A DNA stretch of 64,000 nt from Paludibacteraceae bacterium (GTDB lineage Bacteria > Bacteroidota > Bacteroidia > Bacteroidales > Paludibacteraceae): contig JAFYSK010000063.1 of the NCBI GenBank assembly GCA_017559385.1, positions 1 to 64,000 of the forward strand. The letters are read 5' to 3'. Shown here one piece after another: positions 1 to 64,000 of the stretch. The translations under genes and the position numbers were made by a program. The notes below the pieces were generated by a model, which had not been told where the DNA came from, made no database searches, and saw nothing but the letters and a program-made list of their open reading frames with translations. Position 1 is the stretch's first letter. Each line of letters opens with the position of its first letter.

Positions 1-72
1 CAACCATCGTCTAAATGTTGCAACACTCACTCCTGCTGCCTCTGCTAGTTGTGTCTTAGAATAAGATTTCAT
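1..72 (-). CDS. partial helix-turn-helix protein (DUF4248-like), N-terminus only
   Basis: Reading leftwards from an ATG at 72, 24 codons stay open to the window edge. The product begins MKSYSKTQLAEAAGVSVATF and continues RRWL, a classic helix-turn-helix start (TQLAEAAGVS, turn, VATFRRWL). Small Bacteroidota proteins of the DUF4248 type start in a similar way, with a Tyr-Ser/Gly-Lys-Thr-x-Leu-Ala motif, and often sit beside VirE/DUF3987 genes; the fragment at 681-872 fits that setting. The rest lies outside the window. The HTH is seen in the sequence; the family name is inferred. Confidence 0.5.
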   Translation of the reverse strand, partial: MKSYSKTQLAEAAGVSVATFRRWL

Positions 73-258
73 TAGTTGTTCATTTATAATACTATATTTC
101 TGCCGAAGGATCTCCGAAGGAACTCTCTCGAGCCTTAACCTCCAGAGGTATCCCCTTTCTTTGTTTATTATCCCGAATACCCTTGCGCTCGCGTTCGGCT
201 ACAAGATCGCATGGACTGCTGACCACGTCAGCATTGAGGCGACTTGTGCATCCGCTCT

Positions 259-285
259 CCCCACAAAATTACAGATTTTGTGGGG
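259..285. repeat. palindromic hairpin CCCCACAAAAT / ATTTTGTGGGG
   Basis: A perfect 11-bp stem closes a 5-nt loop (TACAG) and is followed by GGCCCC. Related hairpins (CCCC + A-run, short loop, T-run + GGGG) occur at 19074-19100 and inside the helicase gene at 31317-31343. The rest of 73-329 shows no gene. It contains GAAGGAWCTCCGAAGGAAC-type near-repeats around 100-135. Confidence 0.6.
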
Positions 286-329
286 GCCCCGAATATCCTT
301 GAGGTAGCGCAAAGGTAGCGCAAGGGTAG

Positions 330-545
330 CTAAACCTCCTTGTACATCAAGTTAAAGATATAGCCATATAGCGTCAGTATCCGCTCATAGGGAGATATCT
401 CTTTAGTGGCTCGAGATACATAGCGCTTCCAGTGACGACTATACATCTTGGTGAGAACTGGATCGTGCAACACTGACCAGGTGGCATTCAATGCTAGAGT
501 GAAACGAATTTGGGTGGTCATTGGCTTTTGGTTCTTTGTTTTCAT
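330..545 (-). CDS. small hypothetical protein, 71 aa
   Basis: A 71-codon frame starts at 545 and reads MKTKNQKPMTTQIRF. It is basic and rich in Arg, Lys, Tyr and Trp, with no signal peptide or membrane segment. I do not recognise the family. It lies between the VirE-tail-like fragment (681-872) and the HTH fragment (1-72) on the same strand, so it may belong to the same accessory cassette. A chance reading frame is possible. Confidence 0.35.
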   Translation of the reverse strand: MKTKNQKPMTTQIRFTLALNATWSVLHDPVLTKMYSRHWKRYVSRATKEISPYERILTLYGYIFNLMYKEV

Positions 546-680
546 AGTTTGAAAAATTTAGTTGTATTAATAATTTTCATACGATTTATAGACAGATAGA
601 CGGATAGACAGCACTTTTCTCTTTTTCGTCCCCGTACACGCGTGGACGAGATTATTAAAAGTTATGTCTTTCTGTCTAGT

Positions 681-872
681 TTAGTTTTTTGATAACATCT
701 TTCTTTCTGAAGTAATCTCCTCACTATCACGCTCATAGACTATCCATCCTCGTCTTTGCGGTGTGCCTTTGCGAATAGACAGAAAGCCCTTCTGGCTAAG
801 CAACACCCCTAATCGACTTAGTGACAGAGGACGCTTGATATTGCCATAATAGATCAGTCGTTCGCTGATCAT
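681..872 (-). pseudogene. short ORF resembling the tail of VirE/DUF3874-type primase-helicases
   Basis: The 63-residue product contains RPLSLSRLGVLLSQKGF followed by a basic stretch and GWIVYE. This resembles the C-terminal winged-helix-like tail of VirE/DUF3874 primase-helicases of Bacteroidota elements, which are normally several hundred residues long. Only the tail is present, so it is either a remnant or a very small independent gene. A TAATTTTG box lies on the minus strand at 881-888, too close to the ATG for a leader of normal length. The assignment is from memory of the family and is tentative. Confidence 0.35.
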
Positions 873-1007
873 TCATGTCGCAAAATTACTGCTTTTATTT
901 GACATTGCGGTTGACGATTCGTCAACAAATGACGGCCATAGTAAAAAAATCCCTACTCCTTGCACACACTAGCACCATAAAAAAATGTGTCGAAAGGCGT
1001 ATTTTTC

Positions 1008-1038
1008 TTGCATATGTAAAAAAAATGTTATAACTTTG
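1008..1038 (+). promoter_or_regulatory. Bacteroidota-type promoter for the 1064 operon
   Basis: TTG at 1008-1010, a 20-nt spacer and TAACTTTG at 1031-1038 match the Bacteroidota -33/-7 consensus. The ATG follows 25 nt later. Confidence 0.7.
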
Positions 1039-1063
1039 CAGTTGTTAACCAATCACCCATATT

Positions 1064-2149
1064 ATGAAGAAGAATCTATTACTGCTGCTTTGTATGTTTT
1101 GTACCCTATTGTGCCCAGCTCAAGAGAGGGTTAATCGTGTCAAGTTGAGTTTTGAAAAAGAAGGCTATATACTGGAGAAGGCCACAGGTTGGTCGTATGA
1201 TGAGTATGTGGGAGAATGGGTGGATTGCGTCAATGTGCTAGAAAGTGAAAAGAAAAACAAAGCATATACTACTTCTCCATCATGGGCTTCTGGTGAATTC
1301 AATAACTTGATTTCGTTACAATTCAAGACCATCACCTACAATAATCAACTCTACTATGCGCTAGTATGGCACAAATGGGATGGTGCATATGAGTATCCCG
1401 ATATTCAGGTAAATTGGGAGTACTGGCGAACCAAAGTGTTCATGATGTTTACACAACAGGATATCTATAAACTTAGAAACCTGACCAACAAGCCCCTGAC
1501 GATAAAAGTGTCTAGTCCAAGCACGGATAGGTATAATACGGCAGCTGATGTAGATGTGATACAATCAGAAATGAATAGTGGGTATGTTAAGCAGCTATAT
1601 TTGGTGATCTATAAAGCCACAGATGGATCAATACGTTTCTTGTTTAGGCTATATGATTGGGATAGCTATGATATTAAAACCCAATATTTCGAAATCACCG
1701 AAGCAGAATACCTCAAACTGATCAGCATCAGCAATGGCGATGCTGAAATAGAAAAAATGGAAAATCCACCACTGGCCAATCAATCGCCAAAACAGGAAAA
1801 TACACCTAGCGATGAGGAAGAAGAGGTGATTTATATGGTTGTAGAAAAGATGCCTGAGTTCCCAGGAGGACAGCAGGCTATGTCCCAGTTTTTATCTGAA
1901 AGTGTTGTTTATCCTCAGGACGCTTATGCTAATGGCATTCAAGGTCGTGTGATTTGTCAATTTATTGTAGAGAAGGATGGCCGTGTTAATGATATTCAAG
2001 TAGTTCGTTCATCGGGTGATTCATCCTTAGACAAGGAAGCGGTGCGCGTGATCAAAAATATGCCTAATTGGACGCCAGGCACGCAACGTGGTAAGCCCGT
2101 ACGCGTAAAATTTACGATACCAATCAATTTTAGACTTCCAAATGGTTAA
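1064..2149 (+). CDS. secreted protein with C-terminal TonB domain
   Basis: 361 residues. A Sec signal peptide (KNLLLLLCMFCTLLC, about residues 3-20) leads into about 240 residues of unknown fold, rich in aromatic residues. An acidic linker (DEEEEV) follows, then a TonB C-terminal domain over about 265-361: EFPGGQQAM, YPQDAYANGIQGRV, then FIVEKDGRV and VKFTIPINF. In the family this domain contacts TonB-dependent receptors in the periplasm. Here the N-terminus is a cleavable signal, not the usual inner-membrane anchor, so classical energy transduction with ExbBD is doubtful. First of four tightly spaced genes (to 4094) behind a clear promoter. Confidence 0.75.
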   Translation: MKKNLLLLLCMFCTLLCPAQERVNRVKLSFEKEGYILEKATGWSYDEYVGEWVDCVNVLESEKKNKAYTTSPSWASGEFNNLISLQFKTITYNNQLYYALVWHKWDGAYEYPDIQVNWEYWRTKVFMMFTQQDIYKLRNLTNKPLTIKVSSPSTDRYNTAADVDVIQSEMNSGYVKQLYLVIYKATDGSIRFLFRLYDWDSYDIKTQYFEITEAEYLKLISISNGDAEIEKMENPPLANQSPKQENTPSDEEEEVIYMVVEKMPEFPGGQQAMSQFLSESVVYPQDAYANGIQGRVICQFIVEKDGRVNDIQVVRSSGDSSLDKEAVRVIKNMPNWTPGTQRGKPVRVKFTIPINFRLPNG

Positions 2150-2202
2150 AACTTTGCAGAAGAATCGCAAGATATAATACTAACTTTAAAATCCAAATAT
2201 GT

Positions 2203-2874
2203 ATGAAAAACACTTTACTTCTACTAGCAATGCTGGTTAGCATTACACTAAATGCTCAAACTTCTAGAGATTACATTCGACAGGAAATTAAAAAACACGA
2301 TCAATGTAAGAGTGTTGCTATTACTGAGTATAATGGTGATGCGATGATCTATGGACGTAATGGATGGGCTGCACAAGGTTGTCCTACATCTTTTACCAAT
2401 GCATTAGATGAACTGAATTCACAACGTGAGGAAATTCAAGACATCAATTTGTCAGAAAATGGAAGATGGCTTATTCTATATGGAAACAACGGCATGCGAT
2501 GGAATAATTTGTACTATGATCTAGAGAAGCAGATTCGTTACTATAACAACGAGGGAGAAAAAATTACTACTGTAACCTTTAATGACCATGGCGAATGGAT
2601 TATTATCACTACCGAACATATTATGGCTTCTTCACAAAGTTTGACCGATTGGCTTGCAGAAGGTTGTGACGAATATGGGGCTTTGTGGACTGCATGTATG
2701 ACAAACGACGCTGCTGTTGCTGTTTATGAATCAGGATACAGATTTATAGGTGCTGTGCCACAAAGTTTAAAGGATGCTTTGACCTCATGTAGCAGTGATG
2801 TATATATGGTTAAAATTGCAGGTTCAGCATGGTTCTTTACCTGCCGTGATGGTTATTGGAGATATAATATGTAG
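2203..2874 (+). CDS. secreted hypothetical protein with repeated Trp/Gly motifs
   Basis: 223 residues with a clear signal peptide (NTLLLLAMLVSITLNA, cut before QTSRDY). The mature part seems to hold about three degenerate repeats of 50-60 residues, each with a YNGD/GNNG-type turn, a Trp near GRW or GEW, and an AL.L helix. No catalytic motif or known domain is recognised. It is 53 nt behind the TonB-domain gene and 5 nt before the next, so it is cotranscribed with them. Probably periplasmic or surface-exposed. Confidence 0.6.
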   Translation: MKNTLLLLAMLVSITLNAQTSRDYIRQEIKKHDQCKSVAITEYNGDAMIYGRNGWAAQGCPTSFTNALDELNSQREEIQDINLSENGRWLILYGNNGMRWNNLYYDLEKQIRYYNNEGEKITTVTFNDHGEWIIITTEHIMASSQSLTDWLAEGCDEYGALWTACMTNDAAVAVYESGYRFIGAVPQSLKDALTSCSSDVYMVKIAGSAWFFTCRDGYWRYNM

Positions 2875-2879
2875 TTAAT

Positions 2880-3353
2880 ATGAATATCGCTAATTTGGTT
2901 CTTTTGGGTTGTACTGTTTTGATTCTGATGGTATGTTATATCATAGCATTGGTTCAATCCAAGCGTGGTAATATGGTTTTGACCATGAATAGATGGGATA
3001 TGTCGCTACTATTGGTGGCTCCTATACTATTTGTGCTTGGTTGGTGTGCAGGATCGCTCTTGCTGTTGAAGACGGTGCAAGTAGTACTATTTAGTTTCGC
3101 AGGAATATGTTTGCTGGGGTCGTTGATTTTCTCGATTGTAGCTAACAAGGATTCGGTATGGAAAGTCATATGCACCGTTTTGGCTAAAGTATTCTTAGCA
3201 GGTCTGACGGTTTGCGGTGTGTTGCTGCTATTACTGGCGTTTATGTTTATCCTGATCAGAATGTTCATGGGCAAAGTGGCGCAAGAGGATGTTAAGGTGG
3301 TCAACTATGACAAATTTTTATGTCAATATGTGGGCCTCAAACTAGAACAATAA
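2880..3353 (+). CDS. hypothetical integral membrane protein, 157 aa
   Basis: Four hydrophobic segments are visible: about residues 4-24, 42-62, 66-86 and 100-126, the last very Leu/Val rich. Short charged loops and a soluble C-terminal tail complete it. There is no signal peptide, motif or recognised family. It starts 5 nt after the preceding stop and ends 18 nt before the next gene. An inner-membrane location is inferred from hydrophobicity alone. Confidence 0.55.
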   Translation: MNIANLVLLGCTVLILMVCYIIALVQSKRGNMVLTMNRWDMSLLLVAPILFVLGWCAGSLLLLKTVQVVLFSFAGICLLGSLIFSIVANKDSVWKVICTVLAKVFLAGLTVCGVLLLLLAFMFILIRMFMGKVAQEDVKVVNYDKFLCQYVGLKLEQ

Positions 3354-3371
3354 TCAACTTATATAAAAAGT

Positions 3372-4094
3372 ATGAAAAAGTTATTTTTGCTTATGGCAGT
3401 GGTATGTACTGCTGTTGCAACCCATGCACAAAACCTACTAGGCGAATGGAATGCGACCAAAATGATTATGTCTGATGAATCCGGTGCCAAAGTTACAATG
3501 AGCGTTACTGCGACTCAAGGATCTATTCGAATAATTTTTCAAGAAAACAATCAAATCATTTTATCCGTTGACGGGGAATCGCAGCAAGGTACCTATCAGT
3601 TAGCAGATGGCACGCTGCTCGTCACAATAGACGGTGAGTCTGTACCTTTCCCAGTAGTGTTTACCGATGATAACACCTTTGAAATGGATTGGAGCCAACT
3701 AGCGGAAGAGAATCTCATTTTTGTATTAGAGAAAGCTAATGCATCAACTACATCACGACCTGTGGTCGAGGAATACACCGGCCCAGTTAACTTGATAGGT
3801 TCATGGACCGCTACGGAGATGACAACGATTATAGAGGGAGTAGAGGTGAACGTCGATCTCAGTCAGTTGCAAATCACCATGGGTATAAGCTTCCTAGAAA
3901 ATAATCAGGTGGTTCTTACTTTAAATGGCGAAGTTGAGAAGGGTGCTTACCAATTGAATGGTAACCAGCTTACCATAATAGACTCCGAAGAAGCCGAAAC
4001 ATGCCCTATCAAATTTATCAGCGCCGATAAGTTCGAATTAGATCTGACAGAAATCATAGGCGAAAAAGGCGCATTTGTCTTTGTAAGACAGTAG
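3372..4094 (+). CDS. secreted protein with two tandem lipocalin-like domains
   Basis: 240 residues: a signal peptide (KKLFLLMAVVCTAVATHA), then two copies of about 100 residues. Copy 1 starts LLGEWNATKM and copy 2 LIGSWTATEM. Both carry a FxENNQ[IV][IV]L[ST] strand, a QGTYQL/KGAYQL turn, a SxFE[ML]D strand and end with F.F(V). Such G-x-W starts and strand order are typical of lipocalin-like (DUF4923/DUF5004-type) proteins of Bacteroidota. The internal duplication is plain in the sequence; ligand binding is not established. Last gene of the 1064-4094 group. Confidence 0.65.
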   Translation: MKKLFLLMAVVCTAVATHAQNLLGEWNATKMIMSDESGAKVTMSVTATQGSIRIIFQENNQIILSVDGESQQGTYQLADGTLLVTIDGESVPFPVVFTDDNTFEMDWSQLAEENLIFVLEKANASTTSRPVVEEYTGPVNLIGSWTATEMTTIIEGVEVNVDLSQLQITMGISFLENNQVVLTLNGEVEKGAYQLNGNQLTIIDSEEAETCPIKFISADKFELDLTEIIGEKGAFVFVRQ

Positions 4095-4113
4095 TGTTTA
4101 GGGTTTAGTGGAC

Positions 4114-4210
4114 GCGCCAGAGGCGCTATGGTTTAGGGTTTAGGGGCGATAGGCTATGGGCGATAAGGCGATGAGGCGATGAGGATATAGCTCCTATGGC
4201 GCTAGGCGCC
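4114..4210. repeat. mini-hairpins and GTTTAGGG / GCGATAAGG phrases
   Basis: Two 5-3-5 mini-hairpins are present: GCGCC-AGA-GGCGC at 4114-4126 and GGCGC-TAG-GCGCC at 4198-4210. They are separated by short phrases (GTTTAGGG repeated, GCGATAAGGCGATGAGGCGATG). The block lies directly before the long-hairpin element. No coding potential is seen. Confidence 0.6.
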
Positions 4211-4213
4211 AAG

Positions 4214-4508
4214 AAATCTTATAAATCTTTTTGCCCAAATAACCACCCATCCCTAAGCACTCCGTGATAAATTACCACCGCTCCTTGTATCGGGAACATC
4301 CGATACAACACCGCTGAATCTTAACTGCACCGACTCTGAAATGGCTTTGATATGCGTACCGCCACATTTATAAGATTCAATGACTGAGCACGGAACGCGC
4401 GGAAGGAATGGTGGCAATAGATTACGGAGTACATAGAAAAGAGGGATTAAGCGTGGGAGATAAGATTAATAAGATTTCTCGAGCAGCTTGCTGCGAGTAG
4501 GAGCTAAC
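4214..4508 (+). repeat. long-hairpin element, copy 1 (terminal inverted repeats 4214-4229 / 4462-4477)
   Basis: The ends AAATCTTATAAATCTT and AAGATTAATAAGATTT are inverted repeats with one mismatch in 16. Inside them lie further pairing arms. CTCCGT..ATTACCACC..TCCTT (about 4260-4284) pairs with AAGGAATGGTGG..ATTACGGAG. GAATCTTA pairs with TAAGATTC. A small apical hairpin TTGTATCGG/CCGATACAA is also present. A second copy lies at 18930-19340 in the same orientation, and similarity extends about 30 bp past the right inverted repeat. There is no ORF. It could be a MITE-like element or a structured RNA. The rest of 4509-4596 is A/T-rich phrase DNA. Confidence 0.65.
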
Positions 4509-4596
4509 ACCTTTAAAACTCTTAGAACTGTTAGAACCCTTATAGGTTTAGAGTTGGGATTGGTGGAAGGATTTTATCAAAAAATAGCTTTCCTAC

Positions 4597-4627
4597 TTGC
4601 AAATGTGGGAAAAATATATTAATTTTG
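4597..4627 (+). promoter_or_regulatory. promoter for the FHA gene
   Basis: TTG at 4597-4599, 20 nt, then TAATTTTG at 4620-4627. The ATG at 4665 is 37 nt downstream of the box. Confidence 0.7.
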
Positions 4628-4664
4628 CAACCGCAAAGATAAAAACTTATAAAAATACAAAAAC

Positions 4665-5315
4665 ATGAAACAAGTTCTAATTGGTAGAAGTGCTCAGGCA
4701 GATATCATCGTTGATTCTGAGATCAAGACAGTCAGTGCTAAACACGCAACAGTAGAGTGGGATGGTGTGCAATACAAATTGCATGACCACAGTGCGAATG
4801 GTTCGTATGTGAATGGCGAGAAAATCCACAACGACACTTGTGTGATTCGCAGAGGCGATGTGGTGACTTTGAGCCGCAAATATACCTTGGACTTGAATGC
4901 AGTGTTTGCCTTGTTGGCATATAATGCAACCAAACCAGAAGAGACTGAATCTGTGGATGATATGATTGACGATGTGGCTGGTGTAAGTCCTGCAGCATCT
5001 ATGGGCGTGCCTTCTAATATTGATAAATTCAACTGGGGTGCCTTCCTGTTGGGATGGATCTGGGGTATTGGTAATAGCGTGTGGATTGGCTTGATCTGTT
5101 TGATCCCATATGTTGGTTGGATCATGGCGTTTGTGCTAGGTTTCAAGGGCAACAAATGGGCGTGGGAAGCTCAAAAGGGCGAAAAGACTCCAGCGCAATT
5201 CGTAGAGTCTCAACGCAAGTGGACTATTGCCGGTGTTGTGATATTAGTGGTAGGAATAATATTATACACCATATTAATGGCTATTCTAGGAACTTCTTTG
5301 TACTATTTGTTGTAG
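4665..5315 (+). CDS. FHA-domain protein with C-terminal membrane segments
   Basis: 216 residues. Residues 1-85 form an FHA domain with the expected landmarks: IGR near the start, VSAKHA, HSANGSYVNG. FHA domains bind phosphothreonine peptides, so the protein should read a Ser/Thr-kinase signal in the cytoplasm. A 40-residue linker leads to a membrane region from FNWGAFLLGW onward: hydrophobic segments at about 125-155 and 185-214 flank an EAQKGEKTPAQF loop. No kinase gene is adjacent. It is monocistronic, with its own promoter and a strong terminator. Confidence 0.8.
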   Translation: MKQVLIGRSAQADIIVDSEIKTVSAKHATVEWDGVQYKLHDHSANGSYVNGEKIHNDTCVIRRGDVVTLSRKYTLDLNAVFALLAYNATKPEETESVDDMIDDVAGVSPAASMGVPSNIDKFNWGAFLLGWIWGIGNSVWIGLICLIPYVGWIMAFVLGFKGNKWAWEAQKGEKTPAQFVESQRKWTIAGVVILVVGIILYTILMAILGTSLYYLL

Positions 5316-5365
5316 ATAGTTGTACTTGCCTAAAGGCAGTATCAACAGAGCGGTTATGCAGACTA

Positions 5366-5392
5366 GCGAGGGCTTTCACGCCCTCGCTTTTT
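5366..5392 (+). terminator. intrinsic terminator after the FHA gene
   Basis: GCGAGGGC / GCCCTCGC, an 8-bp stem with a TTTCAC loop, followed by five Ts. Confidence 0.85.
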
Positions 5393-5454
5393 GTATGTAT
5401 AAGACTGGCCAAATAGAGGTGAAATAATAAAAATACGATGTAAATAAATAAAAA

Positions 5455-5486
5455 TTTGCAAATACGAGAAAAAATGCGTATCTTTG
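5455..5486 (+). promoter_or_regulatory. promoter for the giant repeat protein
   Basis: TTTG at 5455-5458, 20 nt, TATCTTTG at 5479-5486. The leader to the first ATG is about 80 nt. Confidence 0.7.
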
Positions 5487-5567
5487 TGCGTTTTTTGTAA
5501 AATGTTTTTCTATTGCTCTATCGCAAAGGATAAACAAAGTTTATATCTGTTAGGATTTTCCTGATAA

Positions 5568-8500
5568 ATGCAATTACGCAAGATGACATATTTCGGTCGA
5601 ATGACAGCCGGCATAACCTCCTGGTTACGCCTCGCTTTGCTGTTGCTATGTGTCAGTGTTTCAGGTGTGCTATTGGCGGATCGCTGGGAGAATACCCAAT
5701 ACAACACCACCGAGGGAAATGAATTCTACATCACTACGATGAAGAATGGTGGATTGACAGCGGAGGATGTGTTTTCTGTGTACATGTATGCAACAGCTCG
5801 CAAGGCGACATATATATGTATCACTAATGACGATGGATCGTATAAAAAAATCATACAGATTCCCGCTCGAGGACAGGCTGGCTGTAATATTCCTGTAAGT
5901 TATATATATTCTGACGCTACAGATGATAACATGGATGCAGCCTATAGTGATACGAGGTATATCGTAACCAAGGCTCAGGATAAAAGTTTGCTTGTATATA
6001 CATGTAATGCCAATGGTGTAAAGGATACTACATCTAGCGTATCGGTGTATATTACTAGTTATCACTGGACTGCTGGTTTCGAAGCAACCAATGTGCTTCC
6101 TGTAAAAGCCCTTGAGAGGGAATATATGGTTCAAACATATCTTGAAGATAGTTATGCTACAGAGTTCGCTGTAGTGGCCACAGAGGATAATCAAGTGTTT
6201 GAGGTGGTAGCACGACTACGAGAGACTGTTGAAGGTAGAGATACACTTATATGTGATACAGTATTTCAGTTTACATGCAATAAGGGACAAACCCGTGTTC
6301 TCAGGTGTACAAATGCTTTACATTCGTTATCTGGTAGCTATGTTTGTTCTGACTCTAAGTTTGGTTTGATAAATGGTAATCAATCTGCCGTTATTCCAAT
6401 TGATGCAAGAGTGCAAAACCATATTTTTGAGCAAAATGTTTCTACCGATAAGTGGGGACGAAATTTTGTTGTAACTCCTACGGCAGGGCACATTGATGGT
6501 GTGGATCATGTGTTATTGACGGCTATAGAAGATGGGACGGTTATTAAGAAGAATGGCGCTGTGCTCACCACATTGCAAAGTGGGGAGACATTTTTGGACG
6601 AAGTTGTGTATCAAAATAGAAATTATAACGCTCCGTATTATTCTTCTAATAAGCCAATACTTTGCTATCTGTATGAAACAGGTGATGGCAATAAGGATGA
6701 AACTGGCAAGGCATGGGGAGTGCCATCTATGACTATGATTACACCTTTGGAAATGGGTGTAAATTCTATCATGGTAGCAGCATTTAATGCTACCAAAGAA
6801 GACTTAGGCTTGCCTAGAGGAGTAACGATAGATGAGCAATATATCAATATTGTAACTAAAACGGAGTACGCGAAATCGATTTATATTGATAATGAGAATA
6901 ACAAGATTACTGGATTTAGAACCGTAGCTGGCAATCCTGCATATAGTTATGTGCTATACAAACTAAAAGACAAGAAACCTCACTTAGTAGGTTGTACTAA
7001 CCCTAATGGAACTTTTACCATTCGTTTGTATGGTCACTCTAAATCTAACTCATACTCCTATGTGGCTGGTTCGCGCGTTAACCGTGCGGTGGATATGTTG
7101 ATTAATGACAAATACATTAGATACCTAAGAATTTGTCTTAACGATAAAGTAAAATTCACTCCGCTAATTGATTTCGAATACGATAGAGATAATACAAAAT
7201 GGATAATAGGCGACGATGTCATTCCTTTTACGAGTTTAGGTGACGATGGCATAGTTAAAAACTATCAATTTGATACCACAGGTTTGTATGATGTATATTT
7301 GGTGGTTCAAAGTTATACTCCTTTGTGCGAAAAGCCATTGATTGACACTATTCATGCTCAGATTGAAGTGGATGATTTGTCTTACAAAGCCGTAGTTTAT
7401 AATCCATGTTTTGGTGATGACTTTGAGTTGCAATACAAAGGTCAACAAATTCCGCTGAAAGCTGATACCTCTGATCAGTATTGGGAAGGACAAGCATTTC
7501 GATTTGCGGTGGGCGTGCCTAAGGTATTTGCGGATACCATACCTGCGACTACAGAGGATGAATGTGATTTGGTCTTGCGGCAAGTGGTAACAGTTCGTCC
7601 TGTTTATAAAGACACCTTCGATACAACCGCTTGTGATGTGTGGTATTGGGAGCATGAAGAGAATGGTAAGATAGACACAGTATATACCTTCCGCGTCAAT
7701 CCAGGTGATAAGTTGCCAGTAACCAAGGAGCATACAATTCGTTTTGGTACTCGTTATTACGATTGTGATAGTATTGTTACATGGCGTGTCACGCTGAACA
7801 AGTCGTATAGTTTTGTTGAAGATAGTATTATCTGTCAAGATCTATCAGGCCAACTTAAGTATATATGGACTGGTCATGACACGATAGATACACCAATAGA
7901 CAAGGTGGGTACATATACATATGTGGATCATCTGAAGACTAAACATGAACCATATTGCGATAGTATCCATACCTTGCGTCTAAAGGTGGTGCCAAGTTAT
8001 GATTCAACAGAAGTGGTGACTATATGTCAAAATGAGTCATTCACGTGGAGTGTAAATGGAAAGAGATATGTCGGTAATAAATTCAGTAATATCCAGAGCA
8101 CTGACGTCGTATTAAATACATTGAACGAAACTATTACATTTGTTGAAACCTTTGAAACAGACGCTTTTGGTTGTGATAGTATTCATCGACTAGAAATAAT
8201 GGTATATCCTAGTTATGATACGACCTATGTGGAAGAAATATGCGATAACCAGATATACGAACTGAATGATACTATCGCATACTATGGCAATAAATATAAA
8301 GCGGATGGTTTAGCTGCACAAGCTGCTGCTTACAAATTTGATCACTTCTTTAAGACAACAAATGACTGTGATAGTATTGTTCGCTTGGAATTGTATGTAC
8401 ATCCAACGTATGAAATAATAGAGGATACTGCAGTTTGCCAACAAGAGGATGGAATATTCATATGGAATAATCATACTTCATTCTTTAGTGTAAACCTTAA

Positions 8501-11500
8501 CAAACAAGTTACCACAATACCAATTGACCAACCAGGTACCTATCAATATATCGACAGTCAGGTCACCTCCAAAGGTTGTGATAGTATTCATATTCTCGAT
8601 ATAACGGTTTATCCTACCTATTTTACACCCAAAGACACGGTATTATCCAACGAGGATAAGATTGAGTGGGAAAATTTGCTAATTGCAGGTAAGGACGCTG
8701 GGGCTATCAATCCGGACTATATTGTCACTAAGGACACTATTATTCAGGTTATATATGATTCAAAAAATCAGTGTGATAGTATCTTGCAGTTGAATATTTC
8801 ATTTGGTGAGGTCTTCCGCGATACTACATATGGAGTGGCTTGTGATAATGATAAGGTATATCATTGGTATTGGGATAACAATGGCAAGAAGCAATATCTA
8901 AAAGATGTAGAAGTACCTAGTGTGGCTTCTGTATATGAGTTTACCGAAAAACGCAAGTCTAGCATTGGTGTGGATTCGTTGTTTTATTTGTATCTAACGG
9001 TTAATCCTACTTATTATATGGAGACCGTTGCTTCGATATGCGAAGGTAATCAATACATCTGGAAGGTAAAAGATGCTAATGGTGATTCGGTTAAAATTAC
9101 TGACCCAATATTTGATGAGCAAAATAACAAATTAATAAGTCCGCTAGATATACCAACTATCTTGGCAGATAATAATGACTCTCCTCAAACATTCAGATAT
9201 ACCTATCATCTCAAGACAGTAGCGTGCGCTACTTGCCCACCAGAAGGTTGTGATAGCGTATATAGTTTGGTCTTGACTATCCTGCCGCAATATGATCGCA
9301 CTGAGACTTTGGCTATGTGTGATAATGATTCCATACAATGGAATGGAGAGTGGTTCTATGGTTATAAGTCTGGTCATGTATCTTCTATAAAGAGTGACAC
9401 ATTGATTACCCGCGAGTATCAAAACGACCATGGCTGTTTGAGTTATAAGCGCTTGCAACTGATACTATACCCATCTTATCTGGATGTCGCACCCACTGAT
9501 ACTACATACAAACATATATGTGAGAATGAGAAATATGAAACCAGCTATGGCAAGGTGTACAATGCCAATGGAGAGTGGGATACCCCTGATGGCGTAGTTT
9601 CGCGATATGTGGTAATAGATACTATTGAGACTAAGGCTTGTGCTTCATGCTATGACACTGATTTAAAGTGCGATAGTGTGGTGGCTAGTGTGGTATATGT
9701 ATATCCAACCTACTTGTATGTGACATATGATGTGATTTGCCAAAATGATAACTATCAATGGGTGGTTCGTGATCAAAATGGTGACTCTATCAATGTGATT
9801 CGCGACAACATATATGATGCGGAGGATCGATTAGTCAATAGTATTCCAACGGACCAACATGGACAGTTTGAATATAGATATTACACCAAAACATGTGAGG
9901 AGTGTTCTAACTCTGTTCGTTGCGATAGTACTCATATACTTTACTTGACGATTCTTCCACGAGCCAATACGGTAGAAACCTTGTGGATGTGCGATAATGA
10001 TTCTGTATATTGGGCTCGCACGGATAAATGGTTCTATGGCGACAAAGTTCCAAATGCATCCGGTGTTACATATACTAGTCAAAAAGATCCATATTGTATC
10101 GTGGTGCCAGCAAGCAATGCATATGGCTGCGATTATGAACAGATTTTGTACTTGTATGTACGACCATCCTATGTGATAGACTCGATTGTTCACATATGTG
10201 ACAACCAAGTGTTCATGCTGAATGAAAATATCTTCTATTATGGTGATCAATATAAGGCAGATGGACTAGCGGCTGGCGAGTATCATTATACACATACATT
10301 CAAAACTACTGATTGTAGCGAATGTGCAGATAAAGGCTGTGATAGTATTATTAATCTTACTTTGTTTGTACATAAAACATACAGTTATGTCCAAAATGAT
10401 ACCGTCTGCAAGGATGACGCAAACTATTACTCATGGCAAATCATAGATCCTTTGAATGGTAATACGACCATCCTAAGTGGAATGATTAGAGATGAAAAAA
10501 ATCTAGCGGATATTAGCGCTTCAAATATACCTACAAATGAGTTAGGAACTTTTACATACACCTACAAAACCCTGACAGAAACTTGCGAGGATTGTCCTAA
10601 TAGTGGATGTGATAGTATATGGACTCTGCAGCTGACCGTGATAGATGGCTATGCTATACATAGGGAAATTCATATGTGTGATAACGATACTGCAGTTTGG
10701 AATAACCAATTGTATGTAGGCCAACAGTTTACTGGTATATATGATCCTACCCAATACAAAATAGTTAAACAAATTTCATCCTATGATTACTATGATACCA
10801 TACCAGGTACAAGTAAATATGGTTGTGATAGTACACACTTCCTTAAGTTGCGTGTCCATCCTACCTATTTACAACCAGTTAGGATAGATACGATTGATAG
10901 ATGTGACAACGAAACATATCTCTTCTATGGTACAGAGTATAATACAACAGGTGAATGGCATACTGGAAAAGACACTACGCAATTCATTACTCTAAGTCAT
11001 ACAGATACTACAATCAATGGTTGTGATAGCGCAGTGGTACATGTTCTCCGCGTGCATCCAACCTTTAATAATCCAGTAGTATATGACACTATTTGCCATA
11101 GTGCATTGCCATACAACTATCCAGATGCGCATGCTACTAGCCTACAGGGATTGATGCAATCAGGTGTCTATACTCACACTTTAAAGACCCAGCATGGTTG
11201 TGATAGCATTATCACACTGGATTTAACGGTTAACCCATCTACCACTAATCGAGTATCTGTGACATGGTGTCGAAGCGCTGGGCCATATACATTTGATAGT
11301 ATCGAGACTCCTAAGCTATGCGATTTGACGCAGTCTGGAGTTTACACTGATACATTGCAAACAATAAAAAACCAATACGGTTGCGATAGTATTATAGAAT
11401 TGCATCTTACCATATTGGAAACCATCGTAACGCATCTGTACGATAGTATATGTGACAATCAATTGCCATACAACCACTGGGATACTCGCGCAGACAATTT

Positions 11501-14500
11501 GTTAAATCTAACCGAAACTGATGTCTATAGAGATACGCTCATATCTGAATTAACCGGTTGTGATAGTGTGCTTGTGCTGCATTTGCAAGTTAATAAGACG
11601 TATAATACCACTGACACAATCACTATATGCGCTAGCGAAGGTAGTCCATATATCTGGAGACCTAGTGATGTGAGAGGTCCGCAAGAGATAGCCATCCCAT
11701 TTGAGATTGATGATAGGGTGAATGTCAAGGACAAACAAACGCTCGTATTGAATGATTCGTCGGTACTATTGCAATCCGTACACGGCTGTGACTCGTTGGT
11801 GAATTTGTGCCTGATTGTCCATCCTACCTATGAGTTAGTAGAAGTAGATACTGTGGATTGTCAAGATACTATCGACAGGTACTCGACATGGACTGACCAG
11901 CTAGGCGGTGTGCACCAGATAGACATATCTGAGGCGGGTTGGATAACGATTGCTGAGAATCCTGGTACAATATATGGCTGCGATTCGATCATTGGTATCA
12001 AACTATATGTCAGACCTACCTATCGCTATGACTCGGTATATACGATTTGTCAGGATGAGCGAATCACTTGGCAGGGTAAGACCTATGCCGGAAGCCACTA
12101 TGGCTATAACTATCAAATGCTGTCGGATGGTAAGTATGCTGAGCATCGCGATTCGGTGTACTACCTATACGAGCCTGGCGATTCCATCCTAGAGGCGGGT
12201 GTGCATCATGATACCATCGTTTATCCAACGATACTGGGCTGTGATAGTACATTCTATCTCACGCTGAATGTACTGCCTACTAGCAACACGATCTTAGATG
12301 TCTCGGTTTGTGATAGTGAGGGTGAGTACGTGTTTAAAACCAGTGACAAGAACGGCACTTACTATGATACCATACCTATCTTCCCTATTACCGAGATGAT
12401 AGATTCGGTGCGCAAGGATACGGCATTCCATATGCGACAACGCACCTTGAAGACTCCGGATGGCTGTGATGGTACCGTCTATTTGCACTTGACAGTCACC
12501 CCTACCTATGAGTATATCACACGGGCAGAGATCTGTAAAAATGATACATTTACCTGGCGCGAAAATGGTTACGATAAGGCAGGTATTTACTATGATAGAC
12601 GCATAACAGAGCAAGGTTGCGACTCGAACTTTATCTTGGAGCTATTCGTGCGCCCTGTTCTCTATATACCTAAGACCTTGCATGCTTGCGACAATCAAAC
12701 CGTGATGCATTCCGATACGCTGTGGTATGATCCGGATTCTGTGCGTTTTGCAGTGGAAACCACTTTGCTATGGAAACCGGGTATGGAGATTCCTAAGCCA
12801 GACGATAAACCTCGCGAGTTACATTATTATACACTAGATGGCCGCTGCGACTCAATTATCTATCAGTATTATCTCCACATCCACCCAACATACGACTCCA
12901 TAGCTAATGCTACCATATGCTCTAATGAGTCCTATCAGTTGCACGATAGCTTTATATATACACCAGCTGTAGCATACCACGAGCCAGGTAGTAATCCGGC
13001 GGTGATAGACACCTTGATCACGGATAAATTGAAGACAGTCACCTGTGAGGAATGCGAGGGTAAAGGTTGCGACTCTATCTTCAGTGCCAACATACGAATC
13101 CTGCCAGCCTACAAGCATGTGGACAGTGTAACAATCTGTTCGAATGAGAAATATGATTGGCAAGATACTATATTATATGAACCTCAGGGGGACACCACGA
13201 TAACATATTTCTATCAAAAATCATATACTACAGAGTTGGGTTGCGACTCAATTTACGAAATGTACCTGACCGTTCATCAGGCATATGACCATGATGTCTT
13301 TGATACAATTTGTTCGGATGAATACTATCATTTTGGCGATACCCTATTGAATCAGACGGGTGAATATTTGGATACCCTACGAACCATACATGACTGCGAC
13401 TCGATTGTGCATCTGTACTTGACGGTATATGATACCACTGTTGTTGAGACCTATGATACGATTTGTGTGACGGAGAAGTATTATTACTTTGGAAAGGAAT
13501 ATACTGAACCTGGTGTTTATGACACCATCACGCTCAACGACTGGGGTTGCAAGCAGTACAACTACCTCCACCTGGCAGTCATCGACACCACGGTGTATAA
13601 CATCTCAATTGGCGATGTACTATGTGCCGACGACGAGGAGCTTTGGGTGGAATACGAGTGGATATCCGGACGCCGATTGATAGAGTACTCCGTCTTCTTC
13701 GACGAGTTTGGTCACTCGCAGGGCTTCGAGGATATCATTCATGCACCGCTGGATCCTACTTTGAGCTATTTTGCTATTCCTATACCACGAGGCGAAGATC
13801 TGCCTATGCCTCCTCACGCATACTTCGATTCGCAGCAAGGCGTCAATAGCTTTATCAACGAAACCAAGCAAAACTATCCTGAGCCTAACCGATACACCAT
13901 GCGTGTGGTGATGCACAATGGTATATGTGGCGATTCGCTGCAACGCAAGGATACCACCATCAGCTTCTGGTATCCATCATGGATACACGAGCAGCACTGG
14001 AACGATGTGATCGTGCTCTACCGAGATACCTTCAACGGCGGATACCAGTTCTCTAACTATCAGTGGTACCAGAATGGCCAACCATTACCAGGAGCCACAG
14101 GCGAGTACCTGTACCTACCTGAGCAACTGCTGATGAACCAGCGTGGCGATTGCAGCAACTACTATCAGGTAGAGCTGACCCGTCTGAGCGATGGTTATAC
14201 CACGATGACCTGTCCTATCTGCCCTGTGCTGATGAAGGATACCATCGTGCCACAAGACACCTACTTCTCCGTAGTACCAACCCTCGTGCCAAAGGCCAAT
14301 CCGGTGATACACTTCCTGGCATCGCATGCGGGTACATATACAATAACTACGCTGATGGGTAATACAATAGTCTCCGGAGAATTCACGCCAGATGCTAATA
14401 ACTACGCGGGTAATGTGGACCTGAGGGATTATATCAGTGCTACTAACACCATTCTGAATGTCAAGTTGACACTCAATACGGGTGAGACTCGTACGATAAA

Positions 14501-14519
14501 AGTAATGATAGGTAATTAA
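5568..14519 (+). CDS. giant secreted repeat protein with IgGFc-binding N-domain and T9SS-like C-terminus
   Basis: 2983 residues. A signal-anchor-like segment (LRLALLLLCVSVSGVLLA, about 20-37) precedes an IgGFc-binding-type domain to about residue 420, with NHIFEQ, WGRNFVVTPT and TAIEDGTVI. From about 730 to 2660 there are some 29 repeats of 65-75 residues. Most end GCDSI..L.L.V.PTY, and each next unit usually opens with a second Cys (IC.NE.Y.W), which suggests one disulphide per repeat. The last about 80 residues (GTYTITTLMG ... ETRTIKVMIGN) look like a type IX secretion C-terminal domain. ATGs at 5568, 5583 and 5601 are all possible starts. The stop overlaps the next ATG (TAATG). Likely a cell-surface adhesin; the ligand is unknown. 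Confidence 0.8.
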   Translation: MQLRKMTYFGRMTAGITSWLRLALLLLCVSVSGVLLADRWENTQYNTTEGNEFYITTMKNGGLTAEDVFSVYMYATARKATYICITNDDGSYKKIIQIPARGQAGCNIPVSYIYSDATDDNMDAAYSDTRYIVTKAQDKSLLVYTCNANGVKDTTSSVSVYITSYHWTAGFEATNVLPVKALEREYMVQTYLEDSYATEFAVVATEDNQVFEVVARLRETVEGRDTLICDTVFQFTCNKGQTRVLRCTNALHSLSGSYVCSDSKFGLINGNQSAVIPIDARVQNHIFEQNVSTDKWGRNFVVTPTAGHIDGVDHVLLTAIEDGTVIKKNGAVLTTLQSGETFLDEVVYQNRNYNAPYYSSNKPILCYLYETGDGNKDETGKAWGVPSMTMITPLEMGVNSIMVAAFNATKEDLGLPRGVTIDEQYINIVTKTEYAKSIYIDNENNKITGFRTVAGNPAYSYVLYKLKDKKPHLVGCTNPNGTFTIRLYGHSKSNSYSYVAGSRVNRAVDMLINDKYIRYLRICLNDKVKFTPLIDFEYDRDNTKWIIGDDVIPFTSLGDDGIVKNYQFDTTGLYDVYLVVQSYTPLCEKPLIDTIHAQIEVDDLSYKAVVYNPCFGDDFELQYKGQQIPLKADTSDQYWEGQAFRFAVGVPKVFADTIPATTEDECDLVLRQVVTVRPVYKDTFDTTACDVWYWEHEENGKIDTVYTFRVNPGDKLPVTKEHTIRFGTRYYDCDSIVTWRVTLNKSYSFVEDSIICQDLSGQLKYIWTGHDTIDTPIDKVGTYTYVDHLKTKHEPYCDSIHTLRLKVVPSYDSTEVVTICQNESFTWSVNGKRYVGNKFSNIQSTDVVLNTLNETITFVETFETDAFGCDSIHRLEIMVYPSYDTTYVEEICDNQIYELNDTIAYYGNKYKADGLAAQAAAYKFDHFFKTTNDCDSIVRLELYVHPTYEIIEDTAVCQQEDGIFIWNNHTSFFSVNLNKQVTTIPIDQPGTYQYIDSQVTSKGCDSIHILDITVYPTYFTPKDTVLSNEDKIEWENLLIAGKDAGAINPDYIVTKDTIIQVIYDSKNQCDSILQLNISFGEVFRDTTYGVACDNDKVYHWYWDNNGKKQYLKDVEVPSVASVYEFTEKRKSSIGVDSLFYLYLTVNPTYYMETVASICEGNQYIWKVKDANGDSVKITDPIFDEQNNKLISPLDIPTILADNNDSPQTFRYTYHLKTVACATCPPEGCDSVYSLVLTILPQYDRTETLAMCDNDSIQWNGEWFYGYKSGHVSSIKSDTLITREYQNDHGCLSYKRLQLILYPSYLDVAPTDTTYKHICENEKYETSYGKVYNANGEWDTPDGVVSRYVVIDTIETKACASCYDTDLKCDSVVASVVYVYPTYLYVTYDVICQNDNYQWVVRDQNGDSINVIRDNIYDAEDRLVNSIPTDQHGQFEYRYYTKTCEECSNSVRCDSTHILYLTILPRANTVETLWMCDNDSVYWARTDKWFYGDKVPNASGVTYTSQKDPYCIVVPASNAYGCDYEQILYLYVRPSYVIDSIVHICDNQVFMLNENIFYYGDQYKADGLAAGEYHYTHTFKTTDCSECADKGCDSIINLTLFVHKTYSYVQNDTVCKDDANYYSWQIIDPLNGNTTILSGMIRDEKNLADISASNIPTNELGTFTYTYKTLTETCEDCPNSGCDSIWTLQLTVIDGYAIHREIHMCDNDTAVWNNQLYVGQQFTGIYDPTQYKIVKQISSYDYYDTIPGTSKYGCDSTHFLKLRVHPTYLQPVRIDTIDRCDNETYLFYGTEYNTTGEWHTGKDTTQFITLSHTDTTINGCDSAVVHVLRVHPTFNNPVVYDTICHSALPYNYPDAHATSLQGLMQSGVYTHTLKTQHGCDSIITLDLTVNPSTTNRVSVTWCRSAGPYTFDSIETPKLCDLTQSGVYTDTLQTIKNQYGCDSIIELHLTILETIVTHLYDSICDNQLPYNHWDTRADNLLNLTETDVYRDTLISELTGCDSVLVLHLQVNKTYNTTDTITICASEGSPYIWRPSDVRGPQEIAIPFEIDDRVNVKDKQTLVLNDSSVLLQSVHGCDSLVNLCLIVHPTYELVEVDTVDCQDTIDRYSTWTDQLGGVHQIDISEAGWITIAENPGTIYGCDSIIGIKLYVRPTYRYDSVYTICQDERITWQGKTYAGSHYGYNYQMLSDGKYAEHRDSVYYLYEPGDSILEAGVHHDTIVYPTILGCDSTFYLTLNVLPTSNTILDVSVCDSEGEYVFKTSDKNGTYYDTIPIFPITEMIDSVRKDTAFHMRQRTLKTPDGCDGTVYLHLTVTPTYEYITRAEICKNDTFTWRENGYDKAGIYYDRRITEQGCDSNFILELFVRPVLYIPKTLHACDNQTVMHSDTLWYDPDSVRFAVETTLLWKPGMEIPKPDDKPRELHYYTLDGRCDSIIYQYYLHIHPTYDSIANATICSNESYQLHDSFIYTPAVAYHEPGSNPAVIDTLITDKLKTVTCEECEGKGCDSIFSANIRILPAYKHVDSVTICSNEKYDWQDTILYEPQGDTTITYFYQKSYTTELGCDSIYEMYLTVHQAYDHDVFDTICSDEYYHFGDTLLNQTGEYLDTLRTIHDCDSIVHLYLTVYDTTVVETYDTICVTEKYYYFGKEYTEPGVYDTITLNDWGCKQYNYLHLAVIDTTVYNISIGDVLCADDEELWVEYEWISGRRLIEYSVFFDEFGHSQGFEDIIHAPLDPTLSYFAIPIPRGEDLPMPPHAYFDSQQGVNSFINETKQNYPEPNRYTMRVVMHNGICGDSLQRKDTTISFWYPSWIHEQHWNDVIVLYRDTFNGGYQFSNYQWYQNGQPLPGATGEYLYLPEQLLMNQRGDCSNYYQVELTRLSDGYTTMTCPICPVLMKDTIVPQDTYFSVVPTLVPKANPVIHFLASHAGTYTITTLMGNTIVSGEFTPDANNYAGNVDLRDYISATNTILNVKLTLNTGETRTIKVMIGN

Positions 14520-15643
14520 TGAAGCGAATACTATACATATTGATTCTGTTGGCATGCTTTTGTGCTCCCATCCTGGCTCAGGAGACCGATTCCGAACAAG
14601 AGACCATCAGTCGTGAGATGTTTCCTCAGAGTGGCCGCTTGCGCAGCATCGTGCGTCAGGAGATTTTGTATCGTTCGGGCCTGCGCAACTACAGCCGTTT
14701 GCATCCGGATTATCGCAATAATGGTATGCCTATAGGTATCTATTCGGCTATGCACTACCTGTTTGGTATATGGGGCGATGGAGGCTTCTCCATGCCGTTC
14801 TCGCTGACCGACGGTATGCTGCAGGGCGAGTGTGGTAGTGCGCATACTGTGGGTCTGAGTTTTGATGTGCAGAATCGTTTTATCAAAGCTCAGATAGGTC
14901 TGGGCTACCGCCGACAAACATTATCGGCAGGGGTGCAGGCGCTCACTATGTATGACCATGATGTCAAAGATGCATGGGGATATCAGTATCATTTGCGCTA
15001 TGACTTCCGAGATCGAAAGGATATCGGTACTAGTCATACCATCCAGATACCATTGCTAATGGGTGCAGGTGTGGATATGTTCTATGCCATGGCGGGCGTC
15101 AAGCTGCAGATCAACCATAAGACTTCGGCAACCTCCGAAGCTATAGCTAGTACTACCGCCACATACGATCAGTTCTTGGGCGTGTTCGAGGAGATGGACC
15201 ACCATGGTCTGCGCAAGGATGTGCCTATCACCTATACCGAGATGAGCAAGCCATGGACTATCTTCGACCTCTATGGTTCGCTGGAAGTAGGTTGGGAAAT
15301 AGCGGGCGGTATGCAGCTGAGAGGTACTACCAAGTACAAGCCTACCCATATGCCAGACCGTGGACCAGAGTGGCGCTTTCGTGCGGCTCTATTTTGCGAT
15401 GTGAACATGTTGCACCGCATGAAGGGGCAATCTTTCAATGACAATACTCAACCCGAACAATATCTGGTGGATATCCCTGCGGAAACGAAGTGGGATTTCT
15501 CTACTTTCCGCATGAACAACACCCTGTTCTCTACCAATGGCATACCAGGTCGTAGCGATTTTGTGGTGGGTCTGAAACTGACCTTCTGTATAGGCTTCTA
15601 TAATCAGAAATGTGTACCATGTTTAACCGATGAAATACGATAA
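14519..15643 (+). CDS. outer-membrane beta-barrel-type protein coupled to the giant adhesin
   Basis: 374 residues with a signal peptide (ILYILILLACFCAPILA, then QETDSE). The mature sequence has many alternating hydrophobic/aromatic strands with Gly (HTVGLSFDVQ, FIKAQIGLGYRR, FVVGLKLTFCIGF), as in outer-membrane barrels. Its ATG overlaps the stop of the 2983-residue protein by one base, so translation is coupled and the two are probably partners. Size and position resemble the PorP/SprF partners that follow SprB-type T9SS adhesins, but I do not see the usual PorP start motif. That link is inference. Confidence 0.6.
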   Translation: MKRILYILILLACFCAPILAQETDSEQETISREMFPQSGRLRSIVRQEILYRSGLRNYSRLHPDYRNNGMPIGIYSAMHYLFGIWGDGGFSMPFSLTDGMLQGECGSAHTVGLSFDVQNRFIKAQIGLGYRRQTLSAGVQALTMYDHDVKDAWGYQYHLRYDFRDRKDIGTSHTIQIPLLMGAGVDMFYAMAGVKLQINHKTSATSEAIASTTATYDQFLGVFEEMDHHGLRKDVPITYTEMSKPWTIFDLYGSLEVGWEIAGGMQLRGTTKYKPTHMPDRGPEWRFRAALFCDVNMLHRMKGQSFNDNTQPEQYLVDIPAETKWDFSTFRMNNTLFSTNGIPGRSDFVVGLKLTFCIGFYNQKCVPCLTDEIR

Positions 15644-15655
15644 TATATTAATACA

Positions 15656-16231
15656 ATGAAAACTAGACTACTCCTACTATTGCTACTCATTAGCATGACT
15701 GTATCAGCACAGTGGACCGAGCAGATGTACGCGCAGTACACCTATGAAAACTATACTGATTATGCTGCGTTCAACCAGCCAGTAGAGCCTCAGACCCTAG
15801 ATGTTGAGTTGCTAGAGGCTGCTATCTTCTACGAGACCAACCGTCAGCGTGCTGCCTATGGCGTGGCTCAGTTGCAGTTTGATGCCGCTTTGCATATCTG
15901 TGCGCGCAACCATTCGGTGGATATGGTAGAGCACAACTTCTTCTCGCATACTAGTGTAGTGGCAGGCAAGGAGCGTATGTCTGATCGTTTGGCTAGGGTG
16001 GGCTATACCAATTGTGCGGCAGCCGAGAATATATTGTATTCGCCAGTCAAGGAGTCGTATGCCGCAACTGCCCAGTATCTGGTAGGTGATATATGGATGA
16101 ATTCGGCGGGTCATCGTCAGAATATTCTGACGGCGGAATATACGCATCTAGGAGCTGGTGTGGCACTCTATTTCGACCGTACATGGCTGATGGTAAAAGC
16201 TACCCAGAATTTCATCAAGAAGCGTAGATAG
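15656..16231 (+). CDS. secreted CAP/SCP-domain protein
   Basis: 191 residues with a signal peptide (TRLLLLLLLISMTVSA). The CAP (SCP/PR-1) fold is shown by ETNRQRAAYGV, ARNHSVDMVEHNFFSH, AAENILY and WMNSAGHRQNIL, carrying the conserved His and Glu of the pocket. Bacterial CAP proteins are exported and of mostly unknown activity. It starts 13 nt after the outer-membrane gene, so it forms the third gene of the giant-adhesin operon. Confidence 0.85.
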   Translation: MKTRLLLLLLLISMTVSAQWTEQMYAQYTYENYTDYAAFNQPVEPQTLDVELLEAAIFYETNRQRAAYGVAQLQFDAALHICARNHSVDMVEHNFFSHTSVVAGKERMSDRLARVGYTNCAAAENILYSPVKESYAATAQYLVGDIWMNSAGHRQNILTAEYTHLGAGVALYFDRTWLMVKATQNFIKKRR

Positions 16232-16251
16232 GTAAAAAATATACTCAATAA

Positions 16252-16283
16252 TTTGCAGATTTGCTAAAATTGTAGTACTTTTG
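16252..16283 (+). promoter_or_regulatory. promoter for smpB
   Basis: TTTG 16252-16255, 20 nt, TACTTTTG 16276-16283. Confidence 0.7.
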
Positions 16284-16309
16284 TAATTCATTTTTGTTAA
16301 TTAGGGAAG

Positions 16310-16771
16310 ATGCGTCTGAAGAGTGATGTAAATATTAAGAATCGTCGTGCGTCGTTTGACTATGAGATAATGGATCGCTATGTGGCTGGTATTCAGCTGT
16401 ATGGCACGGAGATCAAGTCTATACGCGAAAGCAAGGCGTCGCTGGCGGACACCTACTGCCAGTTTGTGGGGATGGAGCTATGGGTCAAGCAGATGCATAT
16501 TGCGGAGTATCGCTTTGGCAGTTATACCAATCACGAGGCCAAACGCGATAGAAAACTCTTGTTGCAGAAGAAGGAGCTTCGTAAACTGGAGAAACAGGTG
16601 AAAGACACTGGTAAAACCATTATACCTTTGCGTTTGTTTATCAACGAGAAGGGACTGGCTAAGATGGAGATCGCGCTTTGCCAAGGTAAGCACACCTACG
16701 ACAAGCGTCAGTCGCTGCGTGCTGCTGACGACAAGCGTGAAATGCAACGCGCTTTGCGCGCAGCGCACTAG
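16310..16771 (+). CDS. smpB: SsrA-binding protein SmpB
   Basis: 153 residues, normal length. SmpB binds tmRNA and carries it to stalled ribosomes for trans-translation. Diagnostic stretches are [31 protein letters not shown], the [23 protein letters not shown] core and [13 protein letters not shown], then a basic tail [19 protein letters not shown]. The last codons contain a GCGC-TTT-GCGC mini-palindrome and the stop runs into GCGGCGTACGGCGTACGG, so the extreme C-terminus may have been altered by intergenic repeat DNA. No ssrA gene is seen in the window. Confidence 0.95.
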
Positions 16772-16838
16772 CGGCGTACGGCGTACGGCGTAGCCGCGGT
16801 TTTAGAGGTTTTAGGAGTTTTAGAAGTTTTAGAAGTGT

Positions 16839-17223
16839 ATGAAAGCGACGAGTTTTGAGGATTTAAGAATTTGGCAAAATGCTAGAGAATTATCTAAAGA
16901 GATTTATAGAATATCTCGCTTTACTGAATTTAGTAAAGATTATAGATTTGTAGGACAAATTACTTCTGCAATGGGGTCAGTGATGGATAATATAGCTGAA
17001 GGATTTGAGAGAGATGGTAATAAAGAGTTTTTTTCAGTTTTTATCCATAGCGAAAGGGTCGTGTGGTGAGGTTAGAAGTCAGTTATATAGAGCATATGAT
17101 GCAGGATATATAGACGAGGAATTATTTAATACACTTTTAGGAAAAATAAGGGCTCTAAGTTCAAGTATATTTCACTTTATGAAATACTTTGAGGGCTTCA
17201 GATATAACAGGAAAGAAACATAA
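16839..17223 (+). pseudogene. four-helix-bundle (S23-type) protein, frameshifted
   Basis: Frame 1 from 16839 gives SFEDLRIWQNARELSKEIY ... [14 protein letters not shown] and stops at 17069. The next frame continues [20 protein letters not shown] and runs to 17223 (about 127 residues in total). This is the 23S-rRNA-intervening-sequence/four-helix-bundle family. The break sits at a run of seven Ts (17028-17034); six Ts would restore the family-typical reading. It may be a pseudogene, a phase-variable tract, a transcriptional-slippage site or a sequencing error. A TTTTAGAGG/TTTTAGGAG phrase block precedes the start (16800-16838). Confidence 0.75.
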
Positions 17224-17241
17224 GGAATAGCCCTTAAAACA

Positions 17242-17404
17242 GCACCCCAGGTGCGACTAAAACCCTTAAAACTTTTAAAACAGCACCCTAGGTGCGACTA
17301 AAACCCTTAAAACTCCTAAAACAGCACCCCAGGTGCGACTAAAGCAGCGGCTTTGCCGCGATAAAACAGCACCCCAGGTGCGACTAAAACCGCACCTTTG
17401 GTGC
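17242..17404. repeat. mini-hairpin array upstream of the m5C methyltransferase
   Basis: Six 13-bp mini-hairpins occur at 17242, 17283, 17324, 17347, 17369 and 17392. Five are GCACC-NNN-GGTGC (loops CCA, CTA, CCA, CCA, TTT) and one is GCGGC-TTT-GCCGC. The first three repeat with a 41-bp period, joined by linkers that start GACTAAAACCCTTAAAAC. The last hairpin ends 10 nt before the ATG at 17415. No TAnnTTTG promoter is visible here. Confidence 0.75.
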
Positions 17405-17414
17405 GCCAAACGAG

Positions 17415-18758
17415 ATGTTACCAATAGACTTCATAGAATCATTACACAGTCAGATGTCGCCTGAGGAGGCGCAGATGTTGTGTCAAGCGCTGGCCACCGA
17501 GCCAGTGGTGTCTATCCGATTAAATGATAAGATAGACTGCCTATCCTTTGATGCCGACACCGAGGAGGTGCCATGGCACGAGGATGGTTATTACCTGAGT
17601 AAACGGCCTCAGTTTACGCTAGATCCGCTCTTTCATGCGGGTTGCTATTATGTGCAAGAGGCTAGTAGTATGTTCCTTGGCGAGGTACTCAATCAGTATG
17701 TCCAACGCGATAGTATCGTGCTGGATATGTGTGCTGCGCCTGGTGGTAAGTCCACGCTCATCAGCCAGTATCTGGGCGATGAGGGATTGCTGGTGAGCAA
17801 CGAGGTAGTGCGCCAGCGTGTGTTCATCCTATCGGAGAACATCCAGAAATGGGGCAACGGCAACACGGTGGTGACGCACAACTATGCGGCCGATTTTGGC
17901 AACAAGTTGCAGAACCTATTTGATTGTATTTTGGTGGATGCACCATGCTCGGGCGAAGGTATGTTCCGCAAGGACGCAGGTGCCGTAGAGGAATGGAGTC
18001 AGAAGAACGTGAGCGACTGTGTAGCCCGTCAGTGCGAGATACTGGACGAGGTGTGGGATGCGCTCAAGCCTGGTGGTGTGATGATCTATTCTACCTGTAC
18101 CTTCAACGAGGAGGAGAACGAGAAGAATGTGCAGTGGATCATCGACGAACTAGGTGCCGAGGTGCTGCCTGTGGCCTATGACCCTAATTGGGGCATCGTA
18201 GAGGGCCGCGTAGGTTATCACTTCTATCCACATAAGGTCAAGGGCGAGGGTCTGTATATGTGTGCGCTGCGCAAGAAGGGTGCACCCGGAGCCACTTTCC
18301 GCATACCTAAGCAGAAGAACACAGCGCCTAAGACCAAGATCGATGGCGAGGCAGAGATGCGCAGTTGGTTGAAGCATCCTGATCGTTGGGTGATTCGTCA
18401 GCAGGAGCGATTCATGTCGGCTTATCCAGCTAAATACAAGGAACTCATTGAGTATATCTCTACGCAGTTTATCTGCATCAGTACGGGTTTTGGTATTGGT
18501 GAGTTGAGGGGCAAGGGCGTAGCGCCACAGCATTCGTTGGCAATGCTCAAGGACCTTAACAAGCAGGCTTTTGTGTGTGCCGAACTGAGCCTAGAGCAGG
18601 CTCTGGCATACTTGCGCAACGAGGCGTTGGTGATCGATGGTGTAGCCCAGGGTATGGTGTTGGTGACCTACGAAGGTGTACCATTGGGCTTTGTGAAGAA
18701 TGTTGGCAATCGCTGCAACAACCTCTATCCCAAGGAGTGGAGAATACGCAAGTTGTAG
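17415..18758 (+). CDS. rsmF: rRNA cytosine-C5 methyltransferase (RsmF/NOL1-NOP2-Sun family)
   Basis: 447 residues. The family transfers methyl from SAM to C5 of cytosines in rRNA. Visible motifs: SAM-binding LDMCAAPGGKS (about 113), DAPCSGEGMFRKD with the motif-IV Cys (about 175) and YSTCTFNEEENE with the catalytic motif-VI Cys (about 220). After a flexible region (residues 290-320) come a RsmF-type domain and a C-terminal PUA-like part ending NLYPKEWRI. The symbol is by closest family and the target base is not proven. The start is the first ATG after the mini-hairpin array. Confidence 0.88.
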   Translation: MLPIDFIESLHSQMSPEEAQMLCQALATEPVVSIRLNDKIDCLSFDADTEEVPWHEDGYYLSKRPQFTLDPLFHAGCYYVQEASSMFLGEVLNQYVQRDSIVLDMCAAPGGKSTLISQYLGDEGLLVSNEVVRQRVFILSENIQKWGNGNTVVTHNYAADFGNKLQNLFDCILVDAPCSGEGMFRKDAGAVEEWSQKNVSDCVARQCEILDEVWDALKPGGVMIYSTCTFNEEENEKNVQWIIDELGAEVLPVAYDPNWGIVEGRVGYHFYPHKVKGEGLYMCALRKKGAPGATFRIPKQKNTAPKTKIDGEAEMRSWLKHPDRWVIRQQERFMSAYPAKYKELIEYISTQFICISTGFGIGELRGKGVAPQHSLAMLKDLNKQAFVCAELSLEQALAYLRNEALVIDGVAQGMVLVTYEGVPLGFVKNVGNRCNNLYPKEWRIRKL

Positions 18759-18773
18759 CACCCCTTAAAACTC

Positions 18774-18839
18774 GCGGCCCAGCCGCATAAACCCCACTGA
18801 TAGCACTGATGTAAGCGGATGTAAGCGCACCTGCGGTGC
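18774..18839. repeat. mini-hairpins downstream of the methyltransferase
   Basis: GCGGC-CCA-GCCGC at 18774-18786 and GCACC-TGC-GGTGC at 18827-18839, separated by ACTGATAGCACTGATGTAAG-like repeats (TGTAAGCG twice). Confidence 0.6.
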
Positions 18840-18929
18840 TGTTCAGGAGTTCAGAAGGTTCAGAGAGCCCACTGATCTCACGGATATACACGGATGTTTT
18901 GGATTTGATCTCCTAGCCCTATCGGGCAG

Positions 18930-19340
18930 AAATCTTATAAATCTTATTTGCGAGGTTACCTTGCAAGCAAGATTATAAGGTTCTCCGAAACCAATTACCA
19001 CCGCTCCTTCGTCGTCAGTTGCTTGCGACAAGGAACTCGCTAGGCTCGTTGAGGTCGCCGCACCTCCTCCTCTCCCCAAAAAGTCACGAACTTTTCGGGG
19101 GCCCCGAGAGGGGCACATCCAAAACGTGACCGCTGAATCTTAACTACAACGACTCTGATTAGACTCTGATTGGTCATTGCAATGTGTACCGCCACATTTA
19201 TAAGATTCAATGACTGAGCACGGAACGCGCGGAAGGAATGGTGGTAATCCATTGCGGAGCACATAGAAAAGAGGGGTTGAGCGTGGGAGATAAGATTAAT
19301 AAGATTTCTCGAGCAGCTTGCTGCGAGTAGGAGATAACAC
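18930..19340 (+). repeat. long-hairpin element, copy 2 (terminal inverted repeats 18930-18945 / 19292-19307)
   Basis: Same terminal inverted repeats as copy 1. The right half from CCGCCACATTTATAAGATTC to about 19340 is nearly identical to 4353-4508. The inner arms still pair although their sequence differs (CTCCGAAACCAATTACCACC against GGTGGTAATCCATTGCGGAG). The apical part is longer than in copy 1 and carries a CCCCAAAAAG/CTTTTCGGGG hairpin (19074-19100). No ORF. It lies between the methyltransferase and the epimerase genes. Confidence 0.65.
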
Positions 19341-19366
19341 TCTTAAAACTCTTAAAACTTCATATA

Positions 19367-20938
19367 ATGAAAACTGTCTTTCTTACCGGTGCTACAGGCA
19401 CCATGGGCTTTGCAGGTATGACAGAGATCCTGCGCTACCCAGATCAATACAAGCTACGCGTCCTAGCACGCCCAAGCGCTAAGAACAAAGAAAAATTGGC
19501 TCCTTTTGCCGACCAAGTAGAAGTCGTTTGGGGCGACCTAACCAACTACGATGATATCCTTCGTGGTGTCACTGGCGCCGATATCGTGCTGCATGTGGGT
19601 GGTATGGTGTCTCCACAAGCGGACTACCGCCCTAAGGCTACCCTGCGCACCAATATCTCTGCGGCTACCAATATCCGTGATGCCGTGCTCGCACAACCAG
19701 AGGACAAGCAACCTAAGGTAGTGTATATCGGTAGTGTGGCTCAGATGGGCGACCGCCGCGAGCCACTGCATTGGGGACGCGCTGGCGACCCTATCTGCGT
19801 GTCTGCTTATGACCACTATGGTCTGACCAAAGCGCAAGCAGAGCGCATCATCACCAACTCGCCTATCAAACAATGGGTAGCCCTTCGTCAGTCGGGTATT
19901 CTCTACCCAGCTATCTTGAAGAACTACGACCCTATCATGTTCCATGTGCCTATCCGTGGCGTATTGGAGTGGGCGACTGTAGAGGATAGCGGACGCCTCC
20001 TGGAGCGTGTCTGCCGCGACGAGGTACCAGAGGAGTTCTGGAAGAACTACTACAATATCGGCTCGGGCCAAGAGTACCGCATCAGCAACTACGAGTTTGA
20101 GTGCCTGCTCCTAGATGCCATCGGCTGCCCACGCCCTGAGAAGATCTTCAATGCCAACTGGTTCACCACCCGCAATTTCCACGGTATGTGGTATATCGAT
20201 GGCGATCGCCTTGAGAACTACCTCCATTTCCGCGAGAACATGCCTGTTAAGGAATACTTCAAGAAAATGGCCAAGTCGCCTACGGTACCAGCAGGTATCC
20301 GTTTTGCGGCTAAGACCAAGATTGCCAAATTGTTCCCACGCTGCGTGAAACTAGCGATGTATGCCATGGCTATGTCCAAGGAGCATGGTACACAATGGTG
20401 GATCAAGCACAACAAGACCGAGCGCATCAGCGCCTACTATGGCACACTGGAGGCATACAAGGCTATTCCAGACTGGAAGCATACCGACCTCTCACACAAT
20501 AGCGAGGAGTATGTATTGCTCGACCACGGTTATGACGAGCAAAAGCCAAAAGAGCTCTTCACTCTCGAGGACATGCAGAAAGCCGCAGCTTTCCGCGGCG
20601 GTAAATGCCTCGGCACTACAGCGAGTTTAGCGAGCGATCTACCAACTACAGGCGAAGCCGATCTACAGCGAAGCGATCTATCCCTCTGGGACACCCCATT
20701 GCTCTGGGAATGCGCCGAAGGCCACCAGTTCACCGCTACTCCACGCCTCGTATTGCTAGGTGGCCATTGGTGCGAGGAGTGTATGCCTTACCCATATAAA
20801 GGTGAGCCTAATGCTCGTCCATGGCAATGGGATAAGGTGGCTAAGAAGAACCCATTCTTCGCACAACTCTGGGCACCACTCCACGACGAGAACGAGGACA
20901 ATGTCTATGGTCCAGAAGTCTTCGACGGTTGGGAGTGA
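19367..20938 (+). CDS. NAD-dependent epimerase/dehydratase (extended SDR) with C-terminal zinc ribbon
   Basis: 523 residues. The N-terminal Rossmann signature is FLTGATGTMGFAG and the active-site pair is Y..TK in YDHYGLTKAQAE. Substrate is unknown; the family acts on nucleotide sugars or sterol-like alcohols. Typical SDRs are about 320 residues. Here about 200 more follow, ending in LWECAEGHQFTATPR ... HWCEECMP, a CxxGH/CxxC zinc-ribbon-like motif. Residues about 417-438 (DNA 20616-20680) are an in-frame run built from CTACAGCGAAGCGATCTA-like repeats that looks foreign to the protein. No promoter is recognised. Confidence 0.8.
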   Translation: MKTVFLTGATGTMGFAGMTEILRYPDQYKLRVLARPSAKNKEKLAPFADQVEVVWGDLTNYDDILRGVTGADIVLHVGGMVSPQADYRPKATLRTNISAATNIRDAVLAQPEDKQPKVVYIGSVAQMGDRREPLHWGRAGDPICVSAYDHYGLTKAQAERIITNSPIKQWVALRQSGILYPAILKNYDPIMFHVPIRGVLEWATVEDSGRLLERVCRDEVPEEFWKNYYNIGSGQEYRISNYEFECLLLDAIGCPRPEKIFNANWFTTRNFHGMWYIDGDRLENYLHFRENMPVKEYFKKMAKSPTVPAGIRFAAKTKIAKLFPRCVKLAMYAMAMSKEHGTQWWIKHNKTERISAYYGTLEAYKAIPDWKHTDLSHNSEEYVLLDHGYDEQKPKELFTLEDMQKAAAFRGGKCLGTTASLASDLPTTGEADLQRSDLSLWDTPLLWECAEGHQFTATPRLVLLGGHWCEECMPYPYKGEPNARPWQWDKVAKKNPFFAQLWAPLHDENEDNVYGPEVFDGWE

Positions 20939-21098
20939 CAGCCAAAGGCTGTAGTTGAAAGAGTTTTAATAGTTTTAGCCGCAGCAAAGCTGCTGTTTTA
21001 GAGGTCAATGCACCCTTAAAACTTCTAAAACCTTTAAAACTTCTAAAACTGCCGAAGGCAATAAAACCCTGAAACCCTAAAAATAGCACCGCAGGTGC
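20939..21098. repeat. mini-hairpin array after the epimerase gene
   Basis: CAGCC-AAA-GGCTG (20939), GCAGC-AAA-GCTGC (20981), TGCC-GAA-GGCA (21050) and GCACC-GCA-GGTGC (21086), joined by CTTAAAACTTCTAAAACC-type linkers. The first overlaps the stop codon region of the epimerase gene. Confidence 0.7.
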
Positions 21099-21110
21099 GC
21101 TTAGAACTAC

Positions 21111-21140
21111 AAAAAAACCGCATTTCCGTGCGGTTTTTTT
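21111..21140 (+). terminator. intrinsic terminator
   Basis: Seven As, CCGCA, six-nt loop, TGCGG, seven Ts. Symmetric, so it can act in both directions. Confidence 0.85.
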
Positions 21141-21160
21141 GTGTGCCCTCCCCTTACAAA

Positions 21161-21191
21161 TCTTTAGTTATTCTTTAGTTATTCTTTAGTG
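21161..21191. repeat. tandem 11-mer TCTTTAGTTAT, three copies
   Basis: TCTTTAGTTAT occurs twice, then a third imperfect unit (TCTTTAGTG), followed to about 21290 by A/T-rich word-like DNA (CATAACTCATAGCTCATCAC). No gene in 21141-21560. Palindromes CGAGTGCACTCG and CGCCAA/TTGGCG occur in the leader before the next gene. Confidence 0.6.
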
Positions 21192-21383
21192 ATTTATTAG
21201 TGATACATTAGTTATTAAGCAACTTTTATTATAAAATCAGCGATCAATTCTCATAACTCATAGCTCATCACTTATCATTCATCGTTCATAGCTAAACAAG
21301 TCTCCTAATTATTCTCAAAAACACCGATTTCCTTTCCAATTAGGATATTTTTATCTAAAATTGCCTAATTTTGTTGCTATTTC

Positions 21384-21414
21384 TTGCTCAGTTCAAAAAA
21401 AATCACTAACTTCG
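21384..21414 (+). promoter_or_regulatory. probable promoter for the YhcG-type gene
   Basis: TTG 21384-21386, 20 nt, TAACTTCG 21407-21414. The box has C for T at one position. The leader of about 148 nt contains two palindromes. Confidence 0.5.
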
Positions 21415-21561
21415 CAGGCTGTTTATTGTGCGCACACCCCTACGCGAGTGCACTCGAGGGAACAAACACTTCCGCCAACAAACTATTGGCGATTTAGAAG
21501 AGAAATGGGGAAATCAATCACCACCAATAATTTTGAATAATATTAAAACATTAAAAGCGAC

Positions 21562-22737
21562 GTGACCCCCGATAGGTTAAATACTACATACGTACAAGCG
21601 GTTGAAGCAATCAAGACTGCTATTCTTGATGCGCAGTATGAAGCAGCGAAAGGCGTGAATAATATCCAACTCATGCTTTACTATGCTATCGGACGATTCA
21701 TATCACAAAATACACGCAAAAACAAATGGGGAACCAATGCAATTACCACTATCAGCCAAATGCTCAAGCATGAAATGCCAGGACTGAGAGGGTATTCCGA
21801 GTCTAATCTCAAAAAGATGCGTATATTCTACGAAGAATGGAGTGATTTTGATAATTCGTTCATTCAAACGAACGATTTGCAAAACTCAATTTCGTTCATT
21901 CAAACGAACGATTTATCAGATGCTATTTCGTCCATTCAAACGGACGAAATCCAAATACATCCTTTTAACTTCCCTGCCATAGACGCTTTCCCTGCTAATG
22001 ACTTTCGAAGCATCGGGTTTACACATCACTATAATATTCTTGTAGGAAGTAAAGTTCGCGAGGAAAGACTATTTTATATTTCTATTTGTGCACGTGAACA
22101 TCTCACACCAGATGGAATAAAAAACTGCATTGCTCAAAACCTCTATGCACAAAAGGGACAACTTCCAAATAACTTCCTGCAAAAACTACCCGCTACCAAT
22201 CTCGCGAAACGAGCAATATTGGCATTCAAAGACCAATATATGCTTGATTTTATCAATGTAGAAGAACTCGGAGCAAGAGATATAGAAGAGGTTAATGAAG
22301 TGCTTGTTGAGCAAACCATTGTGGATAACATCAAGAAATTCATCTTGCAATTTGGAAGCAACTTCCTCTTTATGGGAAATCAATATACTGTTTCAGTTCA
22401 CGGACATGACCACCGTATCGACCTTTTGTTTTTTAATCGCGAACTGAATTGTCTTGTGGCTATTGAACTCAAGACAGGGGCTTTCAAACAGATGTACCTT
22501 GGTGAACTCAATGGATATCTGCGGCTATTAGACGATTATGTACGCAAACCGCACGAAAATCCAAGTATTGGTATTGTACTATGCAAAGATGCCGATCGCG
22601 CGTATGTAGAGTACATGATTCAGGATTACGACAAACCAATGGGAGTAGCTACATATAAAACGGCTACAGACATGCCCGAGCATCTTCGTAATAGTTTGCC
22701 AGATCAAGAGAGTCTACTTAAATTAATGAAAGCATAA
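21562..22737 (+). CDS. YhcG/DUF1016-type PDDEXK nuclease
   Basis: 391 residues from a GTG start. The N-terminal DUF1016 helical domain includes MLYYAIGRFISQNT, WGTNAITTISQML and GYSESNLKKMRIFY. The C-terminal nuclease domain carries HDHRIDLLFFNRELNCLVAIELKTGAF, i.e. the D and E-x-K of a PDDEXK site. Family members accompany restriction systems or mobile elements; none is adjacent. Between the domains (residues about 98-129) lies SFIQTNDL repeated twice, then SSIQTDEI, encoded by three palindromic DNA repeats. Catalytic residues look intact. Confidence 0.85.
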   Translation: MTPDRLNTTYVQAVEAIKTAILDAQYEAAKGVNNIQLMLYYAIGRFISQNTRKNKWGTNAITTISQMLKHEMPGLRGYSESNLKKMRIFYEEWSDFDNSFIQTNDLQNSISFIQTNDLSDAISSIQTDEIQIHPFNFPAIDAFPANDFRSIGFTHHYNILVGSKVREERLFYISICAREHLTPDGIKNCIAQNLYAQKGQLPNNFLQKLPATNLAKRAILAFKDQYMLDFINVEELGARDIEEVNEVLVEQTIVDNIKKFILQFGSNFLFMGNQYTVSVHGHDHRIDLLFFNRELNCLVAIELKTGAFKQMYLGELNGYLRLLDDYVRKPHENPSIGIVLCKDADRAYVEYMIQDYDKPMGVATYKTATDMPEHLRNSLPDQESLLKLMKA

Positions 22738-22740
22738 ATT

Positions 22741-23200
22741 ATTTACTTAAGATTTCTGCGCGCCAGCGCTAGGAGACAACATTTCGCAAAGCCAATTTCG
22801 TGAGCGACAGCGAACCATAAACGTGAACGAAGTGAAACAAATTTAATTTTGCTTAAATTACTACTTAGAATAACGTGGCACAGCCACATGTAACATAGTA
22901 ACGCGCGAAAGCGCATGTAACGTGAAACAACATGTACACCACCTCTAACATATCACCTATTTATCAAATGGTTTCCAATCACTTGAATATGTCTAATGCG
23001 CTAATTTGTAGCGAATTAGACCGTATGGGGGGGGTAATTCTCAATTCGCAAAATACAACTGCGCACATAGCGCCGATATAGCTAATATTATACCATCTAT
23101 GCTGGCATAGGTGGTATTTTCATTGTATATAATATAAGCGGCCAAGCCGCAGCATTGAAACAGCCCAATGGGCGTGAAACAAGCAGCTTTGCTGCATGAA
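22741..23200. repeat. phrase-type intergenic region with mini-hairpins and one long hairpin
   Basis: The 506-bp gap 22738-23243 holds no gene. It contains GTGGC-ACA-GCCAC (22875) and GCGC-GAAA-GCGC (22903) joined by ATGTAAC linkers, then a G8 run (about 23029). A 13-bp-stem hairpin ATACCATCTATGC / GCATAGGTGGTAT (23090-23117) is followed by four Ts. GCGGC-CAA-GCCGC (23138), GCCC-AAT-GGGC (23163) and GCAGC-TTT-GCTGC (23183) follow with TGAAAC linkers. No clear promoter for the next gene is seen. Confidence 0.65.
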
Positions 23201-23243
23201 ACTTTGAAACTAATATTAATTAACACTTTAAAAATATTACTTT

Positions 23244-26200
23244 ATGAAAAAATCAATCTTCTTATTTTTCGCAGCCATCCTGTGTAGCGTCAGCGCATGG
23301 TCGTATAACTACGGTGGTACCAATGTGTACTACTATTTTGCCAACACAGGCAGTTGGTCTAATGTCTATTTGTATATCTGGAATAATGATAATACCTGGA
23401 ACACTAACTTTACTTTAAACAAAATTGCAAATACCAATGTTTATTATCATAAGTGGAGTTCTGCTTACAATAATAATGGAGGTATCTTATTTAGAGCATC
23501 GACAGCGAATTGGGACAACAAAACTAATGATATTAAGGCAGACTATACGAGTCACACTTCATGGGTACACAATAGCACTACGGGTAAGACCGATCTCTCC
23601 AACATCAACCGTTCTGCCCAAGTTGCGGTGAAGCTATCTACAGGAGGAAATTATACACAAACGGCTAATGCAAATTGCGTAGCACAAGTATCTGGTTATA
23701 CTGTAGAAAAAGGAAAATCTTCCGCAACAGCTAAGAATGCATCTACCAGCGGAAGTAGTGCTACTGCATCCATTAGTGCGGCTTATGGTTCTACTATTAC
23801 ATATACCGCAACTGCTGGCACTGGCTATACCTTTGAGGGTTTCTCTACAAGTAATTCAACAACTTTGCCTGCTACTAAATATGCTTCAGGAAAAACTGCA
23901 ACTGCAAGCGGATATGGTTCTACAAACAACTCTACCTACTATGCATATTTCAAAGCAAACCAATACACCGTAAAATTCGACGCCAATGGCGGTACGGGTT
24001 CAATGTCAGATCAGTCTCACACATACAGTGTATCCCAAGCATTAACACCAAATGCATTCACACGAGCAGGGTACACTTTTGAAGGTTGGAACACCAACGC
24101 GGATGGAACAGGAACATCATACACCGACAAGCAAAGTGTTAGCAACCTTTCATCAACTGACGGCGCAACTATCACCCTCTATGCACAATGGGCGGAGATT
24201 CCTGCAAACAATCATAACATCACTTATACTGCCCAAGCTACGGGCTGGACATATGGTGCAACTCCAGCATCCGCAGAAGAAGGAACTACGGTAACATTTG
24301 TCGTTAATCCTACAACAGGATATACCGTAAGCGTGACAAGTGACGATGTTACTTTGAACAAAAATGAGAATGAATACACCTTCACTATGCCAACAAAAGA
24401 TGTGGCAATCAACGTATCCGCAGTTGAAAATACTCACAATGTCATCGTTTCTTACAAATGTGGTGGTGAAACAATAAAACCAGATGCAACCGTGGAAGCT
24501 GTAGGCGAAGTTACAACTATAAGCGTTACTGCTCCAGAAATTGATGGTTATGCATTCGATTCTTGGACATTAGGTTCTGGCATTCAATCTGCTAACACTA
24601 CAGCTAACCCTATTAGCATTACGACCAAAGCATCTGGCTATTACACGTTGACTGCGAACTATACCAAAATGGTCACAGTATATTTGATAAACAATAGCAA
24701 CTGGGCTAGAGTGTATGCTTATGGTTGGAAAAATGGCGAAGCCCAAGGTACTCCTGCATGGCCAGGAGCAGAGATTACTGAAAACAAGTTGGCTGAAAAA
24801 TACGAAGGCTACGATGTATATTCATACAAAGTGAAAGAGGGTTCTTACGACAATGTTATTTTCAACAACAACTCTGGAAAACAAACCGAAACATTCGCTT
24901 GGACAGATGGTAAGTACTATTACGCCGTTGATCCATTAGGTTCTAACGTATACCTCGCAGGTGAAATGACAAATTGGGGCACAGATAAAGTTGAGTTTAA
25001 GAAAACAACTGCAGAAGCAACCACTGCAAGTGTAACAGTGAACCTTACAGCTAAATCATACACTTTCAAACTCGTTAGAGGCGAAGATTGGTTTGGTAAT
25101 TATGGAACTATGCAACGTGGTGGTGACGGAGTTCATGAAGGTGGTTGGTCGTTTGATGAAACAGCTTATGAAGCTAACTGTACAATCGTTGCGGACATCG
25201 TAGGTGACTATACTTTCACATGGGATTTGACCACAAAGAAACTTACCGTAACATATCCTGCACTCCCAAAACACCAAGTGACTGCTACCGTTAATCCTGC
25301 AGAAACTGGCGAAGTAACAGGAACTGGTGAATACGAGCAAGGTTCTAAAGCAACCCTCGTTGCTACTCCAGCAGCAGGTTATACATTCAAAAACTGGACA
25401 GTAGCTGGTATAGAGAAATCTGTAGAAGCCACATACACATTCACTGTAACTGAGGCTGTTGAACTCGTTGCTAATTTCGTTCCAGAAGTTACTCACGAAG
25501 TTACAGTATCTTATCTCTGCAATTCTAATCCTATTCCTGGTCACGATGCAACTACACTCGCTGTAGGTGTTACTACTCCAAGTACTTTCACAGCTCCTGC
25601 TATTACAAATTACAAATTTGATAGTTGGACTGTAGGAACTGGCGTACAAGCAGTAGACGCTAACGCTAACCCAATTCAAATCACTACTAAAGCTGAAGGC
25701 GAGTACACACTTACAGCTAACTACACCAAGATTGAGTTAACATATACCGTAACTGTTCCAGAAGGCACTGAGAAATGCTATATCGCAGGTGATATGAATA
25801 GCTGGTCATTCCAAGAGATGACTCCAACAGCTAATGCCAACGAGTTTACTATCACTATCGACGGTGCAACCACTGCTCATAAATACAAATACACCTGTGG
25901 TGAAAGCTGGGATTACGTTGAGAAGAAGGCAGATGGCTACGACTTAGCTGATAATCGTAGTTATAAAGCTAATGACGTTGTTGCTAAATGGGGAGACCCA
26001 TTATCAACGAATGTTTACCTTGCAGGATCTATGACCGCTTGGAACGATCACAAGATTGAATTTAAGAAAGAAACCAAAGAATCAAAAACTGCTTCTATTG
26101 TGCTTGTTCTTACAGAAAAAGCATATGAAATCAAAATTGTTGACAATGGTGAATGGTTAGGAAATAATGGAATAATAACAGAGTCAGTGGATGGATGGAC

Positions 26201-27773
26201 CTTTGAGAAAGAGACAAATAATTGCAACCTCCAAACACTTGTTGCAGGAAAATACACTTTCACATGGAATTTTGAAAATAAGAAACTATCTGTAACATAC
26301 CCTGTTGAAACTGTAGTTCCTGCAGAGGCTAAACAAGGCATCTTCTCTGTTGGCCAATACGAAGTTGCTCAATTTGCTCCAGGTAACTTGCAATACAATC
26401 TAGGAGAAAGCAAATGGACATTTGCAACAAACCAATACGACTACATCGGTGGAGATAATATTAATCTTGGTGATCCTACATTTACTGGTACAATTGATAT
26501 GTTCGGTTGGAGCACTGACGAGACTTATTATGGTGTTAACCCTAACAACGTAAACGATCTTTACGATGGCACCTTCCAAGATTGGGGTACCAAAATGGGC
26601 GGAGGTTGGTCAACTCTCTCTGCTGATCAATGGAAATACCTCCTCAATACACGTACTAACGCTGAGAACCTCAAACAAATCGCTAGAGTGGGTGAGGTTG
26701 TAGGTATCATGCTCTTCCCTGATAATTGGAACGAAGCTCCAGTTGTGGAAGCTAAAAACGATAGCTATTTCGAAGTAAAAATCTACAACTACGATCTCGC
26801 TCAATGGGCTAACCTTGAGGCAGCTGGTGCTATCTTCTTGCCTGCAGCAGGTCGCCGTGCTGGTGGTTATGGCAACATGATTAACAAGGATCAAGTAGTA
26901 GAGACTAACCCAGCGAATCTCAATGGAGGTCACTACAAACACCAAGATAACACCAATATCTACTGCTACTACTGGACAAGAACTATCAACGAATCTACCA
27001 AAGACGTTTCTTATCTCCACAATATTCAAGCTCTTGGTGGTGATAAATATACCATCGGCACAGGTGCTGTTTGGGGCGAAAAAGGCCGCTACGGTCAAAG
27101 CGTTCGTTTGGCTAAGGTAACTAGCACACTCATTGAAATCGGTGACGGAGATAATAGCGCAGCACTTGCAATATCTGGTACTGTTAATGTAGAAGTAACT
27201 CGTCAATTCGAAACAGGTAAACTCTATACCATCTCATTGCCATTTACCTTGGAGAATGTATCTAGCGTATTTGGTAACCAAGCATACGAATATACCTCTC
27301 TTGGCAAAGATGGTGAGAATGTAGTTCTCTACTTCAGCAAAACCAACACTATGGAGTCTGGTAAACCTTACTTGATTGAGCCAGCTCATGATGTTCTTGG
27401 ATTTATTGTAGATGATGTTACTTTAAGCAACACTACTAACAATATTTCATTCGATGCTGGAACTAACACTGTAAGTATGGAGGCAGTTCTTTCTGCTGGT
27501 GATGATGCAGAGACAGATGGTAAATATTGGTTGGCATCAGATAGATACTTGTACGACAACGACACAAAACTTAAGAGTTTACGCGCAGTATTTACAATCA
27601 GTTCTGCTAGCAGCATTAAACCACGTGCTCGCGTTGCATTTAGCGAGAACGCTGCTACTGGTCTCGACAATATCACCAACGGTGAGAACACCACTATCAA
27701 GCTCATTGAGAACGGTCAACTCATCATTATCCGCAATGGCGAGAAGTTCAACGCACAAGGCGTGCGCTTCTAA
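23244..27773 (+). CDS. 1509-aa surface protein: InlB-type repeats, starch-binding-like modules and FISUMP domain
   Basis: A signal peptide (SIFLFFAAILCSVSA) is followed by a Listeria-Bacteroides (Flg_new/InlB B) repeat at about 238-316: VKFDANGGTGSM, GYTFEGW, LYAQW. A CBM26-like starch-binding module lies at about 475-560 (VYLINNSNWARVYAYGW). Two VYLAGxMTxW modules of about 100 residues (568 and 923) flank a divergent repeat, and a CBM20/48-like unit sits at about 835. A FISUMP-like region spans about 1030-1295 (FAPGNLQY, IFLPAAGRR, YYWTRT). The end, IENGQLIIIRNGEKFNAQGV, is a tail common in Bacteroidales surface proteins. Probably a polysaccharide-binding surface protein; no catalytic domain seen. 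Confidence 0.75.
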   Translation: MKKSIFLFFAAILCSVSAWSYNYGGTNVYYYFANTGSWSNVYLYIWNNDNTWNTNFTLNKIANTNVYYHKWSSAYNNNGGILFRASTANWDNKTNDIKADYTSHTSWVHNSTTGKTDLSNINRSAQVAVKLSTGGNYTQTANANCVAQVSGYTVEKGKSSATAKNASTSGSSATASISAAYGSTITYTATAGTGYTFEGFSTSNSTTLPATKYASGKTATASGYGSTNNSTYYAYFKANQYTVKFDANGGTGSMSDQSHTYSVSQALTPNAFTRAGYTFEGWNTNADGTGTSYTDKQSVSNLSSTDGATITLYAQWAEIPANNHNITYTAQATGWTYGATPASAEEGTTVTFVVNPTTGYTVSVTSDDVTLNKNENEYTFTMPTKDVAINVSAVENTHNVIVSYKCGGETIKPDATVEAVGEVTTISVTAPEIDGYAFDSWTLGSGIQSANTTANPISITTKASGYYTLTANYTKMVTVYLINNSNWARVYAYGWKNGEAQGTPAWPGAEITENKLAEKYEGYDVYSYKVKEGSYDNVIFNNNSGKQTETFAWTDGKYYYAVDPLGSNVYLAGEMTNWGTDKVEFKKTTAEATTASVTVNLTAKSYTFKLVRGEDWFGNYGTMQRGGDGVHEGGWSFDETAYEANCTIVADIVGDYTFTWDLTTKKLTVTYPALPKHQVTATVNPAETGEVTGTGEYEQGSKATLVATPAAGYTFKNWTVAGIEKSVEATYTFTVTEAVELVANFVPEVTHEVTVSYLCNSNPIPGHDATTLAVGVTTPSTFTAPAITNYKFDSWTVGTGVQAVDANANPIQITTKAEGEYTLTANYTKIELTYTVTVPEGTEKCYIAGDMNSWSFQEMTPTANANEFTITIDGATTAHKYKYTCGESWDYVEKKADGYDLADNRSYKANDVVAKWGDPLSTNVYLAGSMTAWNDHKIEFKKETKESKTASIVLVLTEKAYEIKIVDNGEWLGNNGIITESVDGWTFEKETNNCNLQTLVAGKYTFTWNFENKKLSVTYPVETVVPAEAKQGIFSVGQYEVAQFAPGNLQYNLGESKWTFATNQYDYIGGDNINLGDPTFTGTIDMFGWSTDETYYGVNPNNVNDLYDGTFQDWGTKMGGGWSTLSADQWKYLLNTRTNAENLKQIARVGEVVGIMLFPDNWNEAPVVEAKNDSYFEVKIYNYDLAQWANLEAAGAIFLPAAGRRAGGYGNMINKDQVVETNPANLNGGHYKHQDNTNIYCYYWTRTINESTKDVSYLHNIQALGGDKYTIGTGAVWGEKGRYGQSVRLAKVTSTLIEIGDGDNSAALAISGTVNVEVTRQFETGKLYTISLPFTLENVSSVFGNQAYEYTSLGKDGENVVLYFSKTNTMESGKPYLIEPAHDVLGFIVDDVTLSNTTNNISFDAGTNTVSMEAVLSAGDDAETDGKYWLASDRYLYDNDTKLKSLRAVFTISSASSIKPRARVAFSENAATGLDNITNGENTTIKLIENGQLIIIRNGEKFNAQGVRF

Positions 27774-27807
27774 GAAGCGAGTTGAAAGTGTTTTAGGAGT
27801 TTTAGTC

Positions 27808-27842
27808 GCAGCGTAGCTGCTGTTCTAAGGTGGGCTGCGCTC
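27808..27842. repeat. mini-hairpins between the 1509-aa gene and the peptide gene
   Basis: GCAGC-GTA-GCTGC at 27808-27820 and a wobble-paired GGGC-TGC-GCTC at 27832-27842. They are followed to 27890 by CACCCTTAAAACTTTTAAAAC linkers. Confidence 0.6.
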
Positions 27843-27903
27843 GACTAAATCACCCTTAAAACTTTTAAAACCCTTAAAACTTTTAAAACTCTTTTTGAAT
27901 ATT

Positions 27904-28035
27904 ATGAAAAAAGTATATATCGCGCCTCAAACAGAGGCAATCGAGCTCCTCGGAGCAAACACTATCATGTCTGGTAGTGGTTTCACTCCAATTCATGGTA
28001 CTGGAACAGGTACAGGTACAGGAGATATGATGTAA
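27904..28035 (+). CDS. 43-aa peptide with Gly/Thr-rich tail
   Basis: The product starts MKKVYIAPQTEAIELLGANT, continues IMSGSGF and ends in a GTGTGTGTGDMM tail. Short Bacteroidales peptides starting MKK.Y..P..E.. with a Ser/Gly-rich second half are common behind surface-protein genes and have no known function. Here it follows the 1509-residue protein with only phrase DNA between, and a perfect 15-bp hairpin follows 46 nt after its stop. There is no signal peptide. It could be a leader or peptide precursor, but no modification enzyme is adjacent. Confidence 0.6.
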   Translation: MKKVYIAPQTEAIELLGANTIMSGSGFTPIHGTGTGTGTGDMM

Positions 28036-28081
28036 TCTTCCTTATAATCACTAATCCTATAGGTATCTTGCCTATCACACT

Positions 28082-28120
28082 CAACACCACAACCGCTCAC
28101 TCAGGGCGGTTGTGGTGTTG
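28082..28120. terminator. perfect 15-bp hairpin, first of a twin pair
   Basis: CAACACCACAACCGC pairs fully with GCGGTTGTGGTGTTG around a TCACTCAGG loop. It lacks a real T-tract (TTAG follows). Its core reappears at 28918-28943 with a nearly identical loop. Probably a transcript-end hairpin for the peptide gene; other roles are possible. Confidence 0.6.
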
Positions 28121-28156
28121 TTAGTCCACTCTTTCAGAAAAAAATAAGCCCAATAG

Positions 28157-28187
28157 TTGCATATTTCACAAAAAAACATTACCTTTG
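28157..28187 (+). promoter_or_regulatory. promoter for the kinase-like gene
   Basis: TTG 28157-28159, 20 nt, TACCTTTG 28180-28187 followed by CAG. Confidence 0.75.
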
Positions 28188-28237
28188 CAGCGAAAATCTG
28201 TAGCATGCTACAAAAATATTAAATAAAACGATGTTTT

Positions 28238-28881
28238 ATGAGTGCAACCGATTACTTAAATAATGCACAAGAGTGGTTAGCTCAGCAATCTCAAAGAACG
28301 ATTGATTACCAATGGGAGATTCAGCATCACAACCAAATGCACAAAGCCTACGAAACCTCTTGGTAGGTCTTTCTCGATTTGAGCAATTTCCAGTAGCAAT
28401 TCAATGGGCAAAAGAAAACCATTGCGTTGTAGATATGTTTGGCGCTTTTGCAAAAGAGCGGCATTTGTTATTGTTCCAAAGTGGCAACGAAAGCGAGAAC
28501 TGGATTGATCCCACAACTAACTTGGTATATAAAATGAATAATCTAATGCATGTAGGTGGAGACATATTAAAACTATTGAATAGAGTTGAATTATACAATC
28601 AGTTATTTCCACACATTGCATTACAGTTCGTAGGATTTCATGTAATGAGTGAAAGCAATGCTTATCCTGTATTCACGCAACCATTTGTAGATAATGTACG
28701 TTTCGCCACCGCTGAAGAGATACTTGTTTATATGCAATCACGCGGATTCAAGCCACAAGACAAAGATGGTGTTTTCTCTGATGGAAATTACCTGTTGAGT
28801 GATGTTAAACCAAAAAATGTATTAGCATCTGATAATGGATTAGCCATCTTTGTAATTGATACTGATGTCACACTAGTATAA
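28238..28881 (+). pseudogene. polyvalent-protein-kinase-like gene, frameshifted near its start
   Basis: From 28238 one frame reads MSATDYLNNAQEWLAQQSQ and stops at 28364. A second frame, open from 28306, continues LVGLSRFEQFPVAIQWAKEN to 28881, with its first ATG at 28312. The main frame resembles kinase-fold domains of phage and conjugative 'polyvalent' proteins: GNESENW then LVYKMNN (ATP lysine), SDVKPKNVLA (catalytic-loop D..P.N) and FVIDTD (metal site). A promoter sits properly before 28238, so the upstream frame is probably the original N-terminus and a -1 shift separates the two. Translation from 28312 could still give 189 residues. The family call is by motif only. Confidence 0.5.
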
Positions 28882-28917
28882 CAAACATTCTACTACACAC
28901 CATTAGATATTCCATCT

Positions 28918-28943
28918 CACAACCGCTCCTCAGGGCGGTTGTG
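28918..28943. terminator. hairpin CACAACCGC / GCGGTTGTG, second of the twin pair
   Basis: A 9-bp stem with loop TCCTCAGG, the same core as the hairpin at 28082-28120. The pair brackets the kinase-like gene. 28944-29090 holds no gene. Confidence 0.6.
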
Positions 28944-29091
28944 GTGTGTTTATCCCTTTGAGAAAGGTTCAGAGTAATATCGGAGTGGTAACGGGATAGG
29001 AAATATGTTGGTATTACCCCTGCCTCTACATCATACACTTTATGCCTTACTATAATTATTTCAACAAAATTATGCTAGTAGAATAATTTTA

Positions 29092-29123
29092 TTTGCATAA
29101 TTCAAAATATTATTGTACCTTTG
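29092..29123 (+). promoter_or_regulatory. promoter for the AAA ATPase gene
   Basis: TTTG 29092-29095, 20 nt, TACCTTTG 29116-29123 followed by CAG. It lies inside a longer upstream open frame, which argues that translation begins at 29150. Confidence 0.75.
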
Positions 29124-29149
29124 CAGCGGATTTTTCATTAGAAACTACT

Positions 29150-30298
29150 ATGACGACTATCAAAAACCCATTTATCATCAAAGGTTTGATACCTGATGCT
29201 TATTTTTGCGATCGCGTTAAGGAAACAGAAATCTTAACCAATCACATTCATAACGGTCGCAATGTGGTACTCACTGCTCCTCGCCGAATTGGTAAGACAG
29301 GACTGATTGCCCATTGTTTTCAAAATGCTGAGTGGGAAAAAGATTACTACGTATTCTTTATTGACATTTTAGAAACTTCCTCACTCCGTGATTTAACCTT
29401 TGCACTTGGCAAACAAATCTTTGAGACACTCAAACCTCGTAGCAAACAGATGATGGATCTGTTTGTTCAGACGGTACGTTCCATTAGTGGAGAGTTTGGA
29501 TATGACCCATTATCTGGCATGCCAAAATTTAATCTAACACTAGGGGCGATACAAAATCCTGAATACACCCTATCCGAGATATTTGACTATATCAACAAGG
29601 CAGACAAACGCTGCTTGATTGCCATTGATGAGTTTCAACAAATAGTTCACTATCCAGAAAAAAATATCGAAGCTATCCTTCGAACACACATTCAGCATTG
29701 CTCGAATGCAGACTTTATTTTTGCGGGCTCGGAACGTCATATATTAGAGGAGATGTTTAATCTTCCATCACGACCATTTTATGCAAGTACAGTCAATATG
29801 AGTTTAGAAGCCATATCTGTAGATATCTATGCAGAGTTTGTTATTCGACTTTTCCGAGAGTTCAATAAGCAGATAGATACTGATAGTGTAGAGTACGTTT
29901 ATCGCCTATTTGATGGCAACACCTATTGCATGCAAAAAGTAATGAATGTGGCTTTTGCGATGACTCCTAATGCAGATGTTTGTAGCTACACGATTATAGA
30001 GCACGCAATAGAAGATATCCTATCGGATAATGAACGCAACTATCAAAATCGACTATCATTGCTCACTCCAAAGCCTAAAGAACTCTTGATTGCCATTGCT
30101 AAAGAAGGCAAAGCATCTAAAATAACTTCCGGGCAGTTTATTAAGAAACATCATTTATTATCAAGTAGTTCCGTACAATCAGCTATCAAGCAACTCCTAT
30201 CAGAGGACTGGATAACCTATTCATCAAACGAACAAGGACAAAAGCAGTACATGCTCTCCGACCCATTCTTTACGATTTGGCTACAACGTCACTTCTAA
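29150..30298 (+). CDS. AAA/archaeal-type ATPase with winged-helix tail
   Basis: 382 residues from the ATG at 29150; an upstream ATG at 29093 would place the promoter inside the gene. Walker A is APRRIGKTGL (about 44) and Walker B is CLIAIDEFQQI (about 160), followed by FAGSERHI (sensor-like). The tail holds a winged-helix region (ITSGQFIKKHH, SSVQSAIKQLL, YMLSDPFFTIWL). These PF01637-type ATPases are frequent in Bacteroidota; their partners are mostly unknown. Monocistronic. Confidence 0.85.
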   Translation: MTTIKNPFIIKGLIPDAYFCDRVKETEILTNHIHNGRNVVLTAPRRIGKTGLIAHCFQNAEWEKDYYVFFIDILETSSLRDLTFALGKQIFETLKPRSKQMMDLFVQTVRSISGEFGYDPLSGMPKFNLTLGAIQNPEYTLSEIFDYINKADKRCLIAIDEFQQIVHYPEKNIEAILRTHIQHCSNADFIFAGSERHILEEMFNLPSRPFYASTVNMSLEAISVDIYAEFVIRLFREFNKQIDTDSVEYVYRLFDGNTYCMQKVMNVAFAMTPNADVCSYTIIEHAIEDILSDNERNYQNRLSLLTPKPKELLIAIAKEGKASKITSGQFIKKHHLLSSSSVQSAIKQLLSEDWITYSSNEQGQKQYMLSDPFFTIWLQRHF

Positions 30299-30401
30299 AA
30301 GCCGTGTAACGTGTAAGTGTAAAGTGTAGGTGCCAAAGGCGCAGCGTAGGGTGTAAGGAGTAAAGGCGATGAACCCTTAAACCCTTAAAACTCCTAAAAC
30401 A

Positions 30402-30578
30402 GCACCACAGGTGCGACTAAAACCCCTAAAACTTTTAAAACAGCACCACAGGTGCGACTAAAACCCTTAAAACTTTTAAAACAGCACCATAGGTGTGACT
30501 AAAACCCTTAAAACTTTTAAAACAGCACCATAGGTGCGACTAAAACCCTTAAAACTTCTAAAGCAGCAGCTCTGCTGC
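30402..30578. repeat. mini-hairpin array with 41-bp period upstream of the helicase
   Basis: Five mini-hairpins: GCACC-ACA-GGTGC (30402 and 30443), GCACC-ATA-GGTGT (30484, a wobble pair), GCACC-ATA-GGTGC (30525) and GCAGC-TCT-GCTGC (30566). Start-to-start distance is exactly 41 bp throughout, with linkers GACTAAAACCC ... TTTTAAAACA. The last hairpin ends 9 nt before the helicase ATG. The 30299-30395 stretch before it holds AAGTGTAAAGTGTAGG phrases and no gene or promoter. Confidence 0.8.
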
Positions 30579-30587
30579 GACTAAAAT

Positions 30588-31952
30588 ATGTTTTTCGACG
30601 AACTACCCCTAGCAGATGAGGTGCTTGATGCCCTCTGGGACATGCACTTTGACGAGTGCACTCCCGTACAAGAACATACCATACCCGTCATCCTTGAGGG
30701 ACGCGACGTGATATCCTGTGCCCAAACAGGCACGGGCAAAACTGCCGCATTCATCCTTCCGCTACTGACCAACCTGCTCTACGACAACCACGATCCTAAC
30801 AAGCTCAATGCCATCATCATGGCACCTACGCGTGAGCTGGCTCAGCAGATTGACCAACAGATGGAGGGCTTTGGCTTCTATGTACCTTTCTCCTCCGTAG
30901 CCATCTACGGCGGCAACGACGGCGGAGCATGGGGCACTCAGTCCACTGGACTACAACGAGGAGCCGACATCGTTATCGCCACTCCAGGACGACTATTATC
31001 CCTGATGAATATCTACAACATCGATTTCTCGGGCGTCAAATACTTTATCCTAGACGAAGCCGACCGCATGCTGGACATGGGCTTCTACGACGACATCATG
31101 GCCGTAGTCAACCGACTACCCAAAGATCGACAAACTATCATGTTCTCTGCTACCATGCCAGCCAACATCCGCAAGATGGCCAAAGCCATCATGCATAACC
31201 CCGCCGAAGTGCAGATAGCCGTGTCACGACCACCCGAGAGCATCCGACAAATGGCAGTGGATATCTTCGAAACGCAGAAAACGGAGTTTCTGGTAGGGCT
31301 ATTAGGCGATAGAGCACCCCAAAAATCAGCAGATTTTTCGGGGACCCTGCAGGCGATAAGGCGAGAGGCGAAAGGAAATGAGGCGGGTGTCAGGACTCCT
31401 GACACTGGAGAAAAACTCAAGAAAATCATTGTCTTCGTGGGTAAGAAGCAGAAGGTGAAAGAACTCACGCGCACACTACGCGCCAACCATATAGACGCGC
31501 GCGCCATGCACTCCGACCTCGAGCAGAAAGAGCGCGACGAAGTGATGCTAGACTTCCGCAACAACAAGGTGGACGTCCTAGTAGCCACCGACATCGTCTC
31601 ACGAGGTATTGACGTGGACGATATACCACTGGTCATCAACTACGATGTACCACGCGATGCCGAAGACTATGTACACCGCATCGGCCGCACAGCTCGTGCG
31701 GAGAACAAAGGTGAAGCGATCACTCTGGTTAGCCCAGAGGATAAACACTTCTTCAATAAAATAGAGAGATTCTTACAGAAATCTATCGAGCGACTGCCTT
31801 TGCCTGCTTTGCTCGGAGCTGCTCCAGATAGTAGCGTATGTTCACTTGCTGCTGACGCCCCCAAGCGGTCTTCAAAGCACCGAAAAGGCGGGAAGCCTCA
31901 CTGGCATAATCGCAAGCCAAAGCGTAATCGCCCAACATCTCATAAGCAGTAG
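30588..31952 (+). CDS. rhlE: DEAD-box RNA helicase, RhlE type
   Basis: 454 residues. ATP-dependent RNA unwinding in ribosome assembly or decay. Motifs in order: Q-motif CTPVQEHTIPVIL, Walker A AQTGTGKT, PTRELAQQ, ATPGRL, LDEADRMLDMG, FSATMP, then domain 2 with IIVFVGKK, ATDIVSRGIDVDD and HRIGRTARA. A basic tail follows (KHRKGGKPHWHNRKPKRNR). Residues about 242-275 (DNA 31311-31412), between the two RecA domains, are an extra stretch carrying two palindromes. The last 170 nt overlap the opposite-strand gene ending at 31783. Confidence 0.9.
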   Translation: MFFDELPLADEVLDALWDMHFDECTPVQEHTIPVILEGRDVISCAQTGTGKTAAFILPLLTNLLYDNHDPNKLNAIIMAPTRELAQQIDQQMEGFGFYVPFSSVAIYGGNDGGAWGTQSTGLQRGADIVIATPGRLLSLMNIYNIDFSGVKYFILDEADRMLDMGFYDDIMAVVNRLPKDRQTIMFSATMPANIRKMAKAIMHNPAEVQIAVSRPPESIRQMAVDIFETQKTEFLVGLLGDRAPQKSADFSGTLQAIRREAKGNEAGVRTPDTGEKLKKIIVFVGKKQKVKELTRTLRANHIDARAMHSDLEQKERDEVMLDFRNNKVDVLVATDIVSRGIDVDDIPLVINYDVPRDAEDYVHRIGRTARAENKGEAITLVSPEDKHFFNKIERFLQKSIERLPLPALLGAAPDSSVCSLAADAPKRSSKHRKGGKPHWHNRKPKRNRPTSHKQ

Positions 31953-32847
31953 CGATATTGGCCGCAGCCACCGCTGCGGCTTTTTTATCCTCTTTAACTT
32001 TCAACTTTCGACTTTCAACATTCGACTCATTATTGGCAACCTGTTGCCAATGATAAATAGCCTCCTCCCAACGTTGATAACGGAAAGCCTCTAGACCATT
32101 TTGCACATGTGTATTATCGTCGCTATACAAGTATCGGCGAACGGGCTCCCATGATGGCAACAAACTAGCACCTATCCGATCACCCAGCACACTAGCTATA
32201 TACAACAAGGCCTCCTGGCGATCAGGCAGCATGCTCAGCGCCTGCGAGCGACTGTACTTGATATCGCTTTCCCATACCAGGGTATCGGCCTGCGTGAAAG
32301 TAGCGGTTCGGCGACTGGCATCTGCATAATACACACTCCAGTGCGACTGAGCAAAAGCCTGCAAATAGGCATACTGTCCACCCTCCTCTACCTCAAAACT
32401 CTCCAATACATCATATACCACCAGCTGATTGAGCACCAGCAGCGCATCCATTTGGTAGTTCTGCAGCAAACCACGCGCAGCACTAGTGCTGAGCAACTGA
32501 CGGCTATAATAATTGTTGGATTGATTCTGCGACACATCTAGCAGCTCCACTGCATCCATCTCTGTGCTGGTCTCTAGCGTCTGAGTCAGACTAAACATCG
32601 TATATAGCAACGCACGCTCCAAATCCACCTCTATACCGCCCTGCGTACTGCCATCCACCACTGTAGAATGGCCAAAGGCATCCGGCTGAACCACCGCATT
32701 ATTCACCACCATCACACGATGTACATCGCGCAAAGCATCACGCTGGGCATCGCGGTACTCATCAATGGTGAAATACCACTGTTGAGCTGCCATGGGTATC
32801 GCCATGAGCAATAGACCAACTATTATATGCAGTTTTAGGGCTTTCAA
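31783..32847 (-). CDS. secreted DUF6340-like protein
   Basis: 354 residues with a signal peptide (LHIIVGLLLMAIPMAA then QQW). HRVMVVNNAVV near residue 40 and the following layout resemble the DUF6340 lipoprotein family, but no lipobox Cys is present. The C-terminal third is helical and TPR-like (ANIATAYEMLGDYALACDYA). Residues about 274-284 (DNA 31996-32026) come from CTTTCAACTTTCGACTTTC-type repeat DNA. The 3' end overlaps the helicase by 170 nt in antisense. It lies 12 nt after the antiporter gene, so the two are cotranscribed. Confidence 0.65.
   Translation of the reverse strand: MKALKLHIIVGLLLMAIPMAAQQWYFTIDEYRDAQRDALRDVHRVMVVNNAVVQPDAFGHSTVVDGSTQGGIEVDLERALLYTMFSLTQTLETSTEMDAVELLDVSQNQSNNYYSRQLLSTSAARGLLQNYQMDALLVLNQLVVYDVLESFEVEEGGQYAYLQAFAQSHWSVYYADASRRTATFTQADTLVWESDIKYSRSQALSMLPDRQEALLYIASVLGDRIGASLLPSWEPVRRYLYSDDNTHVQNGLEAFRYQRWEEAIYHWQQVANNESNVESRKLKVKEDKKAAAVAAANIATAYEMLGDYALACDYASEASRLFGALKTAWGRQQQVNIRYYLEQLRAKQAKAVAR
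31961..31986 (+). terminator. helicase terminator embedded in the opposing CDS
   Basis: GCCGCAGC / GCTGCGGC, an 8-bp perfect stem with a CACC loop, followed by six Ts, 8 nt after the helicase stop. On the other strand the same bases code for an Ala-rich AAAVAAA stretch of the DUF6340-like protein. Confidence 0.85.
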
Positions 32848-32859
32848 TCTTGTAGAGTA

Positions 32860-34467
32860 TTACTTTTTAGGATGGATAAGCTGGTTCCACTTTTGTTTGG
32901 CAAACTGCAGGGTGTTGTTGATGAGAAACATACCCCAATGCTCGTTTTCCTCGGCGGCAGAGTCCTCTAGATACTGCTCGGTAGCTTCGGCAGCACTGTC
33001 AGACATCACCAATAGCTGGTCGCCTACCTCCAATTCGGATTGGCCCGTAGGAACAAAGAAATCCTCGCCACGGCGAACCATGATAACTAGCGACTTGTTG
33101 GCAAACACAATATCCTTGAGGCAATTGCCCTGAGCCAACATCTCGGCTGTAACCTCCATCTCGGTGGCTACCGCAGCCACCTCCTCAGGTAGGTCGATGT
33201 CAAAGTGCACAAGACGCTTCTGCTGCGCAGGAGGCGTAGTCAAACGCAACTTGCGAGCCATAGCCGACAAGGATGTACCTTGTATAATCAGCGAAAGCAA
33301 TGTGCAGAGGAACACAATATTGAATATCAGGTTAGCGTGTGGTACCTCGCTAGCCTTGCACATGATGGCAAAAATGATAGGCACTGCCCCCTTTAGTCCA
33401 ACCCAACTGAGCATCAGCTTGTCGTTTAAACGGTATTGCTTAAAGGGTAGCATACACAATATAACCGACAACGGACGAGAGATGAACATCATCACTACGC
33501 TGATGATAAGTCCGGATAATAGCACCTTGGCTTGAAAAAGCTCGTGTGGACGCACCATCAGACCCAACACCAGGAAGATCACCAACTGGCTGAGCCATGT
33601 GAGACCGTCGAAGAAACTGCGCGTCTGGCGCTTGCGGGTGAACTTGCTATTACCAATCACCAAACCGCCAATATACACCGCTAGGTAGGTGTTGCCTTTC
33701 AGATAATAGGTGGCCGAGAAGATGAAGATACATGCCGTAAGCACCATGATAGGATAGAGCGACTCGTTGCTAAGCTGCGACTTGCGCATCAAACTAACCA
33801 CACCCTTGCCAAACAGGAAGCCCATTACCGCACCCATCACCAACTGCACCACCACATCCTGTACCACGGTCAGCGCTGTGACATCGCCCTGAGTGGCTGT
33901 GACCACACCAATCAGCGTGGTGGTCAGCACATAGGCCATAGGGTCGTTGGCACCTGACTCCAACTCTAGCAGCGGACGCAGATTATGCTTGAGACCTATA
34001 CCATTGGTACGCAGAATCGAAAAGACTGAAGCCGAATCAGTAGATGACATGGTGGACGCCATGAGCATAGCAATAGGGATGCTGACACTAGCAATAGCCT
34101 TAAACCATCCAAATACAAAGTAAATCAATGCACCTGTGATAACCATGGTGAGCAATACACCTAGCGTAGCTAGCGTAAGACCTGGAGCAATCACTGGACG
34201 GATATCTGAGAGCTTGGTGTCTAGTCCACCCGAAAACAAGATGATACACAGCGCTATGGTACCGATAGCCTGCGCTGAATCGACATCCAGCATATAACCA
34301 ACACCCTCTTCGTTGAAGAGTTTGCCTATACCATCAGGTCCAAACAACATACCCACTGCCAAGAATAGCAATAGGGCAGGGATACCAAACTTATAACCGA
34401 TCTTGTCGGTGAAGATGCTGGCGAAAAATAGCAGCGAGAGTACTAAAAGGATGAGTTCGACTTGCAA
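32860..34467 (-). CDS. K+(Na+)/H+ antiporter, CPA1 family with C-terminal RCK_C domain
   Basis: 535 residues with about 12 membrane segments. Signature regions: LFLAVGMLFGPDGIG, IILFSGGLDTKL, MASTMSSTDSASVFSIL and LELESGANDPMA with the ion-binding Asp residues. The soluble end (about 430-510: LKDIVFANKSLVIMVRRGE, ELEVGDQLLVMS) is a TrkA-C/RCK_C domain that senses ligand. This matches NhaP2/CvrA-type antiporters, which export K+ or Na+ for protons at the inner membrane. Upstream is mini-hairpin DNA with no obvious promoter. Confidence 0.88.
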   Translation of the reverse strand: MQVELILLVLSLLFFASIFTDKIGYKFGIPALLLFLAVGMLFGPDGIGKLFNEEGVGYMLDVDSAQAIGTIALCIILFSGGLDTKLSDIRPVIAPGLTLATLGVLLTMVITGALIYFVFGWFKAIASVSIPIAMLMASTMSSTDSASVFSILRTNGIGLKHNLRPLLELESGANDPMAYVLTTTLIGVVTATQGDVTALTVVQDVVVQLVMGAVMGFLFGKGVVSLMRKSQLSNESLYPIMVLTACIFIFSATYYLKGNTYLAVYIGGLVIGNSKFTRKRQTRSFFDGLTWLSQLVIFLVLGLMVRPHELFQAKVLLSGLIISVVMMFISRPLSVILCMLPFKQYRLNDKLMLSWVGLKGAVPIIFAIMCKASEVPHANLIFNIVFLCTLLSLIIQGTSLSAMARKLRLTTPPAQQKRLVHFDIDLPEEVAAVATEMEVTAEMLAQGNCLKDIVFANKSLVIMVRRGEDFFVPTGQSELEVGDQLLVMSDSAAEATEQYLEDSAAEENEHWGMFLINNTLQFAKQKWNQLIHPKK

Positions 34468-34521
34468 GGGGCTTTAGGGGTTATAGGGGTTTTAAAAGTT
34501 TTAAGGGTTTTAGAGTTTCAG

Positions 34522-34610
34522 GCGGCTTTGCCGCTTGTTTCATGTGCCGTTGGCACTTGTTTCAGTGTTTCAAGCTTGAAACAGCGAAGCGGTGAAACAG
34601 CCCGCAGGGC
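34522..34610. repeat. mini-hairpin array with GAAAC linkers
   Basis: GCGGC-TTT-GCCGC (34522), GTGCC-GTT-GGCAC (34544), the palindrome CAAGCTTG (34571) and GCCC-GCA-GGGC (34600), linked by TTGTTTCA/GTGAAAC words. Adjacent 34480-34515 holds TTTTAAAAGTTTTAAGGG phrases. Confidence 0.7.
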
Positions 34611-34632
34611 GTGAAACCTTTCAACTCTTTAT

Positions 34633-35064
34633 TTAAGGTTTGGCTATGCCAAAAACCTGTAGAATAGCCTCTTGCCAAAACTCCAGTGGATTGTAGCCTG
34701 CTACCTTTTGTGGACTACCCGTCATAGGACATAGCACCACAGTAGGGTAACCGCTCACAGCAAACAAAGCAGCCAACTCTGGCTCTTTATCTGCATCTAC
34801 TGTATATACATATATCTGACCGTCGTATTGCTCAGCAATCTGCTCGAGAATAGGGTGGAGCTTCTTGCACCAACCACACCAGGTGGTGGAGAAGTCAATA
34901 AGACATGGCTTATCGCCCAAATATTTCCATTGAGTTGTAGATGATTTGTCGTAATAACATACTTTCTTCTTGAAGTCTTCTGTAGAAAGGTAAGTAAGAT
35001 CTTTAGCTACTGCGCTTAATGCACAGCTGACCATCAAAATGATTAAAAAAATACTTTTTTTCAT
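34633..35064 (-). CDS. periplasmic thioredoxin-fold protein
   Basis: 143 residues from the ATG at 35064; an upstream in-frame ATG (35115) would overlap the promoter. A signal peptide (SIFLIILMVSCALSAVA) precedes a thioredoxin domain with active site TTWCGWCKK and the cis-Pro region SGYPTVVL. CGWC is typical of DsbD-gamma/thiol-reductase-like proteins, so it probably acts as a disulphide reductase or oxidase in the periplasm. Confidence 0.85.
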   Translation of the reverse strand: MKKSIFLIILMVSCALSAVAKDLTYLSTEDFKKKVCYYDKSSTTQWKYLGDKPCLIDFSTTWCGWCKKLHPILEQIAEQYDGQIYVYTVDADKEPELAALFAVSGYPTVVLCPMTGSPQKVAGYNPLEFWQEAILQVFGIAKP

Positions 35065-35084
35065 GATTTTTGCCAATTTGGGTG

Positions 35085-35116
35085 CAAAATTATAAAAAAA
35101 ATTGTAACTTTGCAAA
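35085..35116 (-). promoter_or_regulatory. promoter for the thioredoxin gene, interlocked with the aroB promoter
   Basis: Minus-strand TTTG at 35116-35113, 20 nt, TAATTTTG at 35092-35085. Its -33 box lies directly beside the aroB -7 box. Confidence 0.7.
35105..35112 (+). promoter_or_regulatory. -7 box of the aroB promoter
   Basis: TAACTTTG. The best upstream TTTG (35077-35080) is 24 nt away, longer than the usual 20. Confidence 0.55.
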
Positions 35117-35156
35117 CTTTTTAGAAAATTTGTATCTCTGAGTATCGGTGATTAGT

Positions 35157-36194
35157 ATGATAGTTTCTGACTTAAATAGCGCATTACAACCCTATCTGGA
35201 GGCTACAGCGCAAGGGCAATTGTTTGTATTGGTGGATGAAAACACCCATGCAAAATGTATGCCAATACTGGCTACAGCACTGGCTGATATGCCCTATATG
35301 ACGATCACGATACCAGCAGGCGAAGAGCACAAGACCTTGGCCACCGTAGAGCAGATATGGCATGCCCTGTACGAGCACCACGCTACGCGTGATGCCCTGC
35401 TGATCAACCTGGGAGGCGGCATGCTGACCGACCTAGGCGGCTTTGCTGCGGCTACCTTTATGCGAGGTTTGCGCTATGTGAATATCCCTACAAGTCTGCT
35501 AGCCATGGTGGATGCCTCCTCTGGTGGCAAAACAGGCTTCAACTACCTAGGCGTCAAGAATATGATAGGCTGTTTCGCCCAACCCGAGCAAACGCTGATC
35601 TATCTGCCGCTGCTGGACACCCTGCCTGCTGAGCAGTGGCTCAGCGGCTATGCCGAAATGCTCAAGCATGGCTTGCTGGATACGGATGCCCATTGGAATA
35701 CCCTGCTAGCACTAGATGTGAACGATACAAAATGTTCGATTCCATCGGCGTTGTTGGCAGATAACCTGGCGGTGAAAGAGCGTATCGTGGCAGCTGACCC
35801 TACCGAAAAAAGCCTGCGCAAATTGTTGAATTTTGGACATACAATAGGTCATGCCATTGAGGAGGCTTATCATGCCGATGGCAGAAGTGTTCCGCATGGC
35901 TACTGCGTGCTGTGGGGCATGGTGGCTGAGCTATACCTAAGTGTGCTGTGTCTGGGTATGGACAAGCAGGTGCTGACCCAACTAAGTCATCTGATGCTGG
36001 CCTATTATGGTCGTCCAGCGTGCAACTGCAAGGAGCGCCAGCGCCTGGTGGAATGGATGATGCACGACAAGAAGAACAAACAAGCCGGTCAGATCAGCTT
36101 CTCGCTGCTGCGGGCGATAGGCGACGGCGTAGTAGATCAGACCATCAGTCGCGAGCAACTAGACGAGGCACTGGAGTATCTGTTCTCGCTTTAG
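35157..36194 (+). CDS. aroB: 3-dehydroquinate synthase
   Basis: 345 residues from the ATG at 35157; a GTG three codons earlier is also possible. It converts DAHP to 3-dehydroquinate, second step of the shikimate pathway, using NAD+ and a divalent metal. Signatures: VDENTHAKC, the NAD loop INLGGGMLTDLGGF, IPTSLLAMVDASSGGKTG, metal-site E in YAEMLKHG and H in NFGHTIGHAIE. The DAHP synthase gene lies 7.4 kb downstream in another operon. Confidence 0.95.
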   Translation: MIVSDLNSALQPYLEATAQGQLFVLVDENTHAKCMPILATALADMPYMTITIPAGEEHKTLATVEQIWHALYEHHATRDALLINLGGGMLTDLGGFAAATFMRGLRYVNIPTSLLAMVDASSGGKTGFNYLGVKNMIGCFAQPEQTLIYLPLLDTLPAEQWLSGYAEMLKHGLLDTDAHWNTLLALDVNDTKCSIPSALLADNLAVKERIVAADPTEKSLRKLLNFGHTIGHAIEEAYHADGRSVPHGYCVLWGMVAELYLSVLCLGMDKQVLTQLSHLMLAYYGRPACNCKERQRLVEWMMHDKKNKQAGQISFSLLRAIGDGVVDQTISREQLDEALEYLFSL

Positions 36195-36246
36195 GCTAGC
36201 CGTACTAGCCATACTAGCCATACTAGCCGTACTAGTAGAACTAGGA
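36195..36246. repeat. CCGTACTAG / CCATACTAG tandem phrase
   Basis: A 9-mer in four tandem copies (CCGTACTAG, CCATACTAG, CCATACTAG, CCGTACTAG) begins directly after the aroB stop. A related CTAGTAGAACTAG word recurs at 59202-59214. Confidence 0.65.
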
Positions 36247-36308
36247 TGCTAGAAAAAAAAGTTTGCTTTTAAGCCACTTTGTGATTTTAAGAGCGGAAAA
36301 ATAAACCT

Positions 36309-36336
36309 AAACATGGCCGTTAAGGCCGTTTTTTTG
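36309..36336 (+). terminator. weak intrinsic terminator after aroB
   Basis: GGCC-GTTAA-GGCC with flanking wobble pairs, then seven Ts. Confidence 0.5.
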
Positions 36337-36374
36337 CGTTTTAAGCGCATTTCTTGATTTTTTCATAAAAGGTA

Positions 36375-36405
36375 TTGCGTATGTGAAGAAAAAGTTGTAT
36401 CTTTG
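36375..36405 (+). promoter_or_regulatory. promoter for the LRR gene
   Basis: TTG 36375-36377, 20 nt, TATCTTTG 36398-36405. A 25-bp element at 36333-36357 is shared with the gyrB promoter region. Confidence 0.7.
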
Positions 36406-36452
36406 TATGCCAAATCAATTGACACGAACTATTAACAAAAATACATACGAAT

Positions 36453-37727
36453 ATGAAACGCTTGTTATTAATCTTTTGCATGCTCCTAGCATCCCATTGG
36501 ATAATGGCTGGGGAAGAGTTTACTATTGGTGATTATAGTTTTGAAATCACTTCGCCTACAGAAGTTGCGCTTAGTGAAGTCAACCGCTCTATCAAGTCGG
36601 CACATCTGCCTGCTACGGTCACATACAAAGGAAACACATATACCCTTACTGAGATTTTAGAATATGCACTAGCCCATTGCTACGAACTAGATTCAGTAAC
36701 CATACCTGCCACTGTCACAAAGATCAGTAACCATATTTTAATGTGTTCTTCGCCCAATTCATTAGTCATTGAGGCAGGAAACCCTATGTTCGATAGTCGT
36801 GATAATTGCAATGCTATCATAGAAACCCGAACAAATACTTTGATTGAAGGTTGTAGGAGTTCTACTATTCCTAATGGTGTTACAGAAATTGCAGGAGAAG
36901 CATTCTATCGCTGCGCACTGCTTACTTCTATCAATATTCCTGCTAGTGTTACCCATATTGGTGAGGATGCTTTTCGAGCATGCTATATGCTGGAATCAAT
37001 AGAGGTGGATGCGGCTAACACTCGCTATGATAGTCGTGATAATTGCAATGCTATCATAGAAACCCAAACCAACACCTTGGTGGTAGGTTGCTCAGGTACT
37101 GTAATTCCCGAAAGTGTAACTAGTATTGGCGAATATGCATATATCTCCAATATTGAAGTTGCAAGTCACAAAAGCGAGCATTCTTATTTTCTTGATACAT
37201 TATTCGTAATCCATATACCTAAGAGTGTAAAAAGTATAGGCGAGCATGCATTTTCTCGCTGCTCCGGAATCACTCATATTACAATTTCTAATAGTGTAAC
37301 AAGTATTGAACTAGGAGCCTTTTACAAATGCTTTGGACTAAAATACATTACCTTGCCAAATTATATAAAGACTATAGAGTTAAGTGCTTTTGAATGGTGC
37401 GAATCTTTGACTACAATTTGCATACCCGATGGTGTAGAAAGTATCGGTGAGTCAGCATTCGCTGAATGTCATCGTTTGATGTCTGCGACTATTCCTCAGA
37501 GCGTAAAGACTATTGGCAGTTGGGCCTTTTCAAGTTGTTTTGAACTTAATGAAATAACCTATTTAGGAACCAAAGAGCAATGGTCGCAAGTAACTTTATT
37601 AGAAGATTGGGATGAAAATTCTCGCATTCAAGTGATAAATTGTACAGATGGTAAAATAAAAAGACAAGTGCCAAATAAGATAGATCGAGAGTATTTGTAT
37701 TATATGAATCCCCACAATGATTATTAA
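36453..37727 (+). CDS. BspA-type leucine-rich-repeat surface protein
   Basis: 424 residues with a signal peptide (RLLLIFCMLLASHWIMA). LRR_5 repeats run through most of the protein: units such as SINIPASVTHIGEDAFRAC, HITISNSVTSIELGAF and SATIPQSVKTIGSWAFSSC, each about 23 residues. Two units carry a YDSRDNCNAIIET insert that recurs with 37 identical bases (36792-36828 and 37029-37065). There is no visible T9SS tail or lipobox. BspA-like proteins bind host or matrix proteins; the ligand here is unknown. Confidence 0.8.
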   Translation: MKRLLLIFCMLLASHWIMAGEEFTIGDYSFEITSPTEVALSEVNRSIKSAHLPATVTYKGNTYTLTEILEYALAHCYELDSVTIPATVTKISNHILMCSSPNSLVIEAGNPMFDSRDNCNAIIETRTNTLIEGCRSSTIPNGVTEIAGEAFYRCALLTSINIPASVTHIGEDAFRACYMLESIEVDAANTRYDSRDNCNAIIETQTNTLVVGCSGTVIPESVTSIGEYAYISNIEVASHKSEHSYFLDTLFVIHIPKSVKSIGEHAFSRCSGITHITISNSVTSIELGAFYKCFGLKYITLPNYIKTIELSAFEWCESLTTICIPDGVESIGESAFAECHRLMSATIPQSVKTIGSWAFSSCFELNEITYLGTKEQWSQVTLLEDWDENSRIQVINCTDGKIKRQVPNKIDREYLYYMNPHNDY

Positions 37728-40116
<2,389 letters not shown>

Positions 40117-40142
40117 GATGGTTTAGGGTTTAGGGTTTAGGG

Positions 40143-40697
40143 ATGAAGATAGCAGTATATTGCAGTGCAAAAGACCGTATTCCGGCTGAGTATCTGGCTC
40201 TGGGAGATGAGCTAGGTACTTGGTTGGGTGCTGCGGGGCATACTCTGGTGTACGGAGGAGCCACAGGCGGACTGATGACGCGTGTGAGCAATGCGGCCAA
40301 GCAGGCTGGAGCCTCTGTGCTGGGGGTGATACCTCAGCGTATCATACAGGCCAAACGCATGGCGGATAATTGCGACAGATTGTATATGGTGCCTAACATG
40401 AGTGCACGCAAGCAACTGATGCGCACCGTAGCCGACTGCTTTGTGTGTCTGCCAGGCAGCTATGGCACCATGGACGAGATGATGGACGTAGTGGCTAGTG
40501 GCACCGTGGACGAGCATCGCAAACCTATCTTTGTCCTAAACTACAAAGGGTTCTACGAGGGGCTCAAACAGCAGAGCGAACATATGCGTAAGCTAGGATT
40601 CTTGCCGCCTGTAGAACAATACGCTCCGCAGTTTGTGGATACTATGGACGAACTGAAGGAGGAACTAATGAATTTAGAATTAAGAATTAAGAATTGA
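40143..40697 (+). CDS. LOG-family (TIGR00730) Rossmann-fold protein, variant motif
   Basis: 184 residues. LOG proteins are cytokinin-activating phosphoribohydrolases, or related nucleotide hydrolases in bacteria. The fold is shown by AVYCSAKDRIP, LVYGGATGGLMTRVS and VLGVIPQRI. The usual PGGxGTxxE loop reads LPGSYGTMDEMMD, so one Gly is Ser. A second LOG gene (61962) has the canonical loop. It is preceded by GTTTAGGG repeats (40121-40142) and followed 7 nt later by the next gene. Confidence 0.85.
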   Translation: MKIAVYCSAKDRIPAEYLALGDELGTWLGAAGHTLVYGGATGGLMTRVSNAAKQAGASVLGVIPQRIIQAKRMADNCDRLYMVPNMSARKQLMRTVADCFVCLPGSYGTMDEMMDVVASGTVDEHRKPIFVLNYKGFYEGLKQQSEHMRKLGFLPPVEQYAPQFVDTMDELKEELMNLELRIKN

Positions 40698-40704
40698 AAA
40701 CAAT

Positions 40705-41778
40705 ATGCAAAAGACCAAAGTTTTTGAGCAATGGTTGCTAGACCAAAAGGCTATGATCCTTCGCTATCGCGAGGTGGAGAAAGGTGCAGTATTGGCTGAG
40801 TATAACCAACTGAAAGCCATAGTAGAGTCATCTGATTTTCAGGCAAAAAAGACTGAGTTGACCACCACCAAGTATGCCAATACCAGCTATGGTAAGACCA
40901 TGGTTGAGTACAAGAGCTTGAAGTGGAAAGGTGCGGTATTGATGTATCGCCTATTCCACAAGGAGTCGTTGGCGCAGAAACCCGAGGTGGCTAGCTATCT
41001 GCAACTGCTAGAGCAAGTGCAAAAGCCTGAGTTCAAGAAGGAGAATGCCTTCTGGAAAAACGAGAAACGATGGTTGACCACAGTAGAGGCTGCTCAGGAA
41101 AAGCGCTACCACAAGTTGGCTAAGCATGCGGATGTGGTGTTCTATGGACAACATACCGAGGCTGAGGTGGCTGAACTGGAGAGCTATAAACTGGTGTGGA
41201 AGGATGAGTTTGATGCTGCTATGACCAGCCAATGGGAAACAGGTTTTGTTTATCCAGCCGGTATGAAAGCTGACCACTCGCATGTGAGCGAGCAACAAGC
41301 ATATACCAAAGGTCAAAACACCCAGGTGTCAGGTAGCGTGATGACGATAGCCACCAAAAAGCAGACAGTGAATGCTGCGGCATGGCATCCAACTCGCGGC
41401 ATGCACATGCATGAGTTTGCCTATACCAGCGATGTGTGGCATACCAAGGAGGCTTTGAATATGAAAACTGGTGTGTTGCAAGCTAAAGTGGCATACACAG
41501 GTGCTGCCAAGCATATGATGGGCTTGACGGCAAACAAGATGCAACATGTATTGCCTATCTTGCATACCGCAAGTGCCATGAAGGGATATGCTATCTACAC
41601 ATTGGTTTGGAACGAAACTGAGGTTGTAGGTTATGTGAACGACCAAGAGGTATCACGTAGCAAGAACAGTTTGGCGGGCGAAGCAATGCATATCTTGTTG
41701 CGCAGCTATCTGCCAGAGAACCAAAATGCGGGCAAGGGCACGATGAGTGTGGACTGGGTGCGTGTTTATGCTAGATAG
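40705..41778 (+). CDS. GH16/ConA-like-fold protein without visible catalytic motif
   Basis: 357 residues with no signal peptide. The N-terminal half (1-165) is highly charged and probably helical (REVEKGAVLAEYNQLKAIV). The C-terminal half looks like a concanavalin-A-like jelly roll of GH16 type: KLVWKDEFDAAMTSQWE at the start, YTLVWNETEVVGYVNDQEV late, and MSVDWVRVYA at the end. The ExDxxE catalytic strand of GH16 enzymes is not visible in between. Cytoplasmic by sequence, so perhaps a binding rather than a hydrolytic protein. Within the LOG-kds-aro gene run. Confidence 0.6.
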   Translation: MQKTKVFEQWLLDQKAMILRYREVEKGAVLAEYNQLKAIVESSDFQAKKTELTTTKYANTSYGKTMVEYKSLKWKGAVLMYRLFHKESLAQKPEVASYLQLLEQVQKPEFKKENAFWKNEKRWLTTVEAAQEKRYHKLAKHADVVFYGQHTEAEVAELESYKLVWKDEFDAAMTSQWETGFVYPAGMKADHSHVSEQQAYTKGQNTQVSGSVMTIATKKQTVNAAAWHPTRGMHMHEFAYTSDVWHTKEALNMKTGVLQAKVAYTGAAKHMMGLTANKMQHVLPILHTASAMKGYAIYTLVWNETEVVGYVNDQEVSRSKNSLAGEAMHILLRSYLPENQNAGKGTMSVDWVRVYAR

Positions 41779-41822
41779 TTGAAAGTTTAAAGTTGAAAGT
41801 TGAGAGTTTAAAGTTTAAGGAT

Positions 41823-42620
41823 ATGTTTTTGATTGCAGGGCCATGTGCTATAGAGAGTCGCGAGATCGTGATGCAGACCGCCGCTACACTGAAAGAGGTA
41901 TGCGAGCGATTGGGTGTGCAACTGTACTTCAAGTCGTCGTTTGATAAAGCCAACCGTACCAGTCCCTCTGCACGAGGAATAGGTATAGAGAAAGGGTTGG
42001 CTATCTTGCAGGAGGTGAAGGATACCTATGGTTTGCCTATTTTGACCGATGTGCATGAGTCGTGGCAGTGCGAGCCAGTAGCTCAAGTGGCCGATGTGCT
42101 GCAGATTCCTGCATTCTTGGCACGTCAGACTGATCTGCTATTGGCTGCGGCTAAGACGGGCAAGATCGTGAATGTGAAGAAAGGTCAGTTTATGGCTCCA
42201 TGGGACATGCGTGGCGCTATTGCCAAGATCGAGAGTGTGCATCCTGCGGCTTCGTCTGCGGAGACACATATATGGCTCACGGAACGCGGTTCTAGCTTTG
42301 GCTACGGCAATATCGTGGTGGATATGACCTCGCTGGTGAAGATGCGCGAGTTTGGTTGCCCAGTGGTGTTTGATGCCACTCATGCAGTGCAACAGCCTAG
42401 TAGTCAGGCGGGTGTGACAGGTGGCAACCGCGAGATGGTACCTCATCTGATGCGTGCCGCGTTGGCCGTAGGTATAGACGGACTATTCCTAGAGGTGCAT
42501 CCTGATCCAGATAACGCAATCTCGGATGCGGCTAACCAAGTACGATTGAGCGATATCGAGCATATCCTAAAACAAGCAATAGCTATTGACCAACTAAATA
42601 AGCAATTGACACAACTATGA
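41823..42620 (+). CDS. kdsA: 3-deoxy-8-phosphooctulonate synthase (KDO8P synthase)
   Basis: 265 residues from the ATG at 41823. Ten upstream codons (from 41793) are AAAGTTGAAAGTTGAGAG-type phrase DNA and are probably not translated. It condenses PEP with arabinose-5-P to KDO8P for lipid A core synthesis. Motifs: FLIAGPCAIESREI, FKSSFDKANRTS, LPILTDVHE, IPAFLARQTDLL, VKKGQFMAPWDM and LEVHPDPDNA. The next gene overlaps by 4 nt (ATGA) and makes the substrate arabinose-5-P. Confidence 0.95.
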   Translation: MFLIAGPCAIESREIVMQTAATLKEVCERLGVQLYFKSSFDKANRTSPSARGIGIEKGLAILQEVKDTYGLPILTDVHESWQCEPVAQVADVLQIPAFLARQTDLLLAAAKTGKIVNVKKGQFMAPWDMRGAIAKIESVHPAASSAETHIWLTERGSSFGYGNIVVDMTSLVKMREFGCPVVFDATHAVQQPSSQAGVTGGNREMVPHLMRAALAVGIDGLFLEVHPDPDNAISDAANQVRLSDIEHILKQAIAIDQLNKQLTQL

Positions 42621-43567
42621 CATACGCAAAAAGAGCAAAACAAATCTTCCAGGAAGAGATTAGCGAGTTGCAACGCTTGCAAGAGTCAATCGACCAGAGT
42701 TTTGACCAAGTGGTAGAGGTGCTCTACGCATGCCAAGGCAAGGTGGTGATCATGGGTATCGGCAAGACGGGTATCATAGGTCATAAGATGGCCGCGTCGT
42801 TTGCTTCGACAGGTACCTCGTCCATCTTCGTGAATGTGGCAGAGGCCATGCACGGCGACTTGGGTATGTTGAAGCCAGAAGATGTGGTGATACTAGTGAG
42901 CAACAGCGGCGAGACTAGCGAGATACTTAACGCCATTGATCCGGTGCATCGAATAGGTTGCACAATAGTGGCTATGACGGGTAATCTGCAGTCGCCACTA
43001 GCACAGCGCTCGGACTATGCGTTGTCAGTACATGTGGACAAGGAGGCTTGTCCGCTGGGCTTGGCGCCCACCACCTCTACTACAGCCACCCTGATGATGG
43101 GTGATGCCTTGTTGGTATGTCTGATGGAGAAACGCAGATTTCAGGCTGAAGACTTCTCGGTGTATCATCCAGGTGGAGCCTTAGGTAGAAAATTGATGGG
43201 TAGAGTCAAGAACTTTATGACCGTAGATGTGCCTCGTGTATCTAGCGACGCGTTGTTCCGCGACTTGGTCGGCGAGATGAGCGCCAAGCACCTGGGAATG
43301 ACCATGGTATATGATCAGGATGCTTGTGTGGGTATCATCACCGATGGCGATGTGCGTCGTGCGATAGAGAAGTACAACGATGTACAGATCACTGCTGCGC
43401 AAATCATGACTCCATCGTATAAGACTATAACGCAAGACGCCCTACTAACAGATGCATTGGCGGTGATGGATAAGTATAATATCACTACGCTGGCCGTGAC
43501 CCCAGATGTTGGTTCAACAGAGATTATAGGTATCATTTCGATTCATCATATCATAGATTTTAAATAG
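42617..43567 (+). CDS. kdsD: arabinose-5-phosphate isomerase, KpsF/GutQ family
   Basis: 316 residues. It interconverts ribulose-5-P and arabinose-5-P, feeding KdsA. SIS domain: MGIGKTGIIGHKMAASFAST, VILVSNSGETSEIL, LAPTTSTTATLMMGDAL. Two CBS domains follow from about 200 (VGIITDGDVRRAI; DALAVMDKYNITTLAV). Its start overlaps the kdsA stop, so the two KDO steps are translationally coupled. Confidence 0.93.
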   Translation: MTYAKRAKQIFQEEISELQRLQESIDQSFDQVVEVLYACQGKVVIMGIGKTGIIGHKMAASFASTGTSSIFVNVAEAMHGDLGMLKPEDVVILVSNSGETSEILNAIDPVHRIGCTIVAMTGNLQSPLAQRSDYALSVHVDKEACPLGLAPTTSTTATLMMGDALLVCLMEKRRFQAEDFSVYHPGGALGRKLMGRVKNFMTVDVPRVSSDALFRDLVGEMSAKHLGMTMVYDQDACVGIITDGDVRRAIEKYNDVQITAAQIMTPSYKTITQDALLTDALAVMDKYNITTLAVTPDVGSTEIIGIISIHHIIDFK

Positions 43568-43584
43568 TAAATTATAGTATTCAA

Positions 43585-44583
43585 ATGATCATTCATCTTC
43601 CAAATACTATCACGCATGCACACGCACAAGAGTTAGCAGATGAGCTAGAGGCGCTGTATTTCGCCAAGGAGGCGTACCATGTGTTGGTGACAAGTCATAC
43701 GATACATACGCTGCCTTCTGAGATTGCAGCCATGGCATTACAGGTATGGGATATGCCTACGGATATGCAGTTGTCTGCACGCAGTTATATGCCTCATACT
43801 CATCGTGTTGCGATAGGTAACACGTATATTGGTGGCGATGGCCAGAATCAGCTGATGATAGCTGGTCCGTGCGCTGTGGAGAGCCGTGAGCAGATCGAAC
43901 AATCATGCCAGATGCTCAAGAGTTTGGGTATAAAAGTATTGCGTGCAGGCAGTTATAAGCCTCGTACTTCACCATATACCTTCCGTGGACTAGGCGAGGA
44001 TGGATTGAAATTGCTAACCGAGATGCGCGAGAAGTATGGTCTGCTGATAGCTACCGAGATGCGCGATGCTACCCATGCCGACAAGGTGATTGAGTATGCC
44101 GATATCGTGCAAGTGGGTGCTAAGGCGATGTATGATCATGGATTGTTGACAGCCGCGGGTCAGTCGGGCAAGCCTGTGATACTGAAGCGTGGATTTTCGG
44201 CTACATTGCAGGAGTTGGTACATGCTGCCGACTTTGTGATGAGTTGTGGCAATGACCAGGTGATGCTATGCGAACGCGGTATTCGTAGTTATGAGACGCA
44301 GACCCGTTTTACCTTGGATCTGTGCGGCGTAGCTTGGTTGAAGAAGCACTGCAACTTGCCTGTGATACTAGATCCTAGTCATGCTATGGGCTATGCCTAT
44401 GGTGTAGCGGACTTGGCTCGTGCGTGCACCGCCATGGGGGTAGATGGACTGTTGATAGAGACGCACCCTAAACCAGAGCAGGCTAAGAGTGATGCAGCGC
44501 AACAATTGAGTCACGAACAGTTTGAAGAGATGTATAAGAGTCTAGAACCTATCGCAAAGGCAGTGGGTAAGACTTTGATATAA
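43585..44583 (+). CDS. aroF: 3-deoxy-7-phosphoheptulonate (DAHP) synthase, class I-beta type
   Basis: 332 residues. It condenses PEP with erythrose-4-P, first step of the shikimate pathway. A regulatory-like N-terminal domain (1-88) precedes the TIM-barrel with MIAGPCAVESREQIE, RAGSYKPRTSPYTFRGLG, GAKAMYDHGLL, LKRGFSATLQE, PVILDPSHAMGY and ETHPKPEQAKSDA. It shares fold and chemistry with KdsA two genes upstream. 17 nt after kdsD, so the operon joins LPS-sugar and aromatic precursors. Confidence 0.93.
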   Translation: MIIHLPNTITHAHAQELADELEALYFAKEAYHVLVTSHTIHTLPSEIAAMALQVWDMPTDMQLSARSYMPHTHRVAIGNTYIGGDGQNQLMIAGPCAVESREQIEQSCQMLKSLGIKVLRAGSYKPRTSPYTFRGLGEDGLKLLTEMREKYGLLIATEMRDATHADKVIEYADIVQVGAKAMYDHGLLTAAGQSGKPVILKRGFSATLQELVHAADFVMSCGNDQVMLCERGIRSYETQTRFTLDLCGVAWLKKHCNLPVILDPSHAMGYAYGVADLARACTAMGVDGLLIETHPKPEQAKSDAAQQLSHEQFEEMYKSLEPIAKAVGKTLI

Positions 44584-44614
44584 GAGACTTATTTTAATAT
44601 AGTGAAAAACAGCT

Positions 44615-46924
44615 ATGAATACAATCGTATCAAAGAGATTCTTTTCAGAGAATGTAGCTGAAATAGTAGTAGAGGCACCGTTGATAGCTCGCAGTAGAAA
44701 GGCGGGTCACTTTGTGATGGTTCGCGTGGATAAGCACAGCGAGCGTATGCCGTTGACCATCGCGGATGCCGATGTAGATAAAGGTACTATCACACTGGTA
44801 GTACAGCGTATAGGTGTATCATCCAACAAGTTGTGTGCCTTGGAGGCCGGCGATGAGTTGGCCGACTTAGTAGGTCCATTGGGTAAGGCTACTGATATCA
44901 AGAAGTTTGGTACGGTGGTTTGTGCCTGCGGTGGTGTAGGTGCAGCTCCGATGTTACCTATAGCAAAGGCACTGAAGGAGGCGGGCAACCGTGTGATAAC
45001 GGTATTGGCAGCCCGCAATGCCGATTTGATCATTCTGAAGGAGCAGTTGGAGGCAGTATCGGACGAGGTGATTGTGATGACCGATGATGGTTCGATGGGT
45101 CAGAAGGGCCTGGTAACCAATGGCGTGGAGCAAGTGATCAATCGTGAACAGGTGGACAAGTGTGTGACTATCGGTCCAGCTATCATGATGAAGTTTGTGG
45201 CGTTGACCACCAAGAAATATAATGTACCTACCGAAGCCAGCTTGAACACCATTATGGTGGATGGTACGGGTATGTGCGGCGCATGCCGTGTTACGGTAGC
45301 AGGCAAAACCAAGTTTGTATGCGTGGATGGTCCTGAGTTTGACGCTCATGCAGTGGATTTTGATGAGATGTTGACTCGTCTGCGTCAGTACAAGAACGAG
45401 GAAGTGGCCGCATACGAAGCTAGCATGCAACATCATGTGCAGGAGCAACATAATGGCCGTTGTACCTCGAATGAGTGTGAGGAGGTTATACATGATGTGG
45501 CCCCAGTGCAGTTGACGGCTAAGGAGCGCGTGGCTATCCCTCGCGTAAAGATGAACGAGGTGGAGCCTGCAGTGCGTATTCAGTCGTTGCACCTAGAGGT
45601 GAATCAAGGTTTGAGCTTTGAGCAAGCGGTGACAGAGGCGCATCGTTGTTTGAACTGTAAGAAACCTACCTGTGTGGAGGGATGCCCGGTGAATATTAAT
45701 ATTCCTGGTTTTATCAAGCAACTGGAGATAGGTAATGTTGTAGGTGCGGCGCAAATTATAGGCGAGAGCAGTACGCTGCCAGCAGTATGTGGCCGTGTGT
45801 GTCCACAGGAGAAACAATGTGAGGCGCAGTGCATCCATGTGAAGATGGGCAAGGCGCCAGTGGCGATAGGTTATCTAGAGCGCTTTGTGGCGGATCATGC
45901 GCCAAAGGCGCCTGTTTCAGAGTTCCAGAGTTTTAAAGTTCCAGAGTCAAAAGTAGGCAAGAAGGTAGCTGTGGTTGGTAGTGGTCCTGCGGGTTTGGCT
46001 TTTGCCGGTGATATGGCTAAGTATGGCTATGATGTGACTGTGTTTGAGGCATTGCACGAGATAGGTGGTGTGCTGAAATATGGCATACCTGAGTTCCGCT
46101 TGCCAAACAGTGTGGTAGATCTTGAGATAGAGGGTCTGCGTGCACTGGGTGTGAACTTCCAAACAGATACGATTATTGGTAAGACACTGAGTGTAGAGGA
46201 CTTGCAATCAGCAGGTTATGAAGGTGTGTTTGTAGGTAGTGGCGCCGGTTTGCCTCGTTTTATGGGTATCCCTGGTGAGAACCTCAATGGTGTACTATCG
46301 TGCAACGAATACTTGACTCGTGTTAACCTGATGAACGCTGCTTCGGCTGCTTCGGATACACCGGTGTTACTAGCCAAGAATGTGGCGGTGATAGGTGGTG
46401 GTAACACAGCGATGGATGCGGTGCGTACAGCCAAGCGACTGGGTGCAGAGCGTGCTATGGTTATTTATCGTCGCAGCGAGGAGGAGATGCCTGCTCGTAT
46501 AGAGGAGGTGCGTCATGCCAAAGAGGAAGGTGTGGAGTTCTTGACGCTGCATAATCCATTGGAATACCATGCGGATGAGAATGGCCGCGTGAAGGAGGTA
46601 GTGCTGCAAGTGATGGAGCTAGGTGAGCCAGATGAGTCGGGCAGACGCAGTCCGGTGCCTGTAGAGGGTCAGACTGTGACGGTAGCCGTAGATGAAGTAA
46701 TCGTGAGTGTAGGTGTAAGTCCTAACCCATTGATTCCTGCTAGTGTGGCGGGCTTAGAGGTATCTAAGCGTGGTACTATCGTGGTGAACGAACAGATGCA
46801 GTCGTCGTTGCCAATGTTGTTTGCTGGTGGCGATATTGTGCGTGGCGGTGCAACAGTGATTTTGGCCATGGCTGATGGTAGAAAAGCGGCCAAGGCAATG
46901 CATGAGTATTTGATTAATCAATAA
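44615..46924 (+). CDS. fused NfnA-NfnB-type ferredoxin:NADP oxidoreductase / GltD-like protein
   Basis: 769 residues. Residues 1-280 are a ferredoxin-reductase/PyrK-like FAD-NAD domain with a [2Fe-2S] site (TGMCGACRVTV ... FVCVDGP). Residues 320-769 are a GltD-type half: 4Fe-4S cysteines CLNCKKPTCVEGCPVN, FAD loop VAVVGSGPAGLAFAGD, NADPH loop VAVIGGGNTAMDAVRT, end LFAGGDIVRGGATVILAMAD. Such fusions are usually annotated as dihydroorotate dehydrogenase B NAD subunit/glutamate synthase, and resemble electron-bifurcating NfnAB. Residues 428-446 between the halves are encoded by a mini-hairpin plus TTCAGAGTTCCAGAG repeats. Confidence 0.88.
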   Translation: MNTIVSKRFFSENVAEIVVEAPLIARSRKAGHFVMVRVDKHSERMPLTIADADVDKGTITLVVQRIGVSSNKLCALEAGDELADLVGPLGKATDIKKFGTVVCACGGVGAAPMLPIAKALKEAGNRVITVLAARNADLIILKEQLEAVSDEVIVMTDDGSMGQKGLVTNGVEQVINREQVDKCVTIGPAIMMKFVALTTKKYNVPTEASLNTIMVDGTGMCGACRVTVAGKTKFVCVDGPEFDAHAVDFDEMLTRLRQYKNEEVAAYEASMQHHVQEQHNGRCTSNECEEVIHDVAPVQLTAKERVAIPRVKMNEVEPAVRIQSLHLEVNQGLSFEQAVTEAHRCLNCKKPTCVEGCPVNINIPGFIKQLEIGNVVGAAQIIGESSTLPAVCGRVCPQEKQCEAQCIHVKMGKAPVAIGYLERFVADHAPKAPVSEFQSFKVPESKVGKKVAVVGSGPAGLAFAGDMAKYGYDVTVFEALHEIGGVLKYGIPEFRLPNSVVDLEIEGLRALGVNFQTDTIIGKTLSVEDLQSAGYEGVFVGSGAGLPRFMGIPGENLNGVLSCNEYLTRVNLMNAASAASDTPVLLAKNVAVIGGGNTAMDAVRTAKRLGAERAMVIYRRSEEEMPARIEEVRHAKEEGVEFLTLHNPLEYHADENGRVKEVVLQVMELGEPDESGRRSPVPVEGQTVTVAVDEVIVSVGVSPNPLIPASVAGLEVSKRGTIVVNEQMQSSLPMLFAGGDIVRGGATVILAMADGRKAAKAMHEYLINQ

Positions 46925-46930
46925 TATAGT

Positions 46931-47662
46931 ATGAGAAAATTAGCAATATTTATCCTGATAGCATTATGTTTTGCTGCTTGTCATCAACCAGGTAAGGTAG
47001 TGAGTAAGATCAGCAAAATACATATGATAGATTCTACTTTGGATGCGCAGCAAGATACCCAATATCTGGCGTATATAGCGCCTATCAAAGCCGATTTGGA
47101 GAAGCAATTGGATCAAGTGATAGGTCATGCACCCGAACCATTGGCTGTTTTTCAGCCTGAATGTCCAATGTTGAACTGGGCAACGGATGCGTTGCTAGCA
47201 ATGGCTAGAAAATACAGTCCAGAGCCCGTCGATATTGCTGTGGTCAATATAGGAGGTATGCGTTGTAGTTGGGGCCAAGGCGATATTACCTTGCGCCATG
47301 TGTTTGAGCTGATGCCTTTTGACAACGAACTGGTGGTTTTGACATTGACTGGTCAGGATCTGATGGATCTGTGCAAGGTGTTTGCCATCACAGGTGGCGA
47401 AGGTGCTGCGGGTATGCAGATTACCGTGAAGGCAGATACCATAGAAGCTCTAGTGGGAGATAAACCCATTGACCTTGCTGCTAGCTACAAAGTAGCTACG
47501 AGTGATTATTTGAGTCAAGGCAATGACGGTATGGAACCGCTAAAGAACAGCACGCACACATGGAAATCGGATCGTAAGATTCGCGATTTGTATATTGAGC
47601 ATATTGAGCTCAATAAGGTAGTGGAGGCGCATGTGGATGGTAGATTTGTAATAGAAAAATAA
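46931..47662 (+). CDS. lipoprotein with 5'-nucleotidase C-terminal domain
   Basis: 243 residues with a lipoprotein signal (FILIALCFAACHQ, Cys at about 17). The rest is a 5'-nucleotidase C-terminal (UshA-type substrate-binding) domain: NWATDALLAMA, VAVVNIGGMRCSWGQGDIT, FELMPFDNELVVLTLTG, and YKVATSDYLSQGNDGM. The metallophosphatase half that does the catalysis is not in this protein, and the following gene is a dipeptidase, so the usual partner is absent or elsewhere. Confidence 0.85.
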   Translation: MRKLAIFILIALCFAACHQPGKVVSKISKIHMIDSTLDAQQDTQYLAYIAPIKADLEKQLDQVIGHAPEPLAVFQPECPMLNWATDALLAMARKYSPEPVDIAVVNIGGMRCSWGQGDITLRHVFELMPFDNELVVLTLTGQDLMDLCKVFAITGGEGAAGMQITVKADTIEALVGDKPIDLAASYKVATSDYLSQGNDGMEPLKNSTHTWKSDRKIRDLYIEHIELNKVVEAHVDGRFVIEK

Positions 47663-47669
47663 TTGGGAT

Positions 47670-49301
47670 ATGAAAAAGATATATTTGATAATGGCGCTTT
47701 CATGCGCGTGGATAGCAGGTATGGCCTGCACCAATTTCTTGGTAGGTAAAGATGCATCTATGGATGGTAGTACAATGGTATCGTATGCCGCTGATAGTTA
47801 TGCACTTTATGGATTCTTACACCACTCTCCAGCCGCAGATCATCCAGCAGGTGCTGTGCGTGAGGTGAAGGACTGGGATACCGGTAAACCACTCTGCACT
47901 ATTCCACAGGTGGCTCACACCTACAATGTGGTGGGTAATATGAACGAACATCAATTGACCATCGGCGAGACTACCTGGGGTGGTCGTGCTGAATTGGAAG
48001 CGGGCGAGGGTATTGATTATGGATCATTGATTTATATTGCTTTGGAGCGTTGTAAGACAGCTCGCGAAGCGATTAAATGTATGACTGATTTGGTGGCTGA
48101 ATATGGCTATGCATCATCGGGTGAGACCTTCTCAATAGCTGATCCTAACGAGGTATGGATGATGGAGTTGATAGGTAAAGGTAAAGTGGAGAAAGGTGCC
48201 GTATGGGTAGCTACCCGTGTACCAGATCATTGTATAGCGGCGCATGCTAATCAAGCGCGATTCACCACCATCAACTTCAAGGACAAAGAGAACTGGATGT
48301 GGAGCAAGGATGTGGTAGAGTTTGCCCGTAAGCAAGGCTACTTTGAGGGTAAGGATAAAGACTTTAACTTCCAAGAGGCTTATGCACCATACGACTTCTC
48401 TGGTTTGTACGTATGCGAGGCACGAGTATGGTCGTTCTTCCGTAAGTTCTCCAACGATATGGATAAGTACTATGATTTTGCTACTGGCAAGACATTTGTG
48501 GAGACAGGCGGAAAGTGCGCCGGCGAGCGTATGCCATTGTATATTAAACCTAATCATAAGGTGAGCGCACAAGAATTGAAAGACTGTATGCGTGACCAAT
48601 ATGAGGGTACTCCGTTGGATATTACTCAAGGTCCTGATGCGGGTCCATGGAATAGCAAGCTGCGCTATGGTTCGTTGGGCTTTAAGTTGGATTCGGTGCA
48701 ATACTGGTTTGAGCGTCCTATTGCTACCCAACAAACAGCATGGTCGTTTGTAGCACAAATGCGTGGTTATGAGTCAGCTAAAGCTGGTGGTATCTTTTGG
48801 TTTGGTGTGGACGATGCAGCATCTACCGTGTATGTGCCTATGTATTGCACCATCACTGAGGTGCCAGAATGCTTCAAAGAGGGCAATGGCGATATGTATA
48901 ATTACTCGCCAACATCGGCTTGGTGGACCTATAATATCGTAGCTAACTGGGCATATACCAAGTATTCGGCTATGATGCCTGATATCAAGAAGGTACAAGC
49001 AGCTTGGGAGGATAAGTTCAACAGCCAAGTTGAGACCATTGATGCTCAGGTGGCTAACATGGATGCTGCACAAGCGGCAGCGTTCTTGACTAAGTACTCT
49101 GTTGCACAAGCGCAAGAGTCCACCGCGGCGTGGAAAGAGCTAGGTATCTATCTGTTTGTTAAGTACCTAGACGGCCAAGAACGCAAGGAGAAAGACGGTG
49201 AGTTCCTCCGCAACGCCTACGGCGAACCTGAAGGACCAAACCGCAAGCCTTACCCAAGCTCATTCCTTGAGAGTGTACACGAGCATATTGCTCATGAGTG
49301 A
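47670..49301 (+). CDS. secreted C69-family dipeptidase
   Basis: 543 residues. A signal peptide (YLIMALSCAWIAGMA) is cut just before CTNFLVGKDAS, which exposes the N-terminal nucleophile Cys of this Ntn-hydrolase family. Further landmarks: STMVSYAADSY, GNMNEHQLTIGETTWGG, EVWMMELIGKG. Family members release dipeptides in the periplasm. Together with pepD directly downstream it suggests peptide scavenging: periplasmic cleavage, then cytoplasmic dipeptide hydrolysis. Confidence 0.9.
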   Translation: MKKIYLIMALSCAWIAGMACTNFLVGKDASMDGSTMVSYAADSYALYGFLHHSPAADHPAGAVREVKDWDTGKPLCTIPQVAHTYNVVGNMNEHQLTIGETTWGGRAELEAGEGIDYGSLIYIALERCKTAREAIKCMTDLVAEYGYASSGETFSIADPNEVWMMELIGKGKVEKGAVWVATRVPDHCIAAHANQARFTTINFKDKENWMWSKDVVEFARKQGYFEGKDKDFNFQEAYAPYDFSGLYVCEARVWSFFRKFSNDMDKYYDFATGKTFVETGGKCAGERMPLYIKPNHKVSAQELKDCMRDQYEGTPLDITQGPDAGPWNSKLRYGSLGFKLDSVQYWFERPIATQQTAWSFVAQMRGYESAKAGGIFWFGVDDAASTVYVPMYCTITEVPECFKEGNGDMYNYSPTSAWWTYNIVANWAYTKYSAMMPDIKKVQAAWEDKFNSQVETIDAQVANMDAAQAAAFLTKYSVAQAQESTAAWKELGIYLFVKYLDGQERKEKDGEFLRNAYGEPEGPNRKPYPSSFLESVHEHIAHE

Positions 49302-49336
49302 AAAGTTGAATGTTTAAAGTTTAAAGGCAAGGAAAT

Positions 49337-50809
49337 ATGAATATACAAGAATTGCAACCAAAAGAGGTTTTCTCTATCTTCCATGAGATTACCCAAGTGC
49401 CTCGCCCATCGAAGCGCGAAGGCAAGATTATTGAATGGCTCAAGGCGTTTGCCGTAAAGCATAATCTGGAACATACAGTAGATGAAGCTGGCAATATCAT
49501 CATGCGCAAACCTGCTACTCCTGGCTACGAAGATAAACCAGGCGTGATTTTGCAAGCGCATATGGATATGGTGTGCGAGAAGAACAACGATACTGTACAC
49601 GATTTTGACAACGACCCTATCCATACTTATATTGATGGCGATTTTATCAAAGCTCAGGGCACTACCCTCGGCGCAGATAATGGCATCGGTATGGCATTGA
49701 TGTTGGCGGCTATTACTTCGGATACCTTGAAGCACCCTGCATTGGAATGCCTCTTTACGGTAGATGAGGAGACTGGTTTGACAGGCGCTTTCCGTCTGCA
49801 AGACGGCTGCCTCAATGGCAAACAACTCATCAACCTTGACTCGGAGGACGATGGTCAGGTGTTCATCGGCTGCGCAGGTGGTATTGACACCCTCGCCAAA
49901 ATGCACTATCAGCCTATATCCAATATCCAATTGCCAATAGCCAATAGCCTGCTAGCGATACAAATTAAAGTAGGCGGATTGATGGGTGGTCACTCAGGCG
50001 ATGATATCAACAAAGGTCGTGGCAATGCCAATAAGATCCTCGTGCGTTTCCTCTATCAAGTGATGCAAGCTACTGATATGCGATTAGCTACAATCAATGG
50101 CGGTAACCTACGCAACGCGATTGCGCGTGAGGCAGAGGCGTTGATTGCTATCCCTATGTCATACAAGGAGGATATTCGTGTGATGCTCAATCATTATATC
50201 GCTACGATTGAGGCGGAGCTTGGCGATGTAGAGAAGGACTTCTTCATGCATCTAGAGACAACCGATATGCCAGCCTTGTTTGTTCCTGCAGACAAAGCTA
50301 AAGTGCTTATCCAAGCACTTTATGCTTGCCCTCACGGTATGACCGCGATGTCAAAGACCATGCCTGGCTTGGTAGAGACTAGTACCAACCTCGCTAGCGT
50401 GAAGATGAAAGAGGATGAGAAGGGTGCGTTTGTTGAGATCAATACTAGCCAACGCTCTTCTATTGAGAGTAAGAAGCACGATATCAAGCAGATGGTAGAG
50501 TGTGCTTTGGCATTGGCTTGCGACGAGGTGACCCACGGCGACGGCTACCCAGGTTGGGCGCCTAACCCACAATCACCTTTGTTGGAAGTGACCAAGAAAG
50601 CATATCAAGACCTCTTTGCTGCGGAGCCAAAGGTGTTGGCTATCCACGCAGGCTTGGAGTGCGGTTTGTTCTTGGAGAAGTATCCATATTTGGATATGGT
50701 GTCTATTGGCCCACAAATGTTCGGTGTTCACTCTCCACAAGAGCGCTTGAGTATTGCTTCTACGGGCAAATGCTGGGAGTGGTTGAAACGCGTATTGGAG
50801 ACCTTATAG
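49337..50809 (+). CDS. pepD: aminoacyl-histidine dipeptidase (M20 family)
   Basis: 490 residues, typical length. A two-metal M20 peptidase hydrolysing dipeptides such as carnosine in the cytoplasm. Metal-site motifs: LQAHMDMVCEKN, LGADNGIGMAL, VDEETGLTGAF; dimerisation region GGHSGDDINKGRGNANK; final FGVHSPQERLSI with the last His ligand. Residues about 193-204 are encoded by CCAATATCC/GCCAATAGCC repeats and look like inserted phrase DNA. The 49302-49336 gap again holds GTTTAAAGTTTAAAGG. Confidence 0.93.
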   Translation: MNIQELQPKEVFSIFHEITQVPRPSKREGKIIEWLKAFAVKHNLEHTVDEAGNIIMRKPATPGYEDKPGVILQAHMDMVCEKNNDTVHDFDNDPIHTYIDGDFIKAQGTTLGADNGIGMALMLAAITSDTLKHPALECLFTVDEETGLTGAFRLQDGCLNGKQLINLDSEDDGQVFIGCAGGIDTLAKMHYQPISNIQLPIANSLLAIQIKVGGLMGGHSGDDINKGRGNANKILVRFLYQVMQATDMRLATINGGNLRNAIAREAEALIAIPMSYKEDIRVMLNHYIATIEAELGDVEKDFFMHLETTDMPALFVPADKAKVLIQALYACPHGMTAMSKTMPGLVETSTNLASVKMKEDEKGAFVEINTSQRSSIESKKHDIKQMVECALALACDEVTHGDGYPGWAPNPQSPLLEVTKKAYQDLFAAEPKVLAIHAGLECGLFLEKYPYLDMVSIGPQMFGVHSPQERLSIASTGKCWEWLKRVLETL

Positions 50810-50857
50810 ATATTTGTCACTAAACAGTAGGCGCAAAGCGCCGTCCGCTAAACCAAA

Positions 50858-50893
50858 TCGCCACTTGTGCATCAAGCACGGGTGGCGAATTTG
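50858..50893. terminator. terminator-like hairpin between convergent genes
   Basis: TCGCCAC..GTGC / GCAC..GTGGCGA, 13 pairs with two G-T wobbles, followed by TTTG. Just before it lies the mini-hairpin GGCGC-AAA-GCGCC (50830-50842). It can serve pepD (plus) and glycogen synthase (minus). Confidence 0.65.
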
Positions 50894-51011
50894 TTTATCA
50901 CTTATCACTCATAGTTTATACCTATATTTAAGATTCTGTTCTTCTTTATGTTAGTTGTATCTACCGAGAGAACTCCGAGAGACGACCGAGAGAAGAGCGC
51001 ATCAACCACCA

Positions 51012-51035
51012 CTTAAAAATCGCACGATTTTTAAG
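51012..51035. repeat. palindrome CTTAAAAATCG / CGATTTTTAAG
   Basis: A perfect 11-bp stem with a 2-nt loop. A 15-bp word TTTAAGATTCTGTTC occurs twice, at 50927-50941 and 51030-51044, the second overlapping the palindrome. The stretch between holds CCGAGAGAACTCCGAGAG repeats. Possibly a decayed relative of the long-hairpin element. Confidence 0.55.
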
Positions 51036-51102
51036 ATTCTGTTCCCTTGTACCTAAATACAAAAATGGCTTTTTATTAAGATAGTCTTATATCTATTATA
51101 GA

Positions 51103-52617
51103 TTATTGACGAACGGTGGCTTTCTTCAGAGCGATGCTATAGGCTTCGCGGTAGTATGTGAAGAAGTTCTTCCACTCGGCTTGCAATGCCAAGTCCACGG
51201 CTGCCTTGCGAGCGGCAGCTACTTTGCGTGGCGTGAGCGAGAGGTAATACTCAATCGTATTGACAATATGATAGATGACATCATCGGTATTGCTATCGTT
51301 GCGATAAATAACCGCTACACCCTTGTCAATCGTCGTGCAACCCTGCTCCTCGCACCATACGCCATAGCCACTCAAGCTAGTGGTGATAGTAGGCACATGG
51401 AATGCCATACTCTCAAGCGGGGTGTAGCCCCATGGCTCGTAGTAACTTGGGAAGATGGTTAAATCTAGACCGATGAGCAAATCGTAATATGGCAGGTTGA
51501 GTACGCCATCATTGCCATTGAGGTAAGTAGGCACAAAGACTACATGCACATTACCGACGGTAAAGTCTTGGCGATCGAGGTAAGGGATCATGACGAAGGC
51601 GATGACTTGCTTTAAACCGCTTGCGCTGTTAGAAGTTAGACCGCCTTGCGCTGTTAGACCGCTGCGCTGTTGGATTTCGCCGAGGCGAGTGAGAGATTCG
51701 ATGAAAACATCGATGCCTTTGTTCTTCCACTCGTAGCGGCCTGCTGTACCGATGAGCATATCAGTTGCCTTGGCGTCAATACCCTTCGCGCGTGCAAGAG
51801 ATATTAATGTATTGCGTGCACGCTTACGAGCGGCATCAAACTCCTTGCCTTGTGGCACGAAGCCTTGCTCGAAGCCGTTAGGAGTGACGATATCCACAGG
51901 TTTGTCGAGCAATTGCTTGCACTCACGAGCGGTAAGGTCGCTAACGGTAGTGAAGCAGTCGCAGAGGTGTGCAGCTTTCTTCTCCGCAGAGTGCTTGCTG
52001 ACCATATTGAGTTCCCCCGCCATTTGGTCGCCTTGGAAAGCATCAAAGCAGTCGTATAGAGGTTTGTAGTTGCCCGCGATACTGCGACCAATGCTAGTAG
52101 CATGTGTGGTAAAGAGGGTGCCTATTTTAGGGCAATGCTCGCGGAGATAGAGTATGGTGAATGCCGTTTGCCACTCGTTGCAATGCATGACGGTGGTAGG
52201 CATGTCTAGATGCTTGTACAAGCTTTCTGCCACTTGTCCTACAGCGTAAGCAAAGAGGCAACTCTCGTCGTAATCGCCATAAGCGGCATGGCTTTGGATG
52301 CCAAACTTCTCCCACATATGACCAAATATTTGGTCTTTCTCAGCCCATAGTTCGTCCCACTTGAGGAGTACGGCAATAGGTTTGCCTGGCACTTGCCAAC
52401 GGCCTATGCGCACACCTTTAGGGCGCCAGCCTTTGAGAAGTGTTTTGCTCTCTTTGAAAGTAAGATTGGAATGATCGCCAAAATCGGGACCGAAGAAGAT
52501 AACTTTGTCTTTATGTTCTGCTTGCATGGAAGCGGCGCGGGTAGATAGTACAGCATAGATGCCGCCTACGCGATTGCACACTTCCCAACTGGTTTCAAAT
52601 ATATATTCTGGTTGCAT
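51103..52617 (-). CDS. glycogen synthase / GT3-like glycosyltransferase
   Basis: 504 residues. It transfers glucose from a nucleotide donor to glycogen. N-terminal donor-site region FETSWEVCNRVGGIYAVLST, then FTTHATSIGRSIAGN, CDCFTTVSDLTARE, VTPNGFEQGF; C-domain AGRYEWKNKGIDVFIESL and the donor-binding SYYEPWGYTPLESMAF. This is the eukaryote-like (GT3) form common in Bacteroidota. Residues about 315-335 (DNA 51612-51672) come from a TTGCGCTGTTAGACCG tandem phrase and look inserted. Last gene of the 55150-51103 operon. Confidence 0.87.
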   Translation of the reverse strand: MQPEYIFETSWEVCNRVGGIYAVLSTRAASMQAEHKDKVIFFGPDFGDHSNLTFKESKTLLKGWRPKGVRIGRWQVPGKPIAVLLKWDELWAEKDQIFGHMWEKFGIQSHAAYGDYDESCLFAYAVGQVAESLYKHLDMPTTVMHCNEWQTAFTILYLREHCPKIGTLFTTHATSIGRSIAGNYKPLYDCFDAFQGDQMAGELNMVSKHSAEKKAAHLCDCFTTVSDLTARECKQLLDKPVDIVTPNGFEQGFVPQGKEFDAARKRARNTLISLARAKGIDAKATDMLIGTAGRYEWKNKGIDVFIESLTRLGEIQQRSGLTAQGGLTSNSASGLKQVIAFVMIPYLDRQDFTVGNVHVVFVPTYLNGNDGVLNLPYYDLLIGLDLTIFPSYYEPWGYTPLESMAFHVPTITTSLSGYGVWCEEQGCTTIDKGVAVIYRNDSNTDDVIYHIVNTIEYYLSLTPRKVAAARKAAVDLALQAEWKNFFTYYREAYSIALKKATVRQ

Positions 52618-52639
52618 GTTTGTTGCTTATAGATGATGC

Positions 52640-53692
52640 TTATCGTAGATTGTTATCTACAGCGATGAGTACGATGTCGTTGAGAGTATTATACTGAGTA
52701 GCTTTGCTGGTAAATTGATTGTTCTTGCTTTTGACTAGAGGCATGCTGTACAGACCGTTGTTGGTCGCCCAATAGAGGCGATTTCTATAGGTATCTACGT
52801 GTAATGCTCCTGTTGCTGCGGAATCAATGAGTACGAGATTGCTACCATCGAAATTAGCTACCCATAGTCCTTCTGTAGTATGGATATACCATTTTTGTGC
52901 CATTGCGTCTAGTTGCATATGTAGGATAGTCATGCCAGCAAAGCCCGCTATATCTTCGTCTAACTGGCTAGCAGTAAACTGTTTACCATTGAAGTTGACT
53001 GTGGTGTCGTTGGTTGCGGCGAGTAGTGCATTGTCTTCTGCTAAACCGGGTCTTACCTCCTCAATACGGTCTTTGATCATGCGTTGACGAATAATACTAT
53101 TGTCGGCTCTTTGCATGATGATGGCAGGTGCTTGGGTCAAGTGAACAGTAAATGTTTTAGAGATGTGATGTTCTACGCCATTAAATGTCAATAGCAATTT
53201 AACGGATTCTTCAGTAGCAGGTGACTTGAAGTATACTTTAAGTTCTTTTCCTGTTGTAGTGGAGGATAATACTTCGCAGTTGTCAGAAACTGTCCATTCG
53301 TATGTCAAACTATGATTGAATGGGTTATACACATTGGCTTTGAATGTTACATCTTGGTAGTGCAGGATACTGTCCGTAGAACATACATAAGTAGGAACGG
53401 TATCATAGATTGTTATCTCCTTAGCACAAGTTTTGTATTTTGCGCTATCTACCATCAAAGTAACTACATATGTTCCAGGTTTTTTGTAGATATGGTTAGG
53501 GTTTTTAGATAGGTTGGTACTATTATCCCCAAAATTCCATAACCATGATTCACCTCCAGTACTTAGGTTGCTAAAAGAAACTATTTCTCCCGCACGTGGT
53601 TCTTTAGGTGAGTAACTGAAATCTACTTCTACAGGTTTGCATCCCGCGAACAATGCTGCGAGCATTGCTATTAATATAATACTTCTATTCAT
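52640..53692 (-). CDS. PKD-domain lipoprotein
   Basis: 350 residues with a lipoprotein signal (IILIAMLAALFAGC). The first PKD domain spans about 25-95 with the hallmark WLWNFGDNS. A second Ig/PKD-like unit follows to about 190 (YEWTVSDNC). The last 120 residues resemble beta-propeller/YWTD blades (GLWVANFDGSNLVLID, YRNRLYWATNNGLYSM). Predicted surface or periplasmic binding protein, function unknown. It is 13 nt after miaA and 22 nt before glycogen synthase. Confidence 0.75.
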   Translation of the reverse strand: MNRSIILIAMLAALFAGCKPVEVDFSYSPKEPRAGEIVSFSNLSTGGESWLWNFGDNSTNLSKNPNHIYKKPGTYVVTLMVDSAKYKTCAKEITIYDTVPTYVCSTDSILHYQDVTFKANVYNPFNHSLTYEWTVSDNCEVLSSTTTGKELKVYFKSPATEESVKLLLTFNGVEHHISKTFTVHLTQAPAIIMQRADNSIIRQRMIKDRIEEVRPGLAEDNALLAATNDTTVNFNGKQFTASQLDEDIAGFAGMTILHMQLDAMAQKWYIHTTEGLWVANFDGSNLVLIDSAATGALHVDTYRNRLYWATNNGLYSMPLVKSKNNQFTSKATQYNTLNDIVLIAVDNNLR

Positions 53693-53705
53693 AACTTCTC
53701 AAAAA

Positions 53706-54605
53706 CTATTTTTCTATCGTGTGGTTGGATCGTCTCCACCATGTCATTTGCCTTTTGGCATAGTGTCTGCTATTTTGTTGGATCATTTCGATGGCTTTGT
53801 CCAGAGTCCATTCGCCCCTGAAATATTTGAGCAACTCTTTGTAGCCTACGGTATTGATGCTGTTGGGTAGTGAAGGGTTGCTATCGGCTGAAGCAGACAA
53901 GTCCACCCCTAGTTTTTCGAAGGCTGCTTTTGCCTCTTGTACGAGTCCAGCCTCTATCATTTTGTGTACGCGCAGATTGATCCGCTGGTAGAGTTCCTCT
54001 CTTGGGCGCTCAATCATGATGTACTCAATGTCAAAAGGGTTATCTGATTCTCGATTTCCGAATCCCGATACACGGAACTCCGAGAATGTCTTTCCGCTGG
54101 CCAGGCATACTTCGATGCAGTGCATTAGACGTTGTGGGTTCTGCTGATCGACTTGTTGCCAGTATTGAGGATCAAGGCGTTGAACTTCTTGTTGGAGCCA
54201 TTCTAACCCCTTATCTTTATAGGCTTTGCGGACTTGTGTTCGTATTTGCTCAGGAACTTCAGGTATGTCGTCTAGCCCCTTGCATACTGCATCAATATAC
54301 ATCATGCTGCCTCCAACCATTATGACGTGGTCATGCTTGGTGAAGAGTTGTTGCAGTAGGGCTTTACAGTCGCGAGCGTATTGACCTGCACTGTAACTCT
54401 CATGTAGGTCCTTGATGCCGATGAAGTAGTGCTGAACTCGGCTGAGTTCTGCATGGGTAGGTGCGGCAGTGCCTATAGGTAGATCGCGATAGATTTGTCT
54501 GGAATCAGCACTGACGATGGGGCATCCCCATTGTTCAGCCAATTCAAGACTTTTATCTGTTTTGCCTACTCCAGTAGGGCCTAGTATGACAGTGAGTGTG
54601 GGCAT
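53706..54605 (-). CDS. miaA: tRNA dimethylallyltransferase
   Basis: 299 residues. Adds a dimethylallyl group to A37 of tRNAs reading U-starting codons. P-loop GPTGVGKTDKSLELA, the family's SADSRQIYRDLPIGTAAPT with the catalytic Asp, MVGGSMMYIDAVCKGLDDIP, RLMHCIEVCLASGK and ERPREELYQRIN. A short run (RVSGFGNRESDNPF) before the last motif may include phrase DNA. Its ATG overlaps the stop of the gene before it (TAATG). Confidence 0.94.
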   Translation of the reverse strand: MPTLTVILGPTGVGKTDKSLELAEQWGCPIVSADSRQIYRDLPIGTAAPTHAELSRVQHYFIGIKDLHESYSAGQYARDCKALLQQLFTKHDHVIMVGGSMMYIDAVCKGLDDIPEVPEQIRTQVRKAYKDKGLEWLQQEVQRLDPQYWQQVDQQNPQRLMHCIEVCLASGKTFSEFRVSGFGNRESDNPFDIEYIMIERPREELYQRINLRVHKMIEAGLVQEAKAAFEKLGVDLSASADSNPSLPNSINTVGYKELLKYFRGEWTLDKAIEMIQQNSRHYAKRQMTWWRRSNHTIEK

Positions 54606-55150
54606 TAGAACATTGATCCATCATCCCAACTCAGATCCTGAAATCCGTCGGCATCCAAATCGTTGATGTCAAATTCGCTTTGGCTAAACATGTCGTCGTC
54701 CTCCCATGCGCTATCTTTAGCGCGAGCGGCCTCAGCAGCCTCTTCGGTCTGTAGTTGTTTAGGTGCTTCGCCACGAGTCTCCACGCAATCTACACCATAC
54801 ATAACGCCTGGTAAAATTTCGGTGAGGCTACCAAAGAAATAGCGTTCGTACATAGGGTCAAAGACATAGATCATGCGTTGTCCTCTGTCTTCAAGCAATT
54901 CGCTTAGGCGGGTGGACTCCATGATCATATTGTCATATTCGAAGTTGCTACCCATTTCAATGAGAGTAACTTCTTGCTCTTTCTCCCAATGATCGTTGCA
55001 CATGATGAACGAAGTCATTTGATCATCAGGGTAGTTGACACTTTTAAGGATAGCATTGTGTAATTCTAGGAAAGTGGCATCGCTATCCGCTTCAAAAACG
55101 AGACGAAAATCGTCTACTTCTTCGCAAGAAAATGTAATCTTGTATATCAT
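54605..55150 (-). CDS. pRiA4b ORF-3-like protein
   Basis: 181 residues. Residues 1-120 match the plasmid pRiA4b ORF-3 (PF07929) pattern: an IYKITF start, ATFLELHNAILKSV, SFIMCNDHW, LSELLEDRGQRMIYVFDPM. The C-terminal third is very acidic and Asp/Glu/Ala rich (DDDMFSQSEFDINDLDAD). Function unknown. First gene of the operon that carries miaA and glycogen synthase, behind a good promoter, with a 1-nt overlap to miaA. Confidence 0.8.
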   Translation of the reverse strand: MIYKITFSCEEVDDFRLVFEADSDATFLELHNAILKSVNYPDDQMTSFIMCNDHWEKEQEVTLIEMGSNFEYDNMIMESTRLSELLEDRGQRMIYVFDPMYERYFFGSLTEILPGVMYGVDCVETRGEAPKQLQTEEAAEAARAKDSAWEDDDMFSQSEFDINDLDADGFQDLSWDDGSMF

Positions 55151-55221
55151 AATTGTTAATTAGGTTGTTTTCTGTAATTATGTATGTTATATTTTTTGAC
55201 ACATTACGCGCAAAATCGCTG

Positions 55222-55252
55222 CAAAAGTACAACTTTTTTCGCAAATATGCAA
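55222..55252 (-). promoter_or_regulatory. promoter for the pRiA4b-miaA-lipoprotein-glycogen synthase operon
   Basis: Minus-strand TTG at 55252-55250, 20 nt, TACTTTTG at 55229-55222, followed by CAG. Confidence 0.7.
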
Positions 55253-55300
55253 CTAATTTGCGCATTATTTTGAAAATAATGCATATTGAAAATAAAAGGC

Positions 55301-55331
55301 TTGTGCAATCCATTTTTTTTTAGTAATTTTG
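55301..55331 (+). promoter_or_regulatory. promoter for the nucleosidase gene
   Basis: TTG 55301-55303, 20 nt, TAATTTTG 55324-55331. The ATG is 24 nt later. Confidence 0.7.
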
Positions 55332-55355
55332 CCGAATAATTGATGTAGATATTGT

Positions 55356-55895
55356 ATGAATAATCATTTTATTGTGATCGCCGAGGCGGGCGATTTTATA
55401 GGCGAGCAAAAGTTGATAGCTCAGCATTTGAATGGTCAGATGGTGGGTGATGAGTGGCATATGGCGGATGGAACGGTGTGGGAAATTATAGTGACCGGAG
55501 TAGGTGCAATTAATGTGATGCAAACGCTTCGTAATCTTCCTCGTAATGCCCAGATAATCAATATAGGATACGCAGGAAGTGCTAATTATGAGATAGGTTC
55601 TGTGGTGTGTGTGGAGGAGGCTAGATTGAATCATCCATGTGTGAGCTATCCAGAGCCGGAATTGAAGCTCAAACCCGTGTCTTCTGAGTGGTTGAAGGCT
55701 CCATGTGATAGTATGGTATCGGTGTGCTATAGTAATACTGATTTTGTGCTTCAGTCGGACTATAAGGATTGTGTCTTTGACATGGAGCTGGCCTATATCG
55801 CCGCTATGGGATTTGAGAATCTTGTAGCGCTCAAGATCGTGAGTGATAACTTGAGTCTTCACGCTTATCGTGAGGTAGCGGCTGGAGTAGAGTAA
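55356..55895 (+). CDS. nucleoside phosphorylase / MTA-SAH nucleosidase-like protein
   Basis: 179 residues, shorter than MtnN (about 230). The PNP/UDP-phosphorylase fold is indicated by VTGVGAINVMQTL, INIGYAGSANYEIG, DMELAYIAAMGFE (purine/ribose-contact Met-Glu) and LKIVSDNLS with the catalytic Asp. It probably cleaves an N-glycosidic bond of methylthioadenosine, S-adenosylhomocysteine or a related purine nucleoside. Monocistronic. Confidence 0.78.
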   Translation: MNNHFIVIAEAGDFIGEQKLIAQHLNGQMVGDEWHMADGTVWEIIVTGVGAINVMQTLRNLPRNAQIINIGYAGSANYEIGSVVCVEEARLNHPCVSYPEPELKLKPVSSEWLKAPCDSMVSVCYSNTDFVLQSDYKDCVFDMELAYIAAMGFENLVALKIVSDNLSLHAYREVAAGVE

Positions 55896-55981
55896 GGAGT
55901 CATGAGAATCCCTGAGTAAGGGGGATGAGATAGCATACATGCGCGGTTTTTGCTGAAAAAAGAGAACTTTTTCGTCAAAAA

Positions 55982-56013
55982 TTTGCGTATGTGCTTTTTT
56001 TGTTGTACCTTTG
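55982..56013 (+). promoter_or_regulatory. promoter for secDF
   Basis: TTTG 55982-55985, 20 nt, TACCTTTG 56006-56013. Leader about 100 nt. Confidence 0.75.
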
Positions 56014-56114
56014 CACGCTATTTTCGTGTATTGCACCCGCAGTGCGCATACGCGAGACGGCGAGAATAGTGTTAGAGAAAACTAATATTAACAAAATAAT
56101 TAAACAAAAACATT

Positions 56115-59100
56115 ATGCAAAACAAAGGACTAGTTATCACGTTGGCAGTCTGCTTGGCTTTGGTGAGCTCGTTCTACTTGTCATTTTCATTTGTGACAAA
56201 GTATCACGACAACAAGGCAGTAGAGTATGCTCAAGGTGATATTGCGATGCAGCAACAGTATTTGGACTCTATCGCAAGTGAAAAAGTGTGGTTCGGCTAC
56301 ACATTGAAAGAGTGCCGTGAGAAAGAGATTAACCTTGGTCTTGACCTCAAGGGTGGTATGAACGTGACCATGGAAGTGTCAGTAAAAGACATTTTGAATG
56401 TATTGAGTGGTCATAGCAATGCTGAGATTTATACCAAGGCAATTGCTGAGGCTGACAAGAAACAAAAAGCTTCAGGCGATGATTACTTGACATTGTTCTT
56501 CGAGTCATTTGAGCAGATCGATAAGAATGCAAAGTTGGCATCTATTTTTTCTACCGCAGAATTGAAGGGAAAAGTTGCTCTTGATGCATCAAACGAGGAT
56601 GTGAAGAAGGTGATTCGCGAGGAGGTTGAGGGTGCTATTGACAACTCATTCAATGTGCTTCGTACTCGTATTGACCGCTTTGGTGTGGTACAACCAAACA
56701 TTCAAAAGTTGGCTCAAACTGGACGCATCTTGATTGAATTGCCAGGTATCAAAGAGCCTGAGCGTGTTCGTAAATTGCTTCAAGGTTCTGCTAACCTAGA
56801 GTTCTGGGAGACTTATGAAGTGTCAGAATTGATGAATCAATTGACACAAATCAACAGTAAGTTGGCTGAGGCAAACGCTAGTACTGAGGCTGCTCAAGAA
56901 ACTACCCAAGAGACTGTAGCAGAGGAGACCACCGAAACTGTAAATGAGTTCGACTCATTGGTAGCAGAGGTAGATAGCGCTACAAAGGCTCAAGAGGATC
57001 AAGCAGCTGCTATAGAGGAGTATAAGAAGACTAATCCATTGTTCTATGCGTTGAATTTCAACGGACAAGTACAAGGTCCAATCGTAGGTACTGTACACTA
57101 TACAGATACAGCTAAGGTGATGGAGATGTTTAACTCACCAGCTGCAAAGGAGATCTTGCCACGCGAGTTGAAATTGGTTTGGACTGTTAAGGCTATTGAT
57201 AAAGCTGAGTCTCTCTACCAACTAATCGCATTGAAGTCTATCAATGGTCGCCCATCTCTCGAGGGTGAGGTAATTACCAATGCTCGTGCAGACTTTGGTC
57301 AAACATCTGCGTATGCAAATGTATCTATGACTATGAACAACGAGGGTGCACGCAAATGGCAACGCATCACACGCGATAACATTGGTAAATCTATCGCTAT
57401 TGTGTTGGACGGTTATGCATACAGTTTCCCAACTGTACAAAACGAGATTGCAGGTGGTAGTTCACAAATCACTGGTAACTTTACCGTAGAAGAGGCTAAG
57501 GACTTGGCTAATACATTGAACTCAGGTAAGATGCCAGCTCCTGCACATATCATTCAAGAGGACGTAGTAGGTCCATCATTGGGTCAAGAGGCTATTCATG
57601 ATGGTCTTTGGAGTTTCGCAATTGGTTTTATTTTGATTCTCCTTTACATGATTATCTACTATGGTTTGATTCCAGGTTTGATTGCTGACTTCGCATTGCT
57701 TTGCAACGTATTCCTACTTGTAGGTGTTCTCTCTTCATTCTCAGCAGTGTTGACCTTGCCTGGTATTGCCGGTATCGTGTTGACCATGGGTATGGCTGTG
57801 GACGCTAACGTGCTTATCTATGAGCGTATCCGTGAGGAGCGTCGTGCAGGAAAGAGCTTGCGCAAAGCTATTGAAGATGGTTTCGGAAACGCTATCTCTG
57901 CAATTATTGACTCTAACGTAACATCATTCTTGACAGGTGCTATCTTGGCGATCTTCGGTACAGGTCCAATCAAGGGCTTCGCCGTGACTTATATGATCGG
58001 TATCGTATCTTCATTCTTGACAGCTGTGTTTATTTGCCGTCTCTTGCTTGAGGCTTATGCAAAGAAAGAAGATGCTAAGGAGCTTAACTTTACCACTAAG
58101 TTGATGCAAAACTTCTTGCAAAACACCAAGGCAAACTTTATTGGTGCTCGCAAGGTGACTTATATCATTTCTGGTGTATTGTTGGTGGTTTCTATCCTTG
58201 GTGTTACTCCACAAGTGATGGGTAAATTGAACTTGGGTATTGACTTCTCTGGTGGTCGCAACTATATCGTTCGTTTTGCTCAACCTGTTAACACAGAGGA
58301 AGTGAATGCTAATTTGGACAACGTGTTTATGGCTGCTAAAACTGCTAATGCAGATGAAGAGTCATTCTCACTCAATGTTATTACTATTGGTGATAACAAC
58401 CAAGTTCGTATCTCTACTAACTACCTGATTAATGATGATTCTGATAACGTGGATGAGATCATCGAGGCATTGCTATATGAAGGTTGCAAGCCATTCTTGG
58501 CAGAGGGTGTTACTTTGGATGAGTTCAAGTCTACTGAGATTAATCCAGAGATAGGTATCATGCAATCTCAAAAGGTAGGTCCTGCTGTGGCTGACGATAT
58601 CACCCAATCCGCTATTTGGGCAGTGTTGGCAGCATTGGTTGCAATCTTCTTATATGTATTACTCCGTTTCCGTAACTTTGCATTCTCTGTTGGTGCGTTG
58701 ACCGGTTTGGCACACAATACATTGATTGTATTGGGTGCTTATGCACTTCTTTGGAAGGTGATGCCATTCTCAATGGAGATTGACCAATCATTTATTGCGG
58801 CTATTTTGACTGTAATTGGTTACTCTATCAACGATACAGTGGTTGTATTTGATCGCGTGCGCGAATATAAAGGTCTATATCCAAAACGTGCGCTCAAGCA
58901 AAATATGAACGATGCGTTGAATCACACATTGAGTCGTACATTCTCAACCTCTATGTCAACTCTCGTAGTGTTGATCGCTATCTTCTGCTTTGGTGGTGAG
59001 ACAATCCGCGGATTCGTGTTCGCATTGCTCATTGGTGTTGTAGTAGGTACTTACTCTTCACTTTGTGTTGCAAGCCCATTGGCATATGATATCCAAGAGG

Positions 59101-59144
59101 CTATGGTACGTCGCAAAGAGAAGAAAGCTGCTGCCGGTAAATAA
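56115..59144 (+). CDS. secDF: SecDF fusion protein (protein translocase accessory subunits)
   Basis: 1009 residues combining SecD (about 1-640) and SecF (about 660-1009). It uses the proton gradient to pull exported proteins from SecYEG. First membrane segment at about 5-27, then a large periplasmic domain with LGLDLKGGMNVTMEV; an acidic Gln/Thr-rich insert lies at about 245-300. SecD membrane core GMAVDANVLIYERIREE; SecF half starts LNLGIDFSGGRNYIVRF and carries GYSINDTVVVFDRVREY. The fused form is usual in Bacteroidota. Confidence 0.95.
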   Translation: MQNKGLVITLAVCLALVSSFYLSFSFVTKYHDNKAVEYAQGDIAMQQQYLDSIASEKVWFGYTLKECREKEINLGLDLKGGMNVTMEVSVKDILNVLSGHSNAEIYTKAIAEADKKQKASGDDYLTLFFESFEQIDKNAKLASIFSTAELKGKVALDASNEDVKKVIREEVEGAIDNSFNVLRTRIDRFGVVQPNIQKLAQTGRILIELPGIKEPERVRKLLQGSANLEFWETYEVSELMNQLTQINSKLAEANASTEAAQETTQETVAEETTETVNEFDSLVAEVDSATKAQEDQAAAIEEYKKTNPLFYALNFNGQVQGPIVGTVHYTDTAKVMEMFNSPAAKEILPRELKLVWTVKAIDKAESLYQLIALKSINGRPSLEGEVITNARADFGQTSAYANVSMTMNNEGARKWQRITRDNIGKSIAIVLDGYAYSFPTVQNEIAGGSSQITGNFTVEEAKDLANTLNSGKMPAPAHIIQEDVVGPSLGQEAIHDGLWSFAIGFILILLYMIIYYGLIPGLIADFALLCNVFLLVGVLSSFSAVLTLPGIAGIVLTMGMAVDANVLIYERIREERRAGKSLRKAIEDGFGNAISAIIDSNVTSFLTGAILAIFGTGPIKGFAVTYMIGIVSSFLTAVFICRLLLEAYAKKEDAKELNFTTKLMQNFLQNTKANFIGARKVTYIISGVLLVVSILGVTPQVMGKLNLGIDFSGGRNYIVRFAQPVNTEEVNANLDNVFMAAKTANADEESFSLNVITIGDNNQVRISTNYLINDDSDNVDEIIEALLYEGCKPFLAEGVTLDEFKSTEINPEIGIMQSQKVGPAVADDITQSAIWAVLAALVAIFLYVLLRFRNFAFSVGALTGLAHNTLIVLGAYALLWKVMPFSMEIDQSFIAAILTVIGYSINDTVVVFDRVREYKGLYPKRALKQNMNDALNHTLSRTFSTSMSTLVVLIAIFCFGGETIRGFVFALLIGVVVGTYSSLCVASPLAYDIQEAMVRRKEKKAAAGK

Positions 59145-59163
59145 TCGCTAGCATATATGCAAT

Positions 59164-59198
59164 AAAAAACAACAGGCCATATGGTCTGTTGTTTTTTT
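59164..59198 (+). terminator. intrinsic terminator after secDF
   Basis: ACAACAGGCC-ATAT-GGTCTGTTGT (10 pairs, one G-T) followed by six Ts and preceded by As. Confidence 0.9.
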
Positions 59199-59236
59199 GT
59201 GCTAGTAGAACTAGTTGTGCTAGTTAATCTAGTACT

Positions 59237-59260
59237 CGGAACAGGTCTTGTGACCCCGCT
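59237..59260. repeat. 24-bp copy of the tRNA-Arg 3' end and its downstream flank
   Basis: Bases 59237-59260 are identical to 59291-59314, which cover the last 10 nt of the tRNA-Arg gene and 14 nt beyond it. Between them TGACCTTGTTCC forms an inverted partner to GGAACAGGTC. It may be a remnant of a duplicated tRNA or an attachment-site-like repeat. Confidence 0.65.
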
Positions 59261-59304
59261 ATATCGTGGTGACCTTGTTCCTCCTATACCCGGAACAGGT
59301 CTTG

Positions 59305-59378
59305 TGACCCCGCTGGGATTCAAACCCAGGACCTTCAGAACCGGAATCTGACGCTCTATTCGGCTAAGCTACAGGGCC
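59305..59378 (-). tRNA. tRNA-Arg (anticodon CCG)
   Basis: 74 nt on the minus strand. Acceptor GGCCCTG pairs with CGGGGTC (two G-T wobbles), discriminator A, and CCA is not encoded. The anticodon stem TCAGA/TCTGA closes loop TTCCGGT, giving anticodon CCG, which reads CGG. T-arm CTGGG/CCCAG with loop TTTGAAT; D-arm GCTTAGCCGAATAGAGC. Confidence 0.93.
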
Positions 59379-59385
59379 TTCGTCG

Positions 59386-59533
59386 GAATGCGCTTGCGCA
59401 ATGACTGCCGCTAGGCGGCATTGGGCGACCGCGATTCCTCCTCTTAAATCGAACTAAATCAACTTAGTTCGATTTATATTGTGTATTTTCTTGTTTTTTG
59501 AATGCGCTTGCGCAATGACTGCCGCTAGGCGGC
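59386..59533. repeat. two identical 34-bp repeats (59386-59419 and 59500-59533)
   Basis: Each copy holds a TGCGC-TT-GCGCA palindrome and the mini-hairpin GCCGC-TAG-GCGGC. The first begins just upstream of the tRNA-Arg gene (minus sense); the second ends 6 nt beyond the stop codon of the zinc-peptidase gene. Confidence 0.8.
59446..59475. terminator. 12-bp hairpin between zinc peptidase and tRNA-Arg
   Basis: AAATCGAACTAA pairs perfectly with TTAGTTCGATTT around ATCAAC. The run of As on the plus strand gives a short T end on the minus strand, so it can end the acetyltransferase-Fur-peptidase transcript. The T-tract is short. Confidence 0.55.
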
Positions 59534-59539
59534 TCAATG

Positions 59540-60217
59540 TCAATTGCGGCGACCGCCCATAAAAATTGATATGTAGTATATCAAGGTACCTAAGGATGCT
59601 AATGCTGCAACTACATAGGTGTATGCTGCGCTGCGTAATGCAGTGGCCGCCATTGGTGTCGTTTCGTAGGTTGTTATACTTGCTTGTTCGAGCCATTGAA
59701 TGGCACGGGTGCTGGCATTGATTTCAACGGGCAGTGTGATAAATGAAAATAATGTGGTGGTAGCATATAAGATAATGCCTACTAATAATAGGTTAGGGAA
59801 GGTGTTAAATAGTATAAGACCTCCTAGCAAAATCCATGTCATCCAACGAGAAGCAAAACTAACAACGGGCACTAGGGCTGTGCGCATTTGTAGAGGTGCA
59901 TACTCGTGGGCGTGTTGCAAGGCATGTCCGCACTCATGCGCGGCAACGGCAGCAGCTGCCACGGAGTTAGAACTATAAACCGATTGTGATAGGTTCACCG
60001 TTTTTGTACGTGGATCGTAGTGATCTGTTAAGTGACCCGGAGTAGATACCACTTTGACGTCATAAATGCCGTTGTCGCGTAGCATCTTCTCGGCTACGTC
60101 GCGTCCAGTTAGTGGCAAGTAAACCTTGCTAAATTTTTTAAAACGCTGTTCCATAAGTGCGCTGACTAGCCAGCTTGCCAGTGCAACACCAATAAATAAT
60201 ATCCAATAAGTGTTCAT
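59540..60217 (-). CDS. membrane zinc metallopeptidase, YugP family
   Basis: 225 residues. A first membrane helix (YWILFIGVALASWLVSAL) precedes a soluble region with GRDVAEKMLRDNGI and LTDHYDPRTKTVNLS, then the zinc site AAHECGHALQHA (HExxH). Two or three further membrane segments follow (WILLGGLILFNTF, ILYATTTLFSF, YVVAALASLGTLIYYISIF). Members of PF04298 are neutral zinc peptidases of unknown substrate. Last of three tightly packed minus-strand genes. Confidence 0.88.
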   Translation of the reverse strand: MNTYWILFIGVALASWLVSALMEQRFKKFSKVYLPLTGRDVAEKMLRDNGIYDVKVVSTPGHLTDHYDPRTKTVNLSQSVYSSNSVAAAAVAAHECGHALQHAHEYAPLQMRTALVPVVSFASRWMTWILLGGLILFNTFPNLLLVGIILYATTTLFSFITLPVEINASTRAIQWLEQASITTYETTPMAATALRSAAYTYVVAALASLGTLIYYISIFMGGRRN

Positions 60218-60224
60218 ATTAAAG

Positions 60225-60695
60225 TTAGTTTATTTTAGTGATTTGTTTTCTTCTACACACTTTGCAGTGTCCATAAATATATAAGGAGTATCTGTCTTGA
60301 ACGAAGTTGGTGAAGTTTTTGTCGTCTAGCATTCGTTGGATGGTAGAGTCTTTAACTTCGCTGATTCGTCCACATTTTTGACATATGATTTTTACGGATG
60401 AGTGGCGTAAAAATACAATTTCATACTGTGTGGCGCGTTTGCCAAAATCCTTTTCAAGTCGATGCACGATTCCAGCCTCCTCCATTATGGAGAGGGTATT
60501 GTAGACGGTAGCTCTGCTGATGGTGATACCTGTAAGTGCGTATCTGAGGTCGTCTACTGAAAATCGTTGAAGCGTACAAACAGCAGATAAAATGGTCATG
60601 CGTTCAGCTGTGTGCCTTAATTGATGAGTTTCGATATAGGCACAAAGTCGTTGGTAAGCTTCTCTGTAAATATCGTCTTGCTTCTTGTGTGGCAT
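60225..60695 (-). CDS. Fur-family metalloregulator
   Basis: 156 residues. Winged-helix part: LRHTAERMTILSAV and ISRATVYNTLSIMEEAGIV. Dimer/metal part with two CxxC pairs, CQKCGRISEV and CKVCRR, typical of the structural zinc site in Fur, Zur and PerR. Which metal it senses cannot be read from the sequence. It lies 3 nt after the acetyltransferase gene and 7 nt before the zinc-peptidase gene, so its operon neighbours are possible targets. Confidence 0.88.
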   Translation of the reverse strand: MPHKKQDDIYREAYQRLCAYIETHQLRHTAERMTILSAVCTLQRFSVDDLRYALTGITISRATVYNTLSIMEEAGIVHRLEKDFGKRATQYEIVFLRHSSVKIICQKCGRISEVKDSTIQRMLDDKNFTNFVQDRYSLYIYGHCKVCRRKQITKIN

Positions 60696-60698
60696 ATG

Positions 60699-61829
60699 TT
60701 AAATAGGTTTGATATATGCTCGTCTGCGTTTGTGGTATTTATGTGGGAACATCTCCCAATGACCGAGGTTTTTGAAATTGGTTTCCATGATGGCAGTAGT
60801 CTCCACTCGCTGGATGTTGTATTTCACAAAATAAGGATGTTGGTCAGCTATAATAACCGCATTTAAGCCCTTGTCTTGGTAGTCCGGTCTTACGGCAATG
60901 ATGAGTAAATCAAATGCTTCGTAGGTCTTCGCTTTTAGTGCTTTAAGCAGGTGTATCCAACCAAATGGGAATAATCTACCTTTGCCTTTTCGTAGCGCTT
61001 TAGAAATGTCTGGCATGCCTGCTCCAACTCCTACAACTTCGTCTTTTTCGTTAACGACGATAGTGACAAAATCAAAGTTGAGCAACGGGAAGAACATGTC
61101 TAAGTAATGTTGCTTCTGGCGTTTGGTAAGTGGCTGGAAATTATATAACTTTTGATATGCAATATCAATTACATCCATGTATGATGTGCCGTATTTTTTA
61201 ATCAGTTCCTTGCAATCTTTCACCTTGTCCACACGTACATGGCTGCGTTCCTCAACAATCTTTGCCATTCTTCCAAAACGCTCTGGAAGCTCTTGAGGAG
61301 GGTAGATTTGCATTTCAATCCAGTCATTCTCTTTTACAAGTCCATAGTCGTCCATGTGATGTTCGTAGTAAGGGTAGTTGTAGAGAGATGCCATTGGTGC
61401 GAGGTGGTCATGACCTTCAATGAGTAGTCCTTGCAGATCAAAATCAGTGAATCCAACTGGGCCATTGAGTGCAACCATACCCTTCTCTTTTCCCCATGCA
61501 GCAACGGCGTCTAATAGGGCGCGGCTCACCTCGAGGTCATCAATAAAATCCATCCAACCAAAACGGACATTTTTTACGCCCCATTTTAGATTGGCCTGAT
61601 GGTTGATTATACCTGCAATGCGTCCAACAGCTTTGCCGTCCTTATATGCCATGAATAAAATATGCTCGCAAACATCAAATGCCGGATTCTTTTTAGTGTT
61701 GAAAGTGGACATATCGTCCAAAATCAAATGAGGACAAAAGTACTCGCAATTCTTATAAAAATCGTTACCAAATTTTACAAAGCGAAATAGGTCAATTTTG
61801 GAAGTGATTTGTTTAATTTCTACAGCCAT
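60699..61829 (-). CDS. GNAT-like N-acyltransferase, 376 aa
   Basis: Conserved Bacteroidota protein. Regions seen: FVKFGNDFYKNCEYFCPHL, ILFMAYKDGKAVGRIAGI (acyltransferase strand pair) and, in the C-terminal half, VTIVVNEKDEVVGVGAGMPD followed by VRPDYQDKGLNAVII, similar to the acetyl-CoA loop of GNAT domains. It ends with a basic KYHKRRRAY. Substrate unknown. First gene of the acetyltransferase-Fur-peptidase operon. Confidence 0.75.
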   Translation of the reverse strand: MAVEIKQITSKIDLFRFVKFGNDFYKNCEYFCPHLILDDMSTFNTKKNPAFDVCEHILFMAYKDGKAVGRIAGIINHQANLKWGVKNVRFGWMDFIDDLEVSRALLDAVAAWGKEKGMVALNGPVGFTDFDLQGLLIEGHDHLAPMASLYNYPYYEHHMDDYGLVKENDWIEMQIYPPQELPERFGRMAKIVEERSHVRVDKVKDCKELIKKYGTSYMDVIDIAYQKLYNFQPLTKRQKQHYLDMFFPLLNFDFVTIVVNEKDEVVGVGAGMPDISKALRKGKGRLFPFGWIHLLKALKAKTYEAFDLLIIAVRPDYQDKGLNAVIIADQHPYFVKYNIQRVETTAIMETNFKNLGHWEMFPHKYHKRRRAYIKPI

Positions 61830-61857
61830 TTTACTTAAAAATATACATTTCTGGGTG

Positions 61858-61889
61858 CAAAATTACAAATAATTTGTAAAAATACCAAA
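61858..61889 (-). promoter_or_regulatory. promoter for the acetyltransferase-Fur-peptidase operon
   Basis: Minus-strand TTTG at 61889-61886, 20 nt, TAATTTTG at 61865-61858. Confidence 0.7.
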
Positions 61890-61907
61890 TATATCGATAT
61901 TTTTTTG

Positions 61908-61915
61908 TAATTTTG
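61908..61915 (+). promoter_or_regulatory. -7 box for the LOG-DUF4271-hemD operon
   Basis: TAATTTTG followed by CAG. No TTG at the expected distance, so the -33 element is weak. Divergent to the minus-strand promoter 43 bp away. Confidence 0.5.
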
Positions 61916-61961
61916 CAGCCGATTTTGTAGTATGTGATTTTTAAATAGTAAATTTGTATAG

Positions 61962-62549
61962 ATGAGAGATATTAAATCCATTGCTGTATACTGTGCAAGT
62001 TCCAATAAGGTGCGTCCATCTTATATGGAGGCAGCAGAAAAATTGGGCGCTATATTTGCGGCACAAGGCATTCGTTTGATCTATGGTGATGGTGGTATTG
62101 GCTTAATGGCTGCCGTGGCAAAGGGAGTGTTGGATGCTGGTGGTGAAGCGGTAGGTGTGATACCTCGTTTTATGGTGGAGCAGGAGTGGAATAATCCTCG
62201 TAGTACACAAACTATTGTCACTGAGACGATGCATGAGCGTAAGGCAACGATCTGCCAAATGGCTGATGCTATGGTGGCTCTGCCTGGTGGAATAGGTACT
62301 TTTGAAGAGTTGTTAGAGTGCCTGACATGGAAGCAGTTGGGTTTGCATAGTTGTCCTGTTGTTATACTGAATACAGACGGATACTACGATCGCCTGATAG
62401 CATGTATTGATTATATGATTGAGGAGCAGATGATGCGTCCTATTCATAGAGAAATGTTTGTTGTAGTATCCCATCCTGAGGATGTTTTGCCAGCCATATT
62501 GGGAGGACCAGCGTGGGATCCTTCAACTCGTCGTTTGGCAGCTATTTAA
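61962..62549 (+). CDS. LOG-family (TIGR00730) Rossmann-fold protein
   Basis: 195 residues. The canonical loop LPGGIGTFEELLECLTWKQLG, broken here as LPGGIGTFEEL and TWKQLG, marks the phosphoribohydrolase (LOG) family; also IAVYCASSNKVR, LIYGDGGIGLMAAVA and GVIPRFM. It probably hydrolyses a nucleotide N-glycosidic bond. It is a paralogue of the variant at 40143. First gene before DUF4271 and hemD. Confidence 0.9.
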   Translation: MRDIKSIAVYCASSNKVRPSYMEAAEKLGAIFAAQGIRLIYGDGGIGLMAAVAKGVLDAGGEAVGVIPRFMVEQEWNNPRSTQTIVTETMHERKATICQMADAMVALPGGIGTFEELLECLTWKQLGLHSCPVVILNTDGYYDRLIACIDYMIEEQMMRPIHREMFVVVSHPEDVLPAILGGPAWDPSTRRLAAI

Positions 62550-62565
62550 AATTGGAAAATAAAGA

Positions 62566-63201
62566 ATGGAAGTAATTAGCCGAATATCTTCTCCTCTCTC
62601 CGAATCATGGGTGGCTTGGATTATGCTATTGCTGCTATTCTTTTCGTTGATAAATAGACTATTTTTGCAGGAGATTAATGTGGCTTTTCGATCTGTGTCA
62701 AGCCATGGAGATAGAGCGTATACTCCAAGTAATACTCCTTTGCAGTATATTACTTGGATCTATAAAGTGGCAGTAATCAGTATGGCTATTTATCTGTTGC
62801 TGTTAGATACTGGGGCGGTGTTTAGTTTTGCTAATTTTTGCATTGTTCTAGGGGTGATGACTGGTATCTATTGGTTGCAATTTGGATGTGTGAAATTATT
62901 GGGTGCAGTATTTTTTACTCATAGGCAAGCTACCAGTGCATTGGAGCAGCGAAATCTAGTACAGAGTGCCGTGTGTGGAATAATGTTGCCGATGCTGATG
63001 TTGTTGCTGTGGGATGTTAATGCCATTACGACGGGCCTAGTGTTGCTATTGGCAGTGGTTTATTTAGGGGTTTTATTGATGCGTATTATCCAATTGTATT
63101 ACAATAACTTATTGACAATTATATACATACTACTATACATTATTAGTCTGGAGGTTATTCCATTGTTAGGTGCAATACTCTGGTTAAAAACTATTCTATG
63201 A
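62566..63201 (+). CDS. DUF4271 integral membrane protein
   Basis: 211 residues with about six hydrophobic segments (WIMLLLLFFSLINRLF, VAVISMAIYLLLL, FCIVLGVMTGIYWL, MLPMLMLLLW, TGLVLLLAVVYLGVLLM, IIYILLYIISLEVIPLLG). In Bacteroidota this family sits directly before hemD and rnpA, as here. The stop overlaps the hemD ATG by 4 nt. Function unknown. Confidence 0.8.
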   Translation: MEVISRISSPLSESWVAWIMLLLLFFSLINRLFLQEINVAFRSVSSHGDRAYTPSNTPLQYITWIYKVAVISMAIYLLLLDTGAVFSFANFCIVLGVMTGIYWLQFGCVKLLGAVFFTHRQATSALEQRNLVQSAVCGIMLPMLMLLLWDVNAITTGLVLLLAVVYLGVLLMRIIQLYYNNLLTIIYILLYIISLEVIPLLGAILWLKTIL

Positions 63202-63947
63202 TGAAAAAAATAAAAAAGATTTTGGTTTCCCAACCTCGTCCTCTAACTGAACGCAACCCGTATGCAGAAATGGAGAATACGTTTGGTGTGGAATGTGATT
63301 TTCAACAATTGATTCAGGTGGAAGGTCTCAATGTGCGCGAGTTTCGTGACCAACATATTTATTTGGAAGATTATACAGCCATAATTGTTAATTCGCGTTT
63401 GGGTATCGACCATTTCTTTCGTATAGCAGAAGAAACTCGTTTTTCTGTTCCGGATTCAATGCATTATTACTGCATATCAGAAGCTGTAGGTAATTATTTG
63501 CAGAAATACATACAATATCGTAAGCGTAAGGTATTTACAGCAGAAAATAATAAATTTGAGGATTTGTTGCCAGCGATGCATCGGCGTCCACAAGAGAAGT
63601 ATTTGATGGTTCTGTCGGATGTGCATAACGACGAGGATATCAGGATGTTTGCGGAGAATAAAGTGATTGTAAAACCATGTATACTTTATCGCACAGTGGC
63701 TACCAAATGGCCTCAAGAGAAACCTTTTGATTATGATATGATAGTGTTGTTTACTCCGTCTGGCGTAGCTGCGTTGCGTAAAAACTTTCCTGATTGGCAA
63801 CAAGGTGATACAGTAATTGCTTGCTTTGGTGCGAATACAGCAGCAGCGTTGGAGGAAGCCGGTTTCAGAGTAGACATTAAGGCACCATCTGCTAAGTATC
63901 CTAGCATTACTACTGCACTTAGAGATTATCTCGAAAATCAAGAATAA
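63198..63947 (+). CDS. hemD: uroporphyrinogen-III synthase
   Basis: 249 residues. Cyclises hydroxymethylbilane to uroporphyrinogen III in haem synthesis. The family is poorly conserved; visible features are KKILVSQPRPLTERNPYA, TAIIVNSRLGIDHFFR, YCISEAVGNYL, MIVLFTPSGVAALRKNFP and VIACFGANTAAALEEAGF. ATGs at 63198 and 63201 are both possible. Translationally coupled to DUF4271 and two bases before rnpA. Confidence 0.85.
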   Translation: MMKKIKKILVSQPRPLTERNPYAEMENTFGVECDFQQLIQVEGLNVREFRDQHIYLEDYTAIIVNSRLGIDHFFRIAEETRFSVPDSMHYYCISEAVGNYLQKYIQYRKRKVFTAENNKFEDLLPAMHRRPQEKYLMVLSDVHNDEDIRMFAENKVIVKPCILYRTVATKWPQEKPFDYDMIVLFTPSGVAALRKNFPDWQQGDTVIACFGANTAAALEEAGFRVDIKAPSAKYPSITTALRDYLENQE

Positions 63948-63949
63948 TA

Positions 63950-64000
63950 ATGAATGCGTCTTTCCCAAAATCGGAGAAGTTGTGTGGAAAACTGATTGTA
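63950..64000 (+). CDS. rnpA: RNase P protein component, partial start
   Basis: Seventeen codons are present, reading MNASFPKSEKLCGKLIV. The FPKSEKLCGK start is typical of Bacteroidota RnpA (F.K.ERL..K) and the position after hemD is conserved. The gene continues past the window. Confidence 0.75.
   Translation, partial: MNASFPKSEKLCGKLIV

What the first reader, a model, noticed from the sequence alone, without database searches (positions are those of the whole stretch)
17242..17404. Array of 5-3-5 mini-hairpins ending at the start codon of an rRNA methyltransferase gene
Six 13-bp hairpins occur in 163 bp. The stem is kept (GCACC/GGTGC, once GCGGC/GCCGC) while the 3-nt loop varies (CCA, CTA, TTT). 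The first three repeat every 41 bp with a shared A/T linker. The last lies 10 nt from the ATG and there is no standard promoter in the gap. Variable loops on a fixed stem suggest selection on structure, or a copying process that edits loops. Similar hairpins occur in at least eight other gaps of this window.
Basis: seen in the sequence. Interest (0 to 1): 0.75.

Follow-up and report, generated by a model that had tools for sequence, protein, structure and literature searches.

The report
Hairpin array ending a decayed gene element
The row of tiny hairpins before a ribosomal RNA methyltransferase gene is real, and it looks like one end of a decayed small genetic element that carries a gene of the 'four helix bundle' family between mirror-image arrays of short repeated words, an arrangement seen around many relatives of that gene in this and other bacterial groups.

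Summary
Observation confirmed: six 5-3-5 hairpins at the stated places; 27 in the window's gaps against 0.7 in shuffles, far more than for loops of 4-8 nt. They sit in an array of period-9 words (TTAAAACYY) that recurs genome-wide (144 matches, control 2). Many PF05635 genes share this anatomy: inverted flanks at z>4 in 17 of 30 versus 5 of 229 control ORFs, two of those five being PF05635-type themselves; 101 of 149 rows at z>3; 7 of 10 on cyanobacterial plasmids. At one orthologous site (95 gaps, genus g30) gene presence is patchy, arms covary, and words follow the PF05635 lineage rather than the host. Best reading: the array is the 3' arm of a decayed PF05635 element with word-array ends, resembling rRNA intervening sequences. 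Mini-hairpins inside arms are a habit of this genus; their role is unknown. No Y1 transposase or reverse transcriptase was found in the own genome (85% complete). Movement is inferred, not shown.

The parts
16310..16771 (+). smpB, gene upstream of the gap
   Evidence: PF01668 E 9e-55
16799..16838 (+). 5' arm: four GTTTTAG words, period 9, ending at the start of the PF05635 frame
   Evidence: sequence; TAAAACNNNTAAAAC on the minus strand at 16799, 16808, 16817; inverted to the 3' arm, z 7.4 (L100) and 7.1 for the whole gap
16839..17069 (+). first reading-frame piece of a broken PF05635 (23S_rRNA_IVP, four helix bundle) gene, 76 aa then a stop
   Evidence: HMM 16857-17039, 60.5 bits, cut-off 33.8; translation
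17023..17169 (+). second piece of the same broken gene, in another frame
   Evidence: HMM 42.2 bits
17234..17404 (+). 3' arm: CTAAAAC/TTAAAAC words, 41-nt tandem units, six 5-3-5 mini-hairpins
   Evidence: RNA fold z -4.9 (17234-17420)
17242..17254 (+). hairpin GCACC CCA GGTGC
17283..17295 (+). hairpin GCACC CTA GGTGC
17324..17336 (+). hairpin GCACC CCA GGTGC
17347..17359 (+). hairpin GCGGC TTT GCCGC
17369..17381 (+). hairpin GCACC CCA GGTGC
17392..17404 (+). hairpin GCACC TTT GGTGC, 10 nt before the ATG
17415..18758 (+). RsmF/NOL1-type 16S rRNA methyltransferase gene downstream
   Evidence: PF01189, PF17125, PF13636
30394..30586 (+). second array of the same 41-nt unit (five hairpins, one with a broken stem) before a DEAD-box helicase gene; no PF05635 match beside it
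   Evidence: whole gap inverted z only 2.0
20939..21105 (.). dispersed array: GTTTTA words, hairpins, then TAAAAC words; no PF05635 match
   Evidence: inverted z 3.8, stretch chosen by eye
27774..27890 (.). dispersed array: GTTTTAG words and hairpin, then TTAAAAC words; no PF05635 match
   Evidence: inverted z 7.5, stretch chosen by eye
34468..34632 (.). dispersed array: GTTTTA words, 5-3-5 hairpins, then TGAAAC words; no PF05635 match
   Evidence: inverted z only 1.2

Best explanation
The hairpin array is the 3' arm of a decayed small element. Its unit is: word-array arm, a PF05635 four-helix-bundle gene of about 120-130 codons, then the same words inverted. Shown by sequence statistics: in most examined cases the two arms carry the same locus-specific short words in inverted order, with the G-richer strand pointing inward; arm words and gene lineage go together; gene presence at one site flips repeatedly between related species; inverted word arms also occur without the gene. 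Inferred: the unit moves as an element, the arms pair as a stem in RNA or single-stranded DNA with the gene at its tip (as rRNA intervening sequences do), and the oligomeric protein binds the repeated words. In this genus the arms also hold n-3-n GC mini-hairpins between words. At 16799-17404 the gene is frameshifted and the 3' arm has grown by 41-bp tandem duplication. Any effect on rsmF would be a by-product.
For: Broken PF05635 gene beside the array. Inverted arms at this locus z 7.4, whole gap 7.1. Inverted z>4 in 17 of 30 PF05635 genes vs 5 of 229 control ORFs, two of the five being PF05635-type genes. Phylum sample: 20 of 30 at z>3; direct orientation z>4 in 2 of 30. Pooled: 101 of 149 rows at z>3 (one element counted twice); inward word G>C in 91, C>G in 7, equal in 3; inverted structures of general own-genome gaps show no such bias, 20:21. 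One orthologous site: 47 of 52 occupied gaps z>3; own-arm score 37.5 vs permuted 25.4 sd 1.25, max 30.7 in 5000; word similarity follows PF05635 identity (partial r 0.66 given host) and not host (0.05); at least 15 presence/absence changes on the neighbour-protein tree. At non-orthologous sites arm similarity rises with protein identity, 0 of 5000 permutations. Of the eight closest relatives of the window's first protein piece in the pooled set, six have GTTYAA words and two GATTTGA or TTTCAGA words, by eye close to GTTTTAG. Cyanobacterial plasmids: 7 of 10.
Against: Of the five PF05635 loci over cut-off in the own genome only two (L099, L100) pass z>3; L096 0.9, L097 2.1, L098 -0.8, although words can be seen by eye. 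Gene-less TAAAAC arrays are common, so the gene may have landed in an existing array; of four such window arrays only two pass the inverted test (z 7.5 and 3.8, stretches chosen by eye; the others 2.0 and 1.2), and the L016 gap, whose arms are inverted by eye, does not (z 1.2). The gap test, limited to arms within 150 nt of a centre, did not flag the window's own gap. Only 71 of 298 arms pass a strict tandem-period test, both arms in 15 of 149. The own right flank ranked first in only 5 of 30 and 15 of 34. Words of the wider circle of relatives vary more (TTACAGA, ACAAACG, CTGAAAC). No near-identical copies at two sites and no target-site duplication were seen; no Y1 transposase or reverse transcriptase in the own genome (85% complete; other transposases not searched). 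Mini-hairpins are absent from the arms at the g30 site.
Confidence: 0.64

Rival explanations
1. Array first: intergenic words and hairpins are ordinary degenerate minisatellites made by slippage and template switching, and PF05635 genes merely tend to survive or land in such hairpin-prone gaps.
For: 31 of 169 own-genome gaps have significant word periodicity, and by coordinates only three of the 31 adjoin a PF05635-type match; TAAAAC words at 144 places, five PF05635 loci over cut-off; the L016 gap has words and hairpins without the gene.
Against: Control genes rarely have inverted locus-specific flanks, 5 of 229; words follow the protein lineage rather than host or site; two protein lineages at one site carry different words.
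Confidence: 0.27
2. The array is a structured leader selected to control rsmF translation or mRNA stability.
For: Ends 10 nt before the ATG; RNA fold z -4.9; hairpin excess.
Against: The same array unit precedes an unrelated helicase gene at 30394-30586; the related gaps have other hairpins (L016) or, by eye, none of this kind (L021, L022); no Rfam match at E<=1.
Confidence: 0.05
3. REP/RAYT-type element: mini-hairpins moved by a Y1 transposase.
For: Dispersed palindromes with an associated gene resemble a REPIN/RAYT layout.
Against: No PF01797 match in the own genome; none of the six hairpins is preceded by GTAG or CGTC; by eye the hairpins between words have stems of 2 to 6 bp in related arms.
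Confidence: 0.03

Closest known systems
23S rRNA intervening sequences (IVS) encoding S23p
   Same: Same protein family (PF05635) between terminal inverted repeats; sporadic distribution; PMC4990558 (passages read) reports a 28-bp terminal stem, cleavage by RNase III in vitro, and mobility as an old hypothesis.
   Different: Here the unit lies between protein genes, and the arms are degenerate arrays of short words that differ from locus to locus.
Cyanobacterial STRR (short tandemly repeated repetitive) sequences
   Same: Usually 7-bp repeats that can form a hairpin between genes, function not known (PMC2670836, one passage read); words of this look flank PF05635 genes on cyanobacterial plasmids.
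   Different: No PF05635 gene is mentioned in the passage read; the window's words have period 9 and carry mini-hairpins.
REPIN/RAYT systems
   Same: A gene flanked by repeats, plus gene-less copies of the repeats elsewhere in the genome (layout recalled; search listings only).
   Different: No Y1 transposase in the own genome, no GTAG/CGTC tag; arms are word arrays.
BrickBuilt MITE of Porphyromonas gingivalis
   Same: Bacteroidales intergenic tandem repeat between small inverted ends (PMC4596501, abstract and outline read).
   Different: 23-nt repeat; no PF05635 gene mentioned in the abstract.
DGR accessory protein Avd
   Same: Related family: weak NF033474 hit of a relative (L222), 26.7 bits; likely homology noted in PMC10053308 (passages).
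   Different: Below the Avd cut-off (80 bits); no reverse transcriptase match in the own genome.

Membership tests
23S rRNA IVS | Encodes a PF05635/S23p protein | tested here: met
   Two pieces, 60.5 and 42.2 bits, cut-off 33.8; gene broken
23S rRNA IVS | Ends are inverted repeats able to form a stem | tested here: met
   L100 inverted z 7.4; whole gap 7.1
23S rRNA IVS | Lies inside a 23S rRNA helix | tested here: not met
   Lies between smpB and rsmF
23S rRNA IVS | Excised from RNA by RNase III | not testable with these tools
   Needs RNA
REP/RAYT | Y1 (PF01797) transposase gene | tested here: not met
   0 matches in own genome, 85% complete
REP/RAYT | GTAG or CGTC tag beside the hairpin | tested here: not met
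   None of the six hairpins of the array
DGR with Avd | Reverse transcriptase (PF00078) in the genome | tested here: not met
   0 matches in own genome, 85% complete
DGR with Avd | Protein reaches the Avd cut-off | tested here: not met
   26.7 vs 80 bits for a relative, L222; the window's own pieces were not scanned
MITE / transposon | Target-site duplication at an insertion | not tested
   No clean occupied/empty pair with unchanged flanks was compared
STRR | Tandem words forming a hairpin between genes | tested here: met
   Anatomy only, with period 9 instead of 7
STRR | Occurs in filamentous cyanobacteria | tested here: not met
   Nearest named rsmF is that of a Paludibacteraceae MAG, 92%

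The most novel reading that the evidence does not exclude
PF05635 genes are the coding members of a widespread class of transposase-less mobile elements whose ends are arrays of short words. The (probably pentameric) four-helix-bundle protein reads the words, about one per subunit, and helps copy or place them. rRNA IVSs, cyanobacterial STRR hairpins and the dispersed word-and-hairpin arrays of Bacteroidales would be three faces of one system, gene-bearing or gene-less.
Probability: 0.3. Interest if true: 0.9.

Novelty: new variant of a known kind. Interest (0 to 1): 0.7.

Why it matters
S23p/IVP proteins are abundant (PF05635 in 157 of 198 genomes sampled from the window's phylum), and the paper consulted says the functionality and origin of IVSs remain unclear. 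STRR repeats are likewise said to have no known function. A link between the protein family and inverted word arrays gives both questions one testable object: what does the protein do to these words?

Tried and rejected
RAYT/REP origin: no PF01797 in the own genome. Reverse-transcriptase partner: no PF00078. Known RNA family: no Rfam match at E<=1 in 16700-17500. Terminators: five of the six hairpins (all except 17347) read as minus-strand terminator-like sites because TTTTA words follow (6 sites in the stretch, shuffles 0.9); none on the + strand, so termination towards rsmF is not suggested, but a minus-strand role is not excluded. A leader specific to rsmF: comparison with L016, L021 and L022 does not support it. 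The tandem-period test of single arms was weak (71 of 298), so the claim rests on inverted similarity. Literature: ten searches listed no paper whose title or abstract start links PF05635/S23 genes to flanking inverted word arrays or STRRs. I saw passages of seven papers (in PMC2858038 only a reference line, in PMC10910872 only a legend line) and the abstract and outline of one. No paper was read whole, so absence in print is not proven. No structure was predicted; two solved relatives have five chains each (2gsc, 2rld), taken as pentamers from the chain count and recall.

Counts and drops: one search tested 30 PF05635 loci (L116 and L124 left out as short, L109 and L130 gave no frame) and all 229 control ORFs found. 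One search kept 84 (five excluded, named in its output). One search parsed 21 of 29 loci tried. The pooled 149 rows hold one element twice (L129 = L364). One search used 49 of 52 (L224, L226, L308 dropped for gene bounds). One search scored 53 with and 42 without the gene; by eye L254 and L304 hold divergent or broken frames of this kind; these two and L255 (no readable neighbour) were left out (53 with, 39 without). One search covered 30 loci and five; searches added 60 loci. Arm-correlation pairs are not independent.

Full report
Six perfect hairpins with 5-bp stems and 3-nt loops lie at 17242-17404, the first three 41 bp apart, the last ending 10 nt before the ATG at 17415. Window gaps hold 27 such hairpins where shuffles give 0.69 (maximum 5 in 100 shuffles); loops of 4-8 nt give 1-5 each. 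In 400 kb more of the genome the count is 24 against 2.0, with loops of 4-8 nt also above shuffles there, 6-13 against about 2. The palindrome GCACCNNNGGTGC occurs 25 times in the 2.0-Mb assembly (control 3), ten of them in the window. Among 60 relatives only G014 (16) and G046 (38) have more than eight, so this hairpin type is unevenly spread.

The hairpins lie inside a word array. The repeated word is TTAAAAC plus two pyrimidines, period 9. TAAAACNNNTAAAAC matches 144 places in the genome, its reversed control two. A 5-3-5 hairpin in a gap has a shared direct 6-mer within 24 nt on either side in 26 of 51 cases, random places in the same gaps in 1041 of 5524. A near copy of the array stands before a helicase gene at 30394-30586. 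Across eight 41-nt units the loop varies in 2 of 3 columns, the stem in 1 of 10, the linker in 1 of 15; one unit has a broken stem.

PF05635 (23S_rRNA_IVP, 'four helix bundle') matches 16857-17039 and, in another frame, 17023-17169. Directly before it stand four GTTTTAG words, the same word inverted. So the gap reads: smpB, GTTTTAG arm, broken PF05635 gene, CTAAAAC arm with hairpins, rsmF. The window belongs to a Paludibacteraceae-like MAG, judged from the nearest named rsmF (92%, L016). In L016 the gap holds GTTCTAA and then TTAGAAC words and other hairpins but no PF05635 gene; the inversion there is seen by eye and does not pass the test (z 1.2). L021 and L022 hold only period-9 words.

The arrangement is widespread. 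For 30 PF05635 genes of this genus and order, the left flank matches the reverse complement of the right flank at z>4 in 17, against 5 of 229 control ORFs of similar size; two of the five controls are PF05635-type genes themselves (that of L099, and the sub-cut-off one of L102). In a phylum-wide sample 16 of 30 pass z>4 and 20 pass z>3; direct orientation passes z>4 in 2. Among relatives of the window's own protein, 18 of the 21 loci that could be parsed (29 tried) pass z>3. On cyanobacterial plasmids 7 of 10 fetched loci (25 records with hits) pass z>3, with words such as GGGAACA and GGGTGTA. In a pooled set of 149 rows, one element twice, 101 pass z>3, and in these the inward-reading word has more G than C in 91, fewer in 7, equal in 3. 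Inverted structures in ordinary gaps of the own genome show no such polarity, 20 to 21 with 3 equal. Against this: in the own genome only L099 and L100 of five loci pass z>3, and strict tandem periodicity is found in only 71 of 298 arms.

Gene-less arrays of the window give a mixed picture. In order, GTTTTA words come before TAAAAC words in four of four mixed clusters of the window and sampled stretches, one of them the finding's own gap. The inverted test passes at 27774-27890 (z 7.5) and 20939-21105 (z 3.8), stretches chosen by eye, and fails at 30299-30587 (2.0) and 34468-34632 (1.2). The gap of the finding passes when arms may lie far apart (z 7.1) and not when they must lie within 150 nt of a centre (z -0.8).

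One site was followed through a genus (g30, unnamed; I take it for Flavobacterium from recall of its gene content). The neighbour gene was found in 194 of 199 genomes. Of 95 gaps examined, 53 hold the PF05635 gene by tblastn and 42 do not, two of the latter having divergent or broken frames by eye. Arms of 47 of 52 parsed occupied gaps pass z>3. The arms of one species fit each other better than those of other species: 37.5 against 25.4 (sd 1.25, maximum 30.7 in 5000 permutations; 49 loci). Word similarity follows PF05635 identity (r 0.73; 0.66 given the host marker) and not the host (0.05 given PF05635). Proteins of about 119 and about 131 residues at the same site carry different words, CTRAGG/CARAGG and GTTTAAA. 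Gaps without the gene often keep an inverted structure: 25 of 40 pass z>3 by the split test, with the same polarity 19 to 4, 18 of 42 by the simpler test. The presence of the gene changes at least 15 times on a tree of the neighbour protein (53 with, 39 without).

Arm words also go with the gene between sites. Among 84 elements, non-orthologous pairs with at least 50% protein identity (126 pairs) have mean arm score 23.5, pairs under 40% (2439) 18.0; none of 5000 permutations reached that difference. Examples at different sites are L106/L113, L097/L112 and L118/L121/L096. The window's first protein piece groups with L123, L099, L122, L249, L310, L129, L232 and L252, with a clear score gap to the rest; six of these eight have GTTYAA words, close to GTTTTAG. 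In the wider circle words vary more.

Mini-hairpins in arms are a local habit: 11 in the arms of 20 elements of the own genus (shuffled 2.0), 5 in 64 other elements (shuffled 2.7), 0 in 44 of the g30 site. So they are not part of the general anatomy. Their origin is open; duplication together with the words is the simplest guess.

Mechanism. Shown by statistics: inverted, locus-specific word arms in most cases tested; covariation; association with the protein lineage; patchy presence; gene-less inverted arms at the g30 site. Inferred: movement as a unit, stem formation with the gene at the tip, and recognition of words by the oligomeric protein. Two solved relatives have five chains each. The nearest published analogue is the 23S rRNA intervening sequence, with a 28-bp terminal stem cut by RNase III in vitro and an open origin (PMC4990558, passages). 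The word arms look like cyanobacterial STRRs, said to be usually 7-bp repeats that can form hairpins, function not known (PMC2670836, passage); a title cited in PMC2858038 places STRRs within RNase P RNA genes (reference line). No transposase of the Y1 type and no reverse transcriptase was found in the own genome, which is 85% complete; other transposases were not searched.

Verdict. The hairpin array is real and, most likely, the 3' arm of a decayed PF05635 element. The element type is a variant of the IVS kind that I did not find described in ten searches of an open-licence library. That it moves, and how, remains to be shown.

Noticed in passing
window 4180-4545 and 19111-19359: Another dispersed intergenic repeat of about 250-370 bp, 86% alike over 249 bp, with strong internal inverted similarity (z 13.2 in gap 4095-4664); further partial copies in L167 and L169.
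   Followed up: partly
own genome, e.g. L168 9467-10080, L170 15374-15850, window 20939-21561: A second class of word array with period 11 (for example TTCCTATGAAG), 11 of the 31 significant gaps.
   Followed up: no
G000:C8:1123-1347 (L102): A longer protein (232-aa frame) with a sub-cut-off PF05635 match, also between word arrays (TCTAGATAG words) with inverted and stronger direct similarity.
   Followed up: partly
L371, L372, L374 (cyanobacterial plasmids): PF05635 genes sit inside CRISPR-Cas gene rows: between cas6 and cas4 twice, between cas10 and a cmr3-type gene once.
   Followed up: no
L223, L233, L258, L265, L273 (genus g30 gaps): Gaps without the PF05635 gene hold, by eye, a CTCCCTCTCC/GGAGAGGG-type inverted repeat instead, another hairpin element at the same site.
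   Followed up: no
window 5568-14519: Open reading frame of 2983 aa on the + strand; not examined.
   Followed up: no
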